Assembly: GCF_000829395.1 (NCBI RefSeq) | Contig: NZ_AP014680.1 | Coordinates: 1,054,001 to 1,118,000, forward strand | DNA: 64,000 nucleotides | Origin: Paucilactobacillus hokkaidonensis JCM 18461 | GTDB lineage: Bacteria > Bacillota > Bacilli > Lactobacillales > Lactobacillaceae | Direction of reading: 5' to 3' | Part shown: positions 1-64,000 of the stretch, in pieces | Numbering within the stretch: position 1 is the stretch's first letter | Layout: each line of letters starts with the position of its first letter | Made by a program: the position numbers and the translations under genes | Notes under the pieces: generated by a model | What the model saw: only the letters and a program-made list of their open reading frames with translations | Databases searched by the model: none | What the model was told of the DNA's origin: nothing

Positions 1-216
1 CCAATTCAAAGAGCCAAAATTGAAGAAACAACTGCACTCGGTGCGGCCTTTTTGGCAGGATTAGCAGTTGATTTCTGGCATGATCAAGATGAATTATTGC
101 AACTCAGCAGTCTCGGAGACGAATTCAAGCCGTCAATGAAACCAGAACGTTGTAGTAAAATATATTCAGGCTGGCAACAGGCTATTAAAGCAACACAGTA
201 TTTTAGTAGGCATTAA
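1..216 (+). CDS. glpK: Glycerol kinase, C-terminal end (partial)
   Basis: The window opens inside this gene; the last 71 codons are visible and end at a TAA. The visible part includes an EETTALGAAFLAG-type segment and ends with SGWQQAIKATQYF, which fits the C-terminal helix region of FGGY-family glycerol kinases (ATP-dependent phosphorylation of glycerol to glycerol 3-phosphate in the cytosol). The catalytic N-terminal part lies outside the window, so activity cannot be judged. A 110-bp hairpin element starts 20 bp after the stop and may terminate the transcript. Other FGGY sugar kinases are possible, but the tail fits GlpK best. Confidence 0.85.
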   Translation, partial: PIQRAKIEETTALGAAFLAGLAVDFWHDQDELLQLSSLGDEFKPSMKPERCSKIYSGWQQAIKATQYFSRH

Positions 217-236
217 ATTAATTGAACAAAAAGAGA

Positions 237-346
237 GTGAGAAAAAAGGCGGTTAGATTCTGAGCATAGCCTAGACTAACGAATGATCCGTACTTTGGAT
301 CGTTCGTTAGTCGTAGCTAAGCGGAAGAATCTGCCTTTTTTCTCAC
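237..346 (+). repeat. 110-bp long-hairpin intergenic repeat, copy 1
   Basis: This is an almost completely self-complementary element. The outer arms GTGAGAAAAAAGGC (237-250) and GCCTTTTTTCTCAC (333-346) pair perfectly. AGATTCT/AGAATCT pair next, and inner arms GACTAACGAATGATCC and GGATCGTTCGTTAGTC close a short loop. An unpaired internal segment (GAGCATAGCCTA facing GTAGCTAAGCGGA) separates the two stems. A second 110-bp copy lies in the opposite orientation at 55557-55666. The element sits just after glpK, between convergent genes, so it could act as a terminator; the U-rich 3' arm fits that. It is much longer and more structured than an ordinary terminator, and its dispersal suggests a repeat family. 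Confidence 0.8.
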
Positions 347-423
347 GTTTTAGAAATAATATTTGGGAAATATAACGAGGCAGCAACAGAAATATAGTTT
401 TTGCCCGGCCCATTAATTAGCAA

Positions 424-1236
424 TTATTGTGCTAGTTTTAAGTATTTTGTTAAATAATGAGCCAGCCCATCATGTTCATTATCTTCAGTCGTAGTATCAT
501 TAGCTACCTGTTTAATGCTTGGAATAGCATTCTTCATGGCAACGCCACGACCAGCATAACTCAGCATTTCTTCATCATTCGCCTCATCGCCAAAGGCAAT
601 TATATTTTGTTTGCTAATGTTATATTGTTTGGCAAGGTAGTCAACACCGCGAGCTTTTTGAATTCCCTTGGAGACTACTTCTAAGATACTGCTTGGTCCA
701 CCCCAGACACGCACATCAACTGCTGAACCATATTTTTCGGCAATCCGTTGGACGAGTAATTTTTCTTCTGCCGGATTATATTGTAAAGTTAATGCGGTAG
801 GGTCTGAAGTTAAATTAATTGAGTTTAAAATTTCATCCTTAGTAATAGCTGATGGGAAAAAGTCAGGCATAATATTACTTTCATGGTTAGCCCATAAATG
901 CAATTTGTTTTCTGCCGTGATAGTGCCAATTCCTAATTCTGAACCATGTTGCAATAAATCTAAGGCAATTTCTTTATCGATACTCATTTGATATTCGCGA
1001 TTCCATTGCTGATGGGGAATATGAGCTAAGGCACCATTGAAATTAACCATGGGTGATTTTAATCCAATCTGGTCATAAAAATTGGCGGAAATGCGATATG
1101 GTCGACCAGTAACGATACTAACAATATGGCCATTTTTAGCGGCCTGGCGTAAAGTTTTAATGGTTGTGGCTGACAGTTGCGACTGATTATTCAAAGTTGT
1201 ACCATCAAGATCGATGGCAATCAAATGTTGATTCAT
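424..1236 (-). CDS. Cof-type HAD-superfamily phosphatase
   Basis: A 270-residue cytosolic hydrolase of the Cof/YidA branch of the HAD superfamily, which dephosphorylates small sugar phosphates or nucleotides such as FMN; the substrate cannot be told from sequence. Motif I is DLDGT with nucleophile Asp9 and acid/base Asp11. Motif II is the Thr of the SIVTGR segment. Motif IV is GDEANDEEML near residue 216. The large C2-type cap lies between motifs II and III. Length is normal for Cof proteins. An AGGATG ribosome binding site precedes the ATG. The gene is monocistronic and convergent with glpK, sharing the hairpin repeat between them. Confidence 0.85.
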   Translation of the reverse strand: MNQHLIAIDLDGTTLNNQSQLSATTIKTLRQAAKNGHIVSIVTGRPYRISANFYDQIGLKSPMVNFNGALAHIPHQQWNREYQMSIDKEIALDLLQHGSELGIGTITAENKLHLWANHESNIMPDFFPSAITKDEILNSINLTSDPTALTLQYNPAEEKLLVQRIAEKYGSAVDVRVWGGPSSILEVVSKGIQKARGVDYLAKQYNISKQNIIAFGDEANDEEMLSYAGRGVAMKNAIPSIKQVANDTTTEDNEHDGLAHYLTKYLKLAQ

Positions 1237-1402
1237 TAATTTTCACATCCTAATTTAGATATCACATCAGACTAAGATAGCATAAAAAGATGGGAATGAC
1301 TAGTCACGTAAGATTAAAATAGAACTTAAATATGGTCTTAATTGTTATATACAAGCATTTAAATGTATATTACAATTTGCCATTTAGAAAGGACATTAAG
1401 CT

Positions 1403-2749
1403 TTGAAATTACCAATAGAATTCATTCATAAATATCAGCAATTATTAGGCGATGAAGCCAAAGAGTTTTTAGCTTCATTCCAAGAAAAAAGCTATAGTGG
1501 TTATCGAATTAATCCACTTAAGCCTGATTTTGTTATTGATCAGAACTATTTAACAAATGAAAAGATTGAATACTGTGATACCGGATTTTTTGGTTCTGTA
1601 AATGGAAAATCTATCGATCATACGGTTGGATATCTCTATAGCCAGGAACCATCTGCAATGTATGTTGGAGAAGTTGCTGATCCCAAACCTAATGAACGAG
1701 TTCTTGATCTTTGTGCTGCGCCAGGCGGAAAAAGTACCCATCTAGTTAGCAAAATGAATAACGAGGGCTTACTCGTAAGTAATGAAATTTTTAAAAAGCG
1801 AGCTACCATTTTGGCTGAGAATTTAGAACGGTGGGGTGCAAAAAATACGATTATAACCAATGAAAGTCCAGAGAAATTGGCTCCTAGATTTCTCAACTTT
1901 TTTGATCGAATTTTAGTAGATGCGCCGTGTTCAGGTGAGGGAATGTTTCGTAAGGATCCAGAAGCGGTGAGCTATTGGAATATTGATTATCCTCTGGAGT
2001 GCGCTAATCGGCAACGAAAAATATTGGCCTCAGCAATGGAAATGTTGAAACCGGGAGGGACCTTGATTTATTCTACTTGCACGTTTGCACCAGAGGAAGA
2101 TGAACAAATTATTGCTTGGCTATTAACAAATTATCCGACACTCAGTGTGGAACCAATTAAAAAGTACACCAACATGGATTCTGGTCGGCCTGAGTGGGCA
2201 GATAATAATTCTGAACTAGCTAAAACTGTGAGATTATTTCCACATCATATCAAAGGTGAGGGCCATTTTATTGCGAAATTAAAATTGGCAGGAAATGATA
2301 TTTCTAATAAAAATCAATTTCAACAAACTAGTAAGTTAACAAAAGAACAGGTTACATTATTTAATGATTTTACTCAAACTGTGCTTAACCAGATAAATTT
2401 CAACTCGTTAATTACATTTGGAGATCAACTATATTCAATTCCTGATGGGGTGCCCAGTCTGGATCACTTGAGTGTTATTCGTCCAGGATTACATTTAGGA
2501 ACATTTAAGAAGAAACGCTTTGAGCCATCATTTGCGTTGGCATTAGCGTTAGATTCGTCAAGTGTAAAAAATAAAATTAAAATTACAGAGGAACAATGGC
2601 GTGAGTATGTTCATGGTGATACTATCAAACTTGATCATGATTTAGAAAAAGGATGGTATTTACTTACTTGCCAGGGCCATTCAGTCTGTTTTGGCAAAGC
2701 TGTTAATCGAACTGTTAAAAATTTTTATCCAAAGGGTTTACGGTTTTAA
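1403..2749 (+). CDS. RsmF/NOP2-family rRNA cytosine-C5 methyltransferase
   Basis: A 448-residue SAM-dependent m5C RNA methyltransferase of the NOL1/NOP2/Sun family, probably modifying 16S rRNA. The SAM-binding motif DLCAAPGGKS is at residues 102-111. The two conserved cysteines are Cys176 in DAPCSGEG and Cys226 in STCTF; one is the nucleophile and the other releases the product. A C-terminal region of about 150 residues follows, as in the RsmF/YebU subfamily with a PUA-like domain. It starts at TTG with AGAAAGGA about 9 bases upstream. It stands alone, and the IS30 copy is inserted downstream. Whether the target is C1407 or a neighbouring base cannot be decided here. Confidence 0.88.
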   Translation: MKLPIEFIHKYQQLLGDEAKEFLASFQEKSYSGYRINPLKPDFVIDQNYLTNEKIEYCDTGFFGSVNGKSIDHTVGYLYSQEPSAMYVGEVADPKPNERVLDLCAAPGGKSTHLVSKMNNEGLLVSNEIFKKRATILAENLERWGAKNTIITNESPEKLAPRFLNFFDRILVDAPCSGEGMFRKDPEAVSYWNIDYPLECANRQRKILASAMEMLKPGGTLIYSTCTFAPEEDEQIIAWLLTNYPTLSVEPIKKYTNMDSGRPEWADNNSELAKTVRLFPHHIKGEGHFIAKLKLAGNDISNKNQFQQTSKLTKEQVTLFNDFTQTVLNQINFNSLITFGDQLYSIPDGVPSLDHLSVIRPGLHLGTFKKKRFEPSFALALALDSSSVKNKIKITEEQWREYVHGDTIKLDHDLEKGWYLLTCQGHSVCFGKAVNRTVKNFYPKGLRF

Positions 2750-2800
2750 AAAATGGGGCAACTAGTCTATAAAAAATTTCAATTTTATTGTTCACTTTAA

Positions 2801-2813
2801 TAATATAATTATT
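2801..2813. repeat. Left 13-bp direct repeat flanking IS30
   Basis: TAATATAATTATT occurs here and again at 4001-4013, just outside the two ends of the IS30 element; one extra G separates this copy from the left end. It is a candidate target-site duplication. It is longer than the 2-3 bp typical of IS30 itself, although long duplications are known for some family members. The AT-rich sequence means chance similarity is not excluded. Confidence 0.5.
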
Positions 2814-4000
2814 GCCCGATTTAAAATCGAAGTGCAACACCAGTAAACTATACAAATAGGCCATGGAGACCTAAACTCTAAGTGACAAAACTCGAGAAAG
2901 GAAGTCTCCATGACCCAAACTAAGAATAGCACTAAGAAACAATACCAACAACTGCAACCAGAAGAACGAGGTATTATCCAAATATTGCATGATCAATGTA
3001 ATTCCATCCGTCAAATAGCCTATCGACTACATCGTAGTCCCAGCACTGTAAGCCGTGAGATTAGGCGTGGTACTGTCAAGCAGCGTAACTCTGACTATCT
3101 GTTTTTCACTGATTATTACGCAGAAACTGGTCAGATAATGTACAAAAATAACCGAACACATTGTCATTCCAAGGGCCTACTAAAGCCCTGCTGGCTCTTC
3201 TTCAAGATGTTAGAGCAGGCGCTTAAACAGCATCCTAGAGTAGACAGCGTTGATGGCTTTATTCATCGATTCAAAGGGCTTCACCCGGAGTGTCGATATC
3301 CATCAGTTCCAACGGTATACCGGTATATTGACCAAGGATTGCTAAACTTGAAAAATAGTGATTTACCACAAAAACTACGACGCCACATTAAGGGCAACCA
3401 CAACCATCAACGACATAATAAGAAGATCTTAGGTACTTCAATTGAGCAAAGACCCTCTGTGGTTGATGATCGAACTACGTTCGGTAACTGGGAAGGTGAG
3501 CTAGTTAAAGGCAAACGAATCGCTTCAGAACCGTCGCTATTAACGATTACGGAACGGAAAAGCCGGTTGGAATTGATCATTAAGATTCCCAATTATCACG
3601 CTGATACCTGTTTAGATGCACTTCAAAAGGTTATCAATCAGCACAACTCAAAGTGGTTCAAATCCATCACATTTGATAATGGAAGTGAATTTTATCTGCT
3701 TTCAAAAGTACATGGTACTCAGATCTACTTTGCCCATCCATATTCACCTTGGGAACGCGGCAGCAATGAGAATGCCAATGGCCTAATTCGAGAGTATATT
3801 CCTAAGGGCCTGTCGCTAAAGCAGTTCTCAGAAGATCAAATCACTCGGATTCAAAACGCAATCAATGCCAAGCTTCGCAAGTCACTTAAATATCTAAGTT
3901 CCAAAACATGTTTCAATCAATACACAACGTGCTAGTTTCAGGTTCCTAAACCAATTCTTGGTTTGCGTAACAGGTGTTGCACTTGATTTGACAATTCGGG
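2814..4000 (+). mobile_element. IS30-family insertion sequence
   Basis: An element of about 1.19 kb carrying one transposase gene. The terminal inverted repeats are imperfect and about 27 bp long. The left end begins CCCGATTT and contains AAGTGCAACACC (2830-2841). The right end, read inward, begins CCCGAATT and contains the same 12-mer (complement at 3973-3984). The ends are flanked by the 13-bp direct repeats at 2801 and 4001. It is inserted in the gap between the rRNA methylase gene and the terminator of the mevalonate operon, so no gene is visibly disrupted. Ends are inferred from inverted-repeat alignment and could be off by one or two bases. Confidence 0.82.
2910..3935 (+). CDS. IS30-family transposase
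   Basis: A 341-residue transposase. Residues 20-55 form the helix-turn-helix typical of IS30 (RQIAYRLHRSPSTVSREIRRG). The RNase H-fold catalytic core follows: second acid Asp256 in TFDNG and third acid Glu287 in ERGSNENANGLIREY, with the usual spacing of about 30 residues. The first acid, normally the Asp of a WEGDL-type motif, reads WEGEL here, placing Glu197 at that position. This may be a natural variant or an inactivating change. The frame is otherwise intact and full length. The start follows AAAGGAAG. Confidence 0.93.
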   Translation: MTQTKNSTKKQYQQLQPEERGIIQILHDQCNSIRQIAYRLHRSPSTVSREIRRGTVKQRNSDYLFFTDYYAETGQIMYKNNRTHCHSKGLLKPCWLFFKMLEQALKQHPRVDSVDGFIHRFKGLHPECRYPSVPTVYRYIDQGLLNLKNSDLPQKLRRHIKGNHNHQRHNKKILGTSIEQRPSVVDDRTTFGNWEGELVKGKRIASEPSLLTITERKSRLELIIKIPNYHADTCLDALQKVINQHNSKWFKSITFDNGSEFYLLSKVHGTQIYFAHPYSPWERGSNENANGLIREYIPKGLSLKQFSEDQITRIQNAINAKLRKSLKYLSSKTCFNQYTTC

Positions 4001-4013
4001 TAATATAATTATT
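4001..4013. repeat. Right 13-bp direct repeat flanking IS30
   Basis: The second copy of TAATATAATTATT, identical to 2801-2813 and directly abutting the right IS30 end (CGGG at 3997-4000). Removing the element and one repeat would restore an AT-rich intergenic sequence leading straight into the mevalonate-operon terminator. Confidence 0.5.
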
Positions 4014-4014
4014 T

Positions 4015-4052
4015 AAAAAAAGATTGTAAAACAAATGTTTTACAATCTTTTT
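4015..4052 (-). terminator. Terminator of the mevalonate operon
   Basis: Perfect arms AAAGATTGTAAAAC and GTTTTACAATCTTT with an ATTT loop, followed on the minus strand by a run of seven T. The upstream arm contains the fni stop codon, so the hairpin starts inside the last codons of that gene. The complementary A-run makes it look usable from both strands. Confidence 0.88.
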
Positions 4053-5086
4053 AGTCCACGTTGTTTTGTATAGTTATTTAGTTCTGCTGATAAAACATAC
4101 GGGACAGAAGGTAGTTCTTGAAATTTATTCACCCCACATAGCAGTAAAAGGCGTTGGACTTCAGTCTCCCAATTACTTAGTACTGTGTCTAATGCATCAA
4201 TTCCATCAGTCATTAAAACGTGGAGAAAATATCCAGCAACGCCAACCGCATTAGCACCTAAAATACCACTTTTAATCACATCTACAGGTGATGAAATGCC
4301 ACCAGAAGCAAAAATTGTTAGTTTCTGATTAAATTGTTGGGCTTCTAAGAGTGATTCAGGGGTGGTTTGACCCCATGACTTTAGATCATCAAATTGATTA
4401 TCATGATTACGCCGATTTTCAATTTGAGCAAAGTTGGTACCACCACGACCACTGACGTTAACGTATTTAACACCAACGTCAACAAGCTGTTGTAGCGTTT
4501 GCTTGTCCATGCCAAACCCAACTTCTTTAACAATGATGGGTACTGTAAGCTGATTAACTAGCTTTTCAATATTATTTAACCACCTAAACGTTCTTGAACC
4601 TTCAGGCATGGTCAATTCCTGTGCTACATTAACATGTAGTTCCAGGGCATTTGCTGCTAACATTTCAATTGCCTGGTTCGCTCTGGTCACGGATGTTTCT
4701 GCACTTAGATTAGCAAAAATAATACCAGTTGGATTTTCCTCTCGGATTATTTTAAAACTGGAGATTGCATTGGCATCATTTAAAGCAATACTTTGTGAGC
4801 CACTGGCCATTGCTAAGTGGTGTTTTGCCGCTAAAAATGCTAATTGACGATTTAACTGTTCAGTTTTATCACTACCACCAGTCATTGCTTCAATATAAAA
4901 AGGGGTATCCAAAATCAAATTTTTATTGAGACATGTTTGCAGCGAAATATCATCAATTGACTTCTCAGGGAAACTACGGTGAATGATTCTGACTTGGTCA
5001 AATTCATCCACCGTGTGAGCTGCATTATAGTATTTTTGGGCTAAGGAAACATGTTCATCTTTTCTGTGCGCATGGCTTGATTCCAT
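4040..5086 (-). CDS. fni: Type 2 isopentenyl-diphosphate delta-isomerase
   Basis: A 348-residue FMN- and NADPH-dependent enzyme interconverting isopentenyl and dimethylallyl diphosphate. Visible features are the N-terminal segment around FDQVRIIHRSFPE, the FYIEAMTGG substrate/FMN loop, the LHVNVAQELTMPEG segment, VKEVGFGMDK, the VSGRGGTNF phosphate loop and a glycine-rich ASGGI segment near the FMN phosphate. Length is typical of the family. It is the last gene of mvaK1-mvaD-mvaK2-fni, 13 bp after mvaK2, and supplies both C5 units for undecaprenyl phosphate and related lipids. It is unrelated to the zinc-dependent type 1 isomerase. Confidence 0.93.
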   Translation of the reverse strand: MESSHAHRKDEHVSLAQKYYNAAHTVDEFDQVRIIHRSFPEKSIDDISLQTCLNKNLILDTPFYIEAMTGGSDKTEQLNRQLAFLAAKHHLAMASGSQSIALNDANAISSFKIIREENPTGIIFANLSAETSVTRANQAIEMLAANALELHVNVAQELTMPEGSRTFRWLNNIEKLVNQLTVPIIVKEVGFGMDKQTLQQLVDVGVKYVNVSGRGGTNFAQIENRRNHDNQFDDLKSWGQTTPESLLEAQQFNQKLTIFASGGISSPVDVIKSGILGANAVGVAGYFLHVLMTDGIDALDTVLSNWETEVQRLLLLCGVNKFQELPSVPYVLSAELNNYTKQRGLKRL

Positions 5087-5099
5087 TACTTAAACCTCG

Positions 5100-6185
5100 C
5101 TATTCAGTAACACTTTGTTTGATTACATGGACGGTTAGGCGTAATCGTTCAATCTTATTTTTAGTCCATTGTTCAAACATATCGGTTAAATCAGTTTGCC
5201 GATCAATTGCAACAATTCCACAGTCACCGCCACCAGCACCGGAAGTTTTAGCAGCACCACCAAATGTTTCAGCAATTTCACACATTTTAGTTAAAACTGG
5301 GGTTTCAATAGTAACGTCGGAAAAAGAACTGAGATTTTTTAGTAATTCGCGATTATAACGAATTTCATTTTGAATAATTTTAACGTTAGCTTGGTGAAAG
5401 CCTTCAATCATTCTTTGGATGCATTTACGACTTTCAGCTAAAAAAGTTTGGTATTCAAGCTGTTCGCGTGCTTTTACCAAAGATACTTTATCGACCAAGG
5501 TAGACGTTGAAGCAGGTGAGCCAGTCCAACCAATTAATAATTCAAGATTAGCTGGAGCATTTAGTTGTTCAATGTTTAACCCAGGCCAATCTAATTCCAA
5601 TAGTTGAGGTAAGTTAAGGTATTGTCGTTGTTGTGCTAACCATTGACGGTCAAAAGAGTGGTATGCAATCCATCCGCCATACACAGAGGCAGCAATATCA
5701 CCTAATGAGCCATTTCCTTGAACTTCAAAATGGGCAATCGCAGCCAATTTAAATATCATATTCTGGTTTACAGGTAGCTGATAAAATTCGCAAAGGGCCT
5801 TAACGGTCGCTACTGTAACGGCAGCCGAAGAACCTAACCCATATTTTTTACCATCATCACTGTCCAACTGACTGTCAATTTTTAAGTGATAGAGGCGTAA
5901 ATCACGATCTAGACTACGAGCATATTGCTCAGTTATTTTAATGGCTGATAAAATGTAGTGAAAGGGATTATCTCGATTATCGAAAACCATTTCATCCCCT
6001 TGTCGCCGCCAATAAATCGAATTTTCATTGTATTGGCGAGAAACAATACTGCCAAAGTCTTTGCTTTCCTCAACACTGCAGGTAACAAATTGGTTTAAGG
6101 CTACAATAATTGCTGGGAAGCCATTTTCAACAACGGCATATTCGCCAGCAATATATAATTTTCCAGGTGCTTGCGCTGTAATCAA
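5100..6185 (-). CDS. mvaK2: Phosphomevalonate kinase
   Basis: A GHMP-family kinase converting 5-phosphomevalonate and ATP to 5-diphosphomevalonate. The N-terminus APGKLYIAGEYAVVE and the phosphate loop YGLGSSAAVTVA (residues 115-126) are diagnostic, and a C-terminal GAAKTSGAGGGDCG loop matches GHMP motif 3. The start is chosen as the TTG at 6185, giving MITAQAPGK. An AAAGGA sits 9 bases upstream of it, and orthologues start at this point. An in-frame ATG at 6209 would place the protein start before that ribosome binding site. A neighbouring TTG at 6188 is equally in frame. Third gene of the mevalonate operon. Confidence 0.92.
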   Translation of the reverse strand: MITAQAPGKLYIAGEYAVVENGFPAIIVALNQFVTCSVEESKDFGSIVSRQYNENSIYWRRQGDEMVFDNRDNPFHYILSAIKITEQYARSLDRDLRLYHLKIDSQLDSDDGKKYGLGSSAAVTVATVKALCEFYQLPVNQNMIFKLAAIAHFEVQGNGSLGDIAASVYGGWIAYHSFDRQWLAQQRQYLNLPQLLELDWPGLNIEQLNAPANLELLIGWTGSPASTSTLVDKVSLVKAREQLEYQTFLAESRKCIQRMIEGFHQANVKIIQNEIRYNRELLKNLSSFSDVTIETPVLTKMCEIAETFGGAAKTSGAGGGDCGIVAIDRQTDLTDMFEQWTKNKIERLRLTVHVIKQSVTE

Positions 6186-6216
6186 CAAAACATGTCCTTT
6201 CGATAACATGAAATTT

Positions 6217-7197
6217 TTATTCTAAGTATTCTATTCCTGGTCCAGGTAAAGAGACCACTAAGTTTTGCTTACTAAATTTAGTGCTCAAGGCATCTAAAAT
6301 AGCTTTTCGGTCCGTATGTTGGTAAATCACTTTAACGTTTGGACCAGCGTCCAAAGTATAATAGCAGTTTATACCCTGTGTACGCAAGTCTTTAATTGCG
6401 CTCATAGCAACCAAACTGTCAGCATTAAAGTAAGTGAAACTTGGCTGCGCAGAAAGGGTTAGCGCATGCATACGCATGGCGTTTTCTTCTGCAATTTGGC
6501 CAATTAAATTTATATCTTTTTTTACTATTGCTGACTTCATTGCAACCATATCATTAGCGACAACTTGTTGCCAGGCAGGGTAATATGGTGAAGTTGCAAC
6601 AACATTTTGCATGCCGGAACGACTAGAAACTTTTTTTACCCGCGTATCAGTTAAAATAGCAATCATTTCTAGTCCAAAATCAACTTGTTCGTCAACCGGA
6701 ACAGCAAATGAAGTTTCATCGTCATTGCCTTTGCGCCATTCAACTAAACCACCAAAAACTGAGCGGGTGGCAGAACCAGATCCCCGACGGGCCAGGCGAG
6801 ATAATTGGGTTTGATCTAAGTTTAAGCCAGCTGCTTTGCTTGCAGCTGCGGCTAGTGCAGCAAATGCTGAGGATGAAGAAGCTAGACCGGCTGAAATGGG
6901 GACATGATTTTCTGAATTAACTGTAGCGTATAAAGAACAGTTGCTCTGTTGTCTGACTAAATTCATGAAGTGCGTTAGTTTTTGTTCATTTTTACTATCA
7001 ACAGATTGTCCATCGATTAAAAATGAATCTTGGATTAATTCAGCATTAAATGTTACTTCGGTTGTAGTATAAAATTCGTTTAAGGTTAATGAGAGGCTGT
7101 CAGTGTAAGGTAATATTAACTCCTGATTTTTTTTACCCCAATATTTGACTAAGGCAATATTAGTATGGGCACGGGCTTTAGCATACATTTGTGTCAT
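6217..7197 (-). CDS. mvaD: Diphosphomevalonate decarboxylase
   Basis: A 326-residue GHMP-family enzyme that ATP-dependently decarboxylates mevalonate diphosphate to isopentenyl diphosphate. The N-terminal AHTNIALVKYWGK and the phosphate loop PISAGLASSSSAF (residues 100-112) are signatures of this enzyme, as is the SGSATRSVFGG segment. The ATG at 7197 has GGGAGGAAA directly upstream, so the longer in-frame extension to 7248 is not used. The start overlaps the last 20 bases of mvaK1, implying translational coupling. Second gene of the mevalonate operon. Confidence 0.93.
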   Translation of the reverse strand: MTQMYAKARAHTNIALVKYWGKKNQELILPYTDSLSLTLNEFYTTTEVTFNAELIQDSFLIDGQSVDSKNEQKLTHFMNLVRQQSNCSLYATVNSENHVPISAGLASSSSAFAALAAAASKAAGLNLDQTQLSRLARRGSGSATRSVFGGLVEWRKGNDDETSFAVPVDEQVDFGLEMIAILTDTRVKKVSSRSGMQNVVATSPYYPAWQQVVANDMVAMKSAIVKKDINLIGQIAEENAMRMHALTLSAQPSFTYFNADSLVAMSAIKDLRTQGINCYYTLDAGPNVKVIYQHTDRKAILDALSTKFSKQNLVVSLPGPGIEYLE

Positions 7198-8137
7198 TGT
7201 TTCCTCCCTGTAGTGGCTGAATCCAAGTTGCGGTGGCACCAGCGTCAATTAATTTGACTGATAATGACTGAGCGGTCGCTGCATCTTTGACTAAGGCAAT
7301 AATACAGCCACCACGGCCACCACCAGTTAATTTTGCCCCCAAAGCTTGATTATCCATTGCTACTTGAATCAAATTGTCGACTGACGGATGACTAACATTT
7401 AGCAGTTTGAGTTGTGTTTGCGCACGTGATAATATGATGCCCAAATTATTAGAATTTCCATTTTGTAAGCAGGTCTTAGTCTCCTTAGCTAGATTACCAA
7501 GGGTTTCAATCTGGCCCACAGTAGCTTCTTTGTTTGATAGCAATTGTTCTTTAACTGCTTTGATTGCATCACCGGTTTGGCCTTTAACACCACTATCAGC
7601 GATTACGAGCGTACCAGTAACATTCATTGCTAGGTGTTGGCCTGCATGACCCTTAACAAACCAGATTGGATTTATTGCACTGGTAGTGGCCGCATCTAGG
7701 CCACTGGGACTTCTGTGAGTGATTTTTTCCTCTATATCTGCCAATTTTAGTAATGTTTCTCGGCTTAATTGGCGGTCATAGTAGTCAAAAAAAGCTCGGA
7801 TAATAGCAATTGCACTTGCCGCGGACGATCCCATTCCACGTTCAGCAGGTAGCATGCTGGTAATGTTCATTTTCCAACCATCGCTTTGACCATCAAATTG
7901 GTTTATTAATGCTAAAATTAATGTTTTAATTCCCAGCATATTTTCAGGAGCTTCAGTTATGGATCCACTAAAATAACGGCTATCAAGTAGTTGTTGCTCT
8001 GAATCAAGTTTAGTTATCGTTACTGTTAACTTAACTTCGGGAAGTGGAAGCGCAATTGCAGGTTGTCCATAGACAACGCTGTGCTCACCAATTAAGATAA
8101 TTTTTGCATGGCTCGTGCCAATACCTGTGGTTTTCAA
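7178..8137 (-). CDS. mvaK1: Mevalonate kinase
   Basis: A 319-residue GHMP kinase performing the first committed phosphorylation of mevalonate. SHAKIILIGEHSVVYG (residues 9-24), the glycine/serine loop PAERGMGSSAASAI (98-110), and KLTGGGRGGCIIAL near the C-terminus are the three GHMP motifs. The start is TTG; the usual ATG is absent, and an upstream ATG is out of frame. It is the first gene of the operon, divergent from dinG across about 200 bp, so the operon promoter must lie there. HMG-CoA synthase and reductase are not in this window. Confidence 0.93.
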   Translation of the reverse strand: MKTTGIGTSHAKIILIGEHSVVYGQPAIALPLPEVKLTVTITKLDSEQQLLDSRYFSGSITEAPENMLGIKTLILALINQFDGQSDGWKMNITSMLPAERGMGSSAASAIAIIRAFFDYYDRQLSRETLLKLADIEEKITHRSPSGLDAATTSAINPIWFVKGHAGQHLAMNVTGTLVIADSGVKGQTGDAIKAVKEQLLSNKEATVGQIETLGNLAKETKTCLQNGNSNNLGIILSRAQTQLKLLNVSHPSVDNLIQVAMDNQALGAKLTGGGRGGCIIALVKDAATAQSLSVKLIDAGATATWIQPLQGGNNDTNVC

Positions 8138-8340
8138 AATACATCCGGCTTTCTATTTTAATCAAACATAATCATAACTCAAAACCTAATCAGACAAAAG
8201 CTATTTGAGCCTTAAAACGGTGATAACTCGCAAAAGTGGGCTAAAATCACACCCATTTCTAATGGTAAACTAATACAATAACTAGTATGATAAAATATAA
8301 GTGAAATGATCTTAAAATTTATTAAATAATGGTGACAAAA

Positions 8341-11148
8341 ATGCAGACATCCCCAATATATGCCGTCGTCGATCTTGAAACGACTGGGACCAATCTGAAA
8401 AATGGTGATCGAATTATTCAAATCGGTTGCGTTTTAGTTTCAGATGGTGAAGTTATTAATCATTTTCAAACAAATATTAATCCACGTATGCCAATTCCTA
8501 CACCAATTGAGCAGTTAACGGGGATCACAAACGCTGCTGTGCGGAACGCGCCTTTATTTGACGACGTGGCTGCAACAATCTACAGTCTATTAAGTGACAC
8601 TATCTTTGTAGCCCATAATGTTAATTTTGACTTTCCATTTTTAAATGCCGAATTGGAAAAAGCGGGATTTCCCACATTAGAAATTACGGCCATTGATACT
8701 GTTACGTTAAGCCAAATTTTATTGCCAACGGCGCAGAGCTTTAGATTACGCGATTTAACTAGCTATCTAGCAATCGCACATGATTCGCCGCACAGTGCGG
8801 ATTCGGATGCTTCTGCGACCGGTAAACTACTTATTAAATTGTTAAACAAACTCCACCAAACACCGACAATGACGCTGAAGGCTATCACTAATTTAGGCTT
8901 AGAGTTGCCTTACGAAACAATGCAGGTTTTTAAACATGAAATAGATCGACGATCAAAAGACGAGTCAGTATTGGCCGAAGATTTATATATCAAGGATGGG
9001 ATTGTCCTAAAAAAAGAACTACCCAGTCCAACTATTAATTTGACAAAAGTCCCCAAATATCCGAGCTCCAAAACTGCTAAGCAGAAAATTTTTGGTGATC
9101 ATCTTCGCTATCGTGGCAGTCAGGCCAAGATGATGAATATGATTTATAATAATTATTCACATCCGGAACCTCAAAACTTGATTATCGAAGCTGGTACCGG
9201 TGTTGGAAAGACATTGGGCTATTTAGTACCAATGTTGTATTTAACTTATCCAAATCAAAAAGTAGTGGTTAGCACAGCCACCAATGTGTTACAACAGCAA
9301 ATGGCTAGTCAGGCGATGACTCAATTAAATCAAATTTTACCATTTGAAGTTGGCTGTGTGGTGTTAAAAGGCAACGAACATTATTTAGATTTGGCTAAAT
9401 TTGTACACTCATTAAGTGTAGTGGAAGAAGCTAATCAAGTACAAATGATTAAGGCCCGCTTATTAATCTGGCTATTGCAGACGAATACTGGTGATCTTGA
9501 TGAATTGCAGTTAACCAGTTACCGGGCGGCATACTTTAATGAAATTACGCACCAGGGCGTGGGAAGCCTTAATACACAAAATGATTTTTACGATGATGAT
9601 TTTTTAATTAGACGCCAACATCAGCTTAAACATGCCAATGTAATTATTACGAATCATGCTTACTTAGGCCAACATGCACAAGAGCTGGGTGAACAGCTTG
9701 ATCAACCATATTTGATCATTGATGAAGCACAACATCTAAGTGAAAATATTTTAAGACAATCTCGGCGCACCCTTAATTTTCAATCCATTATGACGGTTAT
9801 TCATTTGTTAGAAGGGTTGGTTAATGATGGCAACAGTCGTAATCTAAGTGAGGTCTTTGCTCAATTACCAATGGCCATCTACAATGTTAAATTATTGCGG
9901 ACGGATTTAAGTGATTTAGAAAACGCAATTAAACAGTTTGAGCAGGCCCTTTACCGCCAATTTATGCTTAACATATCGTCTGCTGATTCTGCGCAAATTA
10001 TTGAGCAACCAATTGATAATCAAACGCTACTGCGCATGTTGCAACCTAGTAACGATATTTTGGCATCAATTAAACAAGCATTAGGAAGCATTCATTTACA
10101 TTTTAATGCGCTACATCATTTGTTTGAAAGTCAGTCCAATCGTTGGTTAATTAGTGATAGATATCTAGTTACGCAGTTTCAAAGTCAATTAGTGCATTTA
10201 ACCCAAACAGATGAAACGCTTAATCAGTTCATGGATATTTTGAATAATCAGGCTGATGCAGCCGTCTTTTGGTTGACCGTACAACAATCGTTAGAGCAGA
10301 GCACAATGCGATTAAGTGGTGGACTGCTGACCACCAATAAATTTTTGGTTAAACAAATATATCCATATTTCAAGCGACCGACATTTGTTGGTGCAACTTT
10401 GTTTTCATCTAGCAGATCTCAATTTCTTTATCATCAGCTGGATCTCGATCAGCGCCAAACCAAAACAAAAAAGTTGGTATCACCATTTAATTATGCTGAT
10501 CAAAGTAGATTATTTATTGCTAATGATGCACCGATCATTTCAGCGCAAAATTATCAAGATTATATTCGCTACTTGAGTGATACGATTTATCAAATTACGA
10601 AAAACAATCCACGTCAAACAATGGTCTTATTTAATTCGCTCTTAACGATTGAACAAATTTATAGCCAATTGCGCAGTACGGATTTGTTCACTAAACGAGA
10701 TATTTTAGCTCAAGGCATTACAGGAACAAAGGAAAAGTTGTTAAAGCAATTCACAGCTGGTCATCAGTCGATTTTATTAGGAGCTGCCAGCTTTTGGGAA
10801 GGTATTGATTTACCCAAAAATCAATTAGAACTGTTAATTATTACCCGGCTGCCATTTGATTCGCCCGCAGAAGTTTTGACTAAGGCCGAAAACAATTGGC
10901 TGCAAAAAAACCATAAGAATCCGTTTTATAATTCAGCACTACCTAAGGCAACCTTAAAGATAAGACAAGGCTTGGGACGACTTATTAGAACAGAAGAGGA
11001 CCGTGGGGTGGCAATTATTCTGGATAAACGGATCATTGAACGCAAGTATGGACAAACAATGCTCAAGACGCTGCCAGAAGCATTACCGATTGAATCATTG
11101 CCAACCGAGGAGATCATTGATGAAACCAAAAATTTCTTTAAGAAATGA
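8341..11148 (+). CDS. dinG: DinG-type helicase with DnaQ-like exonuclease domain
   Basis: A 935-residue protein of the Gram-positive DinG layout. Residues 1-170 form a DEDD exonuclease domain (VVDLETTG with Asp10 and Glu12, then VAHNVNFDFPFLNAE and an HSADSDA segment). An XPD-like superfamily 2 helicase follows, with Walker A GTGVGKT (285-291), Walker B IIDEAQH (D461) and a C-terminal QGLGRLIRTEEDRG motif VI. The four iron-sulfur cysteines of E. coli DinG are not evident, as is usual for this branch, where the protein may act mainly as a nuclease. The ATG at 8341 is preferred because GGTGA lies 5 bases upstream; ATG 8329 lacks a ribosome binding site. Confidence 0.9.
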   Translation: MQTSPIYAVVDLETTGTNLKNGDRIIQIGCVLVSDGEVINHFQTNINPRMPIPTPIEQLTGITNAAVRNAPLFDDVAATIYSLLSDTIFVAHNVNFDFPFLNAELEKAGFPTLEITAIDTVTLSQILLPTAQSFRLRDLTSYLAIAHDSPHSADSDASATGKLLIKLLNKLHQTPTMTLKAITNLGLELPYETMQVFKHEIDRRSKDESVLAEDLYIKDGIVLKKELPSPTINLTKVPKYPSSKTAKQKIFGDHLRYRGSQAKMMNMIYNNYSHPEPQNLIIEAGTGVGKTLGYLVPMLYLTYPNQKVVVSTATNVLQQQMASQAMTQLNQILPFEVGCVVLKGNEHYLDLAKFVHSLSVVEEANQVQMIKARLLIWLLQTNTGDLDELQLTSYRAAYFNEITHQGVGSLNTQNDFYDDDFLIRRQHQLKHANVIITNHAYLGQHAQELGEQLDQPYLIIDEAQHLSENILRQSRRTLNFQSIMTVIHLLEGLVNDGNSRNLSEVFAQLPMAIYNVKLLRTDLSDLENAIKQFEQALYRQFMLNISSADSAQIIEQPIDNQTLLRMLQPSNDILASIKQALGSIHLHFNALHHLFESQSNRWLISDRYLVTQFQSQLVHLTQTDETLNQFMDILNNQADAAVFWLTVQQSLEQSTMRLSGGLLTTNKFLVKQIYPYFKRPTFVGATLFSSSRSQFLYHQLDLDQRQTKTKKLVSPFNYADQSRLFIANDAPIISAQNYQDYIRYLSDTIYQITKNNPRQTMVLFNSLLTIEQIYSQLRSTDLFTKRDILAQGITGTKEKLLKQFTAGHQSILLGAASFWEGIDLPKNQLELLIITRLPFDSPAEVLTKAENNWLQKNHKNPFYNSALPKATLKIRQGLGRLIRTEEDRGVAIILDKRIIERKYGQTMLKTLPEALPIESLPTEEIIDETKNFFKK

Positions 11149-11150
11149 TA

Positions 11151-11176
11151 ATAATGGGCGTTAAGCTCATTATTTT
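11151..11176 (+). terminator. Terminator after dinG
   Basis: Arms ATAATGGGC and GCTCATTAT (one G-T pair) around a GTTAA loop, followed by TTTT. It starts three bases after the dinG stop and ends where the next promoter begins. The T-run is short, so termination may be partial. Confidence 0.6.
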
Positions 11177-11184
11177 GCTATAAT
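11174..11184 (+). promoter_or_regulatory. Extended -10 promoter of ypmB-asnS-dnaD
   Basis: TTTTGCTATAATGG holds a perfect TATAAT (11179-11184) preceded by TGC, an extended -10. No convincing -35 is present 17 bp upstream. It sits 36 bp before the ypmB-like start and would drive the three-gene run. Confidence 0.6.
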
Positions 11185-11220
11185 GGCATTCGATTACTGA
11201 ATAAAAAGGGGACTGCAGTT

Positions 11221-11721
11221 ATGCCAAGCCGAAACAATAAACAACGGCGTTCACATCCAATTCGTTTGACGATTATAATTATTATTTTGATTTTCTTATT
11301 TGGCTGGGTTGTATATGCAGTAGGAAATCATCCAAGAAATGAATCTAGAAGCCAAGCTGTTTCATTAGCAAAGAAGTATGCTAATTTGAAACACCCAGGT
11401 GACTTTTACATTTATAATCGGGAGCATACGTATTATACAATTACCGGTGAAAATCAAAAAAATCAAAAAATCTTAGTTGTGATTGCGCAAAAGGGTGGTA
11501 AGATTCGTGTCTTAAAACAGGCAAATGGAATTACCAAAAACGAGGCCTTAACTCAGATTTGGGCTAAACGAAATCCTAAAAAAGTGCTAAAAATTGCTCC
11601 GGGTATTTTCAATGATCGTCCGGTGTGGGAGATTTCCTACATCAATAAAAAGGGTAACTTGTGTTATGAATTATTAAACTTCAAAAATGGTAAAGACATT
11701 CAAAAAATTGAGAATCTTTAA
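11221..11721 (+). CDS. YpmB-like membrane-anchored PepSY/DUF5590 protein
   Basis: A 166-residue protein with a basic N-terminus, one membrane segment (about residues 18-37, rich in Ile/Leu) and an extracytoplasmic domain that fits the DUF5590/PepSY-like fold of B. subtilis YpmB. Function is unknown. The order dinG-ypmB-(aspB)-asnS-dnaD is conserved in Firmicutes and supports the assignment; aspB, usually between ypmB and asnS, is missing here. A GGGG ribosome binding site lies about 10 bases before the ATG. Confidence 0.75.
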   Translation: MPSRNNKQRRSHPIRLTIIIIILIFLFGWVVYAVGNHPRNESRSQAVSLAKKYANLKHPGDFYIYNREHTYYTITGENQKNQKILVVIAQKGGKIRVLKQANGITKNEALTQIWAKRNPKKVLKIAPGIFNDRPVWEISYINKKGNLCYELLNFKNGKDIQKIENL

Positions 11722-11745
11722 TATTATTTACTGGGGGAAATATTT

Positions 11746-13041
11746 TTGGAAACTATCAACATTATTGATACACCTAAGCACGTAAATGAATTAGTTAAAA
11801 TTGGTGTTTGGCTTACTGATAAGCGGTCGAGCGGGAAGATTGCTTTTCTACAACTTCGAGATGGAACTGCTTTTTTTCAGGGCGTAGTCTTAAAAAACAA
11901 AGTTAGTGAAGCAATTTTTGAAACAGCCAAAAAATTACGCCAAGAGACTAGTTTTTGGGTAACGGGTGAAATTCATGAAGATGCACGCTCTAAATTTGGT
12001 TACGAGATCCAAGTTGAAGATCTTGAAGTGATCGGTGAAAGTGAAGATTATCCCATCACTCCTAAAGATCATGGGGTTGATTTTTTGATGGATCATCGTC
12101 ATTTGTGGTTACGATCAAGCCGGCCACACGCTATTTTGACGATTAGAAATGAAGTTATTCGCGCAACCTATCAATTTTTTAATCAAGAGGGTTTCATTAA
12201 AATTGATGCACCAATTCTGACAGGAAGTGCCCCAGAAGGAACGTCTGACCTATTTCATACGGAGTATTTTGATCGTGACGCCTATCTATCTCAAAGTGGG
12301 CAACTGTACGAAGAAGCCGGTGCAATGGCATTTGGCAAAGTATTTTCATTTGGTCCAACATTTCGTGCTGAAAAATCAAAAACTAGACGGCATTTAATTG
12401 AATTTTGGATGATTGAACCTGAAATGGCCTTTATGCACCAAGAACAAAGTCTTGAATTACAAGAAAAGTATGTCGCATTTCTGGTTAGAAACGTAATCGA
12501 TCATTGCAAAGATTCGCTTGAAACAATTGGTCGCGATATTAGTGTGCTGGAACGGTATACGAAAACACCATATCCACGTATCAGTTACGATCAAGCAATT
12601 GAAATGCTTACTAAGAGTGGAATGGATATTAGTTGGGGAACTGATTTTGGTTCGCCAGAAGAGACTTATTTGGCTGATCAATTCGATCAACCCGTCTTTG
12701 TGTTGAATTACCCTAAGGCGATTAAACCATTTTACATGAAACCACATCCAACTAGAGAAGATGTCGTGATTTGTGCCGATTTGTTAGCTCCTGAGGGCTA
12801 TGGTGAGATTATTGGTGGCTCAGAACGGGCAGTTGATTACGATTATTTGTTGGATCAAATTAAAAAAGCTGGGTTGGATCCAGATGAATATTCATGGTAC
12901 CTTGATTTACGAAAATATGGATCAGTACCCCATTCTGGATTTGGGTTAGGATTAGAACGTGCTTTAACTTGGATTACAGGGGAAGACCATGTACGTGAGG
13001 CAATTCCATTCCCACGTTTATTAAACCGAATCTACCCATAA
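11746..13041 (+). CDS. asnS: Asparaginyl-tRNA synthetase
   Basis: A 431-residue class IIb synthetase charging tRNA-Asn. An N-terminal OB-fold anticodon-binding domain covers about residues 1-105. The catalytic core carries motif 2 ([23 protein letters not shown]) and motif 3 ([15 protein letters not shown]), and the substrate loop reads APEGTSDLF. Length matches bacterial AsnRS and lacks the insertion of AspRS. It starts at TTG, 6 bases after GGGGGAAA. It lies 24 bp after the ypmB-like gene and 30 bp before dnaD. There is no T-box leader between these genes. Confidence 0.94.
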
Positions 13042-13071
13042 TATAATAATTTAAATTAGGAGGTTCCTAAA

Positions 13072-13791
13072 TTGATGGAAGAACGTGAAGCTAGTTTTAT
13101 GAACCGGTTTGTAGGCGCTGGGCAGACGGTTATTAATAATTTAATTCTCCATCATTATCGGCAAATAGGGATGACCACAGCACAATTGATGGTTTATTTG
13201 CAGTTGAAGTCATATATTGATCGTGGTATTCCATCACCAGATATTAATGTAATTGCGCAAAACTTAGGAACCCAAGCGACCCAGGTCTACGAGTTAATGC
13301 ACCAAATGATTGAACAAAAATTAATGACCCATAAAACGCAAGTTGATGAAGCTGGTAAGCAAAGCGATTACTATGATTTTTCGATTTTATTAGAAAAATT
13401 AGCTCAGTTAGACCAACAAAAAGAAACTAAGGTTGAAGAAGTGAAACAAGATAATCAAAGATCAGATGTGTTCGATAAAATTGAAGTTGAGTTTGGTCGA
13501 CCACTATCGCCAATTGAAATGGAGACAGTCTCGAAATGGATTGATGAAGATCATTACTCCGTTGATTTAATTCTGATTGCATTACAAGAGGCGGTTTTAA
13601 ATCAGGTCTGGAATCTGAAATATATGGATCGCATTTTACGAAGTTGGGAAAAACAGCACATCACCACTACGCAACAAATTGATCAACAACGAAAAAATAG
13701 AACACAGCAACAGGGAAAAAATAATCAAGAGCATCAACAAAAAAGGGTTAATGGACCTAAGATTCCGTTGTTTAAGATTACGGATGAATAA
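13072..13791 (+). CDS. dnaD: Primosomal protein DnaD
   Basis: A 239-residue replication-restart and initiation protein that works with DnaA, DnaB and DnaI to load the helicase. The N-terminal winged-helix domain covers about residues 1-110. The C-terminal DnaD/DnaB_2 domain contains the ssDNA-binding YMDRILRSW (YxxxIxxxW) motif, and a Gln- and Lys-rich tail follows. AGGAGG precedes both a TTG (13072) and an ATG (13075); either could start translation and they differ by one residue. The nth gene, usually next, is absent; the operon ends at a strong terminator. Confidence 0.92.
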   Translation: MMEEREASFMNRFVGAGQTVINNLILHHYRQIGMTTAQLMVYLQLKSYIDRGIPSPDINVIAQNLGTQATQVYELMHQMIEQKLMTHKTQVDEAGKQSDYYDFSILLEKLAQLDQQKETKVEEVKQDNQRSDVFDKIEVEFGRPLSPIEMETVSKWIDEDHYSVDLILIALQEAVLNQVWNLKYMDRILRSWEKQHITTTQQIDQQRKNRTQQQGKNNQEHQQKRVNGPKIPLFKITDE

Positions 13792-13800
13792 GGGTGTAAT

Positions 13801-13846
13801 AAAAAGACATGGTATGATTCGATTTTGAATCAATACCATGTCTTTT
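13801..13846 (+). terminator. Terminator after dnaD
   Basis: A long hairpin with arms AAAAGACATGGTATGATTC and GAATCAATACCATGTCTTTT (one bulged base) around GATTTT, ending in TCTTTTC. It starts 10 bp after the dnaD stop. The A-rich 5' side makes it partly bidirectional toward pbp1A. Confidence 0.88.
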
Positions 13847-13885
13847 CTTGCTAGTTGATGTGTGCCAAACAGATGTCTGATAATA

Positions 13886-13920
13886 AAAAGGCAAGGACCG
13901 TTTTAAATGTCCTTGTCTTT
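13886..13920 (-). terminator. Terminator after pbp1A
   Basis: On the minus strand AAGACAAGGAC pairs with GTCCTTGCCTT, followed by TTTTTA. It is located 13 bp after the pbp1A stop, facing the dnaD terminator. Confidence 0.85.
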
Positions 13921-13932
13921 GTAAAACTAACA

Positions 13933-16215
13933 TCAATTCTGTCCAGCCTGATCAGATGGAGTACTTTGAGCACTACTGCTACTGCTTGCAGAACTACTTT
14001 CAGTATCAGTACCACCATCACCATTTGGGGTTTGTTCAATTGACGATGAATTATTCGAGTTGCTACTTGAACTCTCAGATTCTTCTTTAGATTCGCTCTT
14101 GGATGAAGATGAAGAAACAATCACTTCACTGGAACTGCCAGCAGTTGAGGCACCATTGTTATTTTCAGCGTACGTATCACTCGTACCGGTATTGCTCCAA
14201 CTGGCACCTTTTACTTCTAACTCACGATCTCCATTACGATAGACAACGGAAACACTATCAGGAGTCTTCCAGTTTGAACTTGGATTCTCATTTTCAAGGT
14301 AACTCATTTCATTACGATAAACTAATTGTGGTACTTTTTCGTATGCACTTGTAACTGCATGTCCGCTTTCTAGTGCTTTATCATATCCAGTCCAAACTGA
14401 AATTGAATATTTCTTAGTGTAGCCAGCAAACCATGAATCCATTACACCAGATGAAACACCACTACCACTAGGGTACTGGGTTGTCCCAGTTTTACCAGCC
14501 TGGTGCACACCAGAAATTTTTGCGCTGGTTCCTGTACCGCTAGAACTATTAATAACACCTTTTAGCATATCCGTAATCATATATGCAGTTGAACTCTTCA
14601 TTGCCTTAACACCGCTTGAGCTGTATTTATGTGTTTCACCACTCTTAGTTGTAATTGAGCTAATATAGTAAGGCTTGTAGTAGGTACCACCATTAGCAAA
14701 GGCTGCATATGAAGCAGCTTCTTGTAGTGGCGAAATGTATAAACCAATCCCATTTTGCAGTTCATAAGTTTTGCTGGATGTAATCCCTAACTTACTTAAG
14801 AATTTAGTTGCTTTACTAATACCAACATCTTGAAGTGTTCTAAGGGCGGGAATATTACGTGATTGAACTAATGCTTGTCGCATAGTCATTGTACCCTTAT
14901 ATTGTCTATCAAAATCATACAGCTTTTTGTCTGTACCAGGATAGGTAAAGGCGATATCTTTTACGCTTCGGAATGTAGGGTAATTCAAATATTCAATTGC
15001 TGGGCCATAATCCATCAGTGGCTTAGACGTTGATCCGGCACTGCGATCAGTTTGAACGGCACGGTTTAGGCCAAAGGTTACATCACCAGTTTTACGACCA
15101 CCTAACATGGCAATAATCTTACCATTTTTTGGATTAGTTACTGCGGCACCAAGTTGCATTGAACTACTTTGAAATGAAATCGTCCCATCATTAGCAATAT
15201 CATATAGGTTTTGTTGAGCCCCCATATTTAAATTGGTATGAACTTCTAAGCCATCGGTATATGGGTTATATCCTTCACTCTTAAGTTGTGCAACAACTTG
15301 TTTGAGGTACGAATCGATTACTTTATCGTTATTATCATCAGAGGATGAAGCACTCGCAGTATTACCATGTGACGAATCCAGGCCTTGTTGAACACTGACT
15401 TGTTTAGCTGCGGTTGCTTGTGTTTGCGAGATATATTTACTACGAACCATTGCATCTAATACATCGTTGCGCCGAGTCGTTGCTGTTTTAGGATGACTAA
15501 TTGGATTGTAGTAGGTTGGTGATTGCGGAATTCCAGCTAACATGGCGTATTGCGCTATGCTTAACTTACTGAGATTCTTGCCGTAATAATATTGTGAACC
15601 AGTTTGCATTCCATAAACTCCACTGCCCATGTAAACTTTGTTAATGTAAAACTCCAATATTTTTGCTTTAGAAAAATGCCGTTCCACATTAATTGCTAGC
15701 CAGGCTTCTTGCGCCTTGCGTTTGATAGTTTGGTCAGACGCAGCCGTTGAGAAAACAGACAATTTAACTAGTTGCTGCGTTAACGTACTACCTCCTTGTA
15801 AACCAGTTGAAGAACCAGTTAGATCTGCAAAAGCAGCTCCCATAATTCGGATGGGGTCAACTCCACTATGTTTGTAAAAGCGACGGTCCTCGACAGCAAC
15901 TACGGCGTTCTTCATTTTAGTTGGAATTGCCGAAGAGTGCACATATTCTCGTTTTTGCACGCCCAGTTGTGAAACGACATTATTATCCTTGTCGTAAATT
16001 TGAGTTGCATTTTGACTAGACAGTTCACTTTCACTAATTTTAGGAGCACTAGAGGCAAAGTAAAAGAACAGTACAGCACCTAATAAGATTAAAATACCAA
16101 TCGCACTAGCGCCCCAAATAATAATTCGTTTTAATAAACTGCGGTGCGGGGTCTTATTACCACCACCAGCCGATTCAAACTGTGTTCTCCGTGAAGGTCT
16201 TTGATTATCTGACAT
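13933..16215 (-). CDS. pbp1A: Class A penicillin-binding protein 1A
   Basis: A 760-residue bifunctional peptidoglycan synthase. A basic cytoplasmic N-terminus and one membrane segment (about 32-55) lead to the GT51 glycosyltransferase domain, with catalytic Glu109 in VEDRRFYKH and a GGSTLTQQ motif at 141-148. The transpeptidase domain has active-site Ser395 in STSK, SRN at 452-454 and KTG at 575-577. Residues from about 665 onward form a low-complexity Ser/Asn/Glu tail, probably disordered and wall-facing. It lies 11 bp after recU, the conserved recU-pbp1 arrangement of Firmicutes. Such genes are also called ponA. Confidence 0.93.
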   Translation of the reverse strand: MSDNQRPSRRTQFESAGGGNKTPHRSLLKRIIIWGASAIGILILLGAVLFFYFASSAPKISESELSSQNATQIYDKDNNVVSQLGVQKREYVHSSAIPTKMKNAVVAVEDRRFYKHSGVDPIRIMGAAFADLTGSSTGLQGGSTLTQQLVKLSVFSTAASDQTIKRKAQEAWLAINVERHFSKAKILEFYINKVYMGSGVYGMQTGSQYYYGKNLSKLSIAQYAMLAGIPQSPTYYNPISHPKTATTRRNDVLDAMVRSKYISQTQATAAKQVSVQQGLDSSHGNTASASSSDDNNDKVIDSYLKQVVAQLKSEGYNPYTDGLEVHTNLNMGAQQNLYDIANDGTISFQSSSMQLGAAVTNPKNGKIIAMLGGRKTGDVTFGLNRAVQTDRSAGSTSKPLMDYGPAIEYLNYPTFRSVKDIAFTYPGTDKKLYDFDRQYKGTMTMRQALVQSRNIPALRTLQDVGISKATKFLSKLGITSSKTYELQNGIGLYISPLQEAASYAAFANGGTYYKPYYISSITTKSGETHKYSSSGVKAMKSSTAYMITDMLKGVINSSSGTGTSAKISGVHQAGKTGTTQYPSGSGVSSGVMDSWFAGYTKKYSISVWTGYDKALESGHAVTSAYEKVPQLVYRNEMSYLENENPSSNWKTPDSVSVVYRNGDRELEVKGASWSNTGTSDTYAENNNGASTAGSSSEVIVSSSSSKSESKEESESSSSNSNNSSSIEQTPNGDGGTDTESSSASSSSSAQSTPSDQAGQN

Positions 16216-16226
16216 ATTGTGCTCCT

Positions 16227-16847
16227 TTATTTTCCTGATTCAGCAATCATTTTATCAACCGCATCTAAATACGGAATAATTGGATTTAGTTGATATTTAA
16301 TTTGAAAGCTATCTTGTTTGATATTTTTGAGTGGGATTGATTTGCGGCCACCGTCAAATTGTTGATCCCAGTAAATGAATAATTTAGTTGCCGGTAATAA
16401 ATAGATGACGTTAATTGCAGTAAATTTTAAAAAAGCAAAACAAATTCCTCCCTGGTTAATACAAGCTTTAAGGTGTTTAATTTGGTGCTCATGAAAATTT
16501 TTGAGTGGAAATGATGTTTTATTATTTGTTTCTTTTGCATCAAAGTCTAAATAATAACCACGGTAAACTCCATTGTAATCCGTTGTTGAAGGTCGCCGAA
16601 AATATGCTTCTTTAATCACAGCCGCACTTCGTTTGGGGTAATCAACTTTAACCAGCTGAATTGGAGTTGGCTTTTTATGAATTACAGCAATTTCATGTGC
16701 GAGGTAGTAAGCATTACTATCGTTAATCTCTTCTTCAAGTGACATCCCGCGTTTGCCATATAAAGATACATGTGGGATTGCAGGGGAGTTAGCATGACTT
16801 TTGGTTGGATAATTATTTTGGTTACCATTCGGATAGTGAATCGTCAT
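16227..16847 (-). CDS. recU: Holliday junction resolvase RecU
   Basis: A 206-residue homodimeric endonuclease that cuts Holliday junctions. The active-site region STTDYNGVYRGYYLDFDAKE matches the family, with Asp90, Asp103 and Lys105. The middle acid is usually Glu (DFEAKE) and is Asp here, a conservative change. An FPLKNFHEHQ segment follows. AGGAGGGTG precedes the ATG. It is the first gene of recU-pbp1A, under a near-consensus extended -10 promoter, and divergent from ypsA. Confidence 0.93.
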   Translation of the reverse strand: MTIHYPNGNQNNYPTKSHANSPAIPHVSLYGKRGMSLEEEINDSNAYYLAHEIAVIHKKPTPIQLVKVDYPKRSAAVIKEAYFRRPSTTDYNGVYRGYYLDFDAKETNNKTSFPLKNFHEHQIKHLKACINQGGICFAFLKFTAINVIYLLPATKLFIYWDQQFDGGRKSIPLKNIKQDSFQIKYQLNPIIPYLDAVDKMIAESGK

Positions 16848-16873
16848 AGTTTCTCACCCTCCTAATAAGTGAT

Positions 16874-16882
16874 ATTATACCA
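16874..16882 (-). promoter_or_regulatory. Extended -10 promoter of recU-pbp1A
   Basis: On the minus strand TGGTATAAT gives a perfect TATAAT (16879-16874) with an extended TGG. No good -35 stands at 17 bp. It lies 27 bp before the recU start codon. Confidence 0.65.
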
Positions 16883-16926
16883 AATGACGGGACAAAAATT
16901 TTAAATTTTTTTGAAAGGATGATTAT

Positions 16927-17499
16927 GTGAGCCGATTATGGGTGAGCGGATACCGTAGTTACGAGCTTGGCATCTTTCAATCTAAGGACCCAAAAGTAAC
17001 TATTATTAAGGAAGCAATCAAACAATTCATTTGTCAAAGAATTGATGACGGCGTTGACTGGATTATTACTGGTCCCCAATTGGGAGTGGAGCAGTGGACA
17101 ATTGAAGTGACATTAGAGTTGAAAAAAGATTTTCCTGAGTTAAAGGTTGCACTCATGTTACCATTTGCTCAATTCGGTAGTCAGTGGAATGAAGATAATC
17201 AAAGCACTTTGGCTCAATTGACAAGTGCAGTTGATTTTTCAGACCAAGTTAGTGATGCTGAATATCATTCACCACAACAGTTAAAAAATTATCAACAATT
17301 CATGTTAGCACATACTGATGAGGCATTATTAGTATATGATCCGGAAAATGAGGGCAAGCCCGGCTATGATCTAACAGCTGCTAATACATATGCAGAGCAA
17401 CATCCGTATCCAATTAGTTTAATTGATTTTGATCAGCTGCAAGAGACTGCAGATGAATATTTTGAGCGCCAAAATCAAAGAAAGTATGAAGACTCGTGA
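16927..17499 (+). CDS. ypsA: YpsA-family (DUF1273, SLOG) protein
   Basis: A 190-residue cytosolic protein of the YpsA family, a SLOG-superfamily Rossmann-like fold that may bind a nucleotide-type ligand. The pattern ITGPQLGVEQWTIE near residues 43-56 fits the predicted ligand loop. Work in other Firmicutes links YpsA to cell division together with GpsB; its activity is unknown. The GTG start has AAAGGATG just upstream, and an overlapping ATG is followed at once by a stop. It is followed by gpsB, as in B. subtilis ypsA-gpsB-rnpB-ypsC. Confidence 0.87.
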   Translation: MSRLWVSGYRSYELGIFQSKDPKVTIIKEAIKQFICQRIDDGVDWIITGPQLGVEQWTIEVTLELKKDFPELKVALMLPFAQFGSQWNEDNQSTLAQLTSAVDFSDQVSDAEYHSPQQLKNYQQFMLAHTDEALLVYDPENEGKPGYDLTAANTYAEQHPYPISLIDFDQLQETADEYFERQNQRKYEDS

Positions 17500-17576
17500 T
17501 TCGGTCTTTGCTTTCACGTTTTTTTTTGTTACAATTACTATTGTATTGAAAGAAATGACGACTGAGGTGTAAAAGA

Positions 17577-17936
17577 TTGGATAACATTAAGTTCACTCCA
17601 AAGGATATTTTACAAAAAGAATTCAAAGAAAAACGCATGGGTAACGCATATGATCCATCCGATGTTGATAGCTTTTTAGATGATATCATTAAAGATTATG
17701 ACACATTTACAAAAGAAATTACACGGGTACAGGATGAAAATGAACGGTTACGTGCTAAAGTTGATGAATTAAATCGGCAAGTTGAGGTTGGCTCCAGTGT
17801 TGCTCCACGGAGTAATAATGAACAACCAGTTTCAAGTGCCACCAATATGGATATTCTCAAACGCTTGTCTAATCTTGAGCGCCGTGTTTTTGGTTCTCAA
17901 TTAGATAATAATCAGTCTGATTCACATTTACTTTAA
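17577..17936 (+). CDS. gpsB: Cell division protein GpsB
   Basis: A 119-residue DivIVA-like scaffold that coordinates peptidoglycan synthesis between septum and side wall and binds class A PBPs. The N-terminal DivIVA domain (about 1-65) shows [14 protein letters not shown] and [13 protein letters not shown], followed by a coiled coil. A variable linker precedes the short C-terminal trimerising helix ([17 protein letters not shown]). It starts at TTG after GAGGTG. It is located between ypsA and rnpB; its usual partner type, a class A PBP, is encoded close by on the other strand. Confidence 0.93.
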
Positions 17937-17945
17937 TTAATGTAT

Positions 17946-18336
17946 TTGCAAATTTTGGGTGATTGCGGCCGGTTTTGGATCGGCTGAGGAAAGTCCATGC
18001 TCGCACAGGCTGTGATGCTTGTAGTGTTCGTGCTCGGTGAAAAAATAAGCCGGGGGACCATTTTTATGGTTACGGCGGGAAAACCGGCTAAGGTCTCTGA
18101 CTATGCCCTAGTATTCCTGAAAAGTGCCACAGTGACGAAGCAATATAGGAAACTATATTGATGGAACGCGGTAAACCCCTCGAGCGGGAAACCCAAACTT
18201 ATGGTAGGGGAGCTTCACATAGGGAATTGAACCGATTGTGAGGGGAGACTTTTTAGTCTCGAGATAGATGATTGCCACTGTATGATCGAGCCTGAAGATT
18301 GTACTTCGACAAAACATGGCTTACAGAAATTTGCAT
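17946..18336 (+). ncRNA. rnpB: RNase P RNA (class B)
   Basis: The catalytic RNA that removes 5' leaders from pre-tRNA. Conserved elements are GAGGAAAGTCC near 17975, a long purine-rich stretch around GGTAAACCCCTCGAGCGGG near 18170, ATAGATGATTGCC near 18264, and ACAAAACATGGCTTACAG near 18310. Helix P1 is formed by TGCAAATTT (17947-17955) and AAATTTGCA (18327-18335), which fixes both ends to within a few bases. The location after gpsB and before an rlmL-type gene is the conserved Firmicute position. Confidence 0.95.
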
Positions 18337-18337
18337 T

Positions 18338-18373
18338 CAGGGGCTCGGATGGTTTTCCATTCGGGCTTTTTTT
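18338..18373 (+). terminator. Terminator of rnpB
   Basis: GCTCGGATGG and CCATTCGGGC pair around TTTT, followed by seven T (18367-18373). It begins directly after the RNase P RNA P1 helix. Confidence 0.85.
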
Positions 18374-18416
18374 AATCTTTTAACAAGTGAGAGCTATTAA
18401 AAAGGAGTTTTATCAA

Positions 18417-19562
18417 ATGAAAGAATTTAATATTATGGCAACGGCCGCCGCTGGTATCGAAGCATTAGTTGGCCGAGAACTGAAAGATTTAGGGTATGAA
18501 ACCCAGGTTGAAAATGGGCGTGTTCGTTTTCGTGGTGATATCAAGGATATTCTCACTACTAATTTATGGTTACGGACTGCTGATCGAGTTAAGATTATTG
18601 TTGGTGAATTTGAAGCTGTAACTTTTGACGAACTATTTGAACAAACGAAAGCTTTGCCCTGGGATGAACTTTTACCGATTGACGCTGAGTTTCCAGTGGA
18701 AGGTCGGTCACATAATTCGCAATTGCACAATGTACCTAGTGCACAAGCAATTGTAAAAAAGGCGATTGTTTCTAAATTAAGTGAGGTTTATCATCGGCGT
18801 ACAATGTTACCAGAATCAGGTACTTTGTATCCATTAGAAGTAATTATTAATAAGGATCACGTGATATTAACACTTGATACAACCGGTGATAGCCTGTTTA
18901 AGCGTGGCTATCGAAAGGCAAAGGGTGGTGCCCCATTAAAGGAAAACATGGCAGCTGCTCTAGTTTTATTAGCACACTGGTTTACTGATAATCCATTTGT
19001 GGACCCAGTTTGTGGTTCAGGAACGATTCCAATTGAAGCAGCTTTAATTGGTCGTAATATTGCTCCTGGATTTAATCGGAACTTTGTCTGTGAAAAGTGG
19101 TCATTAACACCGGCCGGTTTATCAGATGAGGTCCGGGCTGCTGCTGATGAGCAGGCCGACTATGATACGCCATTAGACATTACCGGTTATGATATTGATC
19201 AAAATATGGTTGATATTGCCAAAGCTAACGCACAAGAGGCGGGGCTGTCAGCTGATATCACCTTTAAGCAGATGGCTTTAAAAGACTGGAAAACGGATAA
19301 AATTAACGGAGTGTTAATTGCTAATCCACCATATGGTGAGCGTTTGAGTGATGAAGAATCAGTTCGAGAACTATACCGAGAAATGGGAGAAGTATATCGG
19401 CCAATGAAAACTTGGAGCAAATATATTTTGACTAGTGATCTTGAATTTGAAAAATCATATGGCGCAAGAGCAACCAAGAAACGTAAATTATATAATGGTT
19501 CTTTACGGACTGATTACTTCCAGTACTGGGGTAAAAAGATTAGACCAACAAATAAAAAATAA
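18417..19562 (+). CDS. THUMP-domain RNA guanine-N2 methyltransferase (RlmL/YpsC-like)
   Basis: A 381-residue SAM-dependent RNA methylase orthologous by position and sequence to B. subtilis YpsC, related to the N-terminal half of E. coli RlmL (m2G2445 of 23S rRNA). An N-terminal ferredoxin-like/THUMP region covers about 1-160. The methylase domain has FVDPVCGSGTIPIEA (SAM motif I) and the catalytic NPPYG motif near residue 302. The ATG at 18417 follows AAAGGAG by 9 bases, so the in-frame GTG at 18387 is rejected. It does not contain the RlmK half. Confidence 0.9.
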   Translation: MKEFNIMATAAAGIEALVGRELKDLGYETQVENGRVRFRGDIKDILTTNLWLRTADRVKIIVGEFEAVTFDELFEQTKALPWDELLPIDAEFPVEGRSHNSQLHNVPSAQAIVKKAIVSKLSEVYHRRTMLPESGTLYPLEVIINKDHVILTLDTTGDSLFKRGYRKAKGGAPLKENMAAALVLLAHWFTDNPFVDPVCGSGTIPIEAALIGRNIAPGFNRNFVCEKWSLTPAGLSDEVRAAADEQADYDTPLDITGYDIDQNMVDIAKANAQEAGLSADITFKQMALKDWKTDKINGVLIANPPYGERLSDEESVRELYREMGEVYRPMKTWSKYILTSDLEFEKSYGARATKKRKLYNGSLRTDYFQYWGKKIRPTNKK

Positions 19563-19581
19563 ATTTATACTATTAAAAAGC

Positions 19582-19611
19582 TTTACTTACATTTAGTAAG
19601 TATGGTATATT
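19582..19611 (+). promoter_or_regulatory. Promoter with palindromic operator upstream of nitroreductase
   Basis: TACTTACATTTAGTAAGTA (19584-19602) is a 7-bp inverted repeat with a 5-bp centre. It overlaps a -35-like TTTACT (19582-19587) and fills the spacer up to an extended -10, TGGTATATT (19603-19611). A dimeric repressor bound here would occlude RNA polymerase. The likely class (HxlR/MarR-type redox sensor) is a guess from the kind of gene controlled. Confidence 0.55.
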
Positions 19612-19662
19612 AATCCTCGTTGATTTATAACTTATTTATTTAAATATTGGAGGAACTTAAAC

Positions 19663-20265
19663 ATGCAAAAGGAATTAATTAATTTAGCAAAAAACCGTCG
19701 TTCAATCTATGCGCTTGGTAAAAATGTTAATGCTACTCAAGATGATTTAAATGACTTAATCAAGAGTGCTATTAAAAATGTACCAACAGCGTTCAACAAC
19801 CAAACAACGCGAGCAATCATCACTTTTGGTGATTCACATGATAAAGTATGGGATATTGTATTAGAACGATTACGCAAAGAGGTTCCTAATGAAAAAGCAT
19901 TTGAAGGAACTAAGGCAAAGATCGCCGGCTTCAAAGCAGCTTATGGTACAGTTCTGTTCTTCACAGATATGGATGTTGTTGAATCATTCAAACAACAAGC
20001 ACCTCTGTATGCTGATAACTTCTATGATTGGTCAGAACAAGGTCAAGGAATTGCTGATTTTGCCGTTTGGACAGCCTTAGCAGAAAATAACCTAGGGGCT
20101 AACTTGCAACATTATAATCCAATTATTGATGACCAAATTAGTACTGCGTTCGATGTACCAAGTAACTGGCGCTTGCGTGCTCAGATGCCATTTGGTTCTA
20201 TCGAAGCACCAGCTGGTGCAAAGGAATTCATGGCTGACGAAGATCGATTCAAAATTGCTAAGTAA
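19663..20265 (+). CDS. Nitroreductase-family oxidoreductase (FRP-like)
   Basis: A 200-residue FMN-dependent oxidoreductase of the nitroreductase superfamily, in the branch close to 'fatty acid repression' proteins and lactococcal CinD. The N-terminal LAKNRRSIYALGK fits the FMN-phosphate-binding Arg/Ser segment, and the protein ends in a basic FKIAK. Members reduce nitro compounds, quinones or Cu(II) with NAD(P)H; the physiological substrate is unknown. It has its own operator-like promoter and a strong terminator, so it is a single-gene, probably stress-induced unit. GGAGG precedes the ATG. Confidence 0.82.
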   Translation: MQKELINLAKNRRSIYALGKNVNATQDDLNDLIKSAIKNVPTAFNNQTTRAIITFGDSHDKVWDIVLERLRKEVPNEKAFEGTKAKIAGFKAAYGTVLFFTDMDVVESFKQQAPLYADNFYDWSEQGQGIADFAVWTALAENNLGANLQHYNPIIDDQISTAFDVPSNWRLRAQMPFGSIEAPAGAKEFMADEDRFKIAK

Positions 20266-20287
20266 AAAATTAATAATTTGTACCTGG

Positions 20288-20321
20288 GCACCGCAACTAA
20301 ATTTAGTTGTGGTGCTTTTTT
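20288..20321 (+). terminator. Terminator after nitroreductase gene
   Basis: GCACCGCAACTAAA pairs with TTTAGTTGTGGTGC (one G-T pair), followed by TTTTTT. It begins 23 bp after the stop codon and separates the gene from the purine operon. Confidence 0.9.
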
Positions 20322-20364
20322 GGTTCTTAAAACATATTGGTTATCGTATGACAAGAACGTAAGT

Positions 20365-20383
20365 GATTTAGTTCGCTAAAATC
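20365..20383 (-). promoter_or_regulatory. Possible PurR box, reverse orientation
   Basis: On the minus strand the sequence reads TTTAGCGAACTAAAT, with the CGAAC core flanked by A/T as in the AWWWnCGAACWWT purine-box consensus. It lies about 65 bp upstream of the next box and in the opposite orientation. It is the weakest of the three candidates because of its distance. Confidence 0.35.
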
Positions 20384-20428
20384 AATTTATATTTGAGATA
20401 TATTACTTGAAAATAATATTTATTGTGT

Positions 20429-20443
20429 AAAACACGAACAAAT
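20429..20443 (+). promoter_or_regulatory. PurR box 1 upstream of purE
   Basis: AAAACACGAACAAAT fits the AWWWnCGAACWWT purine-box consensus known for Gram-positive PurR. It lies 47 bp upstream of the equivalent core in box 2, in the same orientation. Confidence 0.55.
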
Positions 20444-20475
20444 ATAAAATAATAATTAATAATGTTAGCTTTTTG

Positions 20476-20506
20476 TATTGACGAACTCATTAGCGATTGG
20501 TACACT
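20476..20506 (+). promoter_or_regulatory. Purine operon promoter overlapped by PurR box 2
   Basis: A strong promoter: -35 TTGACG (20478-20483), a 17-bp spacer ending in TGG, and -10 TACACT (20501-20506). TATTGACGAACTCAT (20476-20490) contains the PurR CGAAC core and covers the -35. That position suggests repression (B. subtilis style) rather than activation, as in Lactococcus where the box sits near -76. No purine riboswitch signature was seen between here and purE. Confidence 0.65.
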
Positions 20507-20544
20507 GAATTTGAAAAATAATATTTATCAGGAAAGGAATTGTT

Positions 20545-21027
20545 ATGGGAAAGATCGCTGTTGTAATGGGATCCACATCTGATTGGCCAATAATGCAATT
20601 AACAACCAATTTACTTGCACGGTTAGGCCTACCATTTGAAAAACATGTTATTTCTGCTCATCGAATGCCGCAACAATTGTTCGAGTTTGGAAAACAAGCA
20701 AAAAGCCATGGATTTAGTGTCATTATCGCCGGCGCAGGTGGAGCTGCCCATTTACCGGGAATGTTAGCAGCGACAACTATTTTGCCAGTGATTGGTGTTC
20801 CAATTCAGAGTAAAGCGCTAAATGGAATCGATTCTTTATTATCGATTGTCCAGATGCCTAGTGGTATCCCTGTTGCCACGACAGCAATTGGTGCTGCTGG
20901 AGCTAAAAATGCAGCATTATTAGCAGCCCAAATCCTAGCACTTTCAGATGATAAAATTGCAAATCAGTTAGTTGAATTTAGACGGCAACAAACTAAGGAG
21001 GCTGTTGAAAGTGAGCAGCAACTTTAG
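20545..21027 (+). CDS. purE: N5-carboxyaminoimidazole ribonucleotide mutase
   Basis: A 160-residue class I PurE that converts N5-CAIR to CAIR. GSTSDWP (residues 9-15), the catalytic SAHRMP segment with its histidine, and the [12 protein letters not shown] loop are intact. It is the first gene of the purine cluster, behind the PurR-box promoter, with AAAGGAA 8 bases before the ATG. It overlaps the start of purK by 17 bp and acts directly after PurK. Confidence 0.95.
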
Positions 21028-22147
21028 CAAAATAATATTGCCGCCAGCTACTATTGGAATTGTAGGTGGCGGTCAATTGGGTCAGATGATGGCGTTAGCA
21101 GCTAAACAGATGGGGTATAAAGTTGGTGTGCTTGATCCGGGAATTAATTGTTCAGCTGGCCAAGTCGCAGATTTTCAAATCACAGCCGAATATGCCGATC
21201 ATCAAGCTTTAATGGAACTCTCAAAAAAATGTGATGTGTTAACTTATGAATTTGAAAATGTTGATGTTTCCAGCTTAAAAGAAGCCCAAGCATATACTTC
21301 ATTACCACAGGGGACCGCGCTATTAACAATTACGGGTAATCGAATAAATGAAAAAAACTTCCTTAAAAAAAATGGTATCTCTGTGACTGACTTCACTGCA
21401 ATAAGCGATGAATCTGAATTAGCTGGAGCAATTAAATTAATTGGCTATCCCAGTATTTTAAAGACGGCTGACGGAGGCTATGACGGTCATGGACAACAGA
21501 ATTTGAATTCTGTTGTGGATTTAGAAGCATCGCTGAAATTGATCCGACAAGCCGGTTGTATATTAGAAAAAAGGCAACCATTTGTAAAAGAACTATCTGT
21601 GATGGTTACAAGAAGTCTTGCTGGTAATATCCAAATCTTTCCCGTCACAGAAAATATTCACCATCACCATATTTTGTATCAAAGCATTATTCCAGCACGA
21701 ATTAAGGGATCGATTACAAAGCACGCCCAACAAATTGCCGTTACAATTGCTGAAAAATTAAATCTCAGGGGTGTTTTAGGTGTTGAGTTATTTTTATTAC
21801 CAAATGGGAAATTGTTGGTTAATGAGTTAGCACCGCGGCCCCATAACTCTGGTCATTATTCGATTGAGGCATGCAATATTTCACAATTTGAGGCTCATAT
21901 CAGGAGCATTTGTGGTTTAGAAATTCCGCTAATTAAATTGAACTCACCAGCTGTAATGATGAATTTACTAGGCCAACATTTAGAATCTGCACGTCAGTTA
22001 ATGCCATCACGACCTCAGTGGCACTTTCACGACTATGGCAAAACTGAAATTAGGCAGGATCGAAAAATGGGCCATATAACATTAGTCGGTAACGATTTAA
22101 ATAAGTTGTTAGCAGAGATTAACCAAGAATCAATCTGGGAGGCATAA
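21011..22147 (+). CDS. purK: N5-carboxyaminoimidazole ribonucleotide synthase
   Basis: A 378-residue ATP-grasp ligase that makes N5-CAIR from AIR, bicarbonate and ATP. The Rossmann-like start [18 protein letters not shown], the ATP-grasp [12 protein letters not shown] loop and the metal/ATP segment [18 protein letters not shown] are all present. The GTG at 21011 is chosen because AAGGAGG lies 9 bases upstream; this makes the gene overlap purE, consistent with coupled translation. Confidence 0.94.
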
Positions 22148-22152
22148 AAGTA

Positions 22153-22887
22153 ATGAATAAAGGGACTCTAATTAAAGAAGGAAAAGCAAAACGACTCTAC
22201 AATACAGACCAACCTGAATACGTATGGGTTGAATATATGGATCAAGCAACGGCACTAAATGGTAAACGCAAAGAACGGGTGGTTGGAAAAGGCCCCTTAA
22301 ATAACCAAATTGATTGTTTATTATTTACAATGTTACAACGTAACGGAATCCAGACCGATTTTGTCAAGCAATTATCAGCTAATGAGCAACTAAATAAAGT
22401 AGTGACGATTATTCCGTTAGAGGTCGTCGTTCGTAATGCAGCTTCTGGTAGTTTTCAAGAAAAGTTTGCAGTTCCGTACCTAGAAAAATTACCACAGCCA
22501 GTGGTTGAATATTTTTATAAGTCAGATGAACTTGATGATCCAGTTATCAACACTAGTCAGGCTTTAGCATTAGGCATTATTCAACCGGGTGAAAGTGAAA
22601 CTTTACAGCAACGAGCATTACAGATAAATAAACTTTTACAAGCACGATTTGCTAAAGCTAATCTGCAATTAGTTGATTTTAAGGTTGAATTTGGTAAAAC
22701 AACCAGTGATGAAATCATTTTGGCAGATGAAATTTCGCCTGATTCATGTCGTTTGGTGGATATTGATAGCCAAAAATCATTTGATAAAGATGTATTTCGT
22801 AAAAGAACTGGCCAGCTGGTTGATGTCTATCAGGAAGTTTTGCAACGGTTAATTGATTCGCAGGAGGATGTCGATGTATCACGTTAA
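22153..22887 (+). CDS. purC: SAICAR synthetase
   Basis: A 244-residue enzyme that joins aspartate to CAIR with ATP to form SAICAR. KEGKAKRLY near the N-terminus, VVVRNAASGSF, and the C-terminal LADEISPDSCRLVD are family signatures. The acidic substrate loop reads DELDDPVIN. Length is typical for the bacterial monofunctional form. It starts 6 bp after the purK stop and overlaps purS. Confidence 0.95.
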   Translation: MNKGTLIKEGKAKRLYNTDQPEYVWVEYMDQATALNGKRKERVVGKGPLNNQIDCLLFTMLQRNGIQTDFVKQLSANEQLNKVVTIIPLEVVVRNAASGSFQEKFAVPYLEKLPQPVVEYFYKSDELDDPVINTSQALALGIIQPGESETLQQRALQINKLLQARFAKANLQLVDFKVEFGKTTSDEIILADEISPDSCRLVDIDSQKSFDKDVFRKRTGQLVDVYQEVLQRLIDSQEDVDVSR

Positions 22888-23140
22888 AGTCTTTGTAACC
22901 TATAAAAAATCGATTTTAGATCCACAAGGTGAAACCATTAAGACGGCTTTGCAACAGCTTAATTACACTAATGTCACCAAGGTCGTAGTTGGAAAATATT
23001 TTGAGTTAGAGTTATCAGCGACTGATACGCCAGTGGAACAACAGATTGAAAATATGTGTACTGAATTATTGACCAACGTCAACATGGAAAGTTATCGGTA
23101 TGAAATTGAACAATTACCAGCAAAAAACATGGAGGAATAG
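22874..23140 (+). CDS. purS: FGAM synthase subunit PurS
   Basis: An 88-residue small subunit that bridges PurL and PurQ in the three-part formylglycinamidine ribonucleotide synthase. The start MYHVKVFVTYKKSILDPQG is the usual PurS N-terminus. AGGAGG lies 6 bases before the ATG at 22874; the ATG two codons earlier touches the ribosome binding site. It overlaps purC by 14 bp and is followed 3 bp later by purQ. Confidence 0.94.
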   Translation: MYHVKVFVTYKKSILDPQGETIKTALQQLNYTNVTKVVVGKYFELELSATDTPVEQQIENMCTELLTNVNMESYRYEIEQLPAKNMEE

Positions 23141-23143
23141 TCA

Positions 23144-23809
23144 ATGGAATACGTCATCATTCAGTTTCCCGGATCTAATTGTGATGAGGATTTATATTAT
23201 GTTCTAAGTGAACAATTACATTTGCCGGTAGTCTTTATTGATTATCGGCAAACTGAATTGCCAATTGAGACGGCAGCGGTGTTAATTCCAGGCGGTTTTT
23301 CATATGGGGACTATCTACGCGCCGGAGCAATCGCTAGGTTTGCTCCAATTATGACTGCAATCAAAACATTTGCAGCGACTGGCCGTCCAGTAATTGGAAT
23401 TTGTAATGGATTTCAGATTTTAACAGAGGCGGGATTATTGCCCGGAGCGCTACGTCACAATGATAGCTTAGATTTTATTTGCCGTTCACAAAACTTGATT
23501 GTCGAGAATACCGATACAAGATTTACTAGCCAATATAAACAAAATGCCAACATAACATTACCAATTGCACACGGTGAGGGTAATTATTACTGTGATGAAA
23601 AGACGCTGGCACAATTACGAGCCCATCATCAAATCATATTTACTTATCAGAAAAATCCAAATGGCAGTGTTGCTAATATTGCAGGAATTGTTAATCAACG
23701 CGGCAACGTTTTAGGTATGATGCCGCATCCTGAACGAGCAAGTGAAGCAATTTTAGGTAGTACCGATGGACTAAAATTGTTTGAAAGTTTACAACAAAGC
23801 GGTTGTTAG
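23144..23809 (+). CDS. purQ: FGAM synthase glutaminase subunit PurQ
   Basis: A 221-residue class I glutamine amidotransferase that passes ammonia to PurL. The nucleophile Cys lies in GICNGFQ, preceded by [14 protein letters not shown], and the His-Glu pair is in MPHPERA. The triad is complete, in contrast to the CarA-like protein later in the window. It starts 3 bp after purS, preceded by GGAGG. Confidence 0.95.
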
Positions 23810-23843
23810 AAAATGGTTAATTGATTAAAAGGGGTGTACAGCA

Positions 23844-26048
23844 GTGACAACTGAATTGGCTTCAGAAGAGATTAAAACACAACAAATGTATCGTAAATGG
23901 GGCTTAAGTGATGATGAATTTTTAAAAATTCAACAAATTCTAACGCGCCTACCTAATTTTACTGAAACGGGATTATTTGCGGCCATGTGGAGTGAGCACT
24001 GCTCTTATAAAAATTCTAAACCATTACTAAAACAATTCCCGACAACTGGTGAAAGAATCCTACAAGGACCTGGAGAAGGCGCTGGAATTGTTGATATTGG
24101 GGATGGACAGGCCGCAGTTTTCAAAGCTGAAAGTCATAATCATCCCACTGCAGTGGAGCCTTACCAGGGTGCTGCTACTGGTGTTGGTGGAATTGTGCGA
24201 GATATTTTTTCAATGGGTGCTCGTCCAATAGCACTGTTAGATAGCCTTCATTTTGGTGAATTAGCTGATCCCCAAATTAAATATTTAGTAGATCAAACAG
24301 TAGCTGGAATCAGTGATTATGGAAATTGCTTAGGCATCCCCACAGTTGGTGGCGAAACGACATTTGATCAGACATTCCAACATAATCCAGTGATGAACGC
24401 AATGTGTGTTGGATTATTAGATACCGTTGATCAACAAAAAGGAGCGGCAGCTGGAGTTGATAATTTAATTTATTATGTCGGTGCTAAAACAGGTCGTGAT
24501 GGGATTCAAGGCGCTATTTTTGCTTCAGCAGAGTTTAATGATCAACAGGCAACCCAGCGATCGGCGGTTCAAGTGGGGGATCCATTTGCAGAAAAACAAT
24601 TAATGGAGGCTTGTCTGGAATTAATTAAGCAACATGCTGATATTTTGATTGGTATTCAAGACATGGGGGCGGCTGGATTGGTTTCATCATCTGCTGAAAT
24701 GGGTGCTAAGGCTAATTTTGGGATGCAACTTAATTTAGATCTAGTGCCACAACGAGAAAACAATATGACACCCTATGAACTAATGCTGTCAGAATCTCAG
24801 GAACGGATGCTGCTATGTATCAAAAAGGGCCACGGTGCAGAAGTGGAACAACTGTTTAACAAGTATAATTTACACGCAGTTCAGATTGGAGCCGTTGCTG
24901 CTGATCAACAATATCGGCTTTATCATCATGATCAATTGGTCGCAGATGTTCCCATTCATGCATTAGTTGATCAGGCACCTGTGTATCATCGTCCTAGCAA
25001 AATGCCAGCGCGATTACAACAAGTGGCTGGCCAATATCAGCCAGTAATTACCAACTTGAATGAAACCTTTTTGCAATTACTAAGGCAACCTACAATTGCT
25101 AGTAAAAAAGCAATTTATCAGCGCTACGATTCCCAGGTTCAAACCAACACAGTTGTGTTGCCGGGGTCAGATGCCGCAGTAATTCGGTTAAAGGGGACTA
25201 ATAAAGCACTGGCGATGACAACCGATGCCAATCCGCGGTATTTATACTTAAACCCGTACCTGGGTGGGCAAATTGCATTAAGCGAAGCTGCTAGAAATAT
25301 TGTTGCCGCCGGTGGAGTTCCCATTGGTATTACAGATTGTCTTAACTTTGGCAGTCCTGAGGATCCTGAAATTTATTATGAGTTAAGTCAAGCTACCAAG
25401 GGGATGGCCAGTGCATGTCATGAATTAAACATTCCCGTTATTTCTGGAAACGTATCGCTTTATAACGAATACAACGGTCAGGCAATTTATCCGACGCCAA
25501 TGGTGGGGATGGTTGGCTTGATTAAAAGACTTGAATTAATAACCACGCAGGAATTTAAGCAAACTGGTGATTTAATTTACCTGGTTGGCGAAACAAGTGA
25601 TGATTTTAATGGCAGCGAAATTCAAAAGATGCAGCAACAGGTTGTGAATGGTCAGTTAGGTCATTTTAATTTATCTGTAGAGCAAAAGCACCTGAAATTA
25701 ATGCAACAGTTGATTGAACACCAATTAGTTCAGAGTGTTCATGATTTGGCAGAAGGCGGCTTAGCAGTTGGAATTGCTGAAAGTAGTTTTGACAATAACC
25801 TAGGAGTCAAAATCAAAGTTAAACTGCCACAAAGTTGGTTATTTGCGGAAAGTCAGTCCAGATTTTTAATCTCGGTTGCACCAGAAAAACAGCAAGCGGT
25901 TGAAAAAATGCTTAGTCAGGACGGAAAATTAATTGGAACAGTGACTGGTGATCATCTGCAGATCACAACAAATGAGCAAACATTAGACGTACCAGTAGCA
26001 ACTGCCAAAAAAATATATGAGGAGGCGCTGGAATGGCAACTGAAGTAA
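23844..26048 (+). CDS. purL: FGAM synthase catalytic subunit PurL
   Basis: A 734-residue short-form PurL that ATP-dependently converts FGAR to FGAM with ammonia from PurQ. Key segments are [14 protein letters not shown] with the catalytic His, [21 protein letters not shown], and in the second half SGNVSLYNE and [11 protein letters not shown]. It starts at GTG after AAAGGGG. It overlaps purF by 16 bp. The glutaminase domain found in long PurL of enterics is absent, matching the presence of PurS and PurQ. Confidence 0.95.
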
Positions 26049-27499
26049 AAAGTTTAAACGAAGAATGTGGTATTTTTGGCGTCTGGAACGACTCACAGGC
26101 GGCGTTGAGAACTTACTTTGGTTTGCACAGTCTTCAACACCGTGGACAAGAAGGTGCTGGTATTGTGGCGTGTAATGATGCTGGGACATTGGTTGGTCAC
26201 AAGGGAATCGGTTTATTAGCGGATGTTTTTGACCGACCGGAATATCTCAATCAGTTAATTGGAAAGTCAGCTATCGGACATGTTCGCTATGGGACGGCAG
26301 GTAGTCGGGGAATTGAAAATATTCAACCACTTCAGTTTCATTTTTTGTCCGGGGATGTGGCTTTAGCACATAACGGTAATTTGACCAATGCGGTTAGTTT
26401 ACGAAAAAAGTTAGAACAAAATGGTGCCATCTTCCAATCGAATTCAGATACGGAAGTGTTGATTCAATTAGTCGCAAGACAGTCTGAGGCCAGTTTTGAA
26501 GATCGATTAAAGGCTGGTTTGAAACAAATCTGCGGTGGCTTTGCATATCTACTTTTAACTGATGAGGCTATGTATGCGGCGCTTGATCCTAATGGGTTTC
26601 GTCCCTTGGTAATTGGTCAGTTAGAAAGTGGTTCGTATGTTGTTACCAGCGAAACGTGTGCGTTAGATGTAGTTGGAGCAAAATTTGTTCGAGATGTACA
26701 TCCTGGTGAGCTAATCAAAATCGATGATAGTGGGTATCGGATTAGTAAGTATACTAATCAAACTCAGTTATCAATTTGTTCCATGGAATATATTTACTTT
26801 GCCCGCCCGGATTCAAATATTTATGGGGTGAACGTGCATATGGCCCGTCAACGAATGGGTAATGAGCTCGCAAAAGAAAATAATATTGACGTTGACATGG
26901 TCGTGGGAGTACCTAATTCTTCTTTATCTGCCGCTGCTGGAGTTGCCGCCCAATTGCAAGTTCCAAATGAAATGGGGCTAATAAAAAATCAATATAGTAC
27001 TCGGACGTTTATTCAACCTATTAAAGAACTTAGGGAACAGGGTGTCAAAATGAAATTATCTGCAGTCAAAGCGGTTGTTGCAGGTAAAAAAATTGCATTA
27101 GTTGATGATTCGATTGTTCGTGGCACTACAAGTCAATACATTGTTAAATTACTCAAAGAGGCTGGGGCCAAGAGTGTTCACTTGATGATTAGTTCACCAC
27201 CGTTAAAATATCCGTGTTTTTACGGGATTGACATCGAGAAAACACGCGATCTGATGGCAGCCAATTTAACCGTTGCACAAATGTGCCAACAAATTGGGGC
27301 CGATTCACTGCATTTCTTAAGCTTGCCGGGGTTGGTTAAAGCGATTGGCTTGAAACAAACTGCACCTAACGAAGGACTATGTGTGGCTTATTTTAATGGT
27401 GATTATCCGACATCCCTGTATGATTATGAAGCCGGATTCGAAACTCCCAAGACGGCTGGCGAGTACGAATTATCGGCTACGATGAAACCAGTCAGTTAA
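26033..27499 (+). CDS. purF: Amidophosphoribosyltransferase
   Basis: A 488-residue enzyme performing the first committed step, PRPP plus glutamine to phosphoribosylamine. The Ntn-hydrolase Cys12 follows an 11-residue propeptide ([11 protein letters not shown]), as in enzymes matured by cleavage. The glutaminase segments HVRYGTAGS and AHNGNLTNA and the PRPP loop [13 protein letters not shown] are intact. The C-terminal CxxC of the B. subtilis iron-sulfur enzyme reads CVAY here, so one cluster ligand seems to be missing. GGAGG precedes the ATG inside the purL end. Confidence 0.95.
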
Positions 27500-27537
27500 T
27501 TTGAAACTCGATGAACTTTATCTGGTAGGAGGAAACG

Positions 27538-28590
27538 ATGAAAGATGCGTACGAACAGGCTGGCGTGAACATTGTGGCTGGTGAAAAAGTTGTCTCGGCA
27601 CTTCAACAAAAAATGAAATTACAGGATTCGCATGTGCTAGACCAAATCGGTGGGTTTGCGGGTTGTTATGAGTTAGATCGTGACCAGCAAACCAGACCAA
27701 TCCTGGTTGCCGGTAGTGACGGTGTGGGTACAAAAGTTTTGTTGGCAGCACAAGCAAATCAAGTTAATACAATTGGGCAAGACTTAGTTGCAATGTGTGT
27801 AAATGATTTACTGGCACAGGGCGCCACCCCGTTATTTTTCTTAGATTATTTGGCATTAGCGCATCTTGATGAATATCAGGTGGAACAAATTCTATCGGGT
27901 GTGTTAGCGGCATGTACCGATAATCAAATTGCCTTATTAGGCGGAGAAACGGCCGAAATGCCTGGTGTTTATCAACCGCAACATTTTGATTTGGCTGGTT
28001 TTGCAGTTGGATTAGTTGCCAAACAAAATTTATTGAACCCACATAATATTCAAGCGGGAGATTATTTAATTGGGTTGCCATCCAGTGGCCTGCATAGTAA
28101 TGGGTTTTCACTAGTTCGTAAAATTTTATTTCAGGATAAAAACTATCAATTTACAGACGTCATTCCAACAATCGGACAATCCCTAATTGATGAATTATTG
28201 CGTCCTACTAAAATATACAGTTCTATCATGCAACCATTGTTTGGTGAACGGTTGATTGCGGGAGCTGCACATATTACTGGTGGTGGGGTGCTAAAAAATG
28301 TTCCTCGAATGTTACCTGCTGATCTATTGGCAAAGATTGATGTAACAACTTGGCCATTACAACCAATTTTTGAATTATTGGTCCAAGAAGCCCAATTAAC
28401 TATCCAAGAAAGTTATCAGACTTTTAATATGGGACTGGGGATGGTTCTGGCAGTTCATCCTGCTAATTTTGGAAAATTAGCGGCCTTGTTGGATGCACAA
28501 CATGAATTATATTATCGAATTGGACAGGTTGAATCTAAAGAAGATTTAAAAGAAGCACAGGTTAAGTTAGTAGGTGTCATTGATGATTAA
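27538..28590 (+). CDS. purM: Phosphoribosylformylglycinamidine cyclo-ligase
   Basis: A 350-residue AIR synthetase that closes the imidazole ring of FGAM with ATP. GSDGVGTKVLLA, DLVAMCVNDLLAQGA, LLGGETAEMPG, LPSSGLHSNGFSLVR and HITGGGVLKNVPR are the family motifs. AGGAGG precedes the ATG. It overlaps purN by 8 bp. Confidence 0.95.
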   Translation: MKDAYEQAGVNIVAGEKVVSALQQKMKLQDSHVLDQIGGFAGCYELDRDQQTRPILVAGSDGVGTKVLLAAQANQVNTIGQDLVAMCVNDLLAQGATPLFFLDYLALAHLDEYQVEQILSGVLAACTDNQIALLGGETAEMPGVYQPQHFDLAGFAVGLVAKQNLLNPHNIQAGDYLIGLPSSGLHSNGFSLVRKILFQDKNYQFTDVIPTIGQSLIDELLRPTKIYSSIMQPLFGERLIAGAAHITGGGVLKNVPRMLPADLLAKIDVTTWPLQPIFELLVQEAQLTIQESYQTFNMGLGMVLAVHPANFGKLAALLDAQHELYYRIGQVESKEDLKEAQVKLVGVIDD

Positions 28591-29164
28591 GATTGCTGTC
28601 TTTGCTTCTGGGACTGGAACCAATTTTGTGGCTTTGGCGCAACACATCAAACACCACCGCCTTCCAATTCAAATAACGCATCTGATTTGCGACCAGCCCC
28701 AAGCCACCGTGATAACAAGGGCACGTGAGTTCAAAGTGCCGGTATGGGTTCACCAACTGAAAGAATTTAAAGATAAAACCGAATATGAACAGACCATTTT
28801 ACAATGCTTACAGGAAGATCAGGTCCAGTTAATTGTCTTGGCCGGTTACATGCGAATAGTGACAAATACGCTATTAAATGCCTATCCACGGGCTATTTTA
28901 AATATCCATCCGGCTTTATTGCCAGCGTTTCCTGGTCGTCATGGTATTGAAGATGCACTGTTAGCGGGCGTTAAAATTACTGGAGTGACAATTCATTATG
29001 TTGACGCCGGCGTTGACAGCGGCCCAATCATTGCACAGCAGCCAGTTAAAGTGTTACCGCATGATGATTTAGCTAGTCTAGCGAATCGAATTCATCAGGT
29101 GGAACATCAACTATATTTTGATAGTCTTTGTCAGGTATTGCAGGATAAAAAATTACTTAAATAA
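28583..29164 (+). CDS. purN: Phosphoribosylglycinamide formyltransferase
   Basis: A 193-residue 10-formyl-THF-dependent GAR transformylase. FASGTGTNF starts the protein, NIHPALLPAFPG carries the catalytic Asn and His, and AGVDSGPII the catalytic Asp. The ATG at 28583 overlaps the purM stop; upstream in-frame GTG and TTG codons have poorer spacing. Its cofactor can be supplied by Fhs, encoded 5.5 kb downstream. Confidence 0.94.
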   Translation: MIKIAVFASGTGTNFVALAQHIKHHRLPIQITHLICDQPQATVITRAREFKVPVWVHQLKEFKDKTEYEQTILQCLQEDQVQLIVLAGYMRIVTNTLLNAYPRAILNIHPALLPAFPGRHGIEDALLAGVKITGVTIHYVDAGVDSGPIIAQQPVKVLPHDDLASLANRIHQVEHQLYFDSLCQVLQDKKLLK

Positions 29165-29176
29165 AAGGGGAAAATA

Positions 29177-30712
29177 ATGAAAACAGCATTGTTAAGTGTC
29201 TCAGATAAAAGTGGTATCGTTGATTTTGCAAATGGATTAATCCAGCAAGGATTCAGAATTATCTCAACTGGTGGCACTAAAAAAGTATTGGAGACCGCTA
29301 ATATTGCGGTTAGCAGTGTTGAATCAATTACCCATTTTCCTGAAATGTTAGATGGACGCGTTAAAACATTACATCCAGCTATTCATGGCGGTTTATTAGC
29401 GAAACGAGACAACCCCGAACATATGCAAACGTTAAAGGACCATACAATTGATCCAATTGACTTAGTGGCTGTTAATTTGTATCCGTTTAAAGAAACTATT
29501 TTAAAACCAGCTGTAACTCAAGAACAAGCAGTCGAACAAATTGATATTGGTGGTCCTAGTATGCTAAGGTCAGCGGCTAAAAACTTTGCCGCTGTTTTAA
29601 CCGTGGTTGACCCTGCTGACTATCAAACTGTTTTAAATGCCTTGGAATCAAATACAGATGATGGTCGATTTAGACAACGAATGGCCTACAAAGTATTTCA
29701 ACACACGGGAGCATACGATGCACTAATTGCCCAATACTTAGGACAAACACTGGATAATGAGTTTCCAGATGAACTGACATTAACGTTCAATAAGTTACAA
29801 GCTTTGCGGTATGGTGAAAATAGCCATCAAAAAGCAGCATTTTATGCCGATTCCATTCCACCACAATTTTCAATTGCCGCCGCTAAACAGCTACATGGCA
29901 AAGAATTATCATACAACAATATTAAGGACGCCGATGCAGGCCTTAAGATGAGCGCAGAGTTTGACCAGTCGGCTGTTGTGGCGGTTAAACACATGAATCC
30001 ATGTGGTATCGGGTTAGGAGAAAATATTGAACAAGCTTGGGATCGGGCGTTTAGTGCTGATTCGACATCTATTTTCGGCGGCATTATTGTACTAAATCGT
30101 CCTGTAGATTTAGCCACGGCCGAAAAAATGCATAAGCTTTTTTTGGAAATTATCATCGCTCCTAGCTTTGAACCGCAAGCTTATGATGTTTTGGCCAAAA
30201 AGAAAAACTTACGGATACTAACAGTCGATTTTAATGCCAAACCAAAGCAGGCGCTGGAAACGGTATCCGTAATGGGTGGTGTTTTACGACAAGAACAAGA
30301 TTTAACTATTGAAACGCAAGCTGACTTTCAGGTTGTTTCAAAGCGGCAACCAACAAAACAGGAAATGAAAGCATTGGTATTTGGACAAATTGTAGCTAAA
30401 CACGTCAAAAGCAATGCAATTGTGGTAGCAACAGACAAGCAAACATTAGGAATTGGTGCCGGTCAAATGAATCGAATTGGTTCGGTTGAGATTGCGATTA
30501 AGCAAGCACAGTTAGCACCAACATATAGTGAGGCAGTTCTCGCGTCCGATGCATTTTTCCCAATGGATGATTGTGTTGAATATGCTGCTAAACACGCGAT
30601 TAAGGCCATTGTTGAACCTGGCGGTAGCATCAAGGACCAGGCCTCAATTGATAAGGCGAATGCTTTAGGAATTTCGCTGGTGTTCTCAGGACGTCGCCAT
30701 TTCCGTCATTAA
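29177..30712 (+). CDS. purH: Bifunctional AICAR transformylase/IMP cyclohydrolase
   Basis: A 511-residue enzyme for the last two steps to IMP. The N-terminal IMP cyclohydrolase domain (about 1-195) has [12 protein letters not shown] and [14 protein letters not shown]. The C-terminal AICAR transformylase has the catalytic Lys-His in AVKHMNPCG and ends in [17 protein letters not shown] precedes the ATG. It lies 12 bp after purN. Confidence 0.95.
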
Positions 30713-30744
30713 GATAAAAACAAGCATGGTTAGGAGCAACTAAA

Positions 30745-32004
30745 ATGGCAACTGTATTAGTGATTGGAAGTGGAGCTCGTGAACATGCCATTTGTCGGCA
30801 ATTCTTATTAAGTCCGCAAGTTTCCAATGTTTACTGTGCGCCAGGCAATATCGGCATGCAATCGGATGAAATTACATGTGTTGCAATCGATGAATTAAAT
30901 TTCGTCGCTTTAATTAATTTTGCCCAGGTTAATAAAATTGATTTAACGTTTGTGGGGCCAGAATTACCCTTACAGCAAGGAATTGTAGATGCATTCAAAC
31001 AAGCAAAACTGACTATCTTCGGTCCAGCTAAACGTGCTGCGGCACTAGAGGGATCCAAAAAGTTTGCTAAAAAAATAATGGAACAAGCGGGGGTGCCAAC
31101 TGCTACTTACCAAAGTTTTAAAACTGAGAAGTCTGCATTAACAGCTTTAAAAACAGCAACTTTTCCAATTGTTATTAAGGCTAATGGATTAGCGGCAGGT
31201 AAAGGAGTAGTCGTTGCATCAGATTTAAAAGAGGCAAATATGGCTGTCCATCAGATGCTCGGTAGTCATCAATTCAACACCCAAGAAATTATTATTGAAG
31301 AATTTCTCCAAGGACAGGAGTTTTCTTTGATGGCGTTTGTTAGTGGTAGACAAATTGTTCCAATGCCGTTATCCCAAGATCATAAAGCGGCCTTTGATGG
31401 TGATCAGGGTCCTAATACCGGCGGCATGGGAGCGTACAGCCCAGTACCCCAGATAGCAACGACACAAGCAAATCAAATGCAAGCACAGATATTGCAACCA
31501 GTTGTTGACGTAATGGCTGACAATGGTTATCCATTCACTGGAATTTTATACGCTGGTTTAATGATGACTAAAGATGGAGTTAAGGTCATTGAATTTAATG
31601 TCCGACTGGGAGATCCTGAAACCAGTGTTGTGTTGCCACAATTAAAAAGCGATTTTTATCAGTTAGTAATGGATCTATTGCAGCACCATAAAAGCCACGT
31701 AGAGTGGCAAACTAATACTAGTTTCATCGGGGTTGTGGTTGCCGCTGAAGGCTATCCAGTTAAAACTGGTCATGGCGATAAATTGACGACCTTTGAGTCC
31801 TTACCAGCTAATATAACGTGTGATTTTGCTGGAGTTAGTTCCAATGAGCACGAATTAGTAAGTCATGGTGGTCGAATCTTGTGTTTAGTCACGCATGCTA
31901 AGTCACTAGTAACAGCGCAAACTAAGTTATACCAATGGTTGGATCAACAACAATTAACAGGACTACGGTATCGACATGATATCGGAATGAAAGCACGACA
32001 GTAA
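30745..32004 (+). CDS. purD: Phosphoribosylamine-glycine ligase
   Basis: A 419-residue ATP-grasp ligase (GAR synthetase). The start VLVIGSGAREHAI, KANGLAAGKGVVVA, DHKAAFDGDQGPNTGGMGAYSP and FNVRLGDPETSVVLPQL are family signatures. It is the last gene of the cluster. purB is absent from this window, so the SAICAR-to-AICAR step must be encoded elsewhere. No clear intrinsic terminator follows. Confidence 0.95.
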   Translation: MATVLVIGSGAREHAICRQFLLSPQVSNVYCAPGNIGMQSDEITCVAIDELNFVALINFAQVNKIDLTFVGPELPLQQGIVDAFKQAKLTIFGPAKRAAALEGSKKFAKKIMEQAGVPTATYQSFKTEKSALTALKTATFPIVIKANGLAAGKGVVVASDLKEANMAVHQMLGSHQFNTQEIIIEEFLQGQEFSLMAFVSGRQIVPMPLSQDHKAAFDGDQGPNTGGMGAYSPVPQIATTQANQMQAQILQPVVDVMADNGYPFTGILYAGLMMTKDGVKVIEFNVRLGDPETSVVLPQLKSDFYQLVMDLLQHHKSHVEWQTNTSFIGVVVAAEGYPVKTGHGDKLTTFESLPANITCDFAGVSSNEHELVSHGGRILCLVTHAKSLVTAQTKLYQWLDQQQLTGLRYRHDIGMKARQ

Positions 32005-32086
32005 AAAGATGCAGCTGTGGCCACTCAATTTAAAAGCTTATAAAATCATTTAGAATAATCTGGACTACTCATAAGTACCAGAATTT

Positions 32087-32095
32087 TGGTATACT
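32087..32095 (+). promoter_or_regulatory. Extended -10 promoter of the FAD oxidoreductase gene
   Basis: TGGTATACT gives an extended -10 (TATACT, 32090-32095) without a clear -35. It lies 28 bp before the TTG start, in the 119-bp gap after purD. Confidence 0.5.
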
Positions 32096-32123
32096 AATCA
32101 TGTTGTAAAAAGGAGAATCCTAG

Positions 32124-33233
32124 TTGACAAAAATTGCGATTATAGGTGGCGGAATTGTTGGTGCGACCGCTGCGTTTTATCTTGTACAAACAAAAGACAA
32201 CCAAGTCACTGTGTTTGATGAGCCACATGGCCAGGCAACCAGGGCTGCAGCTGGCATTATTTCGCCATGGCTGTCAAAGCGACGTAATCAAAAATGGTAT
32301 CGACTTGCCAATGCCGGTACGCAATTGTATCCGCAATTAGTAATAGATGCACAACTAGATCAGCGTGCCTATCATGAAGTGGGTACATTGATAACTAGAA
32401 AAACAGACGTCAAATTAGATGAGCTATGGCAATTAGCACAAGCAAGACTGCAATCTGCGCCACAAATGAAAAATATTGTGCGTTGGTCGCCACAAAAAAT
32501 TAATGCTGAATTACCCTTTTTTAAACCGGACATATTTGCTGGCGGAGTATTTGTGACTGGCGGAGCTAGAGTTGATGGCAAGCAACTGGTAAATCAGTTA
32601 TTAAGGCATGCAAATGTGCAGTTAGTAAAACAACATGCCCAAATTAAACGACAACAAACCCAAATATTGGTTAATCAGCAACCATTCGATCAAATTATAA
32701 TTGCAGGTGGTGCGAGAGCCCCTGAGTTAGTGCAACAATTAGGCTTTAATCTGTTAGTACGGCCACAAAAAGGACAATTGATCGAGCTTGCTGATAATGA
32801 TTTAGCTATTACGGGTAATATGCCGGTAGTTATGCCAGAAGGTGAACGTGATATCATTCCAGTTGGGAAGCATCAGTTGATGATTGGTGCAACCCATGAA
32901 AATGATCAAGGATTCGATTTAACTGCGTCCACTCAAGTGATTAACGATCTACTTAAAAGTGGCCAATCAGTAATTACAGGGCTCACGGAGTCAATGATTA
33001 CCAATGTTCGAGTCGGGACGCGAGCTTACACAGATGATTTTGCACCGTTCTTTGGTCAACTACCAGCATTAAAAAATGTTTGGATTGCAAGTGGATTAGG
33101 ATCTTCAGGCTTGACGACTGGTCCAATCATTGCCAAATTAATGGCCCAGTCAATCAATGGCGAGAATGTTGATCTGACACCGTTCACATTGCCAGTTACC
33201 AATTATCTATCTTCAATTGATCGTAAGGCTTGA
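32124..33233 (+). CDS. FAD-dependent oxidoreductase of the DAO (DadA/ThiO) family
   Basis: A 369-residue flavoprotein. The N-terminal dinucleotide fold IAIIGGGIVGATAAFYL is followed by VFDE at the end of strand 2, and ASGLGSSGLTTGP near the C-terminus fits the FAD-pyrophosphate segment of the D-amino-acid oxidase family. The substrate (glycine, sarcosine or a D-amino acid) cannot be told. It starts at TTG, 5-8 bases after AAAGGAG. Its last 31 bp overlap the end of the convergent RNase H-like gene, so the two stops lie inside each other's genes. Confidence 0.85.
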   Translation: MTKIAIIGGGIVGATAAFYLVQTKDNQVTVFDEPHGQATRAAAGIISPWLSKRRNQKWYRLANAGTQLYPQLVIDAQLDQRAYHEVGTLITRKTDVKLDELWQLAQARLQSAPQMKNIVRWSPQKINAELPFFKPDIFAGGVFVTGGARVDGKQLVNQLLRHANVQLVKQHAQIKRQQTQILVNQQPFDQIIIAGGARAPELVQQLGFNLLVRPQKGQLIELADNDLAITGNMPVVMPEGERDIIPVGKHQLMIGATHENDQGFDLTASTQVINDLLKSGQSVITGLTESMITNVRVGTRAYTDDFAPFFGQLPALKNVWIASGLGSSGLTTGPIIAKLMAQSINGENVDLTPFTLPVTNYLSSIDRKA

Positions 33234-33598
33234 TTAGCCAATTGATGGGCACCTTGATTTTGTTTCTCAGGCAGCCAACGAGTTACTACTAGTGAAAAAT
33301 AATTTAAATAATTACTTAATTGCTGGAATTGTTCATTAAAATTTTTACTATGATTTTTACCAATTGAATCACTAACTAGGCGACTATCAGTATAAAAAAG
33401 AACAGTTTCGCTAGCATCAAAGTGGTTAATTAAATAATTGAATCCCATGATAGCAGCACTGAATTCTCCTTCATGGTTTGTCGCCGTGGCTAAACTTTGT
33501 TTTAATTGAATTTGTTGCTGGTCATGGATAATTAATACTCCTAAACCAGTTGGACCAGGATTTCCTAATGTAGCTGCATCTGTAAATAGTCTCAGCAT
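33203..33598 (-). CDS. RNase HI-like protein
   Basis: A 131-residue RNase H-fold protein related to the Gram-positive YpeP/RnhA-like group. The first three acidic residues are present: Asp7 in FTDAA, Glu45 in HEGEFSA and Asp71 in YTDSRLV. The fourth, normally the Asp of an AD-x-LA motif, is His118 in GAHQLA. In E. coli RNase HI this position is the most tolerant of the four, so activity on RNA/DNA hybrids remains possible. It overlaps the oxidoreductase gene tail to tail and is divergent from ebsA across only 31 bp. Confidence 0.82.
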   Translation of the reverse strand: MLRLFTDAATLGNPGPTGLGVLIIHDQQQIQLKQSLATATNHEGEFSAAIMGFNYLINHFDASETVLFYTDSRLVSDSIGKNHSKNFNEQFQQLSNYLNYFSLVVTRWLPEKQNQGAHQLANQALRSIEDR

Positions 33599-33629
33599 TT
33601 GATTACCTCTTAATCTTAAAGGAGTTTTT

Positions 33630-34019
33630 ATGATGGAAGAAGAACAACAACGTTATTTTTATCAACCTAATCCCGTTAGCGCAATTATTAGTTGGTGCTG
33701 GACGATTTTAATTTTATTATTGGGTATTATTGTGTGGCTCGAGTTTACTCATTTCCAATGGATCACCGCTGCTTTATTCATCGTTTTCATAGTATTAGCT
33801 TTTCTGCAAATCCAGCGGCGGACATTGTTAATGACACCCAAAGCATTAGTATTTAATCGAATGTTACAACAACGCTATTTAGTAATTCCTCGCGAAATGG
33901 TGCATCAACTTAGATTTACAAAGCGCACGCTGCAGTTAACCGTAAATGGGCAAACAATGTATTTTTCGTTTACCCCAAGTACGCTAGCAATTATTAAACA
34001 GCAATTATCGAATAATTAA
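33630..34019 (+). CDS. EbsA-family membrane protein
   Basis: A 129-residue protein with two membrane segments: about residues 20-40 (SWCWTILILLLGIIVWL) and 45-62. A cytoplasmic PH-like domain follows. By composition and by its place beside an RNase H-like gene it resembles EbsA of enterococci and lactobacilli, a small protein annotated as pore-forming with no established biochemical role. AAAGGAG lies 6 bases before the ATG. It probably begins a run of closely spaced genes (fhs, lspA, rluD, carA-like, carB-like). Its promoter must lie within the divergent gene. Confidence 0.65.
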   Translation: MMEEEQQRYFYQPNPVSAIISWCWTILILLLGIIVWLEFTHFQWITAALFIVFIVLAFLQIQRRTLLMTPKALVFNRMLQQRYLVIPREMVHQLRFTKRTLQLTVNGQTMYFSFTPSTLAIIKQQLSNN

Positions 34020-34044
34020 ATTTTAAAGAATCGAGTTGGACATA

Positions 34045-35706
34045 ATGACAGATTTGGAAATAGCACAAGCAGCTACGTTGAATCCAATCACCAAAATTGC
34101 CGCTAAAATTGGGCTAGATGAAGATTCCATTGATCAGTATGGCAAGTATAAAGCAAAAATTAACTCAGTCAATATGGGCAAAAAGCTCCCAGACAACCAC
34201 AAGTTGGTTCTAGTAACTTCTATTAATCCTACTCCTGCAGGTGAGGGTAAATCAACGGTACTAGTTGGATTAGGGGATGCATTAACAAAACTTAACCATA
34301 AAACAATTATTGCGATGCGTGAACCTTCAATGGGCCCAGTAATGGGGATGAAGGGTGGAGCAACTGGCGGTGGCTACAGCCAGGTTGTCCCAATGGAAGA
34401 CATCAATTTACACTTTACTGGTGATATTCATGCTTTAACAAGTGCTAATAATACGTTGGCCGCCTTAATTGATAATTATATCTTACATGACAATCAACTT
34501 GATTTAGATCCACGTCGAATTATTTGGAAACGTGTCTTAGACATTAATGACCGGGCATTACGACAGACAATTACGGGGATGGGTGGTATTTCTCAAGGAA
34601 TTGTCAGAGAAACTGGGTTCGAGATTACGGCGGCCTCTGAATTAATGGCCGTTTTGTGCTTAGCTACTGATTTAGCGGATCTAAAAATCAGAATTAGTAA
34701 AATTGTGGTCGGTTATACGACGGACAAACAACCAGTAACAGTAGGACAATTACATTTTGAAGATGCAATCACAATTCTACTAAAAGAAGCGCTTAAACCT
34801 AATTTAGTGCAGACTTTAGCACACACACCAACGATTATTCATGGGGGGCCATTTGCCAATATTGCTCATGGCTGTAACAGCGTGATTGCCACCAAAACAG
34901 CCTTACAACTTGCTGACTATACAGTAACCGAAGCTGGATTCGGAGCCGATTTAGGAGCTGAGAAATTTTTAGATATTAAGCGCCCAATTTTAGGGAAAAC
35001 TCCGGATGCAATTGTGGTTGTTGCAACTGTCCGTGCGTTAAAATACAATGGTGGGCAGTCATTGGATCAACTGAAAAACGAAGACTTAGCGGCATTACAA
35101 ACTGGATTTGCTAACTTACAGCGCCATCTTGATAATATGAACCGCTATGGGATTCCATTGGTTGTTTCAATTAATCATTTTGTTAGTGATACATCGGCCG
35201 AATTGGAATTGTTAAAAAACTATTGTGAAACACAGGGGATTACTGCAGTCATAACAGATAGCTGGGCGCAGGGTGGAAATGGGACGACAGATCTTGCACG
35301 TGCTGTTGTCACAGCAACCGACCAGCCAGCTAATTTCAAGCCACTTTACGATAATCAGGCTTCAATCGCTGAAAAAATCGAACAGATTGTCACCAATATT
35401 TATGGTGGTAAAGAAGTTACTTTTAGCAAAAAAGCAATTCGTCAAATGAAGCAATTTACAGCATTTGGCTGGGATAACTTACCGATTTGCATTGCCAAGA
35501 CGCAATACTCTTTTTCTGATGATCCTCATCTACTTGGAGCACCAAAAGATTTTACATTGCACATTCGTGAGTTTATTCCTAAAATGGGAGCTGGGTTTAT
35601 TGTTGCCTTAGCTGGTAATATTCTTACAATGCCTGGATTACCAAAAAAACCGGCTGCGCTAAATATGCATATTGATGCAGATGGCAAAGTAACTGGCTTG
35701 TTTTAG
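34045..35706 (+). CDS. fhs: Formate-tetrahydrofolate ligase
   Basis: A 553-residue ATP-dependent enzyme making 10-formyl-THF from formate and THF. The phosphate loop [15 protein letters not shown], the [24 protein letters not shown] segment and [10 protein letters not shown] are characteristic. The ATG at 34045 is preferred over the TTG at 34036, which has no spacing for a ribosome binding site. Its product feeds PurN and PurH, encoded a few kilobases upstream. It lies 25 bp after ebsA and 24 bp before lspA. Confidence 0.94.
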
Positions 35707-35730
35707 TAATTGACTTAGTGGAGGAGTACC

Positions 35731-36183
35731 ATGCCGTATTATTTAGCATTAATGATTGTTTTAGTTTTAAGCGATCAAATTTTAAAGCATTGGATTACCG
35801 TGCACATAGCATTAGATGCAGTTAGTCGGTTAGTTCCTAGTGTATTATCACTAACTAATTTACGTAATAGTGGAGCTGCCTGGAGTATCTTAGAGGGGCA
35901 ACAATGGTTTTTTACCATCATTTCGTTACTTGCTGTCGGTTTTGTTGGTTATTATTTATGGCGTTTTAGACATTCCTTTTGGTATGCATTACCACTAACG
36001 TTTATTTTGGCCGGAACATTTGGTAATTTTATTGATCGACTGCGGTTCGGCTATGTCGTTGATATGTTTCAGCTAGATTTTATTAATTTTCCAATTTTTA
36101 ATTTGGCTGACACTTTTTTGACAATTGGCGTGCTAGTTTTAATTGTTGTCATTTGGCGAGAAGGAGAACACGAAAATGCCTGA
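35731..36183 (+). CDS. lspA: Lipoprotein signal peptidase (signal peptidase II)
   Basis: A 150-residue integral membrane aspartyl protease with four membrane segments that removes signal peptides of prolipoproteins. NLRNSGAAWSIL, the first catalytic Asp region GNFIDRLRFGYVVDM and the second in FNLADTFLTIG are intact. GGAGGAG precedes the ATG. The rluD-family gene starts within its last codons, the usual lspA-rluD coupling in Firmicutes. Confidence 0.95.
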   Translation: MPYYLALMIVLVLSDQILKHWITVHIALDAVSRLVPSVLSLTNLRNSGAAWSILEGQQWFFTIISLLAVGFVGYYLWRFRHSFWYALPLTFILAGTFGNFIDRLRFGYVVDMFQLDFINFPIFNLADTFLTIGVLVLIVVIWREGEHENA

Positions 36184-37096
36184 AGCATTAGAAATTACTA
36201 TTAAAATTGAATCGCAATGTGGCCGCATTGATAAAATATTAAGTGCACAACTACCACAATTTTCGCGTTCTCAAATTCAAAAATGGATCACTGCAGGGAC
36301 CATCAATGTCAACGGACATCACGTAAAGGCCAAAGACCAATTGGTGATTGGTGACGTTGTAGTCATCAAACCGACGGAGCCAAAAAAGTTGAGCTTAGCT
36401 CCTGAAAATATTCCATTAGATATCGTTTACGAGGACGCTGATGTGATTGTGGTTAATAAACCGCAAGGAATGGTTGTTCATCCATCAGTTGGGCATCCTG
36501 ATCATACACTAGTAAATGCATTGTTATACCATAGCCCGCTATCAACCATTAATGGTGAATTTCGGCCGGGCATCGTTCACCGAATTGATAAAGATACATC
36601 TGGGTTATTGATGGTGGCCAAAAACGATCAAGCGCATAGAAGCTTAGCGGCACAATTAAAAAATAAAACGAATAAAAGAGAATATGTAGCATTAGTTCAT
36701 GGTCAAATTAAAGAAAATGGTGGCGTCATTGATGCACCAATTGGCCGGTCGCCTTCTAATCGGCAAAAACAAGCAATTGTAGCTGATGGGCGGCATGCTG
36801 TTACCCACTTTAGTGTGTTAAAGCGATATCAACACTACACTTTGATTAGTTGCCGATTAGAGACTGGCAGAACACATCAAATAAGAGTTCACATGCAATA
36901 CATTAACCATCCTGTTGCTGGTGATCCATTATATGGTCCACATAAAACGCTTGCTGGGAATGGTCAATATCTGCACGCACGCGTATTAGGGTTTAAACAT
37001 CCCGTTACGGGTGAAGAAATGACGTTTGAAGCACCGTTACCCCAAAATTTTAAGGATATATTGACACACCTAGATAATACAGATGCACTAGGTTAA
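36176..37096 (+). CDS. rluD: RluA/RluD-family pseudouridine synthase
   Basis: A 306-residue enzyme that isomerises uridine to pseudouridine in rRNA, equivalent to B. subtilis YlyB. An N-terminal S4 RNA-binding domain (about 12-75) precedes the catalytic domain, with the nucleophile Asp in GIVHRIDKDTSGLL and a CRLETGRTHQIRVH segment. The ATG at 36176 follows AAGGAGAA and overlaps the lspA stop by 8 bp. In many lactobacilli pyrR and the pyrimidine operon come next; here the CarAB-like pair follows after 27 bp. Confidence 0.9.
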   Translation: MPEALEITIKIESQCGRIDKILSAQLPQFSRSQIQKWITAGTINVNGHHVKAKDQLVIGDVVVIKPTEPKKLSLAPENIPLDIVYEDADVIVVNKPQGMVVHPSVGHPDHTLVNALLYHSPLSTINGEFRPGIVHRIDKDTSGLLMVAKNDQAHRSLAAQLKNKTNKREYVALVHGQIKENGGVIDAPIGRSPSNRQKQAIVADGRHAVTHFSVLKRYQHYTLISCRLETGRTHQIRVHMQYINHPVAGDPLYGPHKTLAGNGQYLHARVLGFKHPVTGEEMTFEAPLPQNFKDILTHLDNTDALG

Positions 37097-37123
37097 ATCA
37101 ATAAGCATAAAGAAGGCATTTAC

Positions 37124-38200
37124 ATGACTGCACGCTATTTAATATTAGAAGATGGTTCAACGTATCGCGGTGAAGGCTTTGGTGCACCAGCTATTACGAC
37201 TGGTGAATTAGTGTTTAATACTAGTATGACTGGATATCAAGAAATTATCACAGATCAAATTTATCACAACCAAATTGTGATTTTTACGCAACCCAATATT
37301 GGTAGTTCAGGCATTAATCAGGCAAATTATGAATCAATTTTGCCCTCCATTAAGGGTGTCATCGTTCGTGAATTGGCTGATGTTTCCACCAATCGGATCA
37401 GTCGGCTTTCGTTAGACCAATATCTTAAACAAATGAATATTCCAGGAATAACTGGAATTGATACTAGAGCCGTGGTACGAAAACTGCGACAAAGTGGAAC
37501 TACATTGAAGGCGAGCATTGTGCCAGAGGCAGATGAACATGCCTTTGATCAGCTAAATGCTACTGTCCTGACTAATCATCAGGTTGCACAGGTAGCTGCG
37601 CCAAAACCGTATCCCAATCCTGGAATTGGGACCAGTGTGGTGGTGATTGACTTTGGACTAAAGCATGGTATTTTACGTGAATTGAGTAAGCGTGATTGTA
37701 ATGTAACCGTTTTACCTTATACTGCGAGTGCAGAAGATATTTTACGATTGGATCCGGACGGAGTTATTTTATCGACGGGACCTGGAAGTCCATACGACTT
37801 GGATAAATCTGTGATTGAAATGATCCAATTAATTCAAACCCAAATTCCATTATTTGCAATTGGACTAGGTCATGAATTATTTGCAATTGCCAATCAAGCC
37901 CAGATTGTTAAATTACCGGCTGAACATCATGGAATGAATCATCCGATTAGAGAAGTTGTAACCACTCACATCATTTATGCATCGCAAGGGCAAGGATATG
38001 CAATTGATCGTCAATCTGTTGATCGTCGTAGATTATTTATTACACACGTCGATTTATTAAATGATACTGTCCAAGGATTACGTCATCGTAGTTATCCAGC
38101 ATTTTCAGTTCAATTTTTCCCTGATGGGGCACCTGGTCCTGATGAAGCTAATGGCCTATTTGATGAATTCATGGAAACTATGCATAGTCGGGAGGTTTGA
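37124..38200 (+). CDS. CarA-like protein lacking the glutaminase triad
   Basis: A 358-residue, full-length homologue of the carbamoyl-phosphate synthase small subunit. The N-terminal half is well kept (FNTSMTGYQEIITD, GITGIDTRAVVRKLR) and so is the fold of the class I amidotransferase half. The active site is gone. GICLGHQ reads AIGLGHE, putting Gly247 at the nucleophile Cys and Glu251 at the Gln. SQNHGY reads SQGQGY (Gly289, Gln290). VQYHPE reads VQFFPD, putting Phe332 at the catalytic His and Asp334 at the Glu. Glutamine hydrolysis should be impossible. The frame is unbroken with a good ribosome binding site, so this looks like a maintained pseudoenzyme, not a decaying gene. Gene symbol withheld because the function is unlikely to be that of CarA. 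Confidence 0.85.
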   Translation: MTARYLILEDGSTYRGEGFGAPAITTGELVFNTSMTGYQEIITDQIYHNQIVIFTQPNIGSSGINQANYESILPSIKGVIVRELADVSTNRISRLSLDQYLKQMNIPGITGIDTRAVVRKLRQSGTTLKASIVPEADEHAFDQLNATVLTNHQVAQVAAPKPYPNPGIGTSVVVIDFGLKHGILRELSKRDCNVTVLPYTASAEDILRLDPDGVILSTGPGSPYDLDKSVIEMIQLIQTQIPLFAIGLGHELFAIANQAQIVKLPAEHHGMNHPIREVVTTHIIYASQGQGYAIDRQSVDRRRLFITHVDLLNDTVQGLRHRSYPAFSVQFFPDGAPGPDEANGLFDEFMETMHSREV

Positions 38201-38202
38201 TC

Positions 38203-40758
38203 ATGGTTAAAAACATCAAAAAAGTTCTGATTATTGGTAGTGGTGCGGATGAGATTAGCCATGAAACAGAACTTGATGCTGCCACATTTCAGGTTGGGAG
38301 TGGCTTTAATCAACTTGGAATTGAGACAATCTTAATTGATAATAATCCATTCTCGTTTTCCTTAGATGGTAACGGAATTGATCATGTTTGTGTTCTGCCG
38401 GTTACTTTGAAGAATGTCGTGACGGTCATTGATCAATATAAGCCAGATGCTATTTTACCTAATCTAGGCGGGCTTGTTGGAATTCGACTAATGCAAGAAT
38501 TGTTGGAAACTGGAATTACGCGTGAACGAGATATCAGATTACTAGGCATTCCTGAAGCAACGATTCGCCAAATTAATAATCCTGTTTTACTTAACCAGAC
38601 ATTAAAGCAAATGCAGGCGCCAACGACAACTAGTCAATCTGTTCGTGATTTTGAAGGCGCACTTGAAATTACCAGTTCCATTGGGTTTCCAGTGATTATT
38701 AAACCGGTTGCACCAACTGGTAGTTCCACACGTCGTACTTGTCATGACAACGATGAGCTTGCAGATGCGATTAGTGTTGCTCTAGGACAGTCACGAGTGG
38801 GGCAGGCGATGGTGCAACAAAGTATTGCAGGTTACAAAGAGATTGAATTAGTGGTTCTGCGAGATCGACAGGGGACGACGATGCAAATAGCTGCAATTGA
38901 AGACTTTGATCCAATTGGAATTCATGCTGGTGATTCAATTGCCTTTTCTCCCACACAAACACTGTTGGATCGAGAAGTTCAAAAATTACGTGATGTCGCA
39001 TTTGCTATTACCAGAAAGTTAAGAATTGTGGGTGTTAATCACGTCCAATTTGCTTTGAATTCTTCAACGGGTCAGTTTTATGTGATTAAAAATAGTCCTT
39101 ATTTTGATCGAATGACGGCGTTTAGTGCTCGTACAACTGGATATCCATTAGCAATCGTATGTGCTAATTTACTAGCTGGCAAAACCTTAAGTGAAGTTAA
39201 ATTGCCTGCTAATTTTGCGGCTAAAACAGCCTTAATAGAACCGGCACTAGATCACATTGCCATTAGAATGCCAATTTGGCCGTTTGATGTGTTGCCTGAT
39301 GCAGATAGAACACTGTCTACTCAAATGCGTTCAACTGGCTCGACAATGGGAATAGGACGTAGCACGGAAGAAGCATTAGTAAAGGCAATTCGAGCGGCTC
39401 ATTTCCACGCTGGGAGTTTTATGGTTGATCAACAGCGCAAACTTTCAGATGATCAAATTGTCCAGTTGTTAATTCATCCGCGAGCCAATCGAATTATGAT
39501 TCTGATGGAGGCTTTAAGGCGTGGATATTCGATTAATGAGTTAGCAGAGCTAACTAAAATTGATCCATTTTACTTTCATAAATTAAAAAAATTACAGCAA
39601 TTAGAGCAAAATCTTGCTACGCATCCAGGAGACGGTGAACTATTACAAAAGGCTAAGTATTACGGGCTAAGTGATCGTTTCATTGGCCAGTTGTGGCAAT
39701 TGCCGGAAAAAGATATCGCGGCGTTACGAGGACAAGCTCAAATAATTCCAACCTATAAAGAAGTTGATCCATCTGCAGGTGAATTTGAACAACATTCCTG
39801 TTCTTTTTTTGCTACTTTTGAACAAGAAAATGAAAGCCAACCAGTTAACCGTAAAAAGGCCTTAGTAATTGGTAGTGGCGGTTTTCGACTTGGTAATGGT
39901 GGCGCAGCTGATTATTTTACTGCTAGTGTTTTACAACAACTGCAAGCTGAGCAGTATTTTACAATTTTACTCAACAATAATCCGAATGCAGTTTCGATGA
40001 GTCCTACTTTATCAGATAAACAATATATTGAACCGCTGGAGACACCTGACATTATGCAAATTGTAGCGCTTGAGCATCCTGATATTATTTACTTACCAAA
40101 TATTCGCAAGCGTTTGGCTCAGGAACTTAAGGATCTGGATTTACCAATTGTGTTGTTGCCTCAGAATGGACCATTATTAAGTCATATGGCTAGTGGATCT
40201 GAGTTTGTTTTTAATGCAATTTTTGATGGTGAGAAAGTATATCCATTAGGAATCAGTTCCTACTTGATTCAAAGTCAAAGTGGGTTTGGAGAACCAACTG
40301 CGGTTGTCTTCCCAGCTCATTTGAATGAGTCAGATCAGCTAGAACTGACTCAACAGGGTACAAACGAAATTAAACAACAGCATAGTCCTGGGTTATACCA
40401 AACATTATTTGTTAAGACTGAACGTTTCCATCGTGAACAAACTAGAATTATAACATTGCCCGAGATAGCCTTTTTATCAAAATCATTGGGTGTAAGTTTG
40501 GCTAGAATTACAACGCAAATCGTTACACCCGGAACAAATATCAAGGAAAAATTACAGGCTTTAATGCAGATAAAGATCAGCAAAACAGCAGCATATGCAT
40601 CTACATTTCCATTTAAGGCATTACATTTGTTTGATGAATCAATTACAGCTAATAATGTTCTTGGAGCGGAAATGGCCTTTGGCAATAGTACTACTGAAGC
40701 TTTACAACGATTGAATGTTAAAGGAAAATTCAGGTTCCATGGTGGTTCAATTAATTAA
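38203..40758 (+). CDS. Degenerate, shortened CarB-like protein
   Basis: An 851-residue homologue of the carbamoyl-phosphate synthase large subunit (normally about 1060). The first ATP-grasp half aligns throughout, but key residues are changed. The glycine loop GGTGGG reads SSTRRT (174-179). EVNPR reads KNSPY, with Lys296, Ser298 and Tyr300 in place of Mg ligands Glu and Asn and an Arg. The oligomerisation region is kept. The second half starts at KKALVIGSGG (551-560), but about 80 residues of its ATP-grasp are missing, EVNPR is gone, and the protein ends before the allosteric MGS-like domain. ATG at 38203 after GGGAGG, 2 bp after the carA-like stop. Open over 851 codons, so probably under selection; function unknown. 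Confidence 0.85.
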   Translation: MVKNIKKVLIIGSGADEISHETELDAATFQVGSGFNQLGIETILIDNNPFSFSLDGNGIDHVCVLPVTLKNVVTVIDQYKPDAILPNLGGLVGIRLMQELLETGITRERDIRLLGIPEATIRQINNPVLLNQTLKQMQAPTTTSQSVRDFEGALEITSSIGFPVIIKPVAPTGSSTRRTCHDNDELADAISVALGQSRVGQAMVQQSIAGYKEIELVVLRDRQGTTMQIAAIEDFDPIGIHAGDSIAFSPTQTLLDREVQKLRDVAFAITRKLRIVGVNHVQFALNSSTGQFYVIKNSPYFDRMTAFSARTTGYPLAIVCANLLAGKTLSEVKLPANFAAKTALIEPALDHIAIRMPIWPFDVLPDADRTLSTQMRSTGSTMGIGRSTEEALVKAIRAAHFHAGSFMVDQQRKLSDDQIVQLLIHPRANRIMILMEALRRGYSINELAELTKIDPFYFHKLKKLQQLEQNLATHPGDGELLQKAKYYGLSDRFIGQLWQLPEKDIAALRGQAQIIPTYKEVDPSAGEFEQHSCSFFATFEQENESQPVNRKKALVIGSGGFRLGNGGAADYFTASVLQQLQAEQYFTILLNNNPNAVSMSPTLSDKQYIEPLETPDIMQIVALEHPDIIYLPNIRKRLAQELKDLDLPIVLLPQNGPLLSHMASGSEFVFNAIFDGEKVYPLGISSYLIQSQSGFGEPTAVVFPAHLNESDQLELTQQGTNEIKQQHSPGLYQTLFVKTERFHREQTRIITLPEIAFLSKSLGVSLARITTQIVTPGTNIKEKLQALMQIKISKTAAYASTFPFKALHLFDESITANNVLGAEMAFGNSTTEALQRLNVKGKFRFHGGSIN

Positions 40759-40772
40759 AGTGTTGAAACAAC

Positions 40773-40806
40773 AAAAGGATGAGACATAATTTTGTCTCAT
40801 CCTTTT
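40773..40806. terminator. Bidirectional terminator between carB-like gene and rqcH
   Basis: AAAAGGATGAGACA and TGTCTCATCCTTTT pair perfectly around TAATTT. The A/T tails on both sides allow termination from both directions. The rqcH stop codon lies inside the right arm. Confidence 0.9.
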
Positions 40807-42493
40807 ACTTTGGAACCGATTCGTCTGGTGTAACATAAACAGTCGATTGTCCTTCAAAAATCACAAAACCAGGTTTACTACCATTTGGTTTTTTGACCCG
40901 TTTAATTGGGACATAATCGACAGCAACATTAGCTGACTGACGACCCTTAGAATAGTAAGCCGCTAATTTTGCAGCTTCTAATAATGTTTGTTCCGATGGA
41001 TCAGAATTTCTAATTACAACGTGTGAACCAGGAATGTCTTTAACATGTAACCAAATATCATCTTTGTTTGCAATTTTAAATGTTAATCTGTCATTTTGTA
41101 GGTTGTTTTTGCCGACCAAAATAGTTGTACCATCACTAGCAGTAAATTCTTCAGGCTTACTAACAGTAATCTTCTTTTTCCTGTTATTTTGTCGAGCACG
41201 CAAGTAACCTTGTTGTTGTAGCTCAAGTTTAATTTCTTCAGTATCAGCTGGATTACCAATTTCAATTTGTGCTTGAATATTCTCTAAATATTCAATTTCA
41301 GCCGTTGCAATCTTCAATTGTTCATTCACATGGCTAACAGCATTTTTTAATTTTTGATATTTAGTAAAGTAACGTTGGGCATTTTGTGACGGGGTCAGTT
41401 GATTTGATAAATCAATTTTTATTGGCTGATTATTGTCATAAAAATTAGCCAATGTAATCTCGGTCATACCTGGTTTAATTTCATGCAGGTAAGTAGTCAG
41501 TATTTCACCACGAATACGAAAGTCGTCTGCCTTATGAGTATCGAGTAATGTTTTTTCCAACTTTTTTACTTTTGTTTTATTTTTCTTTAATTCATTATGA
41601 ACTACCCTAATTAGGTCTCCACCCAATTGTTTCGTTCGATCTTGTTGTGCTTTATCAGCATAAAAGCCATCAAGTAATGCAGAAAGAGTTGTGAAGCTTT
41701 TGTAATTAGTGTTGCTTGGCAAGCTAGTTGGTCTAAAGGCAGTGAATCCCATTTTCTGTGTTTCAGTTATGGACAGTGTTGGTGCTACCTGATCAAAGCT
41801 TCGTAAAAATGATTGATATTGATTGGCAACATTATCAGTATGCAAAAGTTGATATGCCAATTCTTGAGCGGAGTCAGTTCCCATTCCTTGATATGCTTGC
41901 TGTAATTGACCAGCTAGTTTTGCTTGATCATCAGTTTTCATTACTAATTGAGCATATTCTTGGTTGGCAATAAACGGATTTAATTTGTCTTGTTTTGGCG
42001 GCATAATGAAGGTAGCACCGGGTAATAGTAGGCGATAACGGTTTTGATCAGAACCAACATGCTTAACTGTATCAATAATTTTATTAGTTGCAGTATTTAC
42101 TAGTGAAATATTGCTGTGCCGTGCCATTATTTCACTAACCAGTACAAGTTCTTGTTCATCGCCAAGTTCATCTCGGGTCGATATATTAAACCTAACAATG
42201 CGATCATTATCAACTTGATCGATTGATTTTAAAATTGATCCTTCAATATACTTTCGTAACGTCATTGTAAATTTTGTTGGAACCTTTGGATTTTTAAATG
42301 GAATCTCAGTAATTTGAATCCTAGGATAGGTAGGATTTGCTGATAATAAAACTGAATAGTTGTGTCGATTAGCCCGTATTATTAAAATCACTTCAGACGG
42401 GTAGGGCTGGTGAATTTTTGCAATTCTACCGGTTGCTAATAGATCATTTAATTCGTGAACCATTGCATGGGTGAAAAAGCCATCAAATGACAT
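40805..42493 (-). CDS. rqcH: RqcH/NFACT-family ribosome quality-control protein
   Basis: A 562-residue homologue of bacterial RqcH and eukaryotic Rqc2/NEMF, which binds stalled 50S subunits and adds C-terminal alanine tails; older annotation calls it fibronectin-binding protein FbpA. The NFACT-N domain is at the N-terminus (MSFDGFFTHAMVHEL), followed by helix-hairpin and long coiled-coil regions (about 270-430). The NFACT-R domain contains WLHVKDIPGSHVVI near residue 470. The start at 42493 follows AAAGGAGG, so a longer in-frame extension is rejected. Divergent from marR. Confidence 0.9.
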   Translation of the reverse strand: MSFDGFFTHAMVHELNDLLATGRIAKIHQPYPSEVILIIRANRHNYSVLLSANPTYPRIQITEIPFKNPKVPTKFTMTLRKYIEGSILKSIDQVDNDRIVRFNISTRDELGDEQELVLVSEIMARHSNISLVNTATNKIIDTVKHVGSDQNRYRLLLPGATFIMPPKQDKLNPFIANQEYAQLVMKTDDQAKLAGQLQQAYQGMGTDSAQELAYQLLHTDNVANQYQSFLRSFDQVAPTLSITETQKMGFTAFRPTSLPSNTNYKSFTTLSALLDGFYADKAQQDRTKQLGGDLIRVVHNELKKNKTKVKKLEKTLLDTHKADDFRIRGEILTTYLHEIKPGMTEITLANFYDNNQPIKIDLSNQLTPSQNAQRYFTKYQKLKNAVSHVNEQLKIATAEIEYLENIQAQIEIGNPADTEEIKLELQQQGYLRARQNNRKKKITVSKPEEFTASDGTTILVGKNNLQNDRLTFKIANKDDIWLHVKDIPGSHVVIRNSDPSEQTLLEAAKLAAYYSKGRQSANVAVDYVPIKRVKKPNGSKPGFVIFEGQSTVYVTPDESVPK

Positions 42494-42575
42494 TATTATA
42501 TCCTCCTTTGTTAACCGTTTCAGTATACAGATAAACACAATTCAATACAAAAGTTAATTTTTAGTTAAAAAATAC

Positions 42576-42621
42576 TTGTACATTGCAATTTGGATATTGT
42601 ATACTACAATTATACAATATC
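42576..42621 (+). promoter_or_regulatory. marR promoter with perfect palindromic operator
   Basis: -35 TTGTAC (42576-42581), an 18-bp spacer and -10 TATACT (42600-42605). The perfect inverted repeat GATATTGTATA/TATACAATATC (42593-42621, 7-bp centre) covers the -10 and the likely start site, as expected for MarR autorepression. The rqcH promoter must lie close on the other strand, so the same site might affect both genes. Confidence 0.7.
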
Positions 42622-42642
42622 AGAGGTTGGGGGAGTTAATTT

Positions 42643-43071
42643 ATGAAAGATAGTTTAAGTGCACTACGTGAAATTGAGCGAAATCATCGGAGTGCATTGC
42701 TTGCAATTACTAAAAAAGCGCATCTAACCATTGCAGAATGGCAATTATTGCTTTTTATTCTTGCTGACAATACAACACAAGAACAGTTATCTAATGCAAC
42801 TTCATTAGATACTTCAACACTCAGTCGTCAATTAAAGAATTTGGTAGCTAAAGAAATGCTTAATAAAACTCCCACTGGACGTGATAAACGGCAATTAATT
42901 TATTCTATCACTGAATTGGGAAAACAGTCAGTCAATCAGATTAATGATGACTATAAACAATTAGCTAATCAGATATTTGATCGATGGACAGATGAAGAAA
43001 AAAATTTACTTCAGATTCTATTAAATCGATTAGATAAGAGTATTGCTCGGATTGAAAAACACAATCAATAA
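42643..43071 (+). CDS. MarR-family transcriptional regulator
   Basis: A 142-residue winged-helix regulator. The recognition region TQEQLSNATSLDTSTLSRQLKNL (about 42-65) and the wing with TPTGRDKRQLIYSIT fit MarR proteins, flanked by dimerisation helices. The ligand is unknown. A perfect 11-bp inverted repeat over its own promoter predicts autorepression. No efflux or detoxification gene is directly attached, so targets outside the window, or degV and the ECF gene downstream, are possible. GGTTGGGGGAG precedes the ATG. Confidence 0.88.
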   Translation: MKDSLSALREIERNHRSALLAITKKAHLTIAEWQLLLFILADNTTQEQLSNATSLDTSTLSRQLKNLVAKEMLNKTPTGRDKRQLIYSITELGKQSVNQINDDYKQLANQIFDRWTDEEKNLLQILLNRLDKSIARIEKHNQ

Positions 43072-43152
43072 TATTAACTTAACTTGGTTGTCACCTCATT
43101 TTGTGCTAGTATTGTTGAGATATTGAATTAGGCATAAACTGGAGGATTAAAA

Positions 43153-44019
43153 ATGAAGATTGCTGTTGTTACTGACAGTACTGCTTATCTCTCTAATGAT
43201 GAGGTTGCAGCTAATAATATTAAGGTAGTACCTATTCCAGTAATTATTGATGGTAAAAGCTATCAAGAGGGAATTGACATTACTACTAGTGAATTTTATG
43301 AAAAACTTAAATCATCAAAATCATTTCCAAGTACTTCGCAGCTACCATTGGGAGAAATGATTAACCTATATGAAGGCTTAGCTAAAGAAGGATTCGATAC
43401 TGTTATTAGTATCCATCTTTCTAGTACAATTTCTGGATTTGTTAATAGCTTAAAACAAATTGCTAATGAGTTAGATGATATTAAGATTATTCCATATGAT
43501 TCACAAGTGACGGTTAAATTAATGGGATATTTGGTAATTGAAGCTGCTAAACTGGCACGGCAAGGTTTAAACGCGGATGTAATTATTGATCGCCTAAACA
43601 AGTTACGGAGTACGATTGACAATCTGTTTATAGTCGATGACTTACAAAATTTAGTTCGTGGTGGTCGCTTATCAAACGCATCTGCATTTATTGGATCAAT
43701 GTTAAAAATCAAGCCATTATTGACAATGAACACACCATCTCACGAAATTGAAGCATTTGAAAAAGTTCGTTCGACTAAGAAGGCTTTAGCTCGCGTCGAA
43801 GAATTGTTCGATCAGGCATTACAAAAAACAGATTATCCAATACGTGCAATCATTATTCATGCTAATGACGAACCAGCTGCAATGAAGTGGCGTGAAAAGC
43901 TTTCTGCCAAATATCCAGATATTCCCTTTGAAATTTCGTATTTTGGACCTGTGATTGGAACCCATTTAGGCGAGAAAGCTTTAGCATTAGCTTGGATGCG
44001 AGATACAAGTCGCTCATAA
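43153..44019 (+). CDS. DegV-family fatty-acid-binding protein
   Basis: A 288-residue DegV protein. Members bind a long-chain fatty acid; related proteins act as FakB, handing acyl chains to the kinase FakA. The N-terminal VTDSTAYL, STSQLPLGE in the binding site, and NLVRGGRLS are family signatures. Length is typical. GGAGG precedes the ATG. The next gene, an ECF-type membrane protein, starts 19 bp after its stop, so the two are probably co-transcribed. Confidence 0.92.
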   Translation: MKIAVVTDSTAYLSNDEVAANNIKVVPIPVIIDGKSYQEGIDITTSEFYEKLKSSKSFPSTSQLPLGEMINLYEGLAKEGFDTVISIHLSSTISGFVNSLKQIANELDDIKIIPYDSQVTVKLMGYLVIEAAKLARQGLNADVIIDRLNKLRSTIDNLFIVDDLQNLVRGGRLSNASAFIGSMLKIKPLLTMNTPSHEIEAFEKVRSTKKALARVEELFDQALQKTDYPIRAIIIHANDEPAAMKWREKLSAKYPDIPFEISYFGPVIGTHLGEKALALAWMRDTSRS

Positions 44020-44038
44020 TAAACTGCGAGGATTTTTT

Positions 44039-44578
44039 ATGCAACAAAATAAAACAACGACAACCGTTACCACAATTATTTTTATTGCTATTATTTACTT
44101 GATATCCTTATTTCAATTTCATGTTTCTTCTCCAATTGGTGATCCATTCGTTCAACTTGGTGAGGTTTTTGGAATATTAGGGATTTTATTTCTTGGTTTA
44201 AAATTAGGATTGGTCAGTTCATTAGTTGGTATCTTGCTCGCTAATATTATGACTAATCCACAATTCTTTTATTTGCCGATGTTTGAAATGTTGTTAATTG
44301 CATTGGTCGCGAATTTTTTGTTCAAAATTTTGGGACGTCAAGCAAGATGGACAACTTTAATCACGGTGGCATTAGGTTGTGGTATTACAAAAATTATCAC
44401 AACGTTTCTACATTATTTTATTCAGGCAATTATTGTTAGTGGTGGCCGGACTTCGATTGGTGTTATGACAGCATTTACAGCGATGCCGGCAGGTATTATT
44501 ACGGCAATATTGCTGGTTATAATTGTACCAATCATGTATTTTATGCTACAAAAAACTATTTTTAAAAATTTTGACTAA
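44039..44578 (+). CDS. ECF-transporter-type S-component membrane protein
   Basis: A 179-residue hydrophobic protein with about five to six membrane helices. An early conserved segment (GDPFVQLGEVFGILGILFLGLKLG) and the overall length resemble substrate-binding S components of energy-coupling-factor transporters, which share the EcfA1A2T module encoded elsewhere. The substrate is not recognisable and no riboswitch is present upstream. Pairing with degV is suggestive but unexplained. GCGAGGA precedes the ATG. Confidence 0.65.
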   Translation: MQQNKTTTTVTTIIFIAIIYLISLFQFHVSSPIGDPFVQLGEVFGILGILFLGLKLGLVSSLVGILLANIMTNPQFFYLPMFEMLLIALVANFLFKILGRQARWTTLITVALGCGITKIITTFLHYFIQAIIVSGGRTSIGVMTAFTAMPAGIITAILLVIIVPIMYFMLQKTIFKNFD

Positions 44579-44610
44579 AAAATGATGAGCAACTTGACTC
44601 ATCATTTTTT
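44577..44610. terminator. Bidirectional terminator between ECF gene and DUF2075 gene
   Basis: AAAAAATGATGAG and CTCATCATTTTTT pair perfectly around an 8-base loop. It begins at the stop of the S-component gene and overlaps the end of the convergent DUF2075 gene. Confidence 0.9.
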
Positions 44611-45843
44611 TATTTGCGCAAATAATTCAATGAGTCTACCTCGTAGGTTATTATCGTGCGCATATAAATACGTCCCAAAAATTCCTCGTTTAAAAAGGAC
44701 ATTTAATGAGTTCATAACCATTGTTTTCTCAATTGTTGTAATTTCTTGTGGATCGGTGATATCTTTGCGCCGCTTAAAGGCCTCAACGTCAGTGTATTTA
44801 TCTAAATTGATTTGTAACTGATTAGTAGCTGGATTAAGAATGAATGGCGGACCAATAATAATCCCAGCGTAGTTCAAGTCAAATCCCTGACAAGTATAAA
44901 TTGAGCCAACTTCATTGATTGTGTTCGGAATTTCAGCCCAGGGTGTTGCAGTATAGTTATATTGATCCCAAGGCATTTTGAATTGACCTTCGTTAATGTA
45001 ATGCAGACCTCCATCCAGAGTAGAGGGGTAGCCAGAAGTTGAAACCATTCGTGATAATTGAACTTCTTGGTTGCGTTTAACAATAGTCTTACGCATTTGT
45101 TCAGCATCGGAGAAAATTCTAAAATCATAGTTATGACAAGCATTAGCTGGTAGACTGTGCAGATTACCGGCAGTAAAATCATTGAACCATTGGATTAGTT
45201 CATCACTAGCGGTCATTCGAAATTGGTGCCGCAATTGGTAGCTTTCATGGTGGTATGACTGTAATAATTGATTTAGTCGAGCTTTAGTCCAAAAACCTTT
45301 CATTCTTAAAACCTGATGTTCGTCAAATACTAAAATGACTACCTTAGACCGTTTAATGATTTCGGTAAGTTGATTAGTATAGTAAAAATTATTGTAGTGA
45401 TCGGGCTTTGATAACAGCAAATGTGCTTCATCAATAATTGTAATATCAGCAGAGCGTTGCTGTTTGTCTAGTTGATTAATAAATGATGTTGGTCGTTGAT
45501 AATTCTTTTTATATAGGTATGGTGATTGGTCAGCAATCTGCTTATAAACTTTTAAAACTTCTGGGTGATTGACTAAAAAATAATTATTTGTGTCATACAA
45601 GATGCTATTATTATCAGTTTTTGAAGTAAGCTGAAGTTCATCAAATAAATGGGACAAGATAACACTTTTACCAGTACCAGCATCGCCATAAATAGTGAAC
45701 ACTGAATGCCTAGAATCTCGTATATGATCAATGCAAAATGATTTAATTCGATTTACTAATTGCTGTTGTTCTTGGGTTAATTCTTTTTGTGGTGATATTT
45801 TATCTAATGCAGCATTGCTGATTTGTTTATCCAAATGGGTCAT
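44602..45843 (-). CDS. DUF2075-domain P-loop ATPase
   Basis: A 413-residue protein with Walker A GDAGTGKS near residue 53, Walker B ITIIDEAHLLLS near residue 135 and a helicase-like VSTSGYPS/TCQGFDLNYAGIIIG region in the C-terminal half, matching DUF2075 (COG3410). The core resembles superfamily 1 helicases such as UvrD and RecD2, and family members are often associated with restriction or unknown stress functions. Here it stands alone without nuclease or methylase partners. Its biological role is not known. Confidence 0.78.
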   Translation of the reverse strand: MTHLDKQISNAALDKISPQKELTQEQQQLVNRIKSFCIDHIRDSRHSVFTIYGDAGTGKSVILSHLFDELQLTSKTDNNSILYDTNNYFLVNHPEVLKVYKQIADQSPYLYKKNYQRPTSFINQLDKQQRSADITIIDEAHLLLSKPDHYNNFYYTNQLTEIIKRSKVVILVFDEHQVLRMKGFWTKARLNQLLQSYHHESYQLRHQFRMTASDELIQWFNDFTAGNLHSLPANACHNYDFRIFSDAEQMRKTIVKRNQEVQLSRMVSTSGYPSTLDGGLHYINEGQFKMPWDQYNYTATPWAEIPNTINEVGSIYTCQGFDLNYAGIIIGPPFILNPATNQLQINLDKYTDVEAFKRRKDITDPQEITTIEKTMVMNSLNVLFKRGIFGTYLYAHDNNLRGRLIELFAQIKK

Positions 45844-45986
45844 TCCTTAAATAAATACTTTAGTGAGGGGGCTTTTTTATCTGGCAACGAGATTTATATT
45901 TTAGTTTACATAATATATATTATGCAAAGTAGTTAATTGAAACAAAATAGGACGCTAAATTGCCTCCCTATATTTTGCTACCTTAA

Positions 45987-46829
45987 CTAAAATTCTTCAT
46001 AAACTGCCGGATCTTGATTTGAAGTTCTTCCATCAGCTTTTGTTAAACCGTTAATAGTCTGCATTTCAGCATCACTCAATTTAAAATCAAATAAACTAAT
46101 GTTTTCTATCTGCCGGCTTGGTTTGGTTGCTTTGGGAATCGTAATTGTATCAAGTTGTAATTCCCAGCGTAATATAATTTGAGCAATGCTTTTATCGTGA
46201 GCATCAGCAATTTGCTTAATTGTCTGATCTTTTAGCATTTCACTGGCGCGGCCTAATGGGCTCCAATCAATTGTAGCAATATCATGTTGTTGATCATATT
46301 CCCGTTGAGCTTGATTATTGAAATAAGGATGTAATTCAATTTCATTTGCTACTGGTTTAACACCGGTTTCACGTTCAATTCGTTCCAAATGCTCTGGTAA
46401 AAAGTTGGAAACACCAATCGAACGGATGTACCCAAACTTTTGAGCATCAATCAATGCTTGCCAAGCTTCTACGTATAAATTTTGTTTTGGCAGTGGCCAA
46501 TGAATTAAATATAGATCAATATAATCCAAACCGGTTCGCAAAACGGATTCTTGAATTGCTTGCAGTGCTTTATTATATTCTTGAAAACGGCCTGGTAATT
46601 TTGATAAAACAGTAATCTCATCTCGTGGAACACTGCTTCGCCGAACAGCTTCTCCCACTGCCCCTTCGTTATCATAATTGAAGGCAGCATCCAAGAAACG
46701 GTACCCAGTATTAAGCGCACCCGTAATGGCATTCACACCAGTGAATCCATTTAACAAATAAGTTCCAAATCCAACTTGTGGAACTACATTGCCATCATTA
46801 AGCGTAATTTTATTAACTTCATTATTCAT
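45987..46829 (-). CDS. Aldo/keto reductase
   Basis: A 280-residue NADPH-dependent oxidoreductase of the AKR superfamily, AKR5-like (2,5-diketo-gluconate reductase/morphine dehydrogenase type). The catalytic tetrad is visible: Asp and Tyr in FLDAAFNYDNE, Lys in LSKLPG and His in LIHWPLP. The phosphate-binding end reads TIPKATKPSRQIENI. The physiological substrate, a small aldehyde or ketone, is unknown. AGGAGG precedes the ATG. It follows the DUF1634/TauE genes only in the sense of being divergent in function, with no operon link visible. Confidence 0.92.
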   Translation of the reverse strand: MNNEVNKITLNDGNVVPQVGFGTYLLNGFTGVNAITGALNTGYRFLDAAFNYDNEGAVGEAVRRSSVPRDEITVLSKLPGRFQEYNKALQAIQESVLRTGLDYIDLYLIHWPLPKQNLYVEAWQALIDAQKFGYIRSIGVSNFLPEHLERIERETGVKPVANEIELHPYFNNQAQREYDQQHDIATIDWSPLGRASEMLKDQTIKQIADAHDKSIAQIILRWELQLDTITIPKATKPSRQIENISLFDFKLSDAEMQTINGLTKADGRTSNQDPAVYEEF

Positions 46830-46853
46830 TAAAATACCTCCTGAAATTCTTCG

Positions 46854-47228
46854 TTAAATCCCATATATCCCAATTATCATTGCAAATACCAAAATAATTA
46901 ATACAATTGTTGTAATCCAAACATACATTTTATCTCGTGCTACATAAAAAGCATAAATAGAAACGATGACCCGTAACACAGGAGTTAAAATTAGTAAAAA
47001 TAGTCCTAACATGATAATTGCATATGCCTTAAACTGAACTAGGCCGGTCATTAAGCTTGCAAACGTTGTTGGATGGTAATCACCAGAATATCCAGAATTA
47101 CCAGTGATTAAGAACATCAAAACACCTAATAACATGACTGCGGCAGCAAGAAAAACGCCAACTTGCATTACCTTACCAATTAAATTTTCAACTGACTTCA
47201 TTTCTGATTTATTTTGTTGATTATCCAT
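46854..47228 (-). CDS. DUF1634 membrane protein
   Basis: A 124-residue protein with three predicted membrane segments (about 17-37, 62-87 and 100-122). DUF1634 genes regularly follow TauE/SafE permease genes, as here, where its start abuts the permease stop. It is probably an accessory subunit of the exporter. Its biochemical role is not established. Confidence 0.82.
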   Translation of the reverse strand: MDNQQNKSEMKSVENLIGKVMQVGVFLAAAVMLLGVLMFLITGNSGYSGDYHPTTFASLMTGLVQFKAYAIIMLGLFLLILTPVLRVIVSIYAFYVARDKMYVWITTIVLIILVFAMIIGIYGI

Positions 47229-48080
47229 TTAAAAGCTCACCCCAAATCCCTTTAAAAACATTTGCAGTCCCATATAAAAGAGAATTGGTACAAAGATAAT
47301 CCGCAATAATCGTGGCTGAATCCATTGCATAATGCGTGTCCCAATTGCAGCACCAACTAAAATTCCTAGAGCTAATGGTGCTGCAATCTCAGGCTTAATA
47401 GCACCATCAAAAAAGTAAACTGTTGCACTTGCTGCAGCCGTGACGCCCATCATTAAATTACTGGTGGCACTGGATGGTTTCAGTGGCATCTTCATAATTG
47501 TATCCATCGCAATCACTTTAAAAACACCGCTACCAATTCCTAATAATCCACTAGCCAGTCCGGCACCGTACATCATTGCAAATCCACCTGGAACATGGGT
47601 AACTTCGTAGTCATTTTGCGACATGGTTACTTTGTCATAGTAAGTTCCATTTAACTTTAATTTGTTGGCCCACTTATCTGGACTAATATCAGCAGCTTTT
47701 TCAACTTTGCCTTTGCCCCATAATTTATGGATCATATTATAGCAAGAATACAACAAGAAACAGCCGAACAAGGTTTCCAGCCATAATGGATGAATAATTC
47801 CAGTTAAAACTGCTCCTGTAATCGCGCCAACGGTTGTTGCAATTTCTAAAAACATTGCTACCCGTAAGTTGAGTAAATCGTCCCTTAAATAAGCAATCGT
47901 TGCTCCAGAACTAGTCGCAATCACCGCAATGATACTAGCACCAATTGCATAGCGAATTGGTAACCCCATCATAACCGTTAAAACAGGAATCACAATCATT
48001 CCGCCACCAATCCCCAACAGTGAACCCAATGTCCCTGAAAATACGCCTAAAACAAGTAATAATAACGCTGTCTCAATCAC
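47229..48080 (-). CDS. TauE/SafE-family sulfite/anion exporter
   Basis: A 283-residue permease with about eight membrane helices. The N-terminal repeat SGTLGSLLGIGGGMIVIPVL and its counterpart ASGLLGIGSGVFKVIAMDTIM are the two conserved TauE/SafE segments. A hydrophilic cytoplasmic loop of about 45 residues (from about 120) separates the halves. Proposed substrates are sulfite, sulfonates or other small organic anions; none can be picked from sequence. The downstream DUF1634 gene is directly adjacent. It is transcribed toward the aldo/keto reductase gene. Confidence 0.87.
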   Translation of the reverse strand: MIETALLLLVLGVFSGTLGSLLGIGGGMIVIPVLTVMMGLPIRYAIGASIIAVIATSSGATIAYLRDDLLNLRVAMFLEIATTVGAITGAVLTGIIHPLWLETLFGCFLLYSCYNMIHKLWGKGKVEKAADISPDKWANKLKLNGTYYDKVTMSQNDYEVTHVPGGFAMMYGAGLASGLLGIGSGVFKVIAMDTIMKMPLKPSSATSNLMMGVTAAASATVYFFDGAIKPEIAAPLALGILVGAAIGTRIMQWIQPRLLRIIFVPILFYMGLQMFLKGFGVSF

Positions 48081-48158
48081 TCTTCAACCGCCCGCTTTCA
48101 TAAATCACTCATACCGTTTTATTTTACTTTTTCTGGAGTGAAAGTACAAACTTCGACC

Positions 48159-48196
48159 AAAAAAACACATCTTTATTTTTAAAAGACGTGTTTTTT
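48159..48196 (-). terminator. Terminator after msrA
   Basis: On the minus strand AAAACACGTCTTT pairs with AAAGATGTGTTTT (one mismatch) around an AT-rich loop, followed by TTTTT. It begins just after the msrA stop. Confidence 0.82.
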
Positions 48197-48197
48197 A

Positions 48198-48719
48198 TTA
48201 GTCTTGCCAATGGCGTTCGATAAACTGGCTACGACCACCATTTTCTTCTAATTCATGCCGTTGTGGGTTTTTACGATAAAAGTCCTGATGATAATCTTCG
48301 GCTGGATAAAATGGTTTAACAGCTTCAATTTTTGTAATAATCGGATCATCAAACGGATTATTATCAATTAATTGTTGCCGTGATTTTTCTGCAACTGCTT
48401 TTTGAACTGCACCATTTACGAAAATAACAGGTCGATAGCTATCACCACGATCTTGAAATTGTCCCATTGCATCTGTGGGATCAGTTTGTTTCCAATAAAT
48501 ATCAACTAAATCAGCATAGCCAATAACATTTGGATCAAATGTTATTTCGACCGCCTCAGTATGGCCGGTTGTATGACTACAAACTTCTTCATAAGTTGGA
48601 TTGACTGTATGACCGCCTGTATATCCCGAAATCACACTCTTAATTCCTGGCTGCGTATCAAACGGTTTCACCATACACCAAAAACATCCACCTGCAAAAA
48701 TTGCTGTCTCTTCTGCCAT
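48198..48719 (-). CDS. msrA: Peptide methionine-S-sulfoxide reductase A
   Basis: A 173-residue repair enzyme that reduces the S epimer of methionine sulfoxide. The catalytic Cys12 is in GGCFWC near the N-terminus, followed by [25 protein letters not shown], an almost canonical active-site region. Length is normal and no MsrB domain is fused. GGGAG precedes the ATG. msrB is encoded about 0.8 kb upstream on the same strand, with a toxin-antitoxin pair inserted between them. Confidence 0.95.
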
Positions 48720-48756
48720 TTACGTTCAACTCCCTATTAATTTAAAAAATTTAAAC

Positions 48757-49059
48757 TTATTTGTTTAGCCGCCTGACTGCATCATTATAAACCTCATTAT
48801 CGGCACGTTTTCCAATTGCAATAATATCAATAATTTCAATACTATTAGCAGCCTTTCCAAAAATAATTCTGAGTCCCATTTTTCGATTTTTTAGTTTTCG
48901 ATAACCAATCAAAGCACCATGCAACTCTTGACCGCAGTTCATGCCATAATGTTCAATTCTAGCAATTGCCTTATCGATAAATATTTTTTGGGAACCGTCA
49001 AGATTCTTATATTCATGGCTTGCCGCTTTTAAATAATTTACCTGAAATGTTTTAACCAT
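48757..49059 (-). CDS. RelE/ParE-family toxin
   Basis: A 100-residue protein with the RelE/ParE fold: basic, with a KAIARIEHYG helix and a C-terminal RKLKNRKMGLRIIFGK-IEIIDIIAIGKRAD strand and turn region. Related toxins are ribosome-dependent mRNA interferases. The ATG at 49059 lies 3 bp after the antitoxin stop, so both are co-translated; a TTG one codon earlier is an alternative start. Whether it is functional cannot be decided from sequence. Confidence 0.85.
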   Translation of the reverse strand: MVKTFQVNYLKAASHEYKNLDGSQKIFIDKAIARIEHYGMNCGQELHGALIGYRKLKNRKMGLRIIFGKAANSIEIIDIIAIGKRADNEVYNDAVRRLNK

Positions 49060-49062
49060 CAA

Positions 49063-49371
49063 CTATTCCCAACCATCATCAGAATCGATCTCATCAGGGA
49101 TTCCATGTTCAGAAACTTTTGTTGCAGGAATTCTAGTTCCATCATCATTTTTAATATTTTCCAATGACTTTTGTTCAGTTTCCAAATCTAAAAGGCGTTC
49201 TTGCGCTTGCACCAAAGATGCATATTGACCTGGGGTTAGCGTCACACTGATGGCCTTACCTCGATTTAAGACATACACACCCGTATTTAAATCATTAGCC
49301 ATAGCAGCTATTTTTGCTGGATTTTGTTTTACCTCTGTTGTACTGACAGTTGGCACATTTAAGACTTTCAC
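49063..49371 (-). CDS. Phd/YefM-family antitoxin
   Basis: A 102-residue antitoxin with the Phd/YefM N-terminal fold (VPTVSTTEVKQNPAKIAAMAND and GVYVLNRGKAISVTLTP), which binds DNA as a dimer, followed by a charged C-terminal tail that neutralises the toxin. It starts at GTG (49371), 8 bases after AAAGGAG; a longer frame reaching 49410 would put the start before that site. A palindromic operator and promoter lie directly upstream. Confidence 0.85.
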   Translation of the reverse strand: MKVLNVPTVSTTEVKQNPAKIAAMANDLNTGVYVLNRGKAISVTLTPGQYASLVQAQERLLDLETEQKSLENIKNDDGTRIPATKVSEHGIPDEIDSDDGWE

Positions 49372-49396
49372 AGAATCATCTCCTTTACCTAACATA

Positions 49397-49461
49397 AGTA
49401 TATTGCACACGTACTTTAAAGTCCATTAAAAAACTCTAAATAGTTTTTTAATGGACTTTAA
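49397..49461 (-). promoter_or_regulatory. Toxin-antitoxin promoter with 20-bp perfect inverted repeat
   Basis: On the minus strand -10 TATACT (49402-49397), a 17-bp spacer and -35 TGGACT (49425-49420) precede the antitoxin. TTAAAGTCCATTAAAAAACT (49416-49435) is repeated inverted at 49442-49461 with a 6-bp centre, covering the -35. This fits autorepression by the antitoxin complex. The same hairpin could also terminate msrB transcription; both roles may coexist. Confidence 0.7.
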
Positions 49462-49465
49462 GTTT

Positions 49466-49479
49466 GCTAAGCGCTTGCT
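49466..49479. promoter_or_regulatory. Weak cre-like (CcpA) site
   Basis: GCTAAGCGCTTGCT matches the TGWAARCGYTWNCW catabolite-response consensus except at the first two bases and has a palindromic AAGCGCTT core. It lies between msrB and the toxin-antitoxin promoter. It may be chance. Confidence 0.25.
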
Positions 49480-49529
49480 TATATTCTTGATATCTAAGCA
49501 ATTAGGTCATAAAAATAATTAGTTTAGGA

Positions 49530-49973
49530 TTAATTAAAAAGCTGCAAATACTTACCATAGCCTTGTTCTTCCAGTTTATCAGCCGGAATGAACTTCAGTG
49601 CAGCCGAATTAATGCAATATCGCAGACCGCCCTGATCTGATGGACCATCATCAAAGACGTGCCCTAAATGAGACTCGGCGTTTTTGCTTTTAACTTCAGT
49701 TCGTAACATACCAAATGACTGATCAGATTGACCGGAAATATTTTCTTTGTCAATTGGCTTAGTAAATGATGGCCAGCCACAACCAGCATCATATTTGTCT
49801 GTTGAAGAAAATAAAGGTTCACCACTGACAACATCAACATAAATTCCCTGATCGTAAAAATCATCATATTTACCAGTAAACGCAGGCTCTGTAGCCGCAT
49901 GTTGTGTTACAGCATATTCTTCTCTTGTTAAATCATGTTTTAATTCTTCATTCGTTGGTTTATTAAACTTCAT
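49530..49973 (-). CDS. msrB: Peptide methionine-R-sulfoxide reductase B
   Basis: A 147-residue enzyme reducing the R epimer of methionine sulfoxide. The catalytic Cys120 lies in [11 protein letters not shown] and the recycling-cysteine region in [10 protein letters not shown] (Cys65). [11 protein letters not shown] is conserved. The zinc-binding CxxC pairs of some MsrB proteins are absent. The ATG at 49973 has GGTGATC upstream. It lies 11 bp after the HesB-like gene and is probably co-transcribed with it. Confidence 0.94.
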
Positions 49974-49984
49974 CTGATCACCCA

Positions 49985-50347
49985 CTAATCAATTTGTTGC
50001 TTACTTAAATCGAGGATTACAACGTTCGAATCAATCATTTCACCATCACCACTGAGTGGCATTGTTTGAAAGTTAGACTTGAAATCTAATTTCATATCTT
50101 CATTCATATATTCTTTAGAGTAACCTTTGTAATACAGCGCGCCAATTTCGGTCTCAAATGACTCATTGTAATCTGGAATTGGTAACTTTTTATCAACGAG
50201 AATCAATTGAAATGCAGTATCTAACGAGCAAACTCCGACACCAGAAAACGGACCAACACCATCATCTAAACTAAGCAACATCTTTTTATCTGGACCAAGA
50301 TAATTAGCCAATTTATCTTTTGCAGCTTCAGTAATCATTAATTTCAT
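49985..50347 (-). CDS. HesB-like/iron-sulfur cluster biosynthesis family protein
   Basis: A 120-residue protein with the beta-rich HesB-like fold seen in Gram-positive YqkB-type proteins ([39 protein letters not shown]). Only one cysteine is present, so it cannot use the three-cysteine ligand set of A-type carriers such as IscA. Its link to iron-sulfur assembly is by fold only. The start follows GGAGG. It leads a two-gene unit with msrB. Confidence 0.72.
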
Positions 50348-50596
50348 CGTAATTAAGCCTCCAATTTTATTATATAAGTTGTACACAATTCAATGTATAA
50401 CCTAATTTTAGACTAATTCGACTATAAATCAATTAAACTGCTCATGGGGAGAATCAACTAATTGACATTTTTTATTACCCGAATAGTAACATTAAATACC
50501 ACTTCGCCCCCTAGTTCATTAGTAACCATTGCGTTACAATCAAAAGAGTACAGTAATTATTATTTTCCATCCAATCTTATAAAAGGAAGTATTATC
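50348..50596. other. Divergent intergenic region, HesB-like gene/map
   Basis: This stretch must hold divergent promoters. On the plus strand TTGACA (50462-50467) is a perfect -35, but no good -10 stands at 16-18 bp. On the minus strand TATAAT (rc at about 50367-50372) precedes the HesB-like gene without a strong -35. The frame of map stays open upstream of its real start, without coding support. Confidence 0.4.
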
Positions 50597-51391
50597 TTGA
50601 TTACACTAAAATCAGATCGTGAAATTCAGAAAATGGCCGAGTCTGGCGCTGTTCTTGCTGGTGCTTTAAAAGAATTAAAAAGTATCATTAAACCAGGTAT
50701 GAATACTTGGGAAATTGAACAATTCACTCGCAACTACATTGAAAGTCATGGGGCCGTGCCTGCTGACCTAAACTTTGAAGGTTACAAATTTGCCACCACC
50801 ATTTCAGTTAATGATGAAGTCGCTCACACTATTCCCCGCAAACGGGTATACCTTAAGGAGGGCGATATCGTTAAAGTAGATACAACCGTTAACTTCAATG
50901 GTTTCATGAGCGATGCCTGTTCCTCTTATGCGGTAGGCAAAGTGACTCCTGAAATCCAACACCTAATGGATGTGACTAAAAAAGCCACATACTTAGGGAT
51001 TGATCAAGCCGTGATTGGTAATCGAATTGGAGATATCGGAGCTGCTATCCAACAATATGCCGAGGTTGAAAATGGTTTTGGGGTTGTCCGTGATTTGATT
51101 GGCCATGGTATTCAGCCAACCATGCATGAAGCACCTAATGTGCCCGCGTACGGAACTGCTGGTCAAGGACTTCGATTACAAGAAGGTATGACCATCACCA
51201 TTGAACCAATGATTAATATTGGCACTTGGAAAATCATCGACCGCTACGATGAAGAGGATGACTGGACAGATTACGTTTCAGCAGACGGCTCTGCTTCATC
51301 ACAATATGAGCATACCATTGCCATTACCAAAGACGGTCCTAAAATTCTGACATCGTATGAACCAGAGTTGGACGCAAAATATTTTCTGTAA
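50597..51391 (+). CDS. map: Type I methionine aminopeptidase
   Basis: A 264-residue metalloprotease removing initiator methionine. The five metal ligands are visible: Asp in VKVDTTVNFNG, Asp in GFMSDACSS, His in GHGIQPTMHE, Glu in TIEPMI and Glu in QYEHTIAI. The TTG at 50597 follows AAAAGGAAG by 7 bases and gives the family's ITLKSDREIQKM start; 45 in-frame upstream codons have no family match and are excluded. It is monocistronic with a strong terminator. Confidence 0.92.
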   Translation: MITLKSDREIQKMAESGAVLAGALKELKSIIKPGMNTWEIEQFTRNYIESHGAVPADLNFEGYKFATTISVNDEVAHTIPRKRVYLKEGDIVKVDTTVNFNGFMSDACSSYAVGKVTPEIQHLMDVTKKATYLGIDQAVIGNRIGDIGAAIQQYAEVENGFGVVRDLIGHGIQPTMHEAPNVPAYGTAGQGLRLQEGMTITIEPMINIGTWKIIDRYDEEDDWTDYVSADGSASSQYEHTIAITKDGPKILTSYEPELDAKYFL

Positions 51392-51405
51392 ACAACGCGG
51401 GCCAC

Positions 51406-51446
51406 AAAAAACGAGCTAATCTCACTTGAGAGTATTAGCTCGTTTT
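51406..51446. terminator. Bidirectional terminator between map and nox
   Basis: AAAACGAGCTAAT pairs with ATTAGCTCGTTTT, with an inner CTC/GAG stem. A-run and T-run flanks serve both map on the plus strand and the NADH oxidase gene on the minus strand. Confidence 0.9.
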
Positions 51447-51476
51447 AAATTATTCATGCCACACTTCATCAAGCTA

Positions 51477-52814
51477 TTATTTGTCTGCTTTAGCAACTGC
51501 TGCCATCGCAAGCGCATTAACATAGTTTAATGGTTGATCATAATTAGGCTGGAAGAACATATCAACCATTGAGAGATCATCAATGGTCATTTTGTTCTGA
51601 ATTGCTAGTGAAATTACGTTGGCTGATTGTGCACAGTCGTATTCACTATAAAATGAGCCACCCAAGACAACTCGTGTTTGTGGATCCCAAACTAATTTCA
51701 TTAAAATTGGAGTTGTATTTAACATGAATGCTGGTCGATAGTTCTGTTCCAAAACAACACTGTCAACATTGACACCTCGCTGCTTTGCACCAGTAACTGT
51801 TAATCCTGAAGAAGCTAGTGTTTTGCCGAATAATGCAACGGCTGACGATGATTGAGTTCCCATGTATTTAACTGTTGGTTTTTCGATATTGTGACCAACT
51901 AAAATTCCTTGGCGAACTGCATTAGTTGCCAATGGAATGTAATCATTTTTACCGGTTGGATTGTAATGAACTACTGATGAATCTCCAGCGGCAAAAATAT
52001 CAGGGTTGGATGTTTGCATGTAAGCATCTGTGATAATTGCTCCATTTGCGAGCATGTCTACCTTACCCTTCATTAACTCTGTTCTTGGGCGAAATCCAGC
52101 ACATAAAACAGCCAAATCAGCCTTGTAACTGTTATTAGAAGTTATGACAGTTACTTGGTCATCACCGCTAAATGAGTTAACCATTTCACCCATTGCTAAT
52201 TGTACGCCATGATCTGTGTAATCTTTTGCCACTTGATCAGAAATTTCAGCATCAAAATTTTTAGCTAAAACATTTGGTAAGCCATCAATCAAAGTAACCT
52301 TTTTACCAGCTAGACTAAATTGTTCGGCCAGTTCTGCACCGATATAACCAGCGCCAATTACAACGACTGACTTTGCATTTTCACCAGCTGCCTTAATTTC
52401 TTTGGCATCATCATAATTTTTGCATAATTTAACGTTTTTATTATTCACCCCATCAATTGGTGGAATTACTGGAGCTGAACCAGTTGTAACTACTAATTTA
52501 TCATAAGAGTCTTTCGTGGTTTCACCAGTAACTAAATCCTTAACATTCATTGTTTTGTTATCAGTATCAATATCTAAGACTTCATGTTGCATCTTCATGT
52601 TTGCACCCAGCTCAGTTAAAGCTTCAGGCGATGAATAGAACATTTTAGCAGGATCGGAAACATGATTCCCTACCCACAAAGCAATCCCACATGAAAGAAA
52701 AGACAAGTTGTCATTTTTTTCATAAACAGTAACATCATAATCTGGATGTTCTGTTAAAATCTGTTGTGCTGAAAATGTCCCTGCGTGTGTACAACCAACA
52801 ATAATTACTTTCAT
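51477..52814 (-). CDS. nox: NADH oxidase (water-forming type, Nox)
   Basis: A 445-residue flavoprotein of the Nox/NADH peroxidase/CoA-disulfide reductase family that regenerates NAD+ by reducing oxygen. The FAD-binding start is VIIVGCTHAGTFSA, the redox-active Cys42 lies in SFLSCGIALWVG, the NADH fold is VVVIGAGYIGAELAEQF (about 150-166), and the FAD-binding TSNPDIFAAGDSS is near residue 280. The single Cys fits Nox or NADH peroxidase; water versus peroxide as product cannot be fixed. TAGGAGTGG precedes the ATG, and a Rex-like half-palindrome lies just upstream. Confidence 0.9.
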   Translation of the reverse strand: MKVIIVGCTHAGTFSAQQILTEHPDYDVTVYEKNDNLSFLSCGIALWVGNHVSDPAKMFYSSPEALTELGANMKMQHEVLDIDTDNKTMNVKDLVTGETTKDSYDKLVVTTGSAPVIPPIDGVNNKNVKLCKNYDDAKEIKAAGENAKSVVVIGAGYIGAELAEQFSLAGKKVTLIDGLPNVLAKNFDAEISDQVAKDYTDHGVQLAMGEMVNSFSGDDQVTVITSNNSYKADLAVLCAGFRPRTELMKGKVDMLANGAIITDAYMQTSNPDIFAAGDSSVVHYNPTGKNDYIPLATNAVRQGILVGHNIEKPTVKYMGTQSSSAVALFGKTLASSGLTVTGAKQRGVNVDSVVLEQNYRPAFMLNTTPILMKLVWDPQTRVVLGGSFYSEYDCAQSANVISLAIQNKMTIDDLSMVDMFFQPNYDQPLNYVNALAMAAVAKADK

Positions 52815-52831
52815 ATTTGTCCACTCCTATT

Positions 52832-52851
52832 TTTGTTAAAATAATCACAAA
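52832..52851 (-). promoter_or_regulatory. Rex-like operator candidate upstream of nox
   Basis: TTTGTGATTATTTTAACAAA on the minus strand resembles the Rex consensus TTGTGAAATATTTCACAA, with one half well matched and the other TAACAAA instead of TCACAAA. It lies 18 bp before the nox start codon. Rex senses NADH/NAD+, which would suit this gene. Confidence 0.4.
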
Positions 52852-52966
52852 TGTATAACTAATATCGTTAACGATTTTATTGTACACCAAATAAGCGAAA
52901 AGAAAAACATTTAATTTAAAATAGGTACCATTTTTACTATAAATCGCGTTAGCTAGGCATTTTAAT

Positions 52967-52986
52967 ATGTTATCACATGATAACAT
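52967..52986. promoter_or_regulatory. 9-bp-arm palindrome far upstream of nox
   Basis: ATGTTATCA and TGATAACAT are perfect inverted arms around CA. The length and symmetry fit a dimeric regulator's site. It lies about 155 bp upstream of nox and does not match a consensus I can name. Confidence 0.4.
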
Positions 52987-53138
52987 TGGAAGGAACTTAT
53001 ATTTATTGTAATCGCTTCATAATTTAATGATTAGGATACTGCTTGTCAAATTGTGTAAGTAAATTACTGAACATAATACAACTCATACAACCAAGTGTTT
53101 AGTGTCTAAATGTCAAACAATTTTATTACTATAATTAT

Positions 53139-55460
53139 TTAATTTTGAATTTCAGTTCCTAAAATACCATTATGGTGATAATATACCATTTTAATTTGAT
53201 CTAGTATTATCATACCTACAATAGTCACAATCAAAACTTCCAGGACAATTGAAATCGATATTTTCGCAGTTATTAGTCCTGCTAGTACCATGGTTGTAGC
53301 GACTGCAATATCGGCAAATGTCATCCATCCTACTGCTTTACTGGGTGCAAAGGACCAGAAATGGTCACGTACTCTGGTCATCCAAATTGTTGCCATGGCA
53401 GAATAAATTAGATACAAGAACATTGCGCTACTAATTTGACTTGAACTTAATTTTTGTATTTGTAAATAAAACCACAGCAACCCAAATCCAATTACCAACC
53501 ATCCAATTGTAAAGATGCCAGCAATCTTAGCCAATTGAGGTAAATTCCAGCGCTCAGGAATCTGCGTCCGCCATGCTCTGTCCGTACCAAGTACTAATGT
53601 AACCATATCATTCATTACGACAATAAAAACAATCAAACTTAGCGAAACAGGGAAAAATCCAGTAAATATGAACCCAAATGTTAATAGCGCAGCCAGCTCA
53701 GCGGTTCGTGCTAACTTTGTAATGATCCAGGTCATCATTCTGCGATAAACCCGGTGCCCACTATCAATAATTGGCACAATATCAGTTAATCCAGGCTTTG
53801 TTAGTACAACCCTAGCAGCCAGCTTAACCACATCGCTGGCAGAATTAACCGCAATGCCAACATCGGCTTGTTTAAGTGCCGGTGCATCGTTGATCCCGTC
53901 ACCAGTCATTCCCACTACTTGACCTTGCTGTTGCAATTTTTTTACTATTTTTAATTTATCCGCAGGAAAAATATTAGCAAAACCATCAAACAACATTAAA
54001 TCGGGCTCATTTTGGATATCTGCTAAAGTTCCAATTCGTGGACCAATTCCAACTTGGCCTGCAACAGATTTAGCGGTCTTAATATCATCACCGGTTACCA
54101 TAATTACTTTAACACCTAATTTTTGAACTGCTAAAACTGCTTTTTTACTGTCTGGTCTTGGTGTATCTGCTAAAATAATCGCACCTAAAATTTGGTTTGT
54201 AGAGGCAACACAAATCAGTCGTCCCGATTGCGCCATTGCCGCAATTTGTTTAGCTTCGGTGGTATCGCCGGTTAAATTAGTCAGTGCCTCTGGAGAGCCC
54301 AACATTAATTTAATTGGTTGCCCATTAAACTGAACTTCACCACTGGAATATTTAGTTACTGGACTAAATGGTCGGAATGATTTTCGCTCAACTGACTCAA
54401 TGTTATTTTGATGGCCATAATTTTTTAAAGCTTGATCAATCACACTATTATTTGTGTCATCGGTTAATGTTAATGCTGCGACCATAATTTGATTTAAGGA
54501 AAATTTTGAATTGAAAGACTTAACGGCAATTACTTTGGATTGATTACGAGTTAATGTCCCTGTTTTATCAACTAACAGTGCATTCATTGAAGCAGCCTCT
54601 TGAATACCAACTAAACCACTAACTAAAATGTCCTTTTTCGCCAGGTTTTGGGCTTCAAGCGAATTAGCCACTGTAAAACTTGATGGCATTGAAACCGGGA
54701 TGGTTGCTATGAATAAAATAACCAAGAATGGTAACAAAAACGTCCAGCTAGTTCCACGAATCAAGGCCGTAATTACTAGCACCACTGCTAAGACGACATC
54801 TAAGTATGCTAAGTAACGAACAATAGTAAACAACAAGGTTTGTAACCGGCCAGGAGCTTCAGCAGTTTTAATCAATTCAGTTGTCTTCCCTGACGCACTA
54901 TCACGACCAATTTTAGCAACTTGTGCAATTACCTCACCATTTGTTACCGTTGTTCCTGAAAAAATCAATTCTCCATTTTTTTTGTGAACATTGCCTGATT
55001 CACCAGTTAATGAAGATTCATCTAAGTCTAAGTCACCATTTAAAATGGTGGCATCTGCTGGAACAATATCGCCAATTCGAAGATGAATTAAATCATTAAC
55101 CACTAAATCACGTGCGGCTCTTGTCTGCCAATTTTGATCTCGTTTAACCCGAGTTGTCACAGTCAACTTAGTATCTAAGAATCCGATTGCTTTTTTTGCA
55201 CGTTGCTCTTGAATGGCACCATCAATAGCAGAAAAAAGTAATAACAACAAAACAACCAGTGCCTGAGTCTTTTTTCCAAGCAATAGTTCTAAGATTAATG
55301 CAACCTCCAATAGCCAAGCTGTTGGTTCCCATAACCTTTTAACGGTTGCACCAAAAAGTCCGACCTGTTTAAGTTGAACTTCATTGAAACCAAGTTTGGA
55401 TTGTGCTTTTTTAACCTGAATGTCTGTCAAACCAATTAGGTTGCTATCATCTTCAAACAT
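53139..55460 (-). CDS. P-type ATPase, plasma-membrane H+-ATPase-like
   Basis: A 773-residue P-type ATPase of the P3A (proton-efflux) type. The actuator motif is LTGESGNVHK, the phosphorylated Asp is in VDKTGTLTRNQ, the nucleotide region has MVTGDDIKTAKSVA, and the hinge is MTGDGINDAPALKQADVGIAV. About ten membrane segments are predicted; metal-binding CPx or heavy-metal domains are absent. Possible roles are proton extrusion or cation transport under acid stress. The ATG at 55460 follows GGGAGGAG. Some lactobacilli annotate such genes as Mg2+ or cation ATPases, so the ion is uncertain. Confidence 0.85.
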   Translation of the reverse strand: MFEDDSNLIGLTDIQVKKAQSKLGFNEVQLKQVGLFGATVKRLWEPTAWLLEVALILELLLGKKTQALVVLLLLLFSAIDGAIQEQRAKKAIGFLDTKLTVTTRVKRDQNWQTRAARDLVVNDLIHLRIGDIVPADATILNGDLDLDESSLTGESGNVHKKNGELIFSGTTVTNGEVIAQVAKIGRDSASGKTTELIKTAEAPGRLQTLLFTIVRYLAYLDVVLAVVLVITALIRGTSWTFLLPFLVILFIATIPVSMPSSFTVANSLEAQNLAKKDILVSGLVGIQEAASMNALLVDKTGTLTRNQSKVIAVKSFNSKFSLNQIMVAALTLTDDTNNSVIDQALKNYGHQNNIESVERKSFRPFSPVTKYSSGEVQFNGQPIKLMLGSPEALTNLTGDTTEAKQIAAMAQSGRLICVASTNQILGAIILADTPRPDSKKAVLAVQKLGVKVIMVTGDDIKTAKSVAGQVGIGPRIGTLADIQNEPDLMLFDGFANIFPADKLKIVKKLQQQGQVVGMTGDGINDAPALKQADVGIAVNSASDVVKLAARVVLTKPGLTDIVPIIDSGHRVYRRMMTWIITKLARTAELAALLTFGFIFTGFFPVSLSLIVFIVVMNDMVTLVLGTDRAWRTQIPERWNLPQLAKIAGIFTIGWLVIGFGLLWFYLQIQKLSSSQISSAMFLYLIYSAMATIWMTRVRDHFWSFAPSKAVGWMTFADIAVATTMVLAGLITAKISISIVLEVLIVTIVGMIILDQIKMVYYHHNGILGTEIQN

Positions 55461-55556
55461 GACAATACTCTCCTCCCACAATTATGTATGAGGATGGGCA
55501 AAAACTTTATTTTTGCTGCGTCCCCTTTATCATTTACGACCTTTTATTGCTAAAAC

Positions 55557-55666
55557 GTGGAAAATAAGGCAGATTCTTCCGCTTAGCTACAATTAACAAA
55601 CGATCCAAAGTACGGATCATTCGTTAATCTAGGCTATGCTCAGAATCTAATCGCCTTATTTTCCAC
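55557..55666 (-). repeat. 110-bp long-hairpin intergenic repeat, copy 2
   Basis: Read on the minus strand this has the same length and layout as copy 1 (237-346). Its outer arms are GTGGAAAATAAGGC and GCCTTATTTTCCAC (perfect), the inner stem starts GATTAACGAATGATCC, and the internal segments GAGCATAGCCTA and GTAGCTAAGCGGAAG are unchanged. Several differences from copy 1 occur as matched pairs that keep the helix. It lies 97 bp after eno in eno's reading direction, just as copy 1 follows glpK in glpK's direction, and precedes the ATPase gene. Confidence 0.8.
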
Positions 55667-55680
55667 TCTCATTATTATCA

Positions 55681-55749
55681 AACTACTTGAACTAACAAAT
55701 GTCATTTTAAAATTTGTATAGTCCGGAGAGAACCATTATTCAAGTAGTT
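55681..55749 (-). other. Structured 3' flank of eno
   Basis: Inverted arms AACTACTTGAA (55681-55691) and TTCAAGTAGTT (55739-55749) enclose a second pair, ACAAAT and ATTTGT. No T-run follows on the minus strand, so it is not a simple terminator. It may stabilise the 3' end or work with the hairpin repeat downstream. Confidence 0.4.
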
Positions 55750-55763
55750 AGTTGATAACCAAA

Positions 55764-57050
55764 TTAATCAAAGTCGACATCATTGGGAAACTTTGCCAAC
55801 CGTGAACCGTTTTCACCCAGTTCTTCTTCAATCCGCAAAAGTTGATTATACTTTTCAACTCGTTCAGATCGTGCTGGAGCACCACTCTTCAATTGTGAAG
55901 AGTTAGTTGCAACGGTAAAGTCTGCTACAAACGTATCACCGGTTTCACCAGAACGATGTGACATCATCGTTGTGTAACCATTTTTACGTGCAATTCTAAT
56001 TGCTTCTAGGGTTTCAGTAACAGTCCCAATCTGATTTAATTTAATCAAAAAGCTGTTAGCCATTCCCATTTTAATTGCCTTGCGGAATAATTCAGGGTTG
56101 GTGCAGACGTTATCATCCGTCACAATCTGTACTTGATCGCCAACTTTTTTGGCAAATTTAGCAAAATTGTCCCAGTCATCTTCACCATAAGGATCCTCAA
56201 TTGAAATAATTTCAGGAAATTCACTTAATAATTTAACGTAATAATCACCCATTTCATCAGGAGTTTTAACAGTTCCTTCAAAGTTATAATTACCAGAATC
56301 GTGATCATAGAAATGCGATGCAGCAGCATCAAAAGCAATGGCAATTTCTTTGCCTGGTGTATAACCAGCCTTCTCAATTGCTTCATGCAGCATCTTTAAA
56401 GCTTCTTCTGATGAATTTAAGTCAGGTGCAAAACCACCCTCATCACCTAAACCAGTTTGATAGCCGGCAGCTTCGATAACCTTTTTAAGGGTGTGATATG
56501 TGTTAGCAATTTTTTCAAATCCATCACGAAAACTTGTCCGTTCAACGGGTGTGATCATGAATTCCTGCATATCAATCCCATTATCAGCATGTTCGCCACC
56601 GTTGATAACATTATGGAAGGTTTGTGGTAACTCGAGGTCTGTACCGCCTAGATAACGGTACAACGGAACTTTTTGATAGTTAGCCGCAGCACGACAAGTT
56701 GCCATTGATACACCCAAAATTGCATTAGCGCCTAAACGTGCCTTATTTTTAGTACCATCTAAATCAATCATGGCTTGGTCAATTTGTGCTTGATTAAATG
56801 GATCAGCACCATGTAAGATCTTGTTAATTTCAGTATTAACATTGTTAACAGCCTTTGAAACACCTTTTCCCTGCAGTCGATCCCCACCATCACGTAATTC
56901 GACAGCCTCTAATTCACCAGTAGATGCACCAGAAGGGACTTCTGCGCGACCAAGGGTGCCATCTGATAAAATGACATCTGCCTCGACAGTTGGATTACCA
57001 CGAGAATCAAAAATCTCACGGGCCTTTACCTTCTCAATATAAACAGACAT
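55764..57050 (-). CDS. eno: Enolase
   Basis: A 428-residue glycolytic enzyme interconverting 2-phosphoglycerate and phosphoenolpyruvate; a dimer or octamer with Mg2+. EIFDSRGNPTVEADV, the catalytic-Glu loop GDEGGFAP, the Mg ligands in AFDAAASHF, SIEDPYGEDDW and VTDDN, the catalytic Lys in IKLNQIGT, and the signature MMSHRSGETGDTFVADF are all intact. GGAGGAAG precedes the ATG. The predicted promoter places the transcript start at a perfect 15-bp hairpin. The other lower-glycolysis genes are not in this window. Confidence 0.96.
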   Translation of the reverse strand: MSVYIEKVKAREIFDSRGNPTVEADVILSDGTLGRAEVPSGASTGELEAVELRDGGDRLQGKGVSKAVNNVNTEINKILHGADPFNQAQIDQAMIDLDGTKNKARLGANAILGVSMATCRAAANYQKVPLYRYLGGTDLELPQTFHNVINGGEHADNGIDMQEFMITPVERTSFRDGFEKIANTYHTLKKVIEAAGYQTGLGDEGGFAPDLNSSEEALKMLHEAIEKAGYTPGKEIAIAFDAAASHFYDHDSGNYNFEGTVKTPDEMGDYYVKLLSEFPEIISIEDPYGEDDWDNFAKFAKKVGDQVQIVTDDNVCTNPELFRKAIKMGMANSFLIKLNQIGTVTETLEAIRIARKNGYTTMMSHRSGETGDTFVADFTVATNSSQLKSGAPARSERVEKYNQLLRIEEELGENGSRLAKFPNDVDFD

Positions 57051-57081
57051 TCTAAGCTTCCTCCTCTTAGTAATTAAAAAA

Positions 57082-57131
57082 GACGTCTACCATAAAATGG
57101 GACCCAATCAGGTCGCTTTATGGTAGACGTC
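57082..57131 (-). terminator. Hairpin upstream of eno (ppaC terminator and/or eno leader stem)
   Basis: GACGTCTACCATAAA and TTTATGGTAGACGTC (57082-57096 and 57117-57131) pair perfectly, with an inner GACC/GGTC stem. On the minus strand TTTTTT follows, as in an intrinsic terminator for ppaC. The predicted eno start site lies at its 5' base, so it may instead be the 5' stem-loop of eno mRNA. Confidence 0.75.
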
Positions 57132-57140
57132 ATCAAATTA

Positions 57141-57169
57141 CTTATATAATTATTTATGGCGAACGTCAT
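57141..57169 (-). promoter_or_regulatory. Predicted eno promoter
   Basis: -35 ATGACG (57169-57164), a 17-bp spacer and -10 TATAAG (57146-57141). Initiation about 7 bases further would begin at the 15-bp hairpin. The alternative is read-through from ppaC past the hairpin. Confidence 0.55.
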
Positions 57170-57240
57170 CGCCTATTTTGTTGCAGTTACAACATACCAC
57201 TTTTTAGTATTAATAACAATTGAATCTAATCTACAAAATA

Positions 57241-58173
57241 TTAAACTCCAAATGCATCGGTTAATGGAGGAACAACTTGTTTCTTTCGTGAAACAACTCC
57301 CGGTAAGTTCAATCTGTTTTGATCACTTAATTTACCACCGAATGCCCTTTCGACAACGTCCTTAGGCTCACCAACTACTAATAATTCAGAGTTACTATCT
57401 AAGATGTTAGTAGCAAGTAATAAGAATAGGTCATACTTGTTGGCAGCATTTTCTGCTTTCATTGTTTCTTCCAGCCCCGATTGGCGAGAAAAGACATCAG
57501 CTAAATCGACCGTGTTAACCTGGCCAATTCGAACACTTTTTCCACCAAGGTTAAATGACTTAGCATCGCCATCAACTAAATCTTTATCGGATTTACTAGC
57601 AAGATCTGTTCCCGCCTTGAGCATCTCCAAACCATATGAATTAACGTCAATATCAGCAATTTGCGCCAATGCCCGCAATGCTTCACGATCTTCATCAGTT
57701 GTTGTTGGTGACTTTAATAGTAATGTGTCAGAAATGATCGCTGACAACATTAAGCCGGCTAAATTTGCGGGGATTTCAATTTTGTTTTGCACAAACAACT
57801 GTGTCAAAATGGTGCTAGTACAGCCAACTGGTCTAGCCGTATACCACAACGGCTGAGCTGTTTCAAAGTTAGAAATACGATGATGATCTATAACATGCGT
57901 TACAGTCACATCACCAAGGTCACTCACACTCTGTTGAGCTTCATTATGATCAACCAACATTACTGAATCAACCTCGTTAGATGCAGTCTTAATTACACGT
58001 GGTGCTGGTTCATCAAAATGGTTCAAAACATAATTTGTTTCCGAATTTGGTTCACCTAATGCAACTGCCTCTGTTTCAAAGCCTAACTTATTTTGCAAAT
58101 ATGAAAATGCCTTAGCAGCAACAATGGCATCTGTATCTGGATTTTGGTGACCAAAAACTAATTCTTTACTCAT
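57241..58173 (-). CDS. ppaC: Manganese-dependent inorganic pyrophosphatase (family II)
   Basis: A 310-residue DHH-family pyrophosphatase. Metal ligands lie in [16 protein letters not shown] and the DHH motif [10 protein letters not shown]; the C-terminal DHHA2 domain ends with [14 protein letters not shown], whose Arg-Lys pair binds the substrate. CBS domains are absent. The ATG at 58173 follows GGGGGAG, which lies inside the end of the lysR gene; the lysR stop is one base from this start, so the two are a translationally coupled operon. Confidence 0.95.
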
Positions 58174-58174
58174 A

Positions 58175-59152
58175 TTACTTTGCTCCCCCTTGTTTTTTCG
58201 CAACGATATCATCTAATCGTTGATAATAATCCTTTTCTTGCAAATAACTATCAAATTGTTCTAAGAATTGAGCAATTCGTGGAATTTGATCCTTAGCCTT
58301 ACGGTAGACAAACGATAAGTCAAATTTTATCTGTGGATCAAAACTAGCTGTCGTAATTTCATCACGATCAGGTAATGACATCAAATAACTTTTTGGTAAA
58401 GCTGAATATGTGTTTGTAGCTTTCATAAACCGATAAATTTGTCCTGGTTGTGTAAAGCGCGCAACAATATCTGGTTGATCCACCATCTGATTTTTATATT
58501 CTTCACTAACCATTTGATCTAAATAATAACCAACGGGATACATAACCCATGGACAATCAAGTGTTTTCTTAGGTTTAATTCGCTTTTTATCTGCTAATTC
58601 ATCATTGTGATGGATAAACAACAAATCTTCACTCATGATTTTCTTAGAGTCATACGGTTTCCAATTCTTAATACTGTCATCTGGCAAGTACATAATTGCC
58701 AAATCAATTTCGTTATTCTCCAAGCCATCCCAAATTTCTTTTCGGGTTAACATATGAAATGTCACATGAATATCAGGATTGTCTTGATAATATTGAACTG
58801 CAAAATCCTCTAATACTTGTGTCTCGATGGAAGTTAAAATTCCAAGATGAATCTGACCATGGTTGGCACTAGTAGTTTGCTGAATCTCATCAGTAGCTTC
58901 ATTCAATAGCTCATAAATATTATGGGTTGCATGCAACATCGTATAACCAGCATCCGATAAGCGTAACTTCTTACTAACTGAATAAAATAATGGAGCACCT
59001 ACCGTACGTTCCAACTTTTTGATTTGTTGCGTTAAAGCTGGCTGCGTAATTCCAAGAATTTGAGCTGCCTGAGTGTAGTTCATCGTTTCAGTTAATTGTA
59101 GAAAATAAGTCAGTGTCTTAGAAGAAAAAATGCTTTCTTGTTTTGATTTCAT
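58175..59152 (-). CDS. LysR-family transcriptional regulator
   Basis: A 325-residue LysR protein. The N-terminal helix-turn-helix is clear ([23 protein letters not shown], about 25-47), followed by the linker helix and a type 2 periplasmic-binding-like effector domain. The effector is unknown. LysR regulators usually act on a divergent neighbour, but here the gene is followed immediately by ppaC in the same direction, under one strong promoter. AAAGGAA lies before the ATG. Confidence 0.9.
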
Positions 59153-59209
59153 ATGGTGGATTCCTTTCGATTTGTGGTTTATTATTTATAACTTCTCGTT
59201 TACATAATT

Positions 59210-59238
59210 ATTATAATAAAGATACGGTTATTTTACAA
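59210..59238 (-). promoter_or_regulatory. Promoter of lysR-ppaC
   Basis: -35 TTGTAA (59238-59233), a 17-bp spacer and a perfect -10 TATAAT (59215-59210) on the minus strand, about 58 bp before the lysR start codon. It is one of the best consensus promoters in the window and implies strong constitutive transcription. Confidence 0.75.
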
Positions 59239-59338
59239 AGAATAAGTTTTTAATAATCAACACCATTATTCTACTACACTCCACCCCAAAAAGATCGAAA
59301 AAAAATGCTTTTTTATGTGATAATTTTATTAATTTTTT

Positions 59339-61783
59339 CTATACAACTAGCTCTAGTGCCTTGGCTCGTATAACGACTGGTGTTCCCTGACTATCAACGT
59401 CTAGCACAAATGATCCGTTTGAATATCTTGATCCCAATGGGTGATCTGTGACTAACACCTCTTGAATAATTGGCCGGTCAGTAATAATTTCAAATGCACC
59501 TGCAAAATCGTTTGGATAATTAATAAAATCAGCGACACGATGCGGATTTGTTTTCAATTCGTGTAAAATTAAAATACCTTTACGAGCCCGTGAAGTAATC
59601 GGTATTTCCGCCATTTTTATTTCCTTAAATGCACCGCGACTGGTAACAATGGCCACATTGTCCGTTTCAGCCACGAGTGTAACATTAACGACTTGATCTT
59701 CATCTCGAAGTCCCATCGATTTAACCCCTGCAGTACGTGCACCATTTACTGGTACCTCTGCTAGATCAAAGCGCAAAGCTAAACCATTAACGCTCATTAA
59801 TAACACTGTTCCTAATGATGCTGGTGTGAGATAAATTACGTTAACAACCCGTGAATCATCCGTTTTGAGCTTAATATACGTGCTGGGGTGCTTCTTATAC
59901 GTGCGTCCAGGTAAATAGTCCTTAAACGCTGTTTGTTTAATGTAGCCGTCATTAGTTGCCATTAAGAAGTTACCGGTATCCTCTAATGAATCAAATGTCA
60001 GACCTTTGATAATCTGTTCATCATTATCCAGACCAATTGACTGCGAAATATGCTCTCCGGTGTCTTTCCATCGTTGGTCAGCTAATTCATGAACTGGTCG
60101 GTAAATTAAATGTCCCTTGTTTGTGAATAAGAACAGATGAGATAACGTGCTGGTCTTGGTCAACATAATTGGGTAATCGTCTTCTTTAAGGCCATTATCC
60201 TCGCCACCAGAAGCATTATAGGAACGAACACTGCTACGCTTAATGTAGCCATCATGTGATACCAGCACGACCACATCTTCATCTGGTACTAATACTTTTG
60301 TGTCAATTTTAAGCTCTTCAACTTGGGCTTCAATTTTAGTTTTGCGCGCATTACCAAATTTCTTTTTAGCATCAGTTAATTCTTTTTTGATCACATTAGC
60401 CAGCTTCGTATCACTACTTAAAATTGCTTTAAATCCTTTGATGGACTTATCTAGTTTCTGCTGTTCAGCTTCTAAGTCTGTCACATCAGTATTTGATAAT
60501 CTGTACAGTTGTAATGTAACAATTGCTTCAGCCTGTTTGTCAGAGAAATCAAATTGATCAATTAAATTTTGCTTGGCATCCTTGCGATTTTTACTGCTCC
60601 GAATACTTGCAATAACTTGATCAAGAATCGATAACGCCTTAATCAAACCAGCAACAATATGCAAGCGATCTTGGGCTTTATTTAAGTCAAATTGAGTCCG
60701 TTTAGTAATAATCTCTTTTTGAAAATCAAGATACGCCGTCAAAAATCGTTTAAGTCCAATCTGTTTAGGTTGTCGATTATCGATGGCCACCATATTAAAG
60801 TTGTAGTTAATTTGTAAATCAGAATTTTTGAATAAATAATTTAAGATTCCCTGAGTATTGACGTCCCGCTTCAATTCAATGGCAATTGATAAACCATTAC
60901 GATCTGATTCATCACGAACTTCAACAATTCCTTCAATTTTTTTCATAATCCGCATTTCATCAATTCGTTTAACAAGTTGTGCCTTGTTGACTTCGTAAGG
61001 AATCTCGGTGACATTAATTTGTGACTTGCCACCTTTCAATTCAATAATTTCAGTCTTTGAACGGACGATGATGCGACCACGACCAGTCTCATAAGCCTTT
61101 TTAACACCATCAATTCCTTGAATGATGCCACCAGTTGGAAAGTCTGGTGCCGGAATAAATTCCATTAACTCATCTAGTGTCGCAGCCGGATGATCAAGCA
61201 AATATATTAAGCCATCAATTACTTCGGCCAAGTTATGTGGTGGAATGTCGGTGGCATAACCTGCAGATATCCCAGTTGATCCATTGACCAATAAATTCGG
61301 AATCCGAGCAGGTAAAACTGTGGGCTCATTTTCCGTATCATCAAAGTTAAGCACCATTTCAACCGTCTGCTTATCAATGTCTTGCAACATCAATCCAGCG
61401 ATTTCACTTAATCGCGCTTCCGTATAACGCATGGCGGCCGGTGAATCACCGTCCATTGAACCGTTGTTCCCATGCATTTCAATCAATGGAGCTCGCAGTT
61501 TCCAGTCCTGACTCATTCGGACAAGCGCCTCGTAAATCGAACTGTCACCATGCGGATGGAAGTTACCCATGACATTACCAACTGACTTAGCTGATTTACG
61601 AAAACCCTTATCGTAAGTGTTACCATCTTTATTCATTGCATACAAAATGCGTCGTTGAACCGGCTTTAAGCCATCACGAATATCAGGTAATGCCCGTTCT
61701 TGAATAATTGATTTTGAATAGCGACCAAAACGATCACCCATGACATCTTCTAATGTTAATTCTTGGATTTTTGTTTCACTCAC
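59339..61783 (-). CDS. parC: DNA topoisomerase IV subunit A
   Basis: An 814-residue subunit that cleaves and reseals DNA during decatenation of replicated chromosomes. The catalytic Tyr120 is in AAMRYTEARLS, and a breakage region precedes it. The quinolone-resistance region reads HPHGDSSIYEALV, with Ser81 and Glu85 (E. coli Ser80 and Glu84), the sensitive-type residues. A GyrA-box QRRGxxG is not evident in the C-terminal domain, supporting ParC. It starts 24 bp after parE, with GAGGGGG upstream. Confidence 0.94.
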   Translation of the reverse strand: MSETKIQELTLEDVMGDRFGRYSKSIIQERALPDIRDGLKPVQRRILYAMNKDGNTYDKGFRKSAKSVGNVMGNFHPHGDSSIYEALVRMSQDWKLRAPLIEMHGNNGSMDGDSPAAMRYTEARLSEIAGLMLQDIDKQTVEMVLNFDDTENEPTVLPARIPNLLVNGSTGISAGYATDIPPHNLAEVIDGLIYLLDHPAATLDELMEFIPAPDFPTGGIIQGIDGVKKAYETGRGRIIVRSKTEIIELKGGKSQINVTEIPYEVNKAQLVKRIDEMRIMKKIEGIVEVRDESDRNGLSIAIELKRDVNTQGILNYLFKNSDLQINYNFNMVAIDNRQPKQIGLKRFLTAYLDFQKEIITKRTQFDLNKAQDRLHIVAGLIKALSILDQVIASIRSSKNRKDAKQNLIDQFDFSDKQAEAIVTLQLYRLSNTDVTDLEAEQQKLDKSIKGFKAILSSDTKLANVIKKELTDAKKKFGNARKTKIEAQVEELKIDTKVLVPDEDVVVLVSHDGYIKRSSVRSYNASGGEDNGLKEDDYPIMLTKTSTLSHLFLFTNKGHLIYRPVHELADQRWKDTGEHISQSIGLDNDEQIIKGLTFDSLEDTGNFLMATNDGYIKQTAFKDYLPGRTYKKHPSTYIKLKTDDSRVVNVIYLTPASLGTVLLMSVNGLALRFDLAEVPVNGARTAGVKSMGLRDEDQVVNVTLVAETDNVAIVTSRGAFKEIKMAEIPITSRARKGILILHELKTNPHRVADFINYPNDFAGAFEIITDRPIIQEVLVTDHPLGSRYSNGSFVLDVDSQGTPVVIRAKALELVV

Positions 61784-61807
61784 TTGTGGTTTACCCCCTC
61801 TTCAAAA

Positions 61808-63928
61808 TTATTTTTTAAATAAATCCAGTTGCTCTTCGCCGTTGTCATCCCACGTATTAATTGTGGGTTCCACTGGTTTTGCTTCATCTGTTTTTTTATC
61901 ATCAGTATTTAATTTGGCATCAATTGCTTGATCCGGTTTAGTTTTATCATCCGATGCTGCATTACTCTTGTTATCAACGTTTTCTAAAATACTGCCCTCT
62001 TCTTCCAAAGTAAACTGAACATTTTGTTCGATCCATTTACGTCGGGGCTCCACCTTGTCACCCATTAGAGTGGTTACTCTGCGTTCTGCTAGTGAAGCAT
62101 CATCAATTCGAACCCGAATTAATGTTCTAGTTTCTGGATCCATGGTTGTTTCCCACAGCTGGTCAGCGTTCATTTCGCCTAACCCCTTAAACCGTTGCAA
62201 ACTAGATCCCTTACCAAACTTTTTAGAAATCTTACCTAACTCATCATCAGTCCACGCATAGGAAATTTTAGTTTTAGCACCGGCTCCTCGTTGCAGTTTA
62301 TATAGGGGTGGCAAAGCAATATAAACCTTGCCAGCCTCAATCAAGGGCCGCATGTATTTGTAGAAAAAGGTCAATAATAGAATTTGAATATGAGCACCAT
62401 CATCATCAGCATCCGTCATAATAATTACTTTATCATAATTAGAATCCGCAACGTTAAACTCCGTGCCAACGCCAGCACCAATGGTATAAATCATCGTATT
62501 TAGTTCTTCGTTTTTTAATACATCTGGTAATTTGGCTTTTTCTGTATTCAAAACTTTACCACGCAAAGGTAAGATTGCTTGAAATTTACGATCCCGTCCT
62601 TGCTTGGCAGAGCCACCCGCAGAATCCCCTTCCACCAAGAAAAGTTCGTTTTTCTTAGCATTTTTAGATTGAGCGGGGGTTAATTTACCAGATAACAAGC
62701 GTTCCTGCTTACCCTTTTTCTTACCAGTTCTAGTTTGATCACGAGCTTTACGAGCCGCTTCACGAGCCTCACGAGCTTGTAATGATTTACGAATTAACAT
62801 TTGTGCAAATTCGCCATTTTCCATTAAAACATAGCCCAACTGTTCACTCACAATTGCATCCACAATTTTGCGAGCCTCTGGTGTTCCTAGTTTTTCCTTG
62901 GTTTGGCCTTCAAATTGTAATATTTTTTCAGGAATCCGCACAGAAATAATGGCAGAGAGTCCTTCACGGACATCACTACCTTCTAAATTACGGTCCTTTT
63001 CTTTTAATAACCCTACTTTGCGTGCATATTCGTTAAATGATTTTGTCCATGCACTACGCATACCAGCTTCATGGGTCCCACCATCTGGAGTGCGAACATT
63101 GTTAACAAAGGATAGTAAATTCTCTGAATAACCGTCATTATATTGGGCGGCAACTTCAACTTCAACGCCTTCTTTGGTGCCATCGAAATATAAAATGTCA
63201 CCCAAAGTATCTTTATCTTCATTAAGATAAGCAGCAAAAGCTTTGATTCCATCATCAAACTTGAATATGTCTTCATGTTCTTGGCCTGCACGTTTGTCTG
63301 TTAAAGTAATTTTAACACCCTTTAATAAAAAAGCGGACTCACGTAAGCGTTCTGCCAAGGTTTGATAATTATAAACAATTGTTGAAAATATTTTACTATC
63401 TGGTTTAAACGAAACTCTAGTTCCATTGGAATCTTTCGTTTTTCCTACTTTTTCTAATGTTCCAACTGGATGGCCACCATTTTCAAATTGTTCTTGATAT
63501 TTTTGGCCGTCACGAACCACTGTCAAAGTTAGGTGCTCGGAAAGCGCATTAACCACTGAAGCACCAACTCCATGCAATCCACCAGAAGTTTTATACCCAT
63601 CAGCTTGGCCAAATTTACCACCAGCATGTAACACCGTCATAATGACTTCTGGTGTTGGCACGCCGGAAGAATGCATTCCAACTGGCATTCCACGGCCATG
63701 ATCTTGAACAGTAATTGAATTATCAGCTTCAATGATAACGTTGATTTCGTCACCAAAACCAGATAAGGCTTCATCGACAGCGTTGTCTACAATTTCGTAT
63801 ACTAAATGATGCAATCCACGCGCATCAGTGGAGCCAATGTACATTCCTGGTCGTTTTCTGACAGCTTCCAATCCCTCAAGCACTTGAATTGAAGAATCAT
63901 CATAATTTTGTTTCTTATTTGCCACCAC
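61808..63928 (-). CDS. parE: DNA topoisomerase IV subunit B
   Basis: A 706-residue ATPase subunit. The GHKL segments are EIVDNAVDEAL (catalytic Glu), DHGRGMPVG and GLHGVGASVVNALS; the TOPRIM domain has LVEGDSAGGSAKQGRD and MTDADDDGAHI. The PLRGKVLN and QRFKGLGEMN motifs are intact. A linker of about 55 residues rich in Asp, Lys and Asn separates the core from the conserved terminal QLDLF. A GTG start follows AAAGGAG. It forms an operon with parC, whose product is its partner. Confidence 0.95.
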   Translation of the reverse strand: MVANKKQNYDDSSIQVLEGLEAVRKRPGMYIGSTDARGLHHLVYEIVDNAVDEALSGFGDEINVIIEADNSITVQDHGRGMPVGMHSSGVPTPEVIMTVLHAGGKFGQADGYKTSGGLHGVGASVVNALSEHLTLTVVRDGQKYQEQFENGGHPVGTLEKVGKTKDSNGTRVSFKPDSKIFSTIVYNYQTLAERLRESAFLLKGVKITLTDKRAGQEHEDIFKFDDGIKAFAAYLNEDKDTLGDILYFDGTKEGVEVEVAAQYNDGYSENLLSFVNNVRTPDGGTHEAGMRSAWTKSFNEYARKVGLLKEKDRNLEGSDVREGLSAIISVRIPEKILQFEGQTKEKLGTPEARKIVDAIVSEQLGYVLMENGEFAQMLIRKSLQAREAREAARKARDQTRTGKKKGKQERLLSGKLTPAQSKNAKKNELFLVEGDSAGGSAKQGRDRKFQAILPLRGKVLNTEKAKLPDVLKNEELNTMIYTIGAGVGTEFNVADSNYDKVIIMTDADDDGAHIQILLLTFFYKYMRPLIEAGKVYIALPPLYKLQRGAGAKTKISYAWTDDELGKISKKFGKGSSLQRFKGLGEMNADQLWETTMDPETRTLIRVRIDDASLAERRVTTLMGDKVEPRRKWIEQNVQFTLEEEGSILENVDNKSNAASDDKTKPDQAIDAKLNTDDKKTDEAKPVEPTINTWDDNGEEQLDLFKK

Positions 63929-64000
63929 AAAAACTCCTTTTAACTAATTTATCGCCATTATTTGTCACGCTATAAGTCATATCCTATCAATGATACCTTA
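63929..64000. other. Region upstream of parE, window end
   Basis: This holds the parE ribosome binding site (CTCCTTT, rc, at 63935-63941) and AT-rich sequence that should contain its promoter. No convincing -35/-10 pair can be assigned, and the region is cut by the window end. Confidence 0.5.

What the first reader, a model, noticed from the sequence alone, without database searches (positions are those of the whole stretch)
237..346. Dispersed 110-bp hairpin element whose two copies differ by compensating changes
Seen: the copies at 237-346 (plus) and 55557-55666 (minus) have identical length and layout. The outer arms differ at three positions (A-T to G-C, G-C to A-T, A-T to T-A) and the inner stem at one (C-G to T-A), each changed on both sides of the helix; wobble pairs explain the rest. 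The unpaired internal segments GAGCATAGCCTA and TAGCTAAGCGGAAG are unchanged. Paired changes in stems with fixed internal loops are what a selected RNA or cruciform structure looks like. Both follow the 3' end of a central-metabolism gene (glpK, eno) in the same orientation.
Basis: seen in the sequence. Interest (0 to 1): 0.75.

Follow-up and report, generated by a model that had tools for sequence, protein, structure and literature searches.

The report
Dispersed 3'-UTR RNA hairpin repeat family
The two hairpins belong to a large, seemingly undescribed family of scattered ~117-base repeats (about 134 copies in this genome, present across the lactic-acid-bacteria order) that mostly sit just behind gene stop codons and whose sequence changes are paired so that they keep the same folded single-strand, probably RNA, shape.

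Summary
The genome holds about 134 copies at 106 sites. A covariance model matches 171 of 301 genomes of the family (23 of 40 genera) and other families of the order, but nothing else in a phylum-wide sample. In 44 diverse copies 92% of pair cells are paired and 33 of 43 pairs covary (score 0.73, slid controls at most 0.16). G-U outnumber A-C mismatches 3.5 to 5:1 on one strand, pointing to selection on a single strand, most simply RNA, not a cruciform. Copies start a median 3 nt behind the stop codon of a co-oriented gene. At glpK five congeners have only a plain terminator, so this copy is a gain. No Rfam family, target duplication or resident HUH transposase was found; an IS110-family transposon repeatedly abuts these units. 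Most likely a mobile, non-autonomous repeat kept as a folded 3'-UTR element, like ERIC or BOX. The molecular function (mRNA 3'-end stability or processing) is inferred, not shown.

The parts
237..346 (+). Long hairpin of copy 1 (A subfamily, short form); the family model matches window 234-350 (AGAG...CGTTT included)
351..376 (+). Linker behind the hairpin, shared with other own copies
377..411 (+). Second, terminator-like hairpin of the composite unit; in the five congeners the glpK gap holds only an ordinary terminator
55557..55666 (-). Long hairpin of copy 2 (A subfamily, short form); model match window 55553-55669
55490..55525 (-). Second, terminator-like hairpin of copy 2
1..216 (+). 3' end of glpK, the co-oriented gene upstream of copy 1
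424..1236 (-). Convergent gene downstream of copy 1; same gene order in five congeners without the element
55764..57050 (-). Enolase paralogue upstream of copy 2 (co-oriented)

Best explanation
A dispersed, non-autonomous repeat that spread through the chromosome as DNA and is maintained as a folded single strand, most likely RNA, at the 3' ends of transcripts. SHOWN: it is a large order-wide family; its stems are kept by paired changes; the folded strand has one fixed sense; copies mostly start at or just behind the stop codon of the co-oriented upstream gene; and the glpK copy was gained in this lineage at a site that is a plain terminator in congeners. INFERRED: it is transcribed as part of the upstream mRNA; the conserved foot (AGAG...CGUUU), the GGUU bulge and the inner loops are a docking site for a host RNA-binding protein or nuclease; and the hairpin protects or cuts the 3' end of the upstream message, with termination itself done by a separate hairpin downstream where there is one. 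How it moves is unknown; a trans-acting enzyme or recombination between copies would both fit.
For: Copy number: 115 model matches in the genome, 134 copies at 106 sites after full retrieval, 19 sites being tandem arrays of 2 to 7. Distribution: 171/301 genomes and 23/40 genera of the family, further families of the order, 1/299 (itself) in a phylum sample. Covariation: 92.4% of cells paired, 33/43 pairs changed on both sides, score 0.729 against 0.097-0.155 for slid structures; 0.877 in further own copies and 0.768 in other families of the order. Strand: G-T:A-C 144:29, 442:80 and 110:16; 90:26 after leaving out columns where G-T is commonest, sequence bootstrap 2.4-5.8. Position: 52 of 67 sites with a co-oriented upstream gene start within 30 nt of its stop, median 3 nt; the 3' end lies that close to a facing stop in only 4 of 38 convergent gaps. 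Gain: the glpK gap in five congeners has a terminator and no element. Retention with paired changes in trp leaders of three species.
Against: No expression data: transcription, a binding partner and any effect on mRNA are not shown. The orientation bias in co-directional gaps is modest for all own copies (29 with, 19 against) and clearer for the A subfamily (14:3 own, 33:17 elsewhere). G-T against A-C cannot separate RNA from top-strand ssDNA. The counts do not model phylogeny. A terminator-like hairpin within 160 nt downstream was found for only 29 of 134 copies, so element plus terminator is not general by that crude scan.
Confidence: 0.55

Rival explanations
1. A purely parasitic MITE-like element. 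The hairpin matters only as single-stranded DNA (or as a transposase target) during mobilisation, the host derives no function, and 3' ends are simply where insertions are tolerated or where terminator hairpins serve as targets.
For: Lineage-specific gain into a terminator at glpK; A units in the apex of B-type hairpins at L003 and L008; near-identical recent copies; convergent gaps are preferred; tandem arrays as in REP/BIMEs. G-T tolerance on one strand would also fit a strand-specific ssDNA intermediate.
Against: No target duplication in 133 single copies; no HUH Y1 transposase in the own genome nor in 18 of 27 element-rich genomes; no transposase-like ORF recurs beside copies as a common partner, and the IS110 found beside some copies is absent from most element-rich genomes. 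Some copies are kept at the same place over species divergence with paired changes.
Confidence: 0.3
2. An ordinary intrinsic transcription terminator family, dispersed as a unit.
For: Behind stop codons, convergent gaps preferred, very stable hairpin (-58 to -64 kcal/mol).
Against: Only 14 of 134 copies have 5 or more T in the 9 nt after the stem. Terminators do not need conserved internal loops, a conserved bulge and conserved foot bases across an order. Some copies lie inside leaders or upstream of genes.
Confidence: 0.1
3. Paired changes arise without selection, by template switching or gene conversion between the two arms (quasi-palindrome correction) or by ectopic conversion with other copies.
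For: Two tandem trp leaders have near-identical flanks while the hairpins differ by several paired changes, which conversion with another copy would produce in one step. Palindrome correction is an established process (general knowledge).
Against: Arm copying would erase the asymmetric internal loops, which persist across genera, and gives no reason for a strand-specific excess of G-T over A-C.
Confidence: 0.05

Closest known systems
ERIC (enterobacterial repetitive intergenic consensus)
   Same: About 120-nt dispersed imperfect palindrome with one long conserved stem-loop, intergenic, dozens to hundreds of copies. In Yersinia, ERIC at gene 3' ends alters upstream mRNA stability in an orientation-dependent way (PMC2229807; PMC10969869).
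   Different: Different taxa (Lactobacillales only in our samples), other length and sequence, asymmetric conserved loops and foot; effect on mRNA untested.
BOX elements of streptococci
   Same: Modular structured repeats with optional hairpin modules, nesting of repeat families in one another, expressed as 5' and 3' extensions of operons; a BOX also lies in the pneumococcal trp T-box leader (PMC3049150), as A units do here.
   Different: boxA/B/C modules were not searched for; no streptococcal genome was recognised among the hits; ends here are AGAGYG...CRCGTTT.
Efa-1 of Enterococcus faecalis
   Same: 163-nt intergenic family, 65 matches, predicted as a pair of adjacent stem-loops (PMC2267715), like hairpin plus second hairpin here.
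   Different: It may be an enterococcal member of the same superfamily.
REP/BIME with RAYT (Y1 HUH) transposases
   Same: Imperfect palindromes with conserved bulge and foot, tandem arrays, use as target by insertion sequences (general knowledge).
   Different: 20-40 nt against about 117 nt; the own genome has no Y1 transposase.

Membership tests
MITE | Target-site duplication on insertion | tested here: not met
   No offset or length stands out in 133 single copies, best z about 3.4 in 700 tests; no clean TSD at the glpK empty site
MITE | Terminal inverted repeats | tested here: inconclusive
   The ends AGAGYG/CRCGTTT pair as the foot of the hairpin; the composite in one own lineage begins GAGAGTGGGCAA and ends TTGCCCATCCTC, but not in all copies
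MITE | Cognate transposase in the same or a related genome | tested here: inconclusive
   No recurrent partner ORF; Y1_Tnp absent from own genome; IS110 abuts some copies but is absent from most element-rich genomes; other transposase families not tested
REP (RAYT-linked) | Y1 HUH transposase (PF01797) in the genome | tested here: not met
   0 in own genome, 18 of 27 element-rich genomes without it
Intrinsic terminator | U-tract directly behind the stem | tested here: not met
   14 of 134 copies have 5 or more T in 9 nt
Known RNA families (Rfam 15) | Match at gathering score | tested here: not met
   None over the window copies or the diverged and non-Lactobacillaceae copies
Integron attC | 3' core site GTTRRRY | tested here: not met
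   3' end is CRCGTTT followed mostly by T or C, so the fourth base of the core is T, not a purine; integrase not searched
ERIC | 127-bp ERIC consensus | not tested
   Consensus not aligned; family absent from non-Lactobacillales genomes sampled
BOX | boxA-boxB-boxC sequence modules | not tested
   BOX models not at hand; architecture compared from PMC3049150 only
Efa-1 | Efa-1 sequence model | not testable with these tools
   Main text gives size and structure, no sequence

The most novel reading that the evidence does not exclude
An undescribed, order-wide superfamily of mobile 3'-UTR RNA elements in Lactobacillales, with a dedicated host protein that reads the conserved foot, bulge and inner loops and so controls the 3' ends of dozens of mRNAs per cell.
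Probability: 0.3. Interest if true: 0.8.

Novelty: new member of a known kind. Interest (0 to 1): 0.58.

Why it matters
A structured repeat with about 134 copies in one genome and copies in most sampled Lactobacillaceae genera should shape many 3' UTRs in industrially important bacteria, yet it has no Rfam family, and no held paper that we found names it or prints its motif. It offers a natural experiment for ERIC/BOX-type elements: the same hairpin with and without optional modules, at orthologous sites with and without the element, within one genus. The IS110-family transposon that repeatedly abuts the unit makes its targeting directly testable.

Tried and rejected
Rfam at gathering score and at relaxed E-values: nothing relevant. 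Plasmids: one weak hit on a Latilactobacillus curvatus plasmid, none with two other queries. Phages: none. Exact motif strings in 5.39 million papers: only unrelated hits. Partner gene by clustering the ORFs around 112 loci: only generic families such as ABC transporters. HUH transposase as mobiliser: not supported. IS110 as general mobiliser: absent from most element-rich genomes; it looks like a user of the element as target. Target duplications: an apparent signal came from tandem arrays and vanished in single copies. Integron attC resemblance (hairpin behind each stop codon): ends do not fit.

Full report
OBSERVATION. The two copies are as described. Of 11 differences in 110 bases, eight make four pairs changed on both sides, two turn G-C into G-U, and one (window 252) is in the unpaired bulge; four or more double changes by chance have P about 5e-5.

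A LARGE FAMILY. BLASTN of the window copy finds dozens of related places in the same genome. A covariance model R1 built from 44 diverse copies gives 115 matches in the genome. After fetching all places, R1 gives 134 non-overlapping copies at 106 sites, 19 of which are tandem arrays of 2 to 7 units; the 7-unit array has a 132-nt period. Copies occur in 5 of 7 genomes of the genus (own included) by BLASTN and in all seven by the model. A pattern scan gave named hits in Pediococcus, Latilactobacillus, Lactiplantibacillus, Agrilactobacillus, Companilactobacillus, Loigolactobacillus, Lapidilactobacillus, Levilactobacillus, Lacticaseibacillus and Paucilactobacillus. In a phylum-wide sample only the genome itself matched (1/299). 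One congener, G005, has a contig of the same length (263,209) as Paucilactobacillus vaccinostercus NZ_AYYY01000063.1, and the matching loci agree, so the window very likely comes from Paucilactobacillus.

ANATOMY. Consensus: AGAGYG - outer stem - CG-GGTT bulge - second stem - GAGCA - TAGC - CTA - long variable stem - GTA - GCTA - AGCGNA - stems back - CRCGTTT. In this genome the repeated unit continues with a linker and often a second, terminator-like hairpin. Two optional side hairpins of 47-48 nt occur: one between GAGCAT and AGCC, one between GCGGAAG and GAATCTG. They resemble each other's reverse complement and belong to a third repeat that also lies in B-type copies. A second subfamily, 'B', has the same ends and layout but other inner loops (GGAGTGTAACGG...TTGTTACACGTAG). 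Copies from other families of the order keep the foot and the bulge, with other inner loops.

STRUCTURE UNDER SELECTION. On the MAFFT alignment of 44 copies, which was not fitted to the structure, 92.4% of cells pair, 33 of 43 pairs have changes on both sides, and the covariation score is 0.729 against 0.097-0.155 for slid controls. Further own copies: 0.877; other families of the order: 0.768; these two alignments lean to the model. The 44-copy set was anchored on loop motifs, so loop constancy must not be read from it; among 12 own short-form copies stems differ more than internal loops (0.092 against 0.056 per site), a modest difference, and those too passed the loop-anchored filter.

WHICH STRAND. 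If a two-strand cruciform or arm-to-arm copying kept the arms alike, G-T and A-C mismatches would be equally common, because one is the other read on the opposite strand. They are not: 144:29, 442:80 and 110:16. Leaving out columns where G-T is the commonest pair, 90:26 in A1 (23 pairs against 6) and 233:88 in A4, bootstrap intervals 2.4-5.8 and 2.1-3.4. The strand that reads AGAGTG first is therefore the folded one. RNA is the simplest reading; top-strand ssDNA is not excluded.

WHERE IT SITS. Of 106 own sites, 38 are in convergent gaps, 29 in co-directional gaps with the transcript, 19 against it, 10 in divergent gaps, 8 overlap an ORF, 2 at edges. With a co-oriented upstream gene (67 sites) the element starts a median 3 nt behind the stop, 52 within 30 nt; values of -2 and -1 mean that the element supplies part of the stop codon. 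The 3' end is that close to a facing stop in only 4 of 38 convergent gaps. For the A subfamily alone co-directional gaps are 14 with and 3 against; in named species 33 to 17. ORFs were called by a simple longest-ORF rule.

GAIN AND RETENTION. The glpK gap has the same gene order in five congeners, all with just a terminator: the element is a gain in this species' lineage. Upstream of trpE and again downstream of trpG, A units lie inside T-box leaders (AAAGGTGGTACCGCGG) at the same place in three species; the left flank is almost unchanged while the stems differ by paired changes. Orthologous genes in different genera sometimes both carry a copy at the stop codon (for example L016 and L148, 71% protein identity), others differ in presence. 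So units are gained, can be kept for long times, and may be lost.

HOW IT MOVES. Unknown. No target duplication, no recurrent partner ORF, no Y1 transposase in the own genome. An IS110-family transposon (PF02371) has its right end CTTGACTAA[TA]CGTAGGAAA directly against the unit in 3 of 4 own copies, 2 of 2 in G005, and 3 of 4 in G486 from another family. It abuts either the 5' end of the hairpin or the 3' end of the second hairpin, so the unit looks like its target rather than part of it. IS110 is absent from most element-rich genomes tested, so it is not the general mobiliser.

MECHANISM. The best reading is a folded 3'-UTR element, spread as DNA and retained as RNA structure, whose foot, bulge and loops are read by a host factor and which changes the fate of the upstream message. 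ERIC in Yersinia is the working model for such an effect (PMC2229807). The strand, the structure, the placement and the gain are shown; transcription, partner and effect are inferred.

COMPARISON AND NOVELTY. No Rfam family fits and no held paper prints the motif except in unrelated contexts. The library lacks most subscription journals. Efa-1 of E. faecalis (163 nt, two adjacent stem-loops) may belong here and could not be tested. It is therefore rated a new member of a known kind (dispersed structured intergenic repeats), unusual for its taxonomic breadth and the strength of its covariation.

Noticed in passing
own genome C1:331-333 kb, 926-936 kb (L322-L324); G005 L326, L327; L101; G486 L328-L330: An IS110-family transposon abuts the repeat unit with the same right end (CTTGACTAA[TA]CGTAGGAAA) in several genomes of two families, as if it uses the unit as its target, like IS110/IS1111 elements at REP or attC sites.
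   Followed up: partly
own C1:1640885-1641800 (L298:1186-2101): Seven near-identical B-type units in tandem with a 132-nt period; smaller arrays at 18 other sites and in many relatives.
   Followed up: partly
L044:780-1420 and 3480-4140; L236; L237: Duplicated T-box leaders around trpE/trpG, each with an A unit (and an inverted second match) between Stem I and the antiterminator; parallel to the BOX element in the pneumococcal trp leader.
   Followed up: partly
own C1:79428, 131341, 327911, 411775, 544255, 843348 and others: A 47-55-nt hairpin module (ACTTGCCG-N-TTT-CGGC-TTAGTA...GACATCG), 18 matches in the genome, inserted at fixed points of A and B units in either orientation; the two inserts of one unit can also pair with each other.
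   Followed up: partly
window 57117-57182 (-), upstream of 55764-57050 (-): A fluoride riboswitch (Rfam RF01734) lies directly upstream of the enolase gene; the genome has a second enolase (C1:1623444-1624685, 55% identical), so this looks like a fluoride-inducible enolase paralogue.
   Followed up: no
window 17951-18328 (+): Class B RNase P RNA.
   Followed up: no

Follow-up and report, generated by a model that had tools for sequence, protein, structure and literature searches.

A probable carbamoyl phosphate synthetase pseudoenzyme maintained at an ancestral pyr-operon site in Lactobacillaceae

Two adjacent genes of Paucilactobacillus hokkaidonensis JCM 18461 encode relatives of the carbamoyl phosphate synthetase (CPS) subunits CarA and CarB. 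Sequence comparison strongly supports the view that this pair is a CPS pseudoenzyme, its catalytic residues gone yet its genes under purifying selection; it would be unable to make carbamoyl phosphate and is nevertheless maintained. Inability to make carbamoyl phosphate had been the core of the original prediction, which fits the loss of catalytic residues that we see in every orthologue. We think that the pair has probably been turned into a regulatory part. The window, by which we mean the whole 64,000-nucleotide stretch of DNA analyzed, holds the following features of the locus.

35731..36183, + strand: gene for a signal peptidase II-like protein (lspA), which flanks the conserved site on its upstream side
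36143..37096, + strand: rluD-like pseudouridine synthase gene, directly upstream of the pair; a pyrR between it and the CarA-like gene is absent here
37124..38200, + strand: CarA-like pseudo-glutaminase subunit gene, 358 amino acids
37862..37864, + strand: codon for Gly247 of the CarA-like protein, at the position of the CarA nucleophile Cys269
38117..38119, + strand: codon for Phe332 of the CarA-like protein, at the position of the catalytic His353
38191..38196, + strand: Shine-Dalgarno sequence GGGAGG of the CarB-like gene, within the 3' end of the CarA-like gene
38203..40758, + strand: CarB-like pseudo-synthetase subunit gene, 851 amino acids
38722..38739, + strand: S174-S-T-R-R-T179 of the CarB-like protein, where the ATP-binding glycine loop is expected
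39088..39102, + strand: K296-N-S-P-Y300 of the CarB-like protein, where E299-x-N-P-R303 (Mg ligands) is expected
40081..40173, + strand: CarB-like residues 627-657, point at which the second ATP-grasp has lost ~84 residues
40773..40806, no strand assigned: perfect 14-bp inverted repeat resembling a terminator, between the CarB-like gene and rqcH
40805..42538, - strand: rqcH/NFACT-like gene, downstream flank convergent to the pair and a conserved neighbor in most genera

The loss of catalytic residues extends over both subunits. In the CarA-like protein, Gly247, Glu251 and Phe332 occupy the positions of Cys269, Gln273 and His353, and Ser47 is missing as well, bearing out the claim that the gene coupled to the CarB-like gene is equally altered. 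The protein clears the TIGR01368 cut-off (369 versus 307 bits) despite the absence of Cys269 and His353; this score above an NCBIfam equivalog cut-off for the glutamine-hydrolyzing CPS small subunit is a likely source of misannotation. The CarB-like ATG lies 2 nt past the TGA of the CarA-like gene, making a two-gene operon, and its 851 codons are uninterrupted and preceded by GGGAGG, a strong ribosome binding site; an open frame behind a good ribosome binding site had been part of the original prediction. The residue changes described there are all present, with SSTRRT at 174-179 and with K296, S298 and Y300 at the positions of Glu299, Asn301 and Arg303 of Escherichia coli CarB. No EVNPR motif remains in the second half of the protein, again as described.

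The deletions in the CarB-like protein were also described correctly. Aligned with the genome's own pyr CarB, the protein can be followed to residue 626 and resumes at residue 658, equivalent to CarB 743, a loss of about 84 residues from the second ATP-grasp, against the 80 or so claimed; the alignment then stops near CarB 920-930 of 1059, short of the MGS-like allosteric domain. The protein misses the TIGR01369 cut-off (563 versus 1027 bits). Its descent from CPS is indicated by an hhalign probability of 99.8 together with the tree and a fold match, in which an AlphaFold model (31 relatives; pLDDT 86, pTM 0.89) matches E. coli CarB (1a9x_A) at Z 42 with 811 residues aligned at 3.5 Å. The match of this model reaches CarB 1051, and we rejected this as a sign of the allosteric domain, as pLDDT falls below 50 over the final 11 residues of the model and the alignments end near 920-930. 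Downstream, the 52 nt surrounding the inverted repeat fold at -22.5 kcal/mol; a pattern scan did not flag the repeat.

The source genome (2.4 Mb, 3 contigs) has carbamoyl phosphate synthesis provided for elsewhere. A search for an intact carAB, suggested with the original prediction, found two complete pairs, one in an operon of the order pyrR-pyrB-pyrC-carA-carB-pyrD-pyrF-pyrE and the other adjoining argCJBDF, so that the window pair is a third, non-catalytic copy. Identity to the pyr copy is 50% for the CarA-like protein and 39% for the first 626 residues of the CarB-like protein. The single PyrR of this genome is located in the pyr operon, and a search of the window region at E values up to 1 found no PyrR-site RNA upstream of the pair. 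Another candidate PyrR-site RNA, the second in this genome (G000:C1:1555791-1555912, locus L161; 48 bits against a cut-off of 54), stands 5' of a uracil-permease-like gene. The pair is chromosomal, and comparison with anti-phage families gave no match for it.

The pair is a shared possession of the family. Six of seven Paucilactobacillus genomes have it, open in each; the exception is a genome of only 76% completeness. The P. wasatchensis orthologue is 79% identical, and orthologues in the five Paucilactobacillus genomes other than that of the window, at 55-79% identity, carry the same replacements, which recur identically at the catalytic positions in 20 further genus groups. This sameness across orthologues speaks against chance as well as sequencing error. 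The main clade is represented by loci fetched in 21 of the 40 Lactobacillaceae genus groups that were sampled, and another seven groups have comparable dead pairs at the same site; a profile of the CarB-like C-terminal part showed the short form to be widespread among 398 Lactobacillaceae genomes. Among 118 genomes drawn from the order, none from the eight other families had the pair, and their ordinary CarB is matched by the profile over roughly its first 130 positions only. Main-clade CarA is monophyletic with support of 100/99, as is main-clade CarB (0.96).

Residue counts over 51 non-redundant main-clade pairs reveal how uniform the loss is. At CarA position 269, every one of the 51 has Gly, against Cys in 10 ordinary CarA; His353 is replaced by Phe, Ser, Leu or Asn in 51/51, and Gln273 has become Glu in 48. 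On the CarB side, Glu299 is Lys or Arg in every pair (Glu in 11 ordinary CarB), and Asn283 is His in 46/51. The glycine loop varies freely across relatives, and Arg129 was not seen among the residues listed. Near the bicarbonate, Arg303 is replaced by Tyr or Phe and Asn301 is variable. Residues which we take to have roles on the carboxyphosphate side in E. coli CarB are mostly retained (Glu215 in 48/51, His243 in 47/51, Gln285 in 40/51). The pair is open in every main-clade locus fetched. Where computable, dN/dS is about 0.02-0.055 for the CarA-like gene and 0.05-0.18 for the CarB-like gene, with dS saturated; the CarB-like C-terminal part evolves fastest, and the CarA-like protein changes more slowly than those of the flanking rluD and rqcH.

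Gene order points to the origin of the pair. The prevailing arrangement in most genera is fhs-lspA-rluD-pyrR-pair-rqcH. Five other genus groups have an ordinary operon between these flanking genes, of the order pyrR-permease-pyrB-pyrC-carA-carB-pyrF-pyrE; the CarA cysteine is normal there. The dead pair thus occupies an ancestral pyr-operon site. In the seven further groups, pyrR is found at the site together with a CarA/CarB of another kind, which has Gly at CarA 269 and a CarB that is full length or short and variably damaged; a permease-like gene is often present too. Four of these loci, L198, L199, L200 and L202 (groups g21, g22, g14 and g10), combine pyrR and a permease-like gene with the Cys269-to-Gly change; CarB is full length (1054-1067 amino acids) in three of them and 643 amino acids long in L199, and its ATP-site residues are lost only in part. 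It is possible that these four loci represent intermediate steps of loss. The other three, L195, L196 and L197 (g3, g35 and g8), have highly divergent short pairs behind pyrR at the same site, also with Gly at CarA 269 and with a CarB of 791-800 amino acids at 25-28% identity to pyr CarB.

The CarA tree bears on the number of losses. In it, the dead pairs of the seven groups branch among normal at-site sequences, with at least three state changes needed; a single origin of all dead pairs was not rejected by the AU test on the full set (P = 0.143) and was borderline for one subset (P = 0.056). The Cys-to-Gly loss may have happened more than once at the same site, and these trees accommodate a single early loss as well as identical losses that recurred. 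In the course of events that we propose, the dead CPS would have arisen in place from the ancestral Lactobacillaceae pyr operon, with pyrB, pyrC and the later genes (usually pyrP too) leaving the site and carA and carB staying as pseudo-subunits beside pyrR. A complete pyr operon elsewhere, where one is kept, would have taken over synthesis.

The pair is next to pyrR in most genera. pyrR lies directly 5' of the pair in 19 of the 21 main-clade genus groups, the exceptions being Paucilactobacillus and g5. Pair-linked PyrRs form one group apart from the pyr-operon PyrR1 (46/47, support 0.83), retain the signature blocks, including the PRPP motif VDDVL-TGRT, and are the sole PyrR in most of these genomes. 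One 3.3-Mb genome (g38), which from its size and gene arrangement is probably Lactobacillus plantarum, encodes PyrR1 within the pyr operon and another PyrR, 64% identical, ahead of the pair. L. plantarum PyrR1 is reported to respond to pyrimidines and PyrR2 to inorganic carbon in controlling the pyr genes (PMC3582564); the corresponding genes are pyrR2 = lp_1782 and pyrR1 = lp_2704 (PMC7911632). The pair persists in Paucilactobacillus and g5 with only the pyr-operon type of PyrR and no neighboring pyrR, so PyrR2 is not an obligate partner. In g5, locus L178 of genome G214 has a second PyrR2-like gene before an ordinary carA/carB, within ~11 kb of the dead pair; the match to the other PyrR of that genome passes through an in-frame TAG. 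Rate covariation of PyrR and the pair beyond that of flanking genes was not significant by distance correlation, a test made uninformative by the lack of any excess even between the two members of the pair. In eight cassette loci, no PyrR-site RNA above the cut-off was found upstream of the pair (L125 and L036 in this search are pyr operons), and in L109 alone did a scan for the loop motif pick up a copy ahead of the cassette pyrR.

Retention of the pair extends to genomes that have no active CPS. Nine tested pair-bearing genomes lack PyrB, and eight of these, at an estimated completeness of 99%, also lack any other CarA or CarB; all eight still keep PyrR and the pair. In seven of the eight, PyrR-site RNA elements (RF00515) precede uracil- or cytosine-type permeases or upp, four of the elements being at or just under the cut-off and the rest weaker, with the names of downstream genes read from sequence. 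The eighth genome, G064, has weak RF00515 matches only, none near permease- or upp-type genes. In a further genome, G033 (g28), PyrB is present and the dead pair is the sole CPS found; this genome is an estimated 91% complete, so an active CarAB may have fallen into a gap of the assembly. Persistence of the pair with PyrR and with RNA elements at permease genes points to a putative role, alongside PyrR, in the control of pyrimidine uptake and synthesis.

What the pair does can be approached by weighing this evidence. The original suggestion of a non-catalytic complex that senses a ligand is compatible with the data and is the line that we favor: we give an even chance to a CPS without catalysis having been recruited to partner PyrR, either by sensing a ligand or as a scaffold. 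In this model, the CarA-like and CarB-like subunits would join as they do in CPS and take up a metabolite in a pocket that is retained, whether bicarbonate, UMP or some other pyrimidine-pathway ligand. The ligand state would be passed to PyrR, which sets the attenuation of transcription at genes for pyrimidine synthesis and uptake; assembly, ligand, PyrR contact and effect on attenuation are all inferred. Linkage to pyrR could instead be inherited from the ancestral operon and not be functional. Bicarbonate is a CPS substrate, and a special case of partnership with PyrR would make the pair the inorganic-carbon sensor of PyrR2, the dead first ATP-grasp binding bicarbonate and reporting CO2. Retention of most carboxyphosphate-side residues is in keeping with this, as is the inorganic-carbon response reportedly mediated by PyrR2 in L. 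plantarum (PMC3582564); several residues near bicarbonate vary too, however, and the pair is kept in lineages without PyrR2, and we regard this version as rather unlikely.

Other readings do without PyrR. The suggestion that the pair regulates a true CarAB, binding active CarA or CarB to adjust carbamoyl phosphate synthesis as a decoy or regulatory subunit, gains from the retained CPS fold, including the oligomerization domain, and from the two active CarAB pairs in the window's genome. As a general function it is not supported, since eight genomes estimated 99% complete keep the pair with no other CarA or CarB and no PyrB, and we consider it quite improbable overall. An enzyme with a new activity, acting on another substrate through a remodeled first ATP-grasp or an altered glutaminase pocket, would account for the constancy of the first-pocket changes (Glu299 to Lys/Arg in 51/51, Asn283 to His in 46/51), for the keeping of Glu215 and His243, and for the Gln273-to-Glu change in 48 of 51 CarA. 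Yet the glycine loop and Mg ligands are lost, the loop varies, deletion has removed the second ATP site and Gly stands in for the nucleophile, which leaves no room for the usual ATP-grasp or amidotransferase chemistry and makes a new activity unlikely. The pair might finally be a pseudogene on its way out, open by chance, as lost catalytic motifs, a missing domain and a fast-evolving C-terminal part could suggest; an open pair in 21 genus groups, low dN/dS and identical catalytic replacements leave this hardly credible, and decay across strains, named at the outset as an outcome that would speak against a maintained complex, is contradicted by the purifying selection and by the open frames at every main-clade locus.

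The pair can be compared with known systems. With E. coli CarA/CarB (PDB 1bxr/1jdb), it shares the two-gene layout and the CarA domain order, and the CarB-like protein has the pre-ATP-grasp, first ATP-grasp, oligomerization and second pre-ATP-grasp domains of CarB; in contrast to E. coli CarAB, it has neither the Cys-His-Glu glutaminase triad nor the site-1 Mg-ATP ligands, its second ATP-grasp is shorter by ~84 residues, and the allosteric domain is missing. In mitochondrial CPS1, the glutaminase-like domain has no catalytic cysteine, both ATP sites are retained, and ammonia is used to form carbamoyl phosphate. CPS1 resembles the pair in retaining an inactive CarA-like part, but in the pair the large subunit is dead too. 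HisZ and the inactive dihydroorotase partner of aspartate transcarbamoylase are pseudoenzyme regulatory subunits and share with it the likeness of a dead metabolic-enzyme paralogue conserved as a structural or regulatory partner. Unlike the PyrR/PyrR2 attenuation regulators, the pair is itself not an RNA-binding PyrR. The literature searched yielded no example of a CPS-derived pseudoenzyme regulatory subunit, and searches by likely names and locus tags returned nothing on the pair.

These results bear on how genomes of the family are read and on how an enzyme may become a regulator. As the CarA-like protein passes a curated CPS score without the nucleophile, species that have only the pair may wrongly be assigned carbamoyl phosphate synthesis. 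The full-length, partly dead loci would show, as a natural series, the stages by which an enzyme becomes a pseudoenzyme. For inorganic-carbon control by PyrR2 in L. plantarum, no known sensor appears in the literature found, and the pair, encoded beside the regulator, is a candidate. Tentatively, and with less confidence than in a partnership with PyrR as such, we suggest that a CPS was turned across the family into a dead two-subunit metabolite sensor working with PyrR, possibly for inorganic carbon, which may have outlived pyrimidine biosynthesis itself in several lineages.
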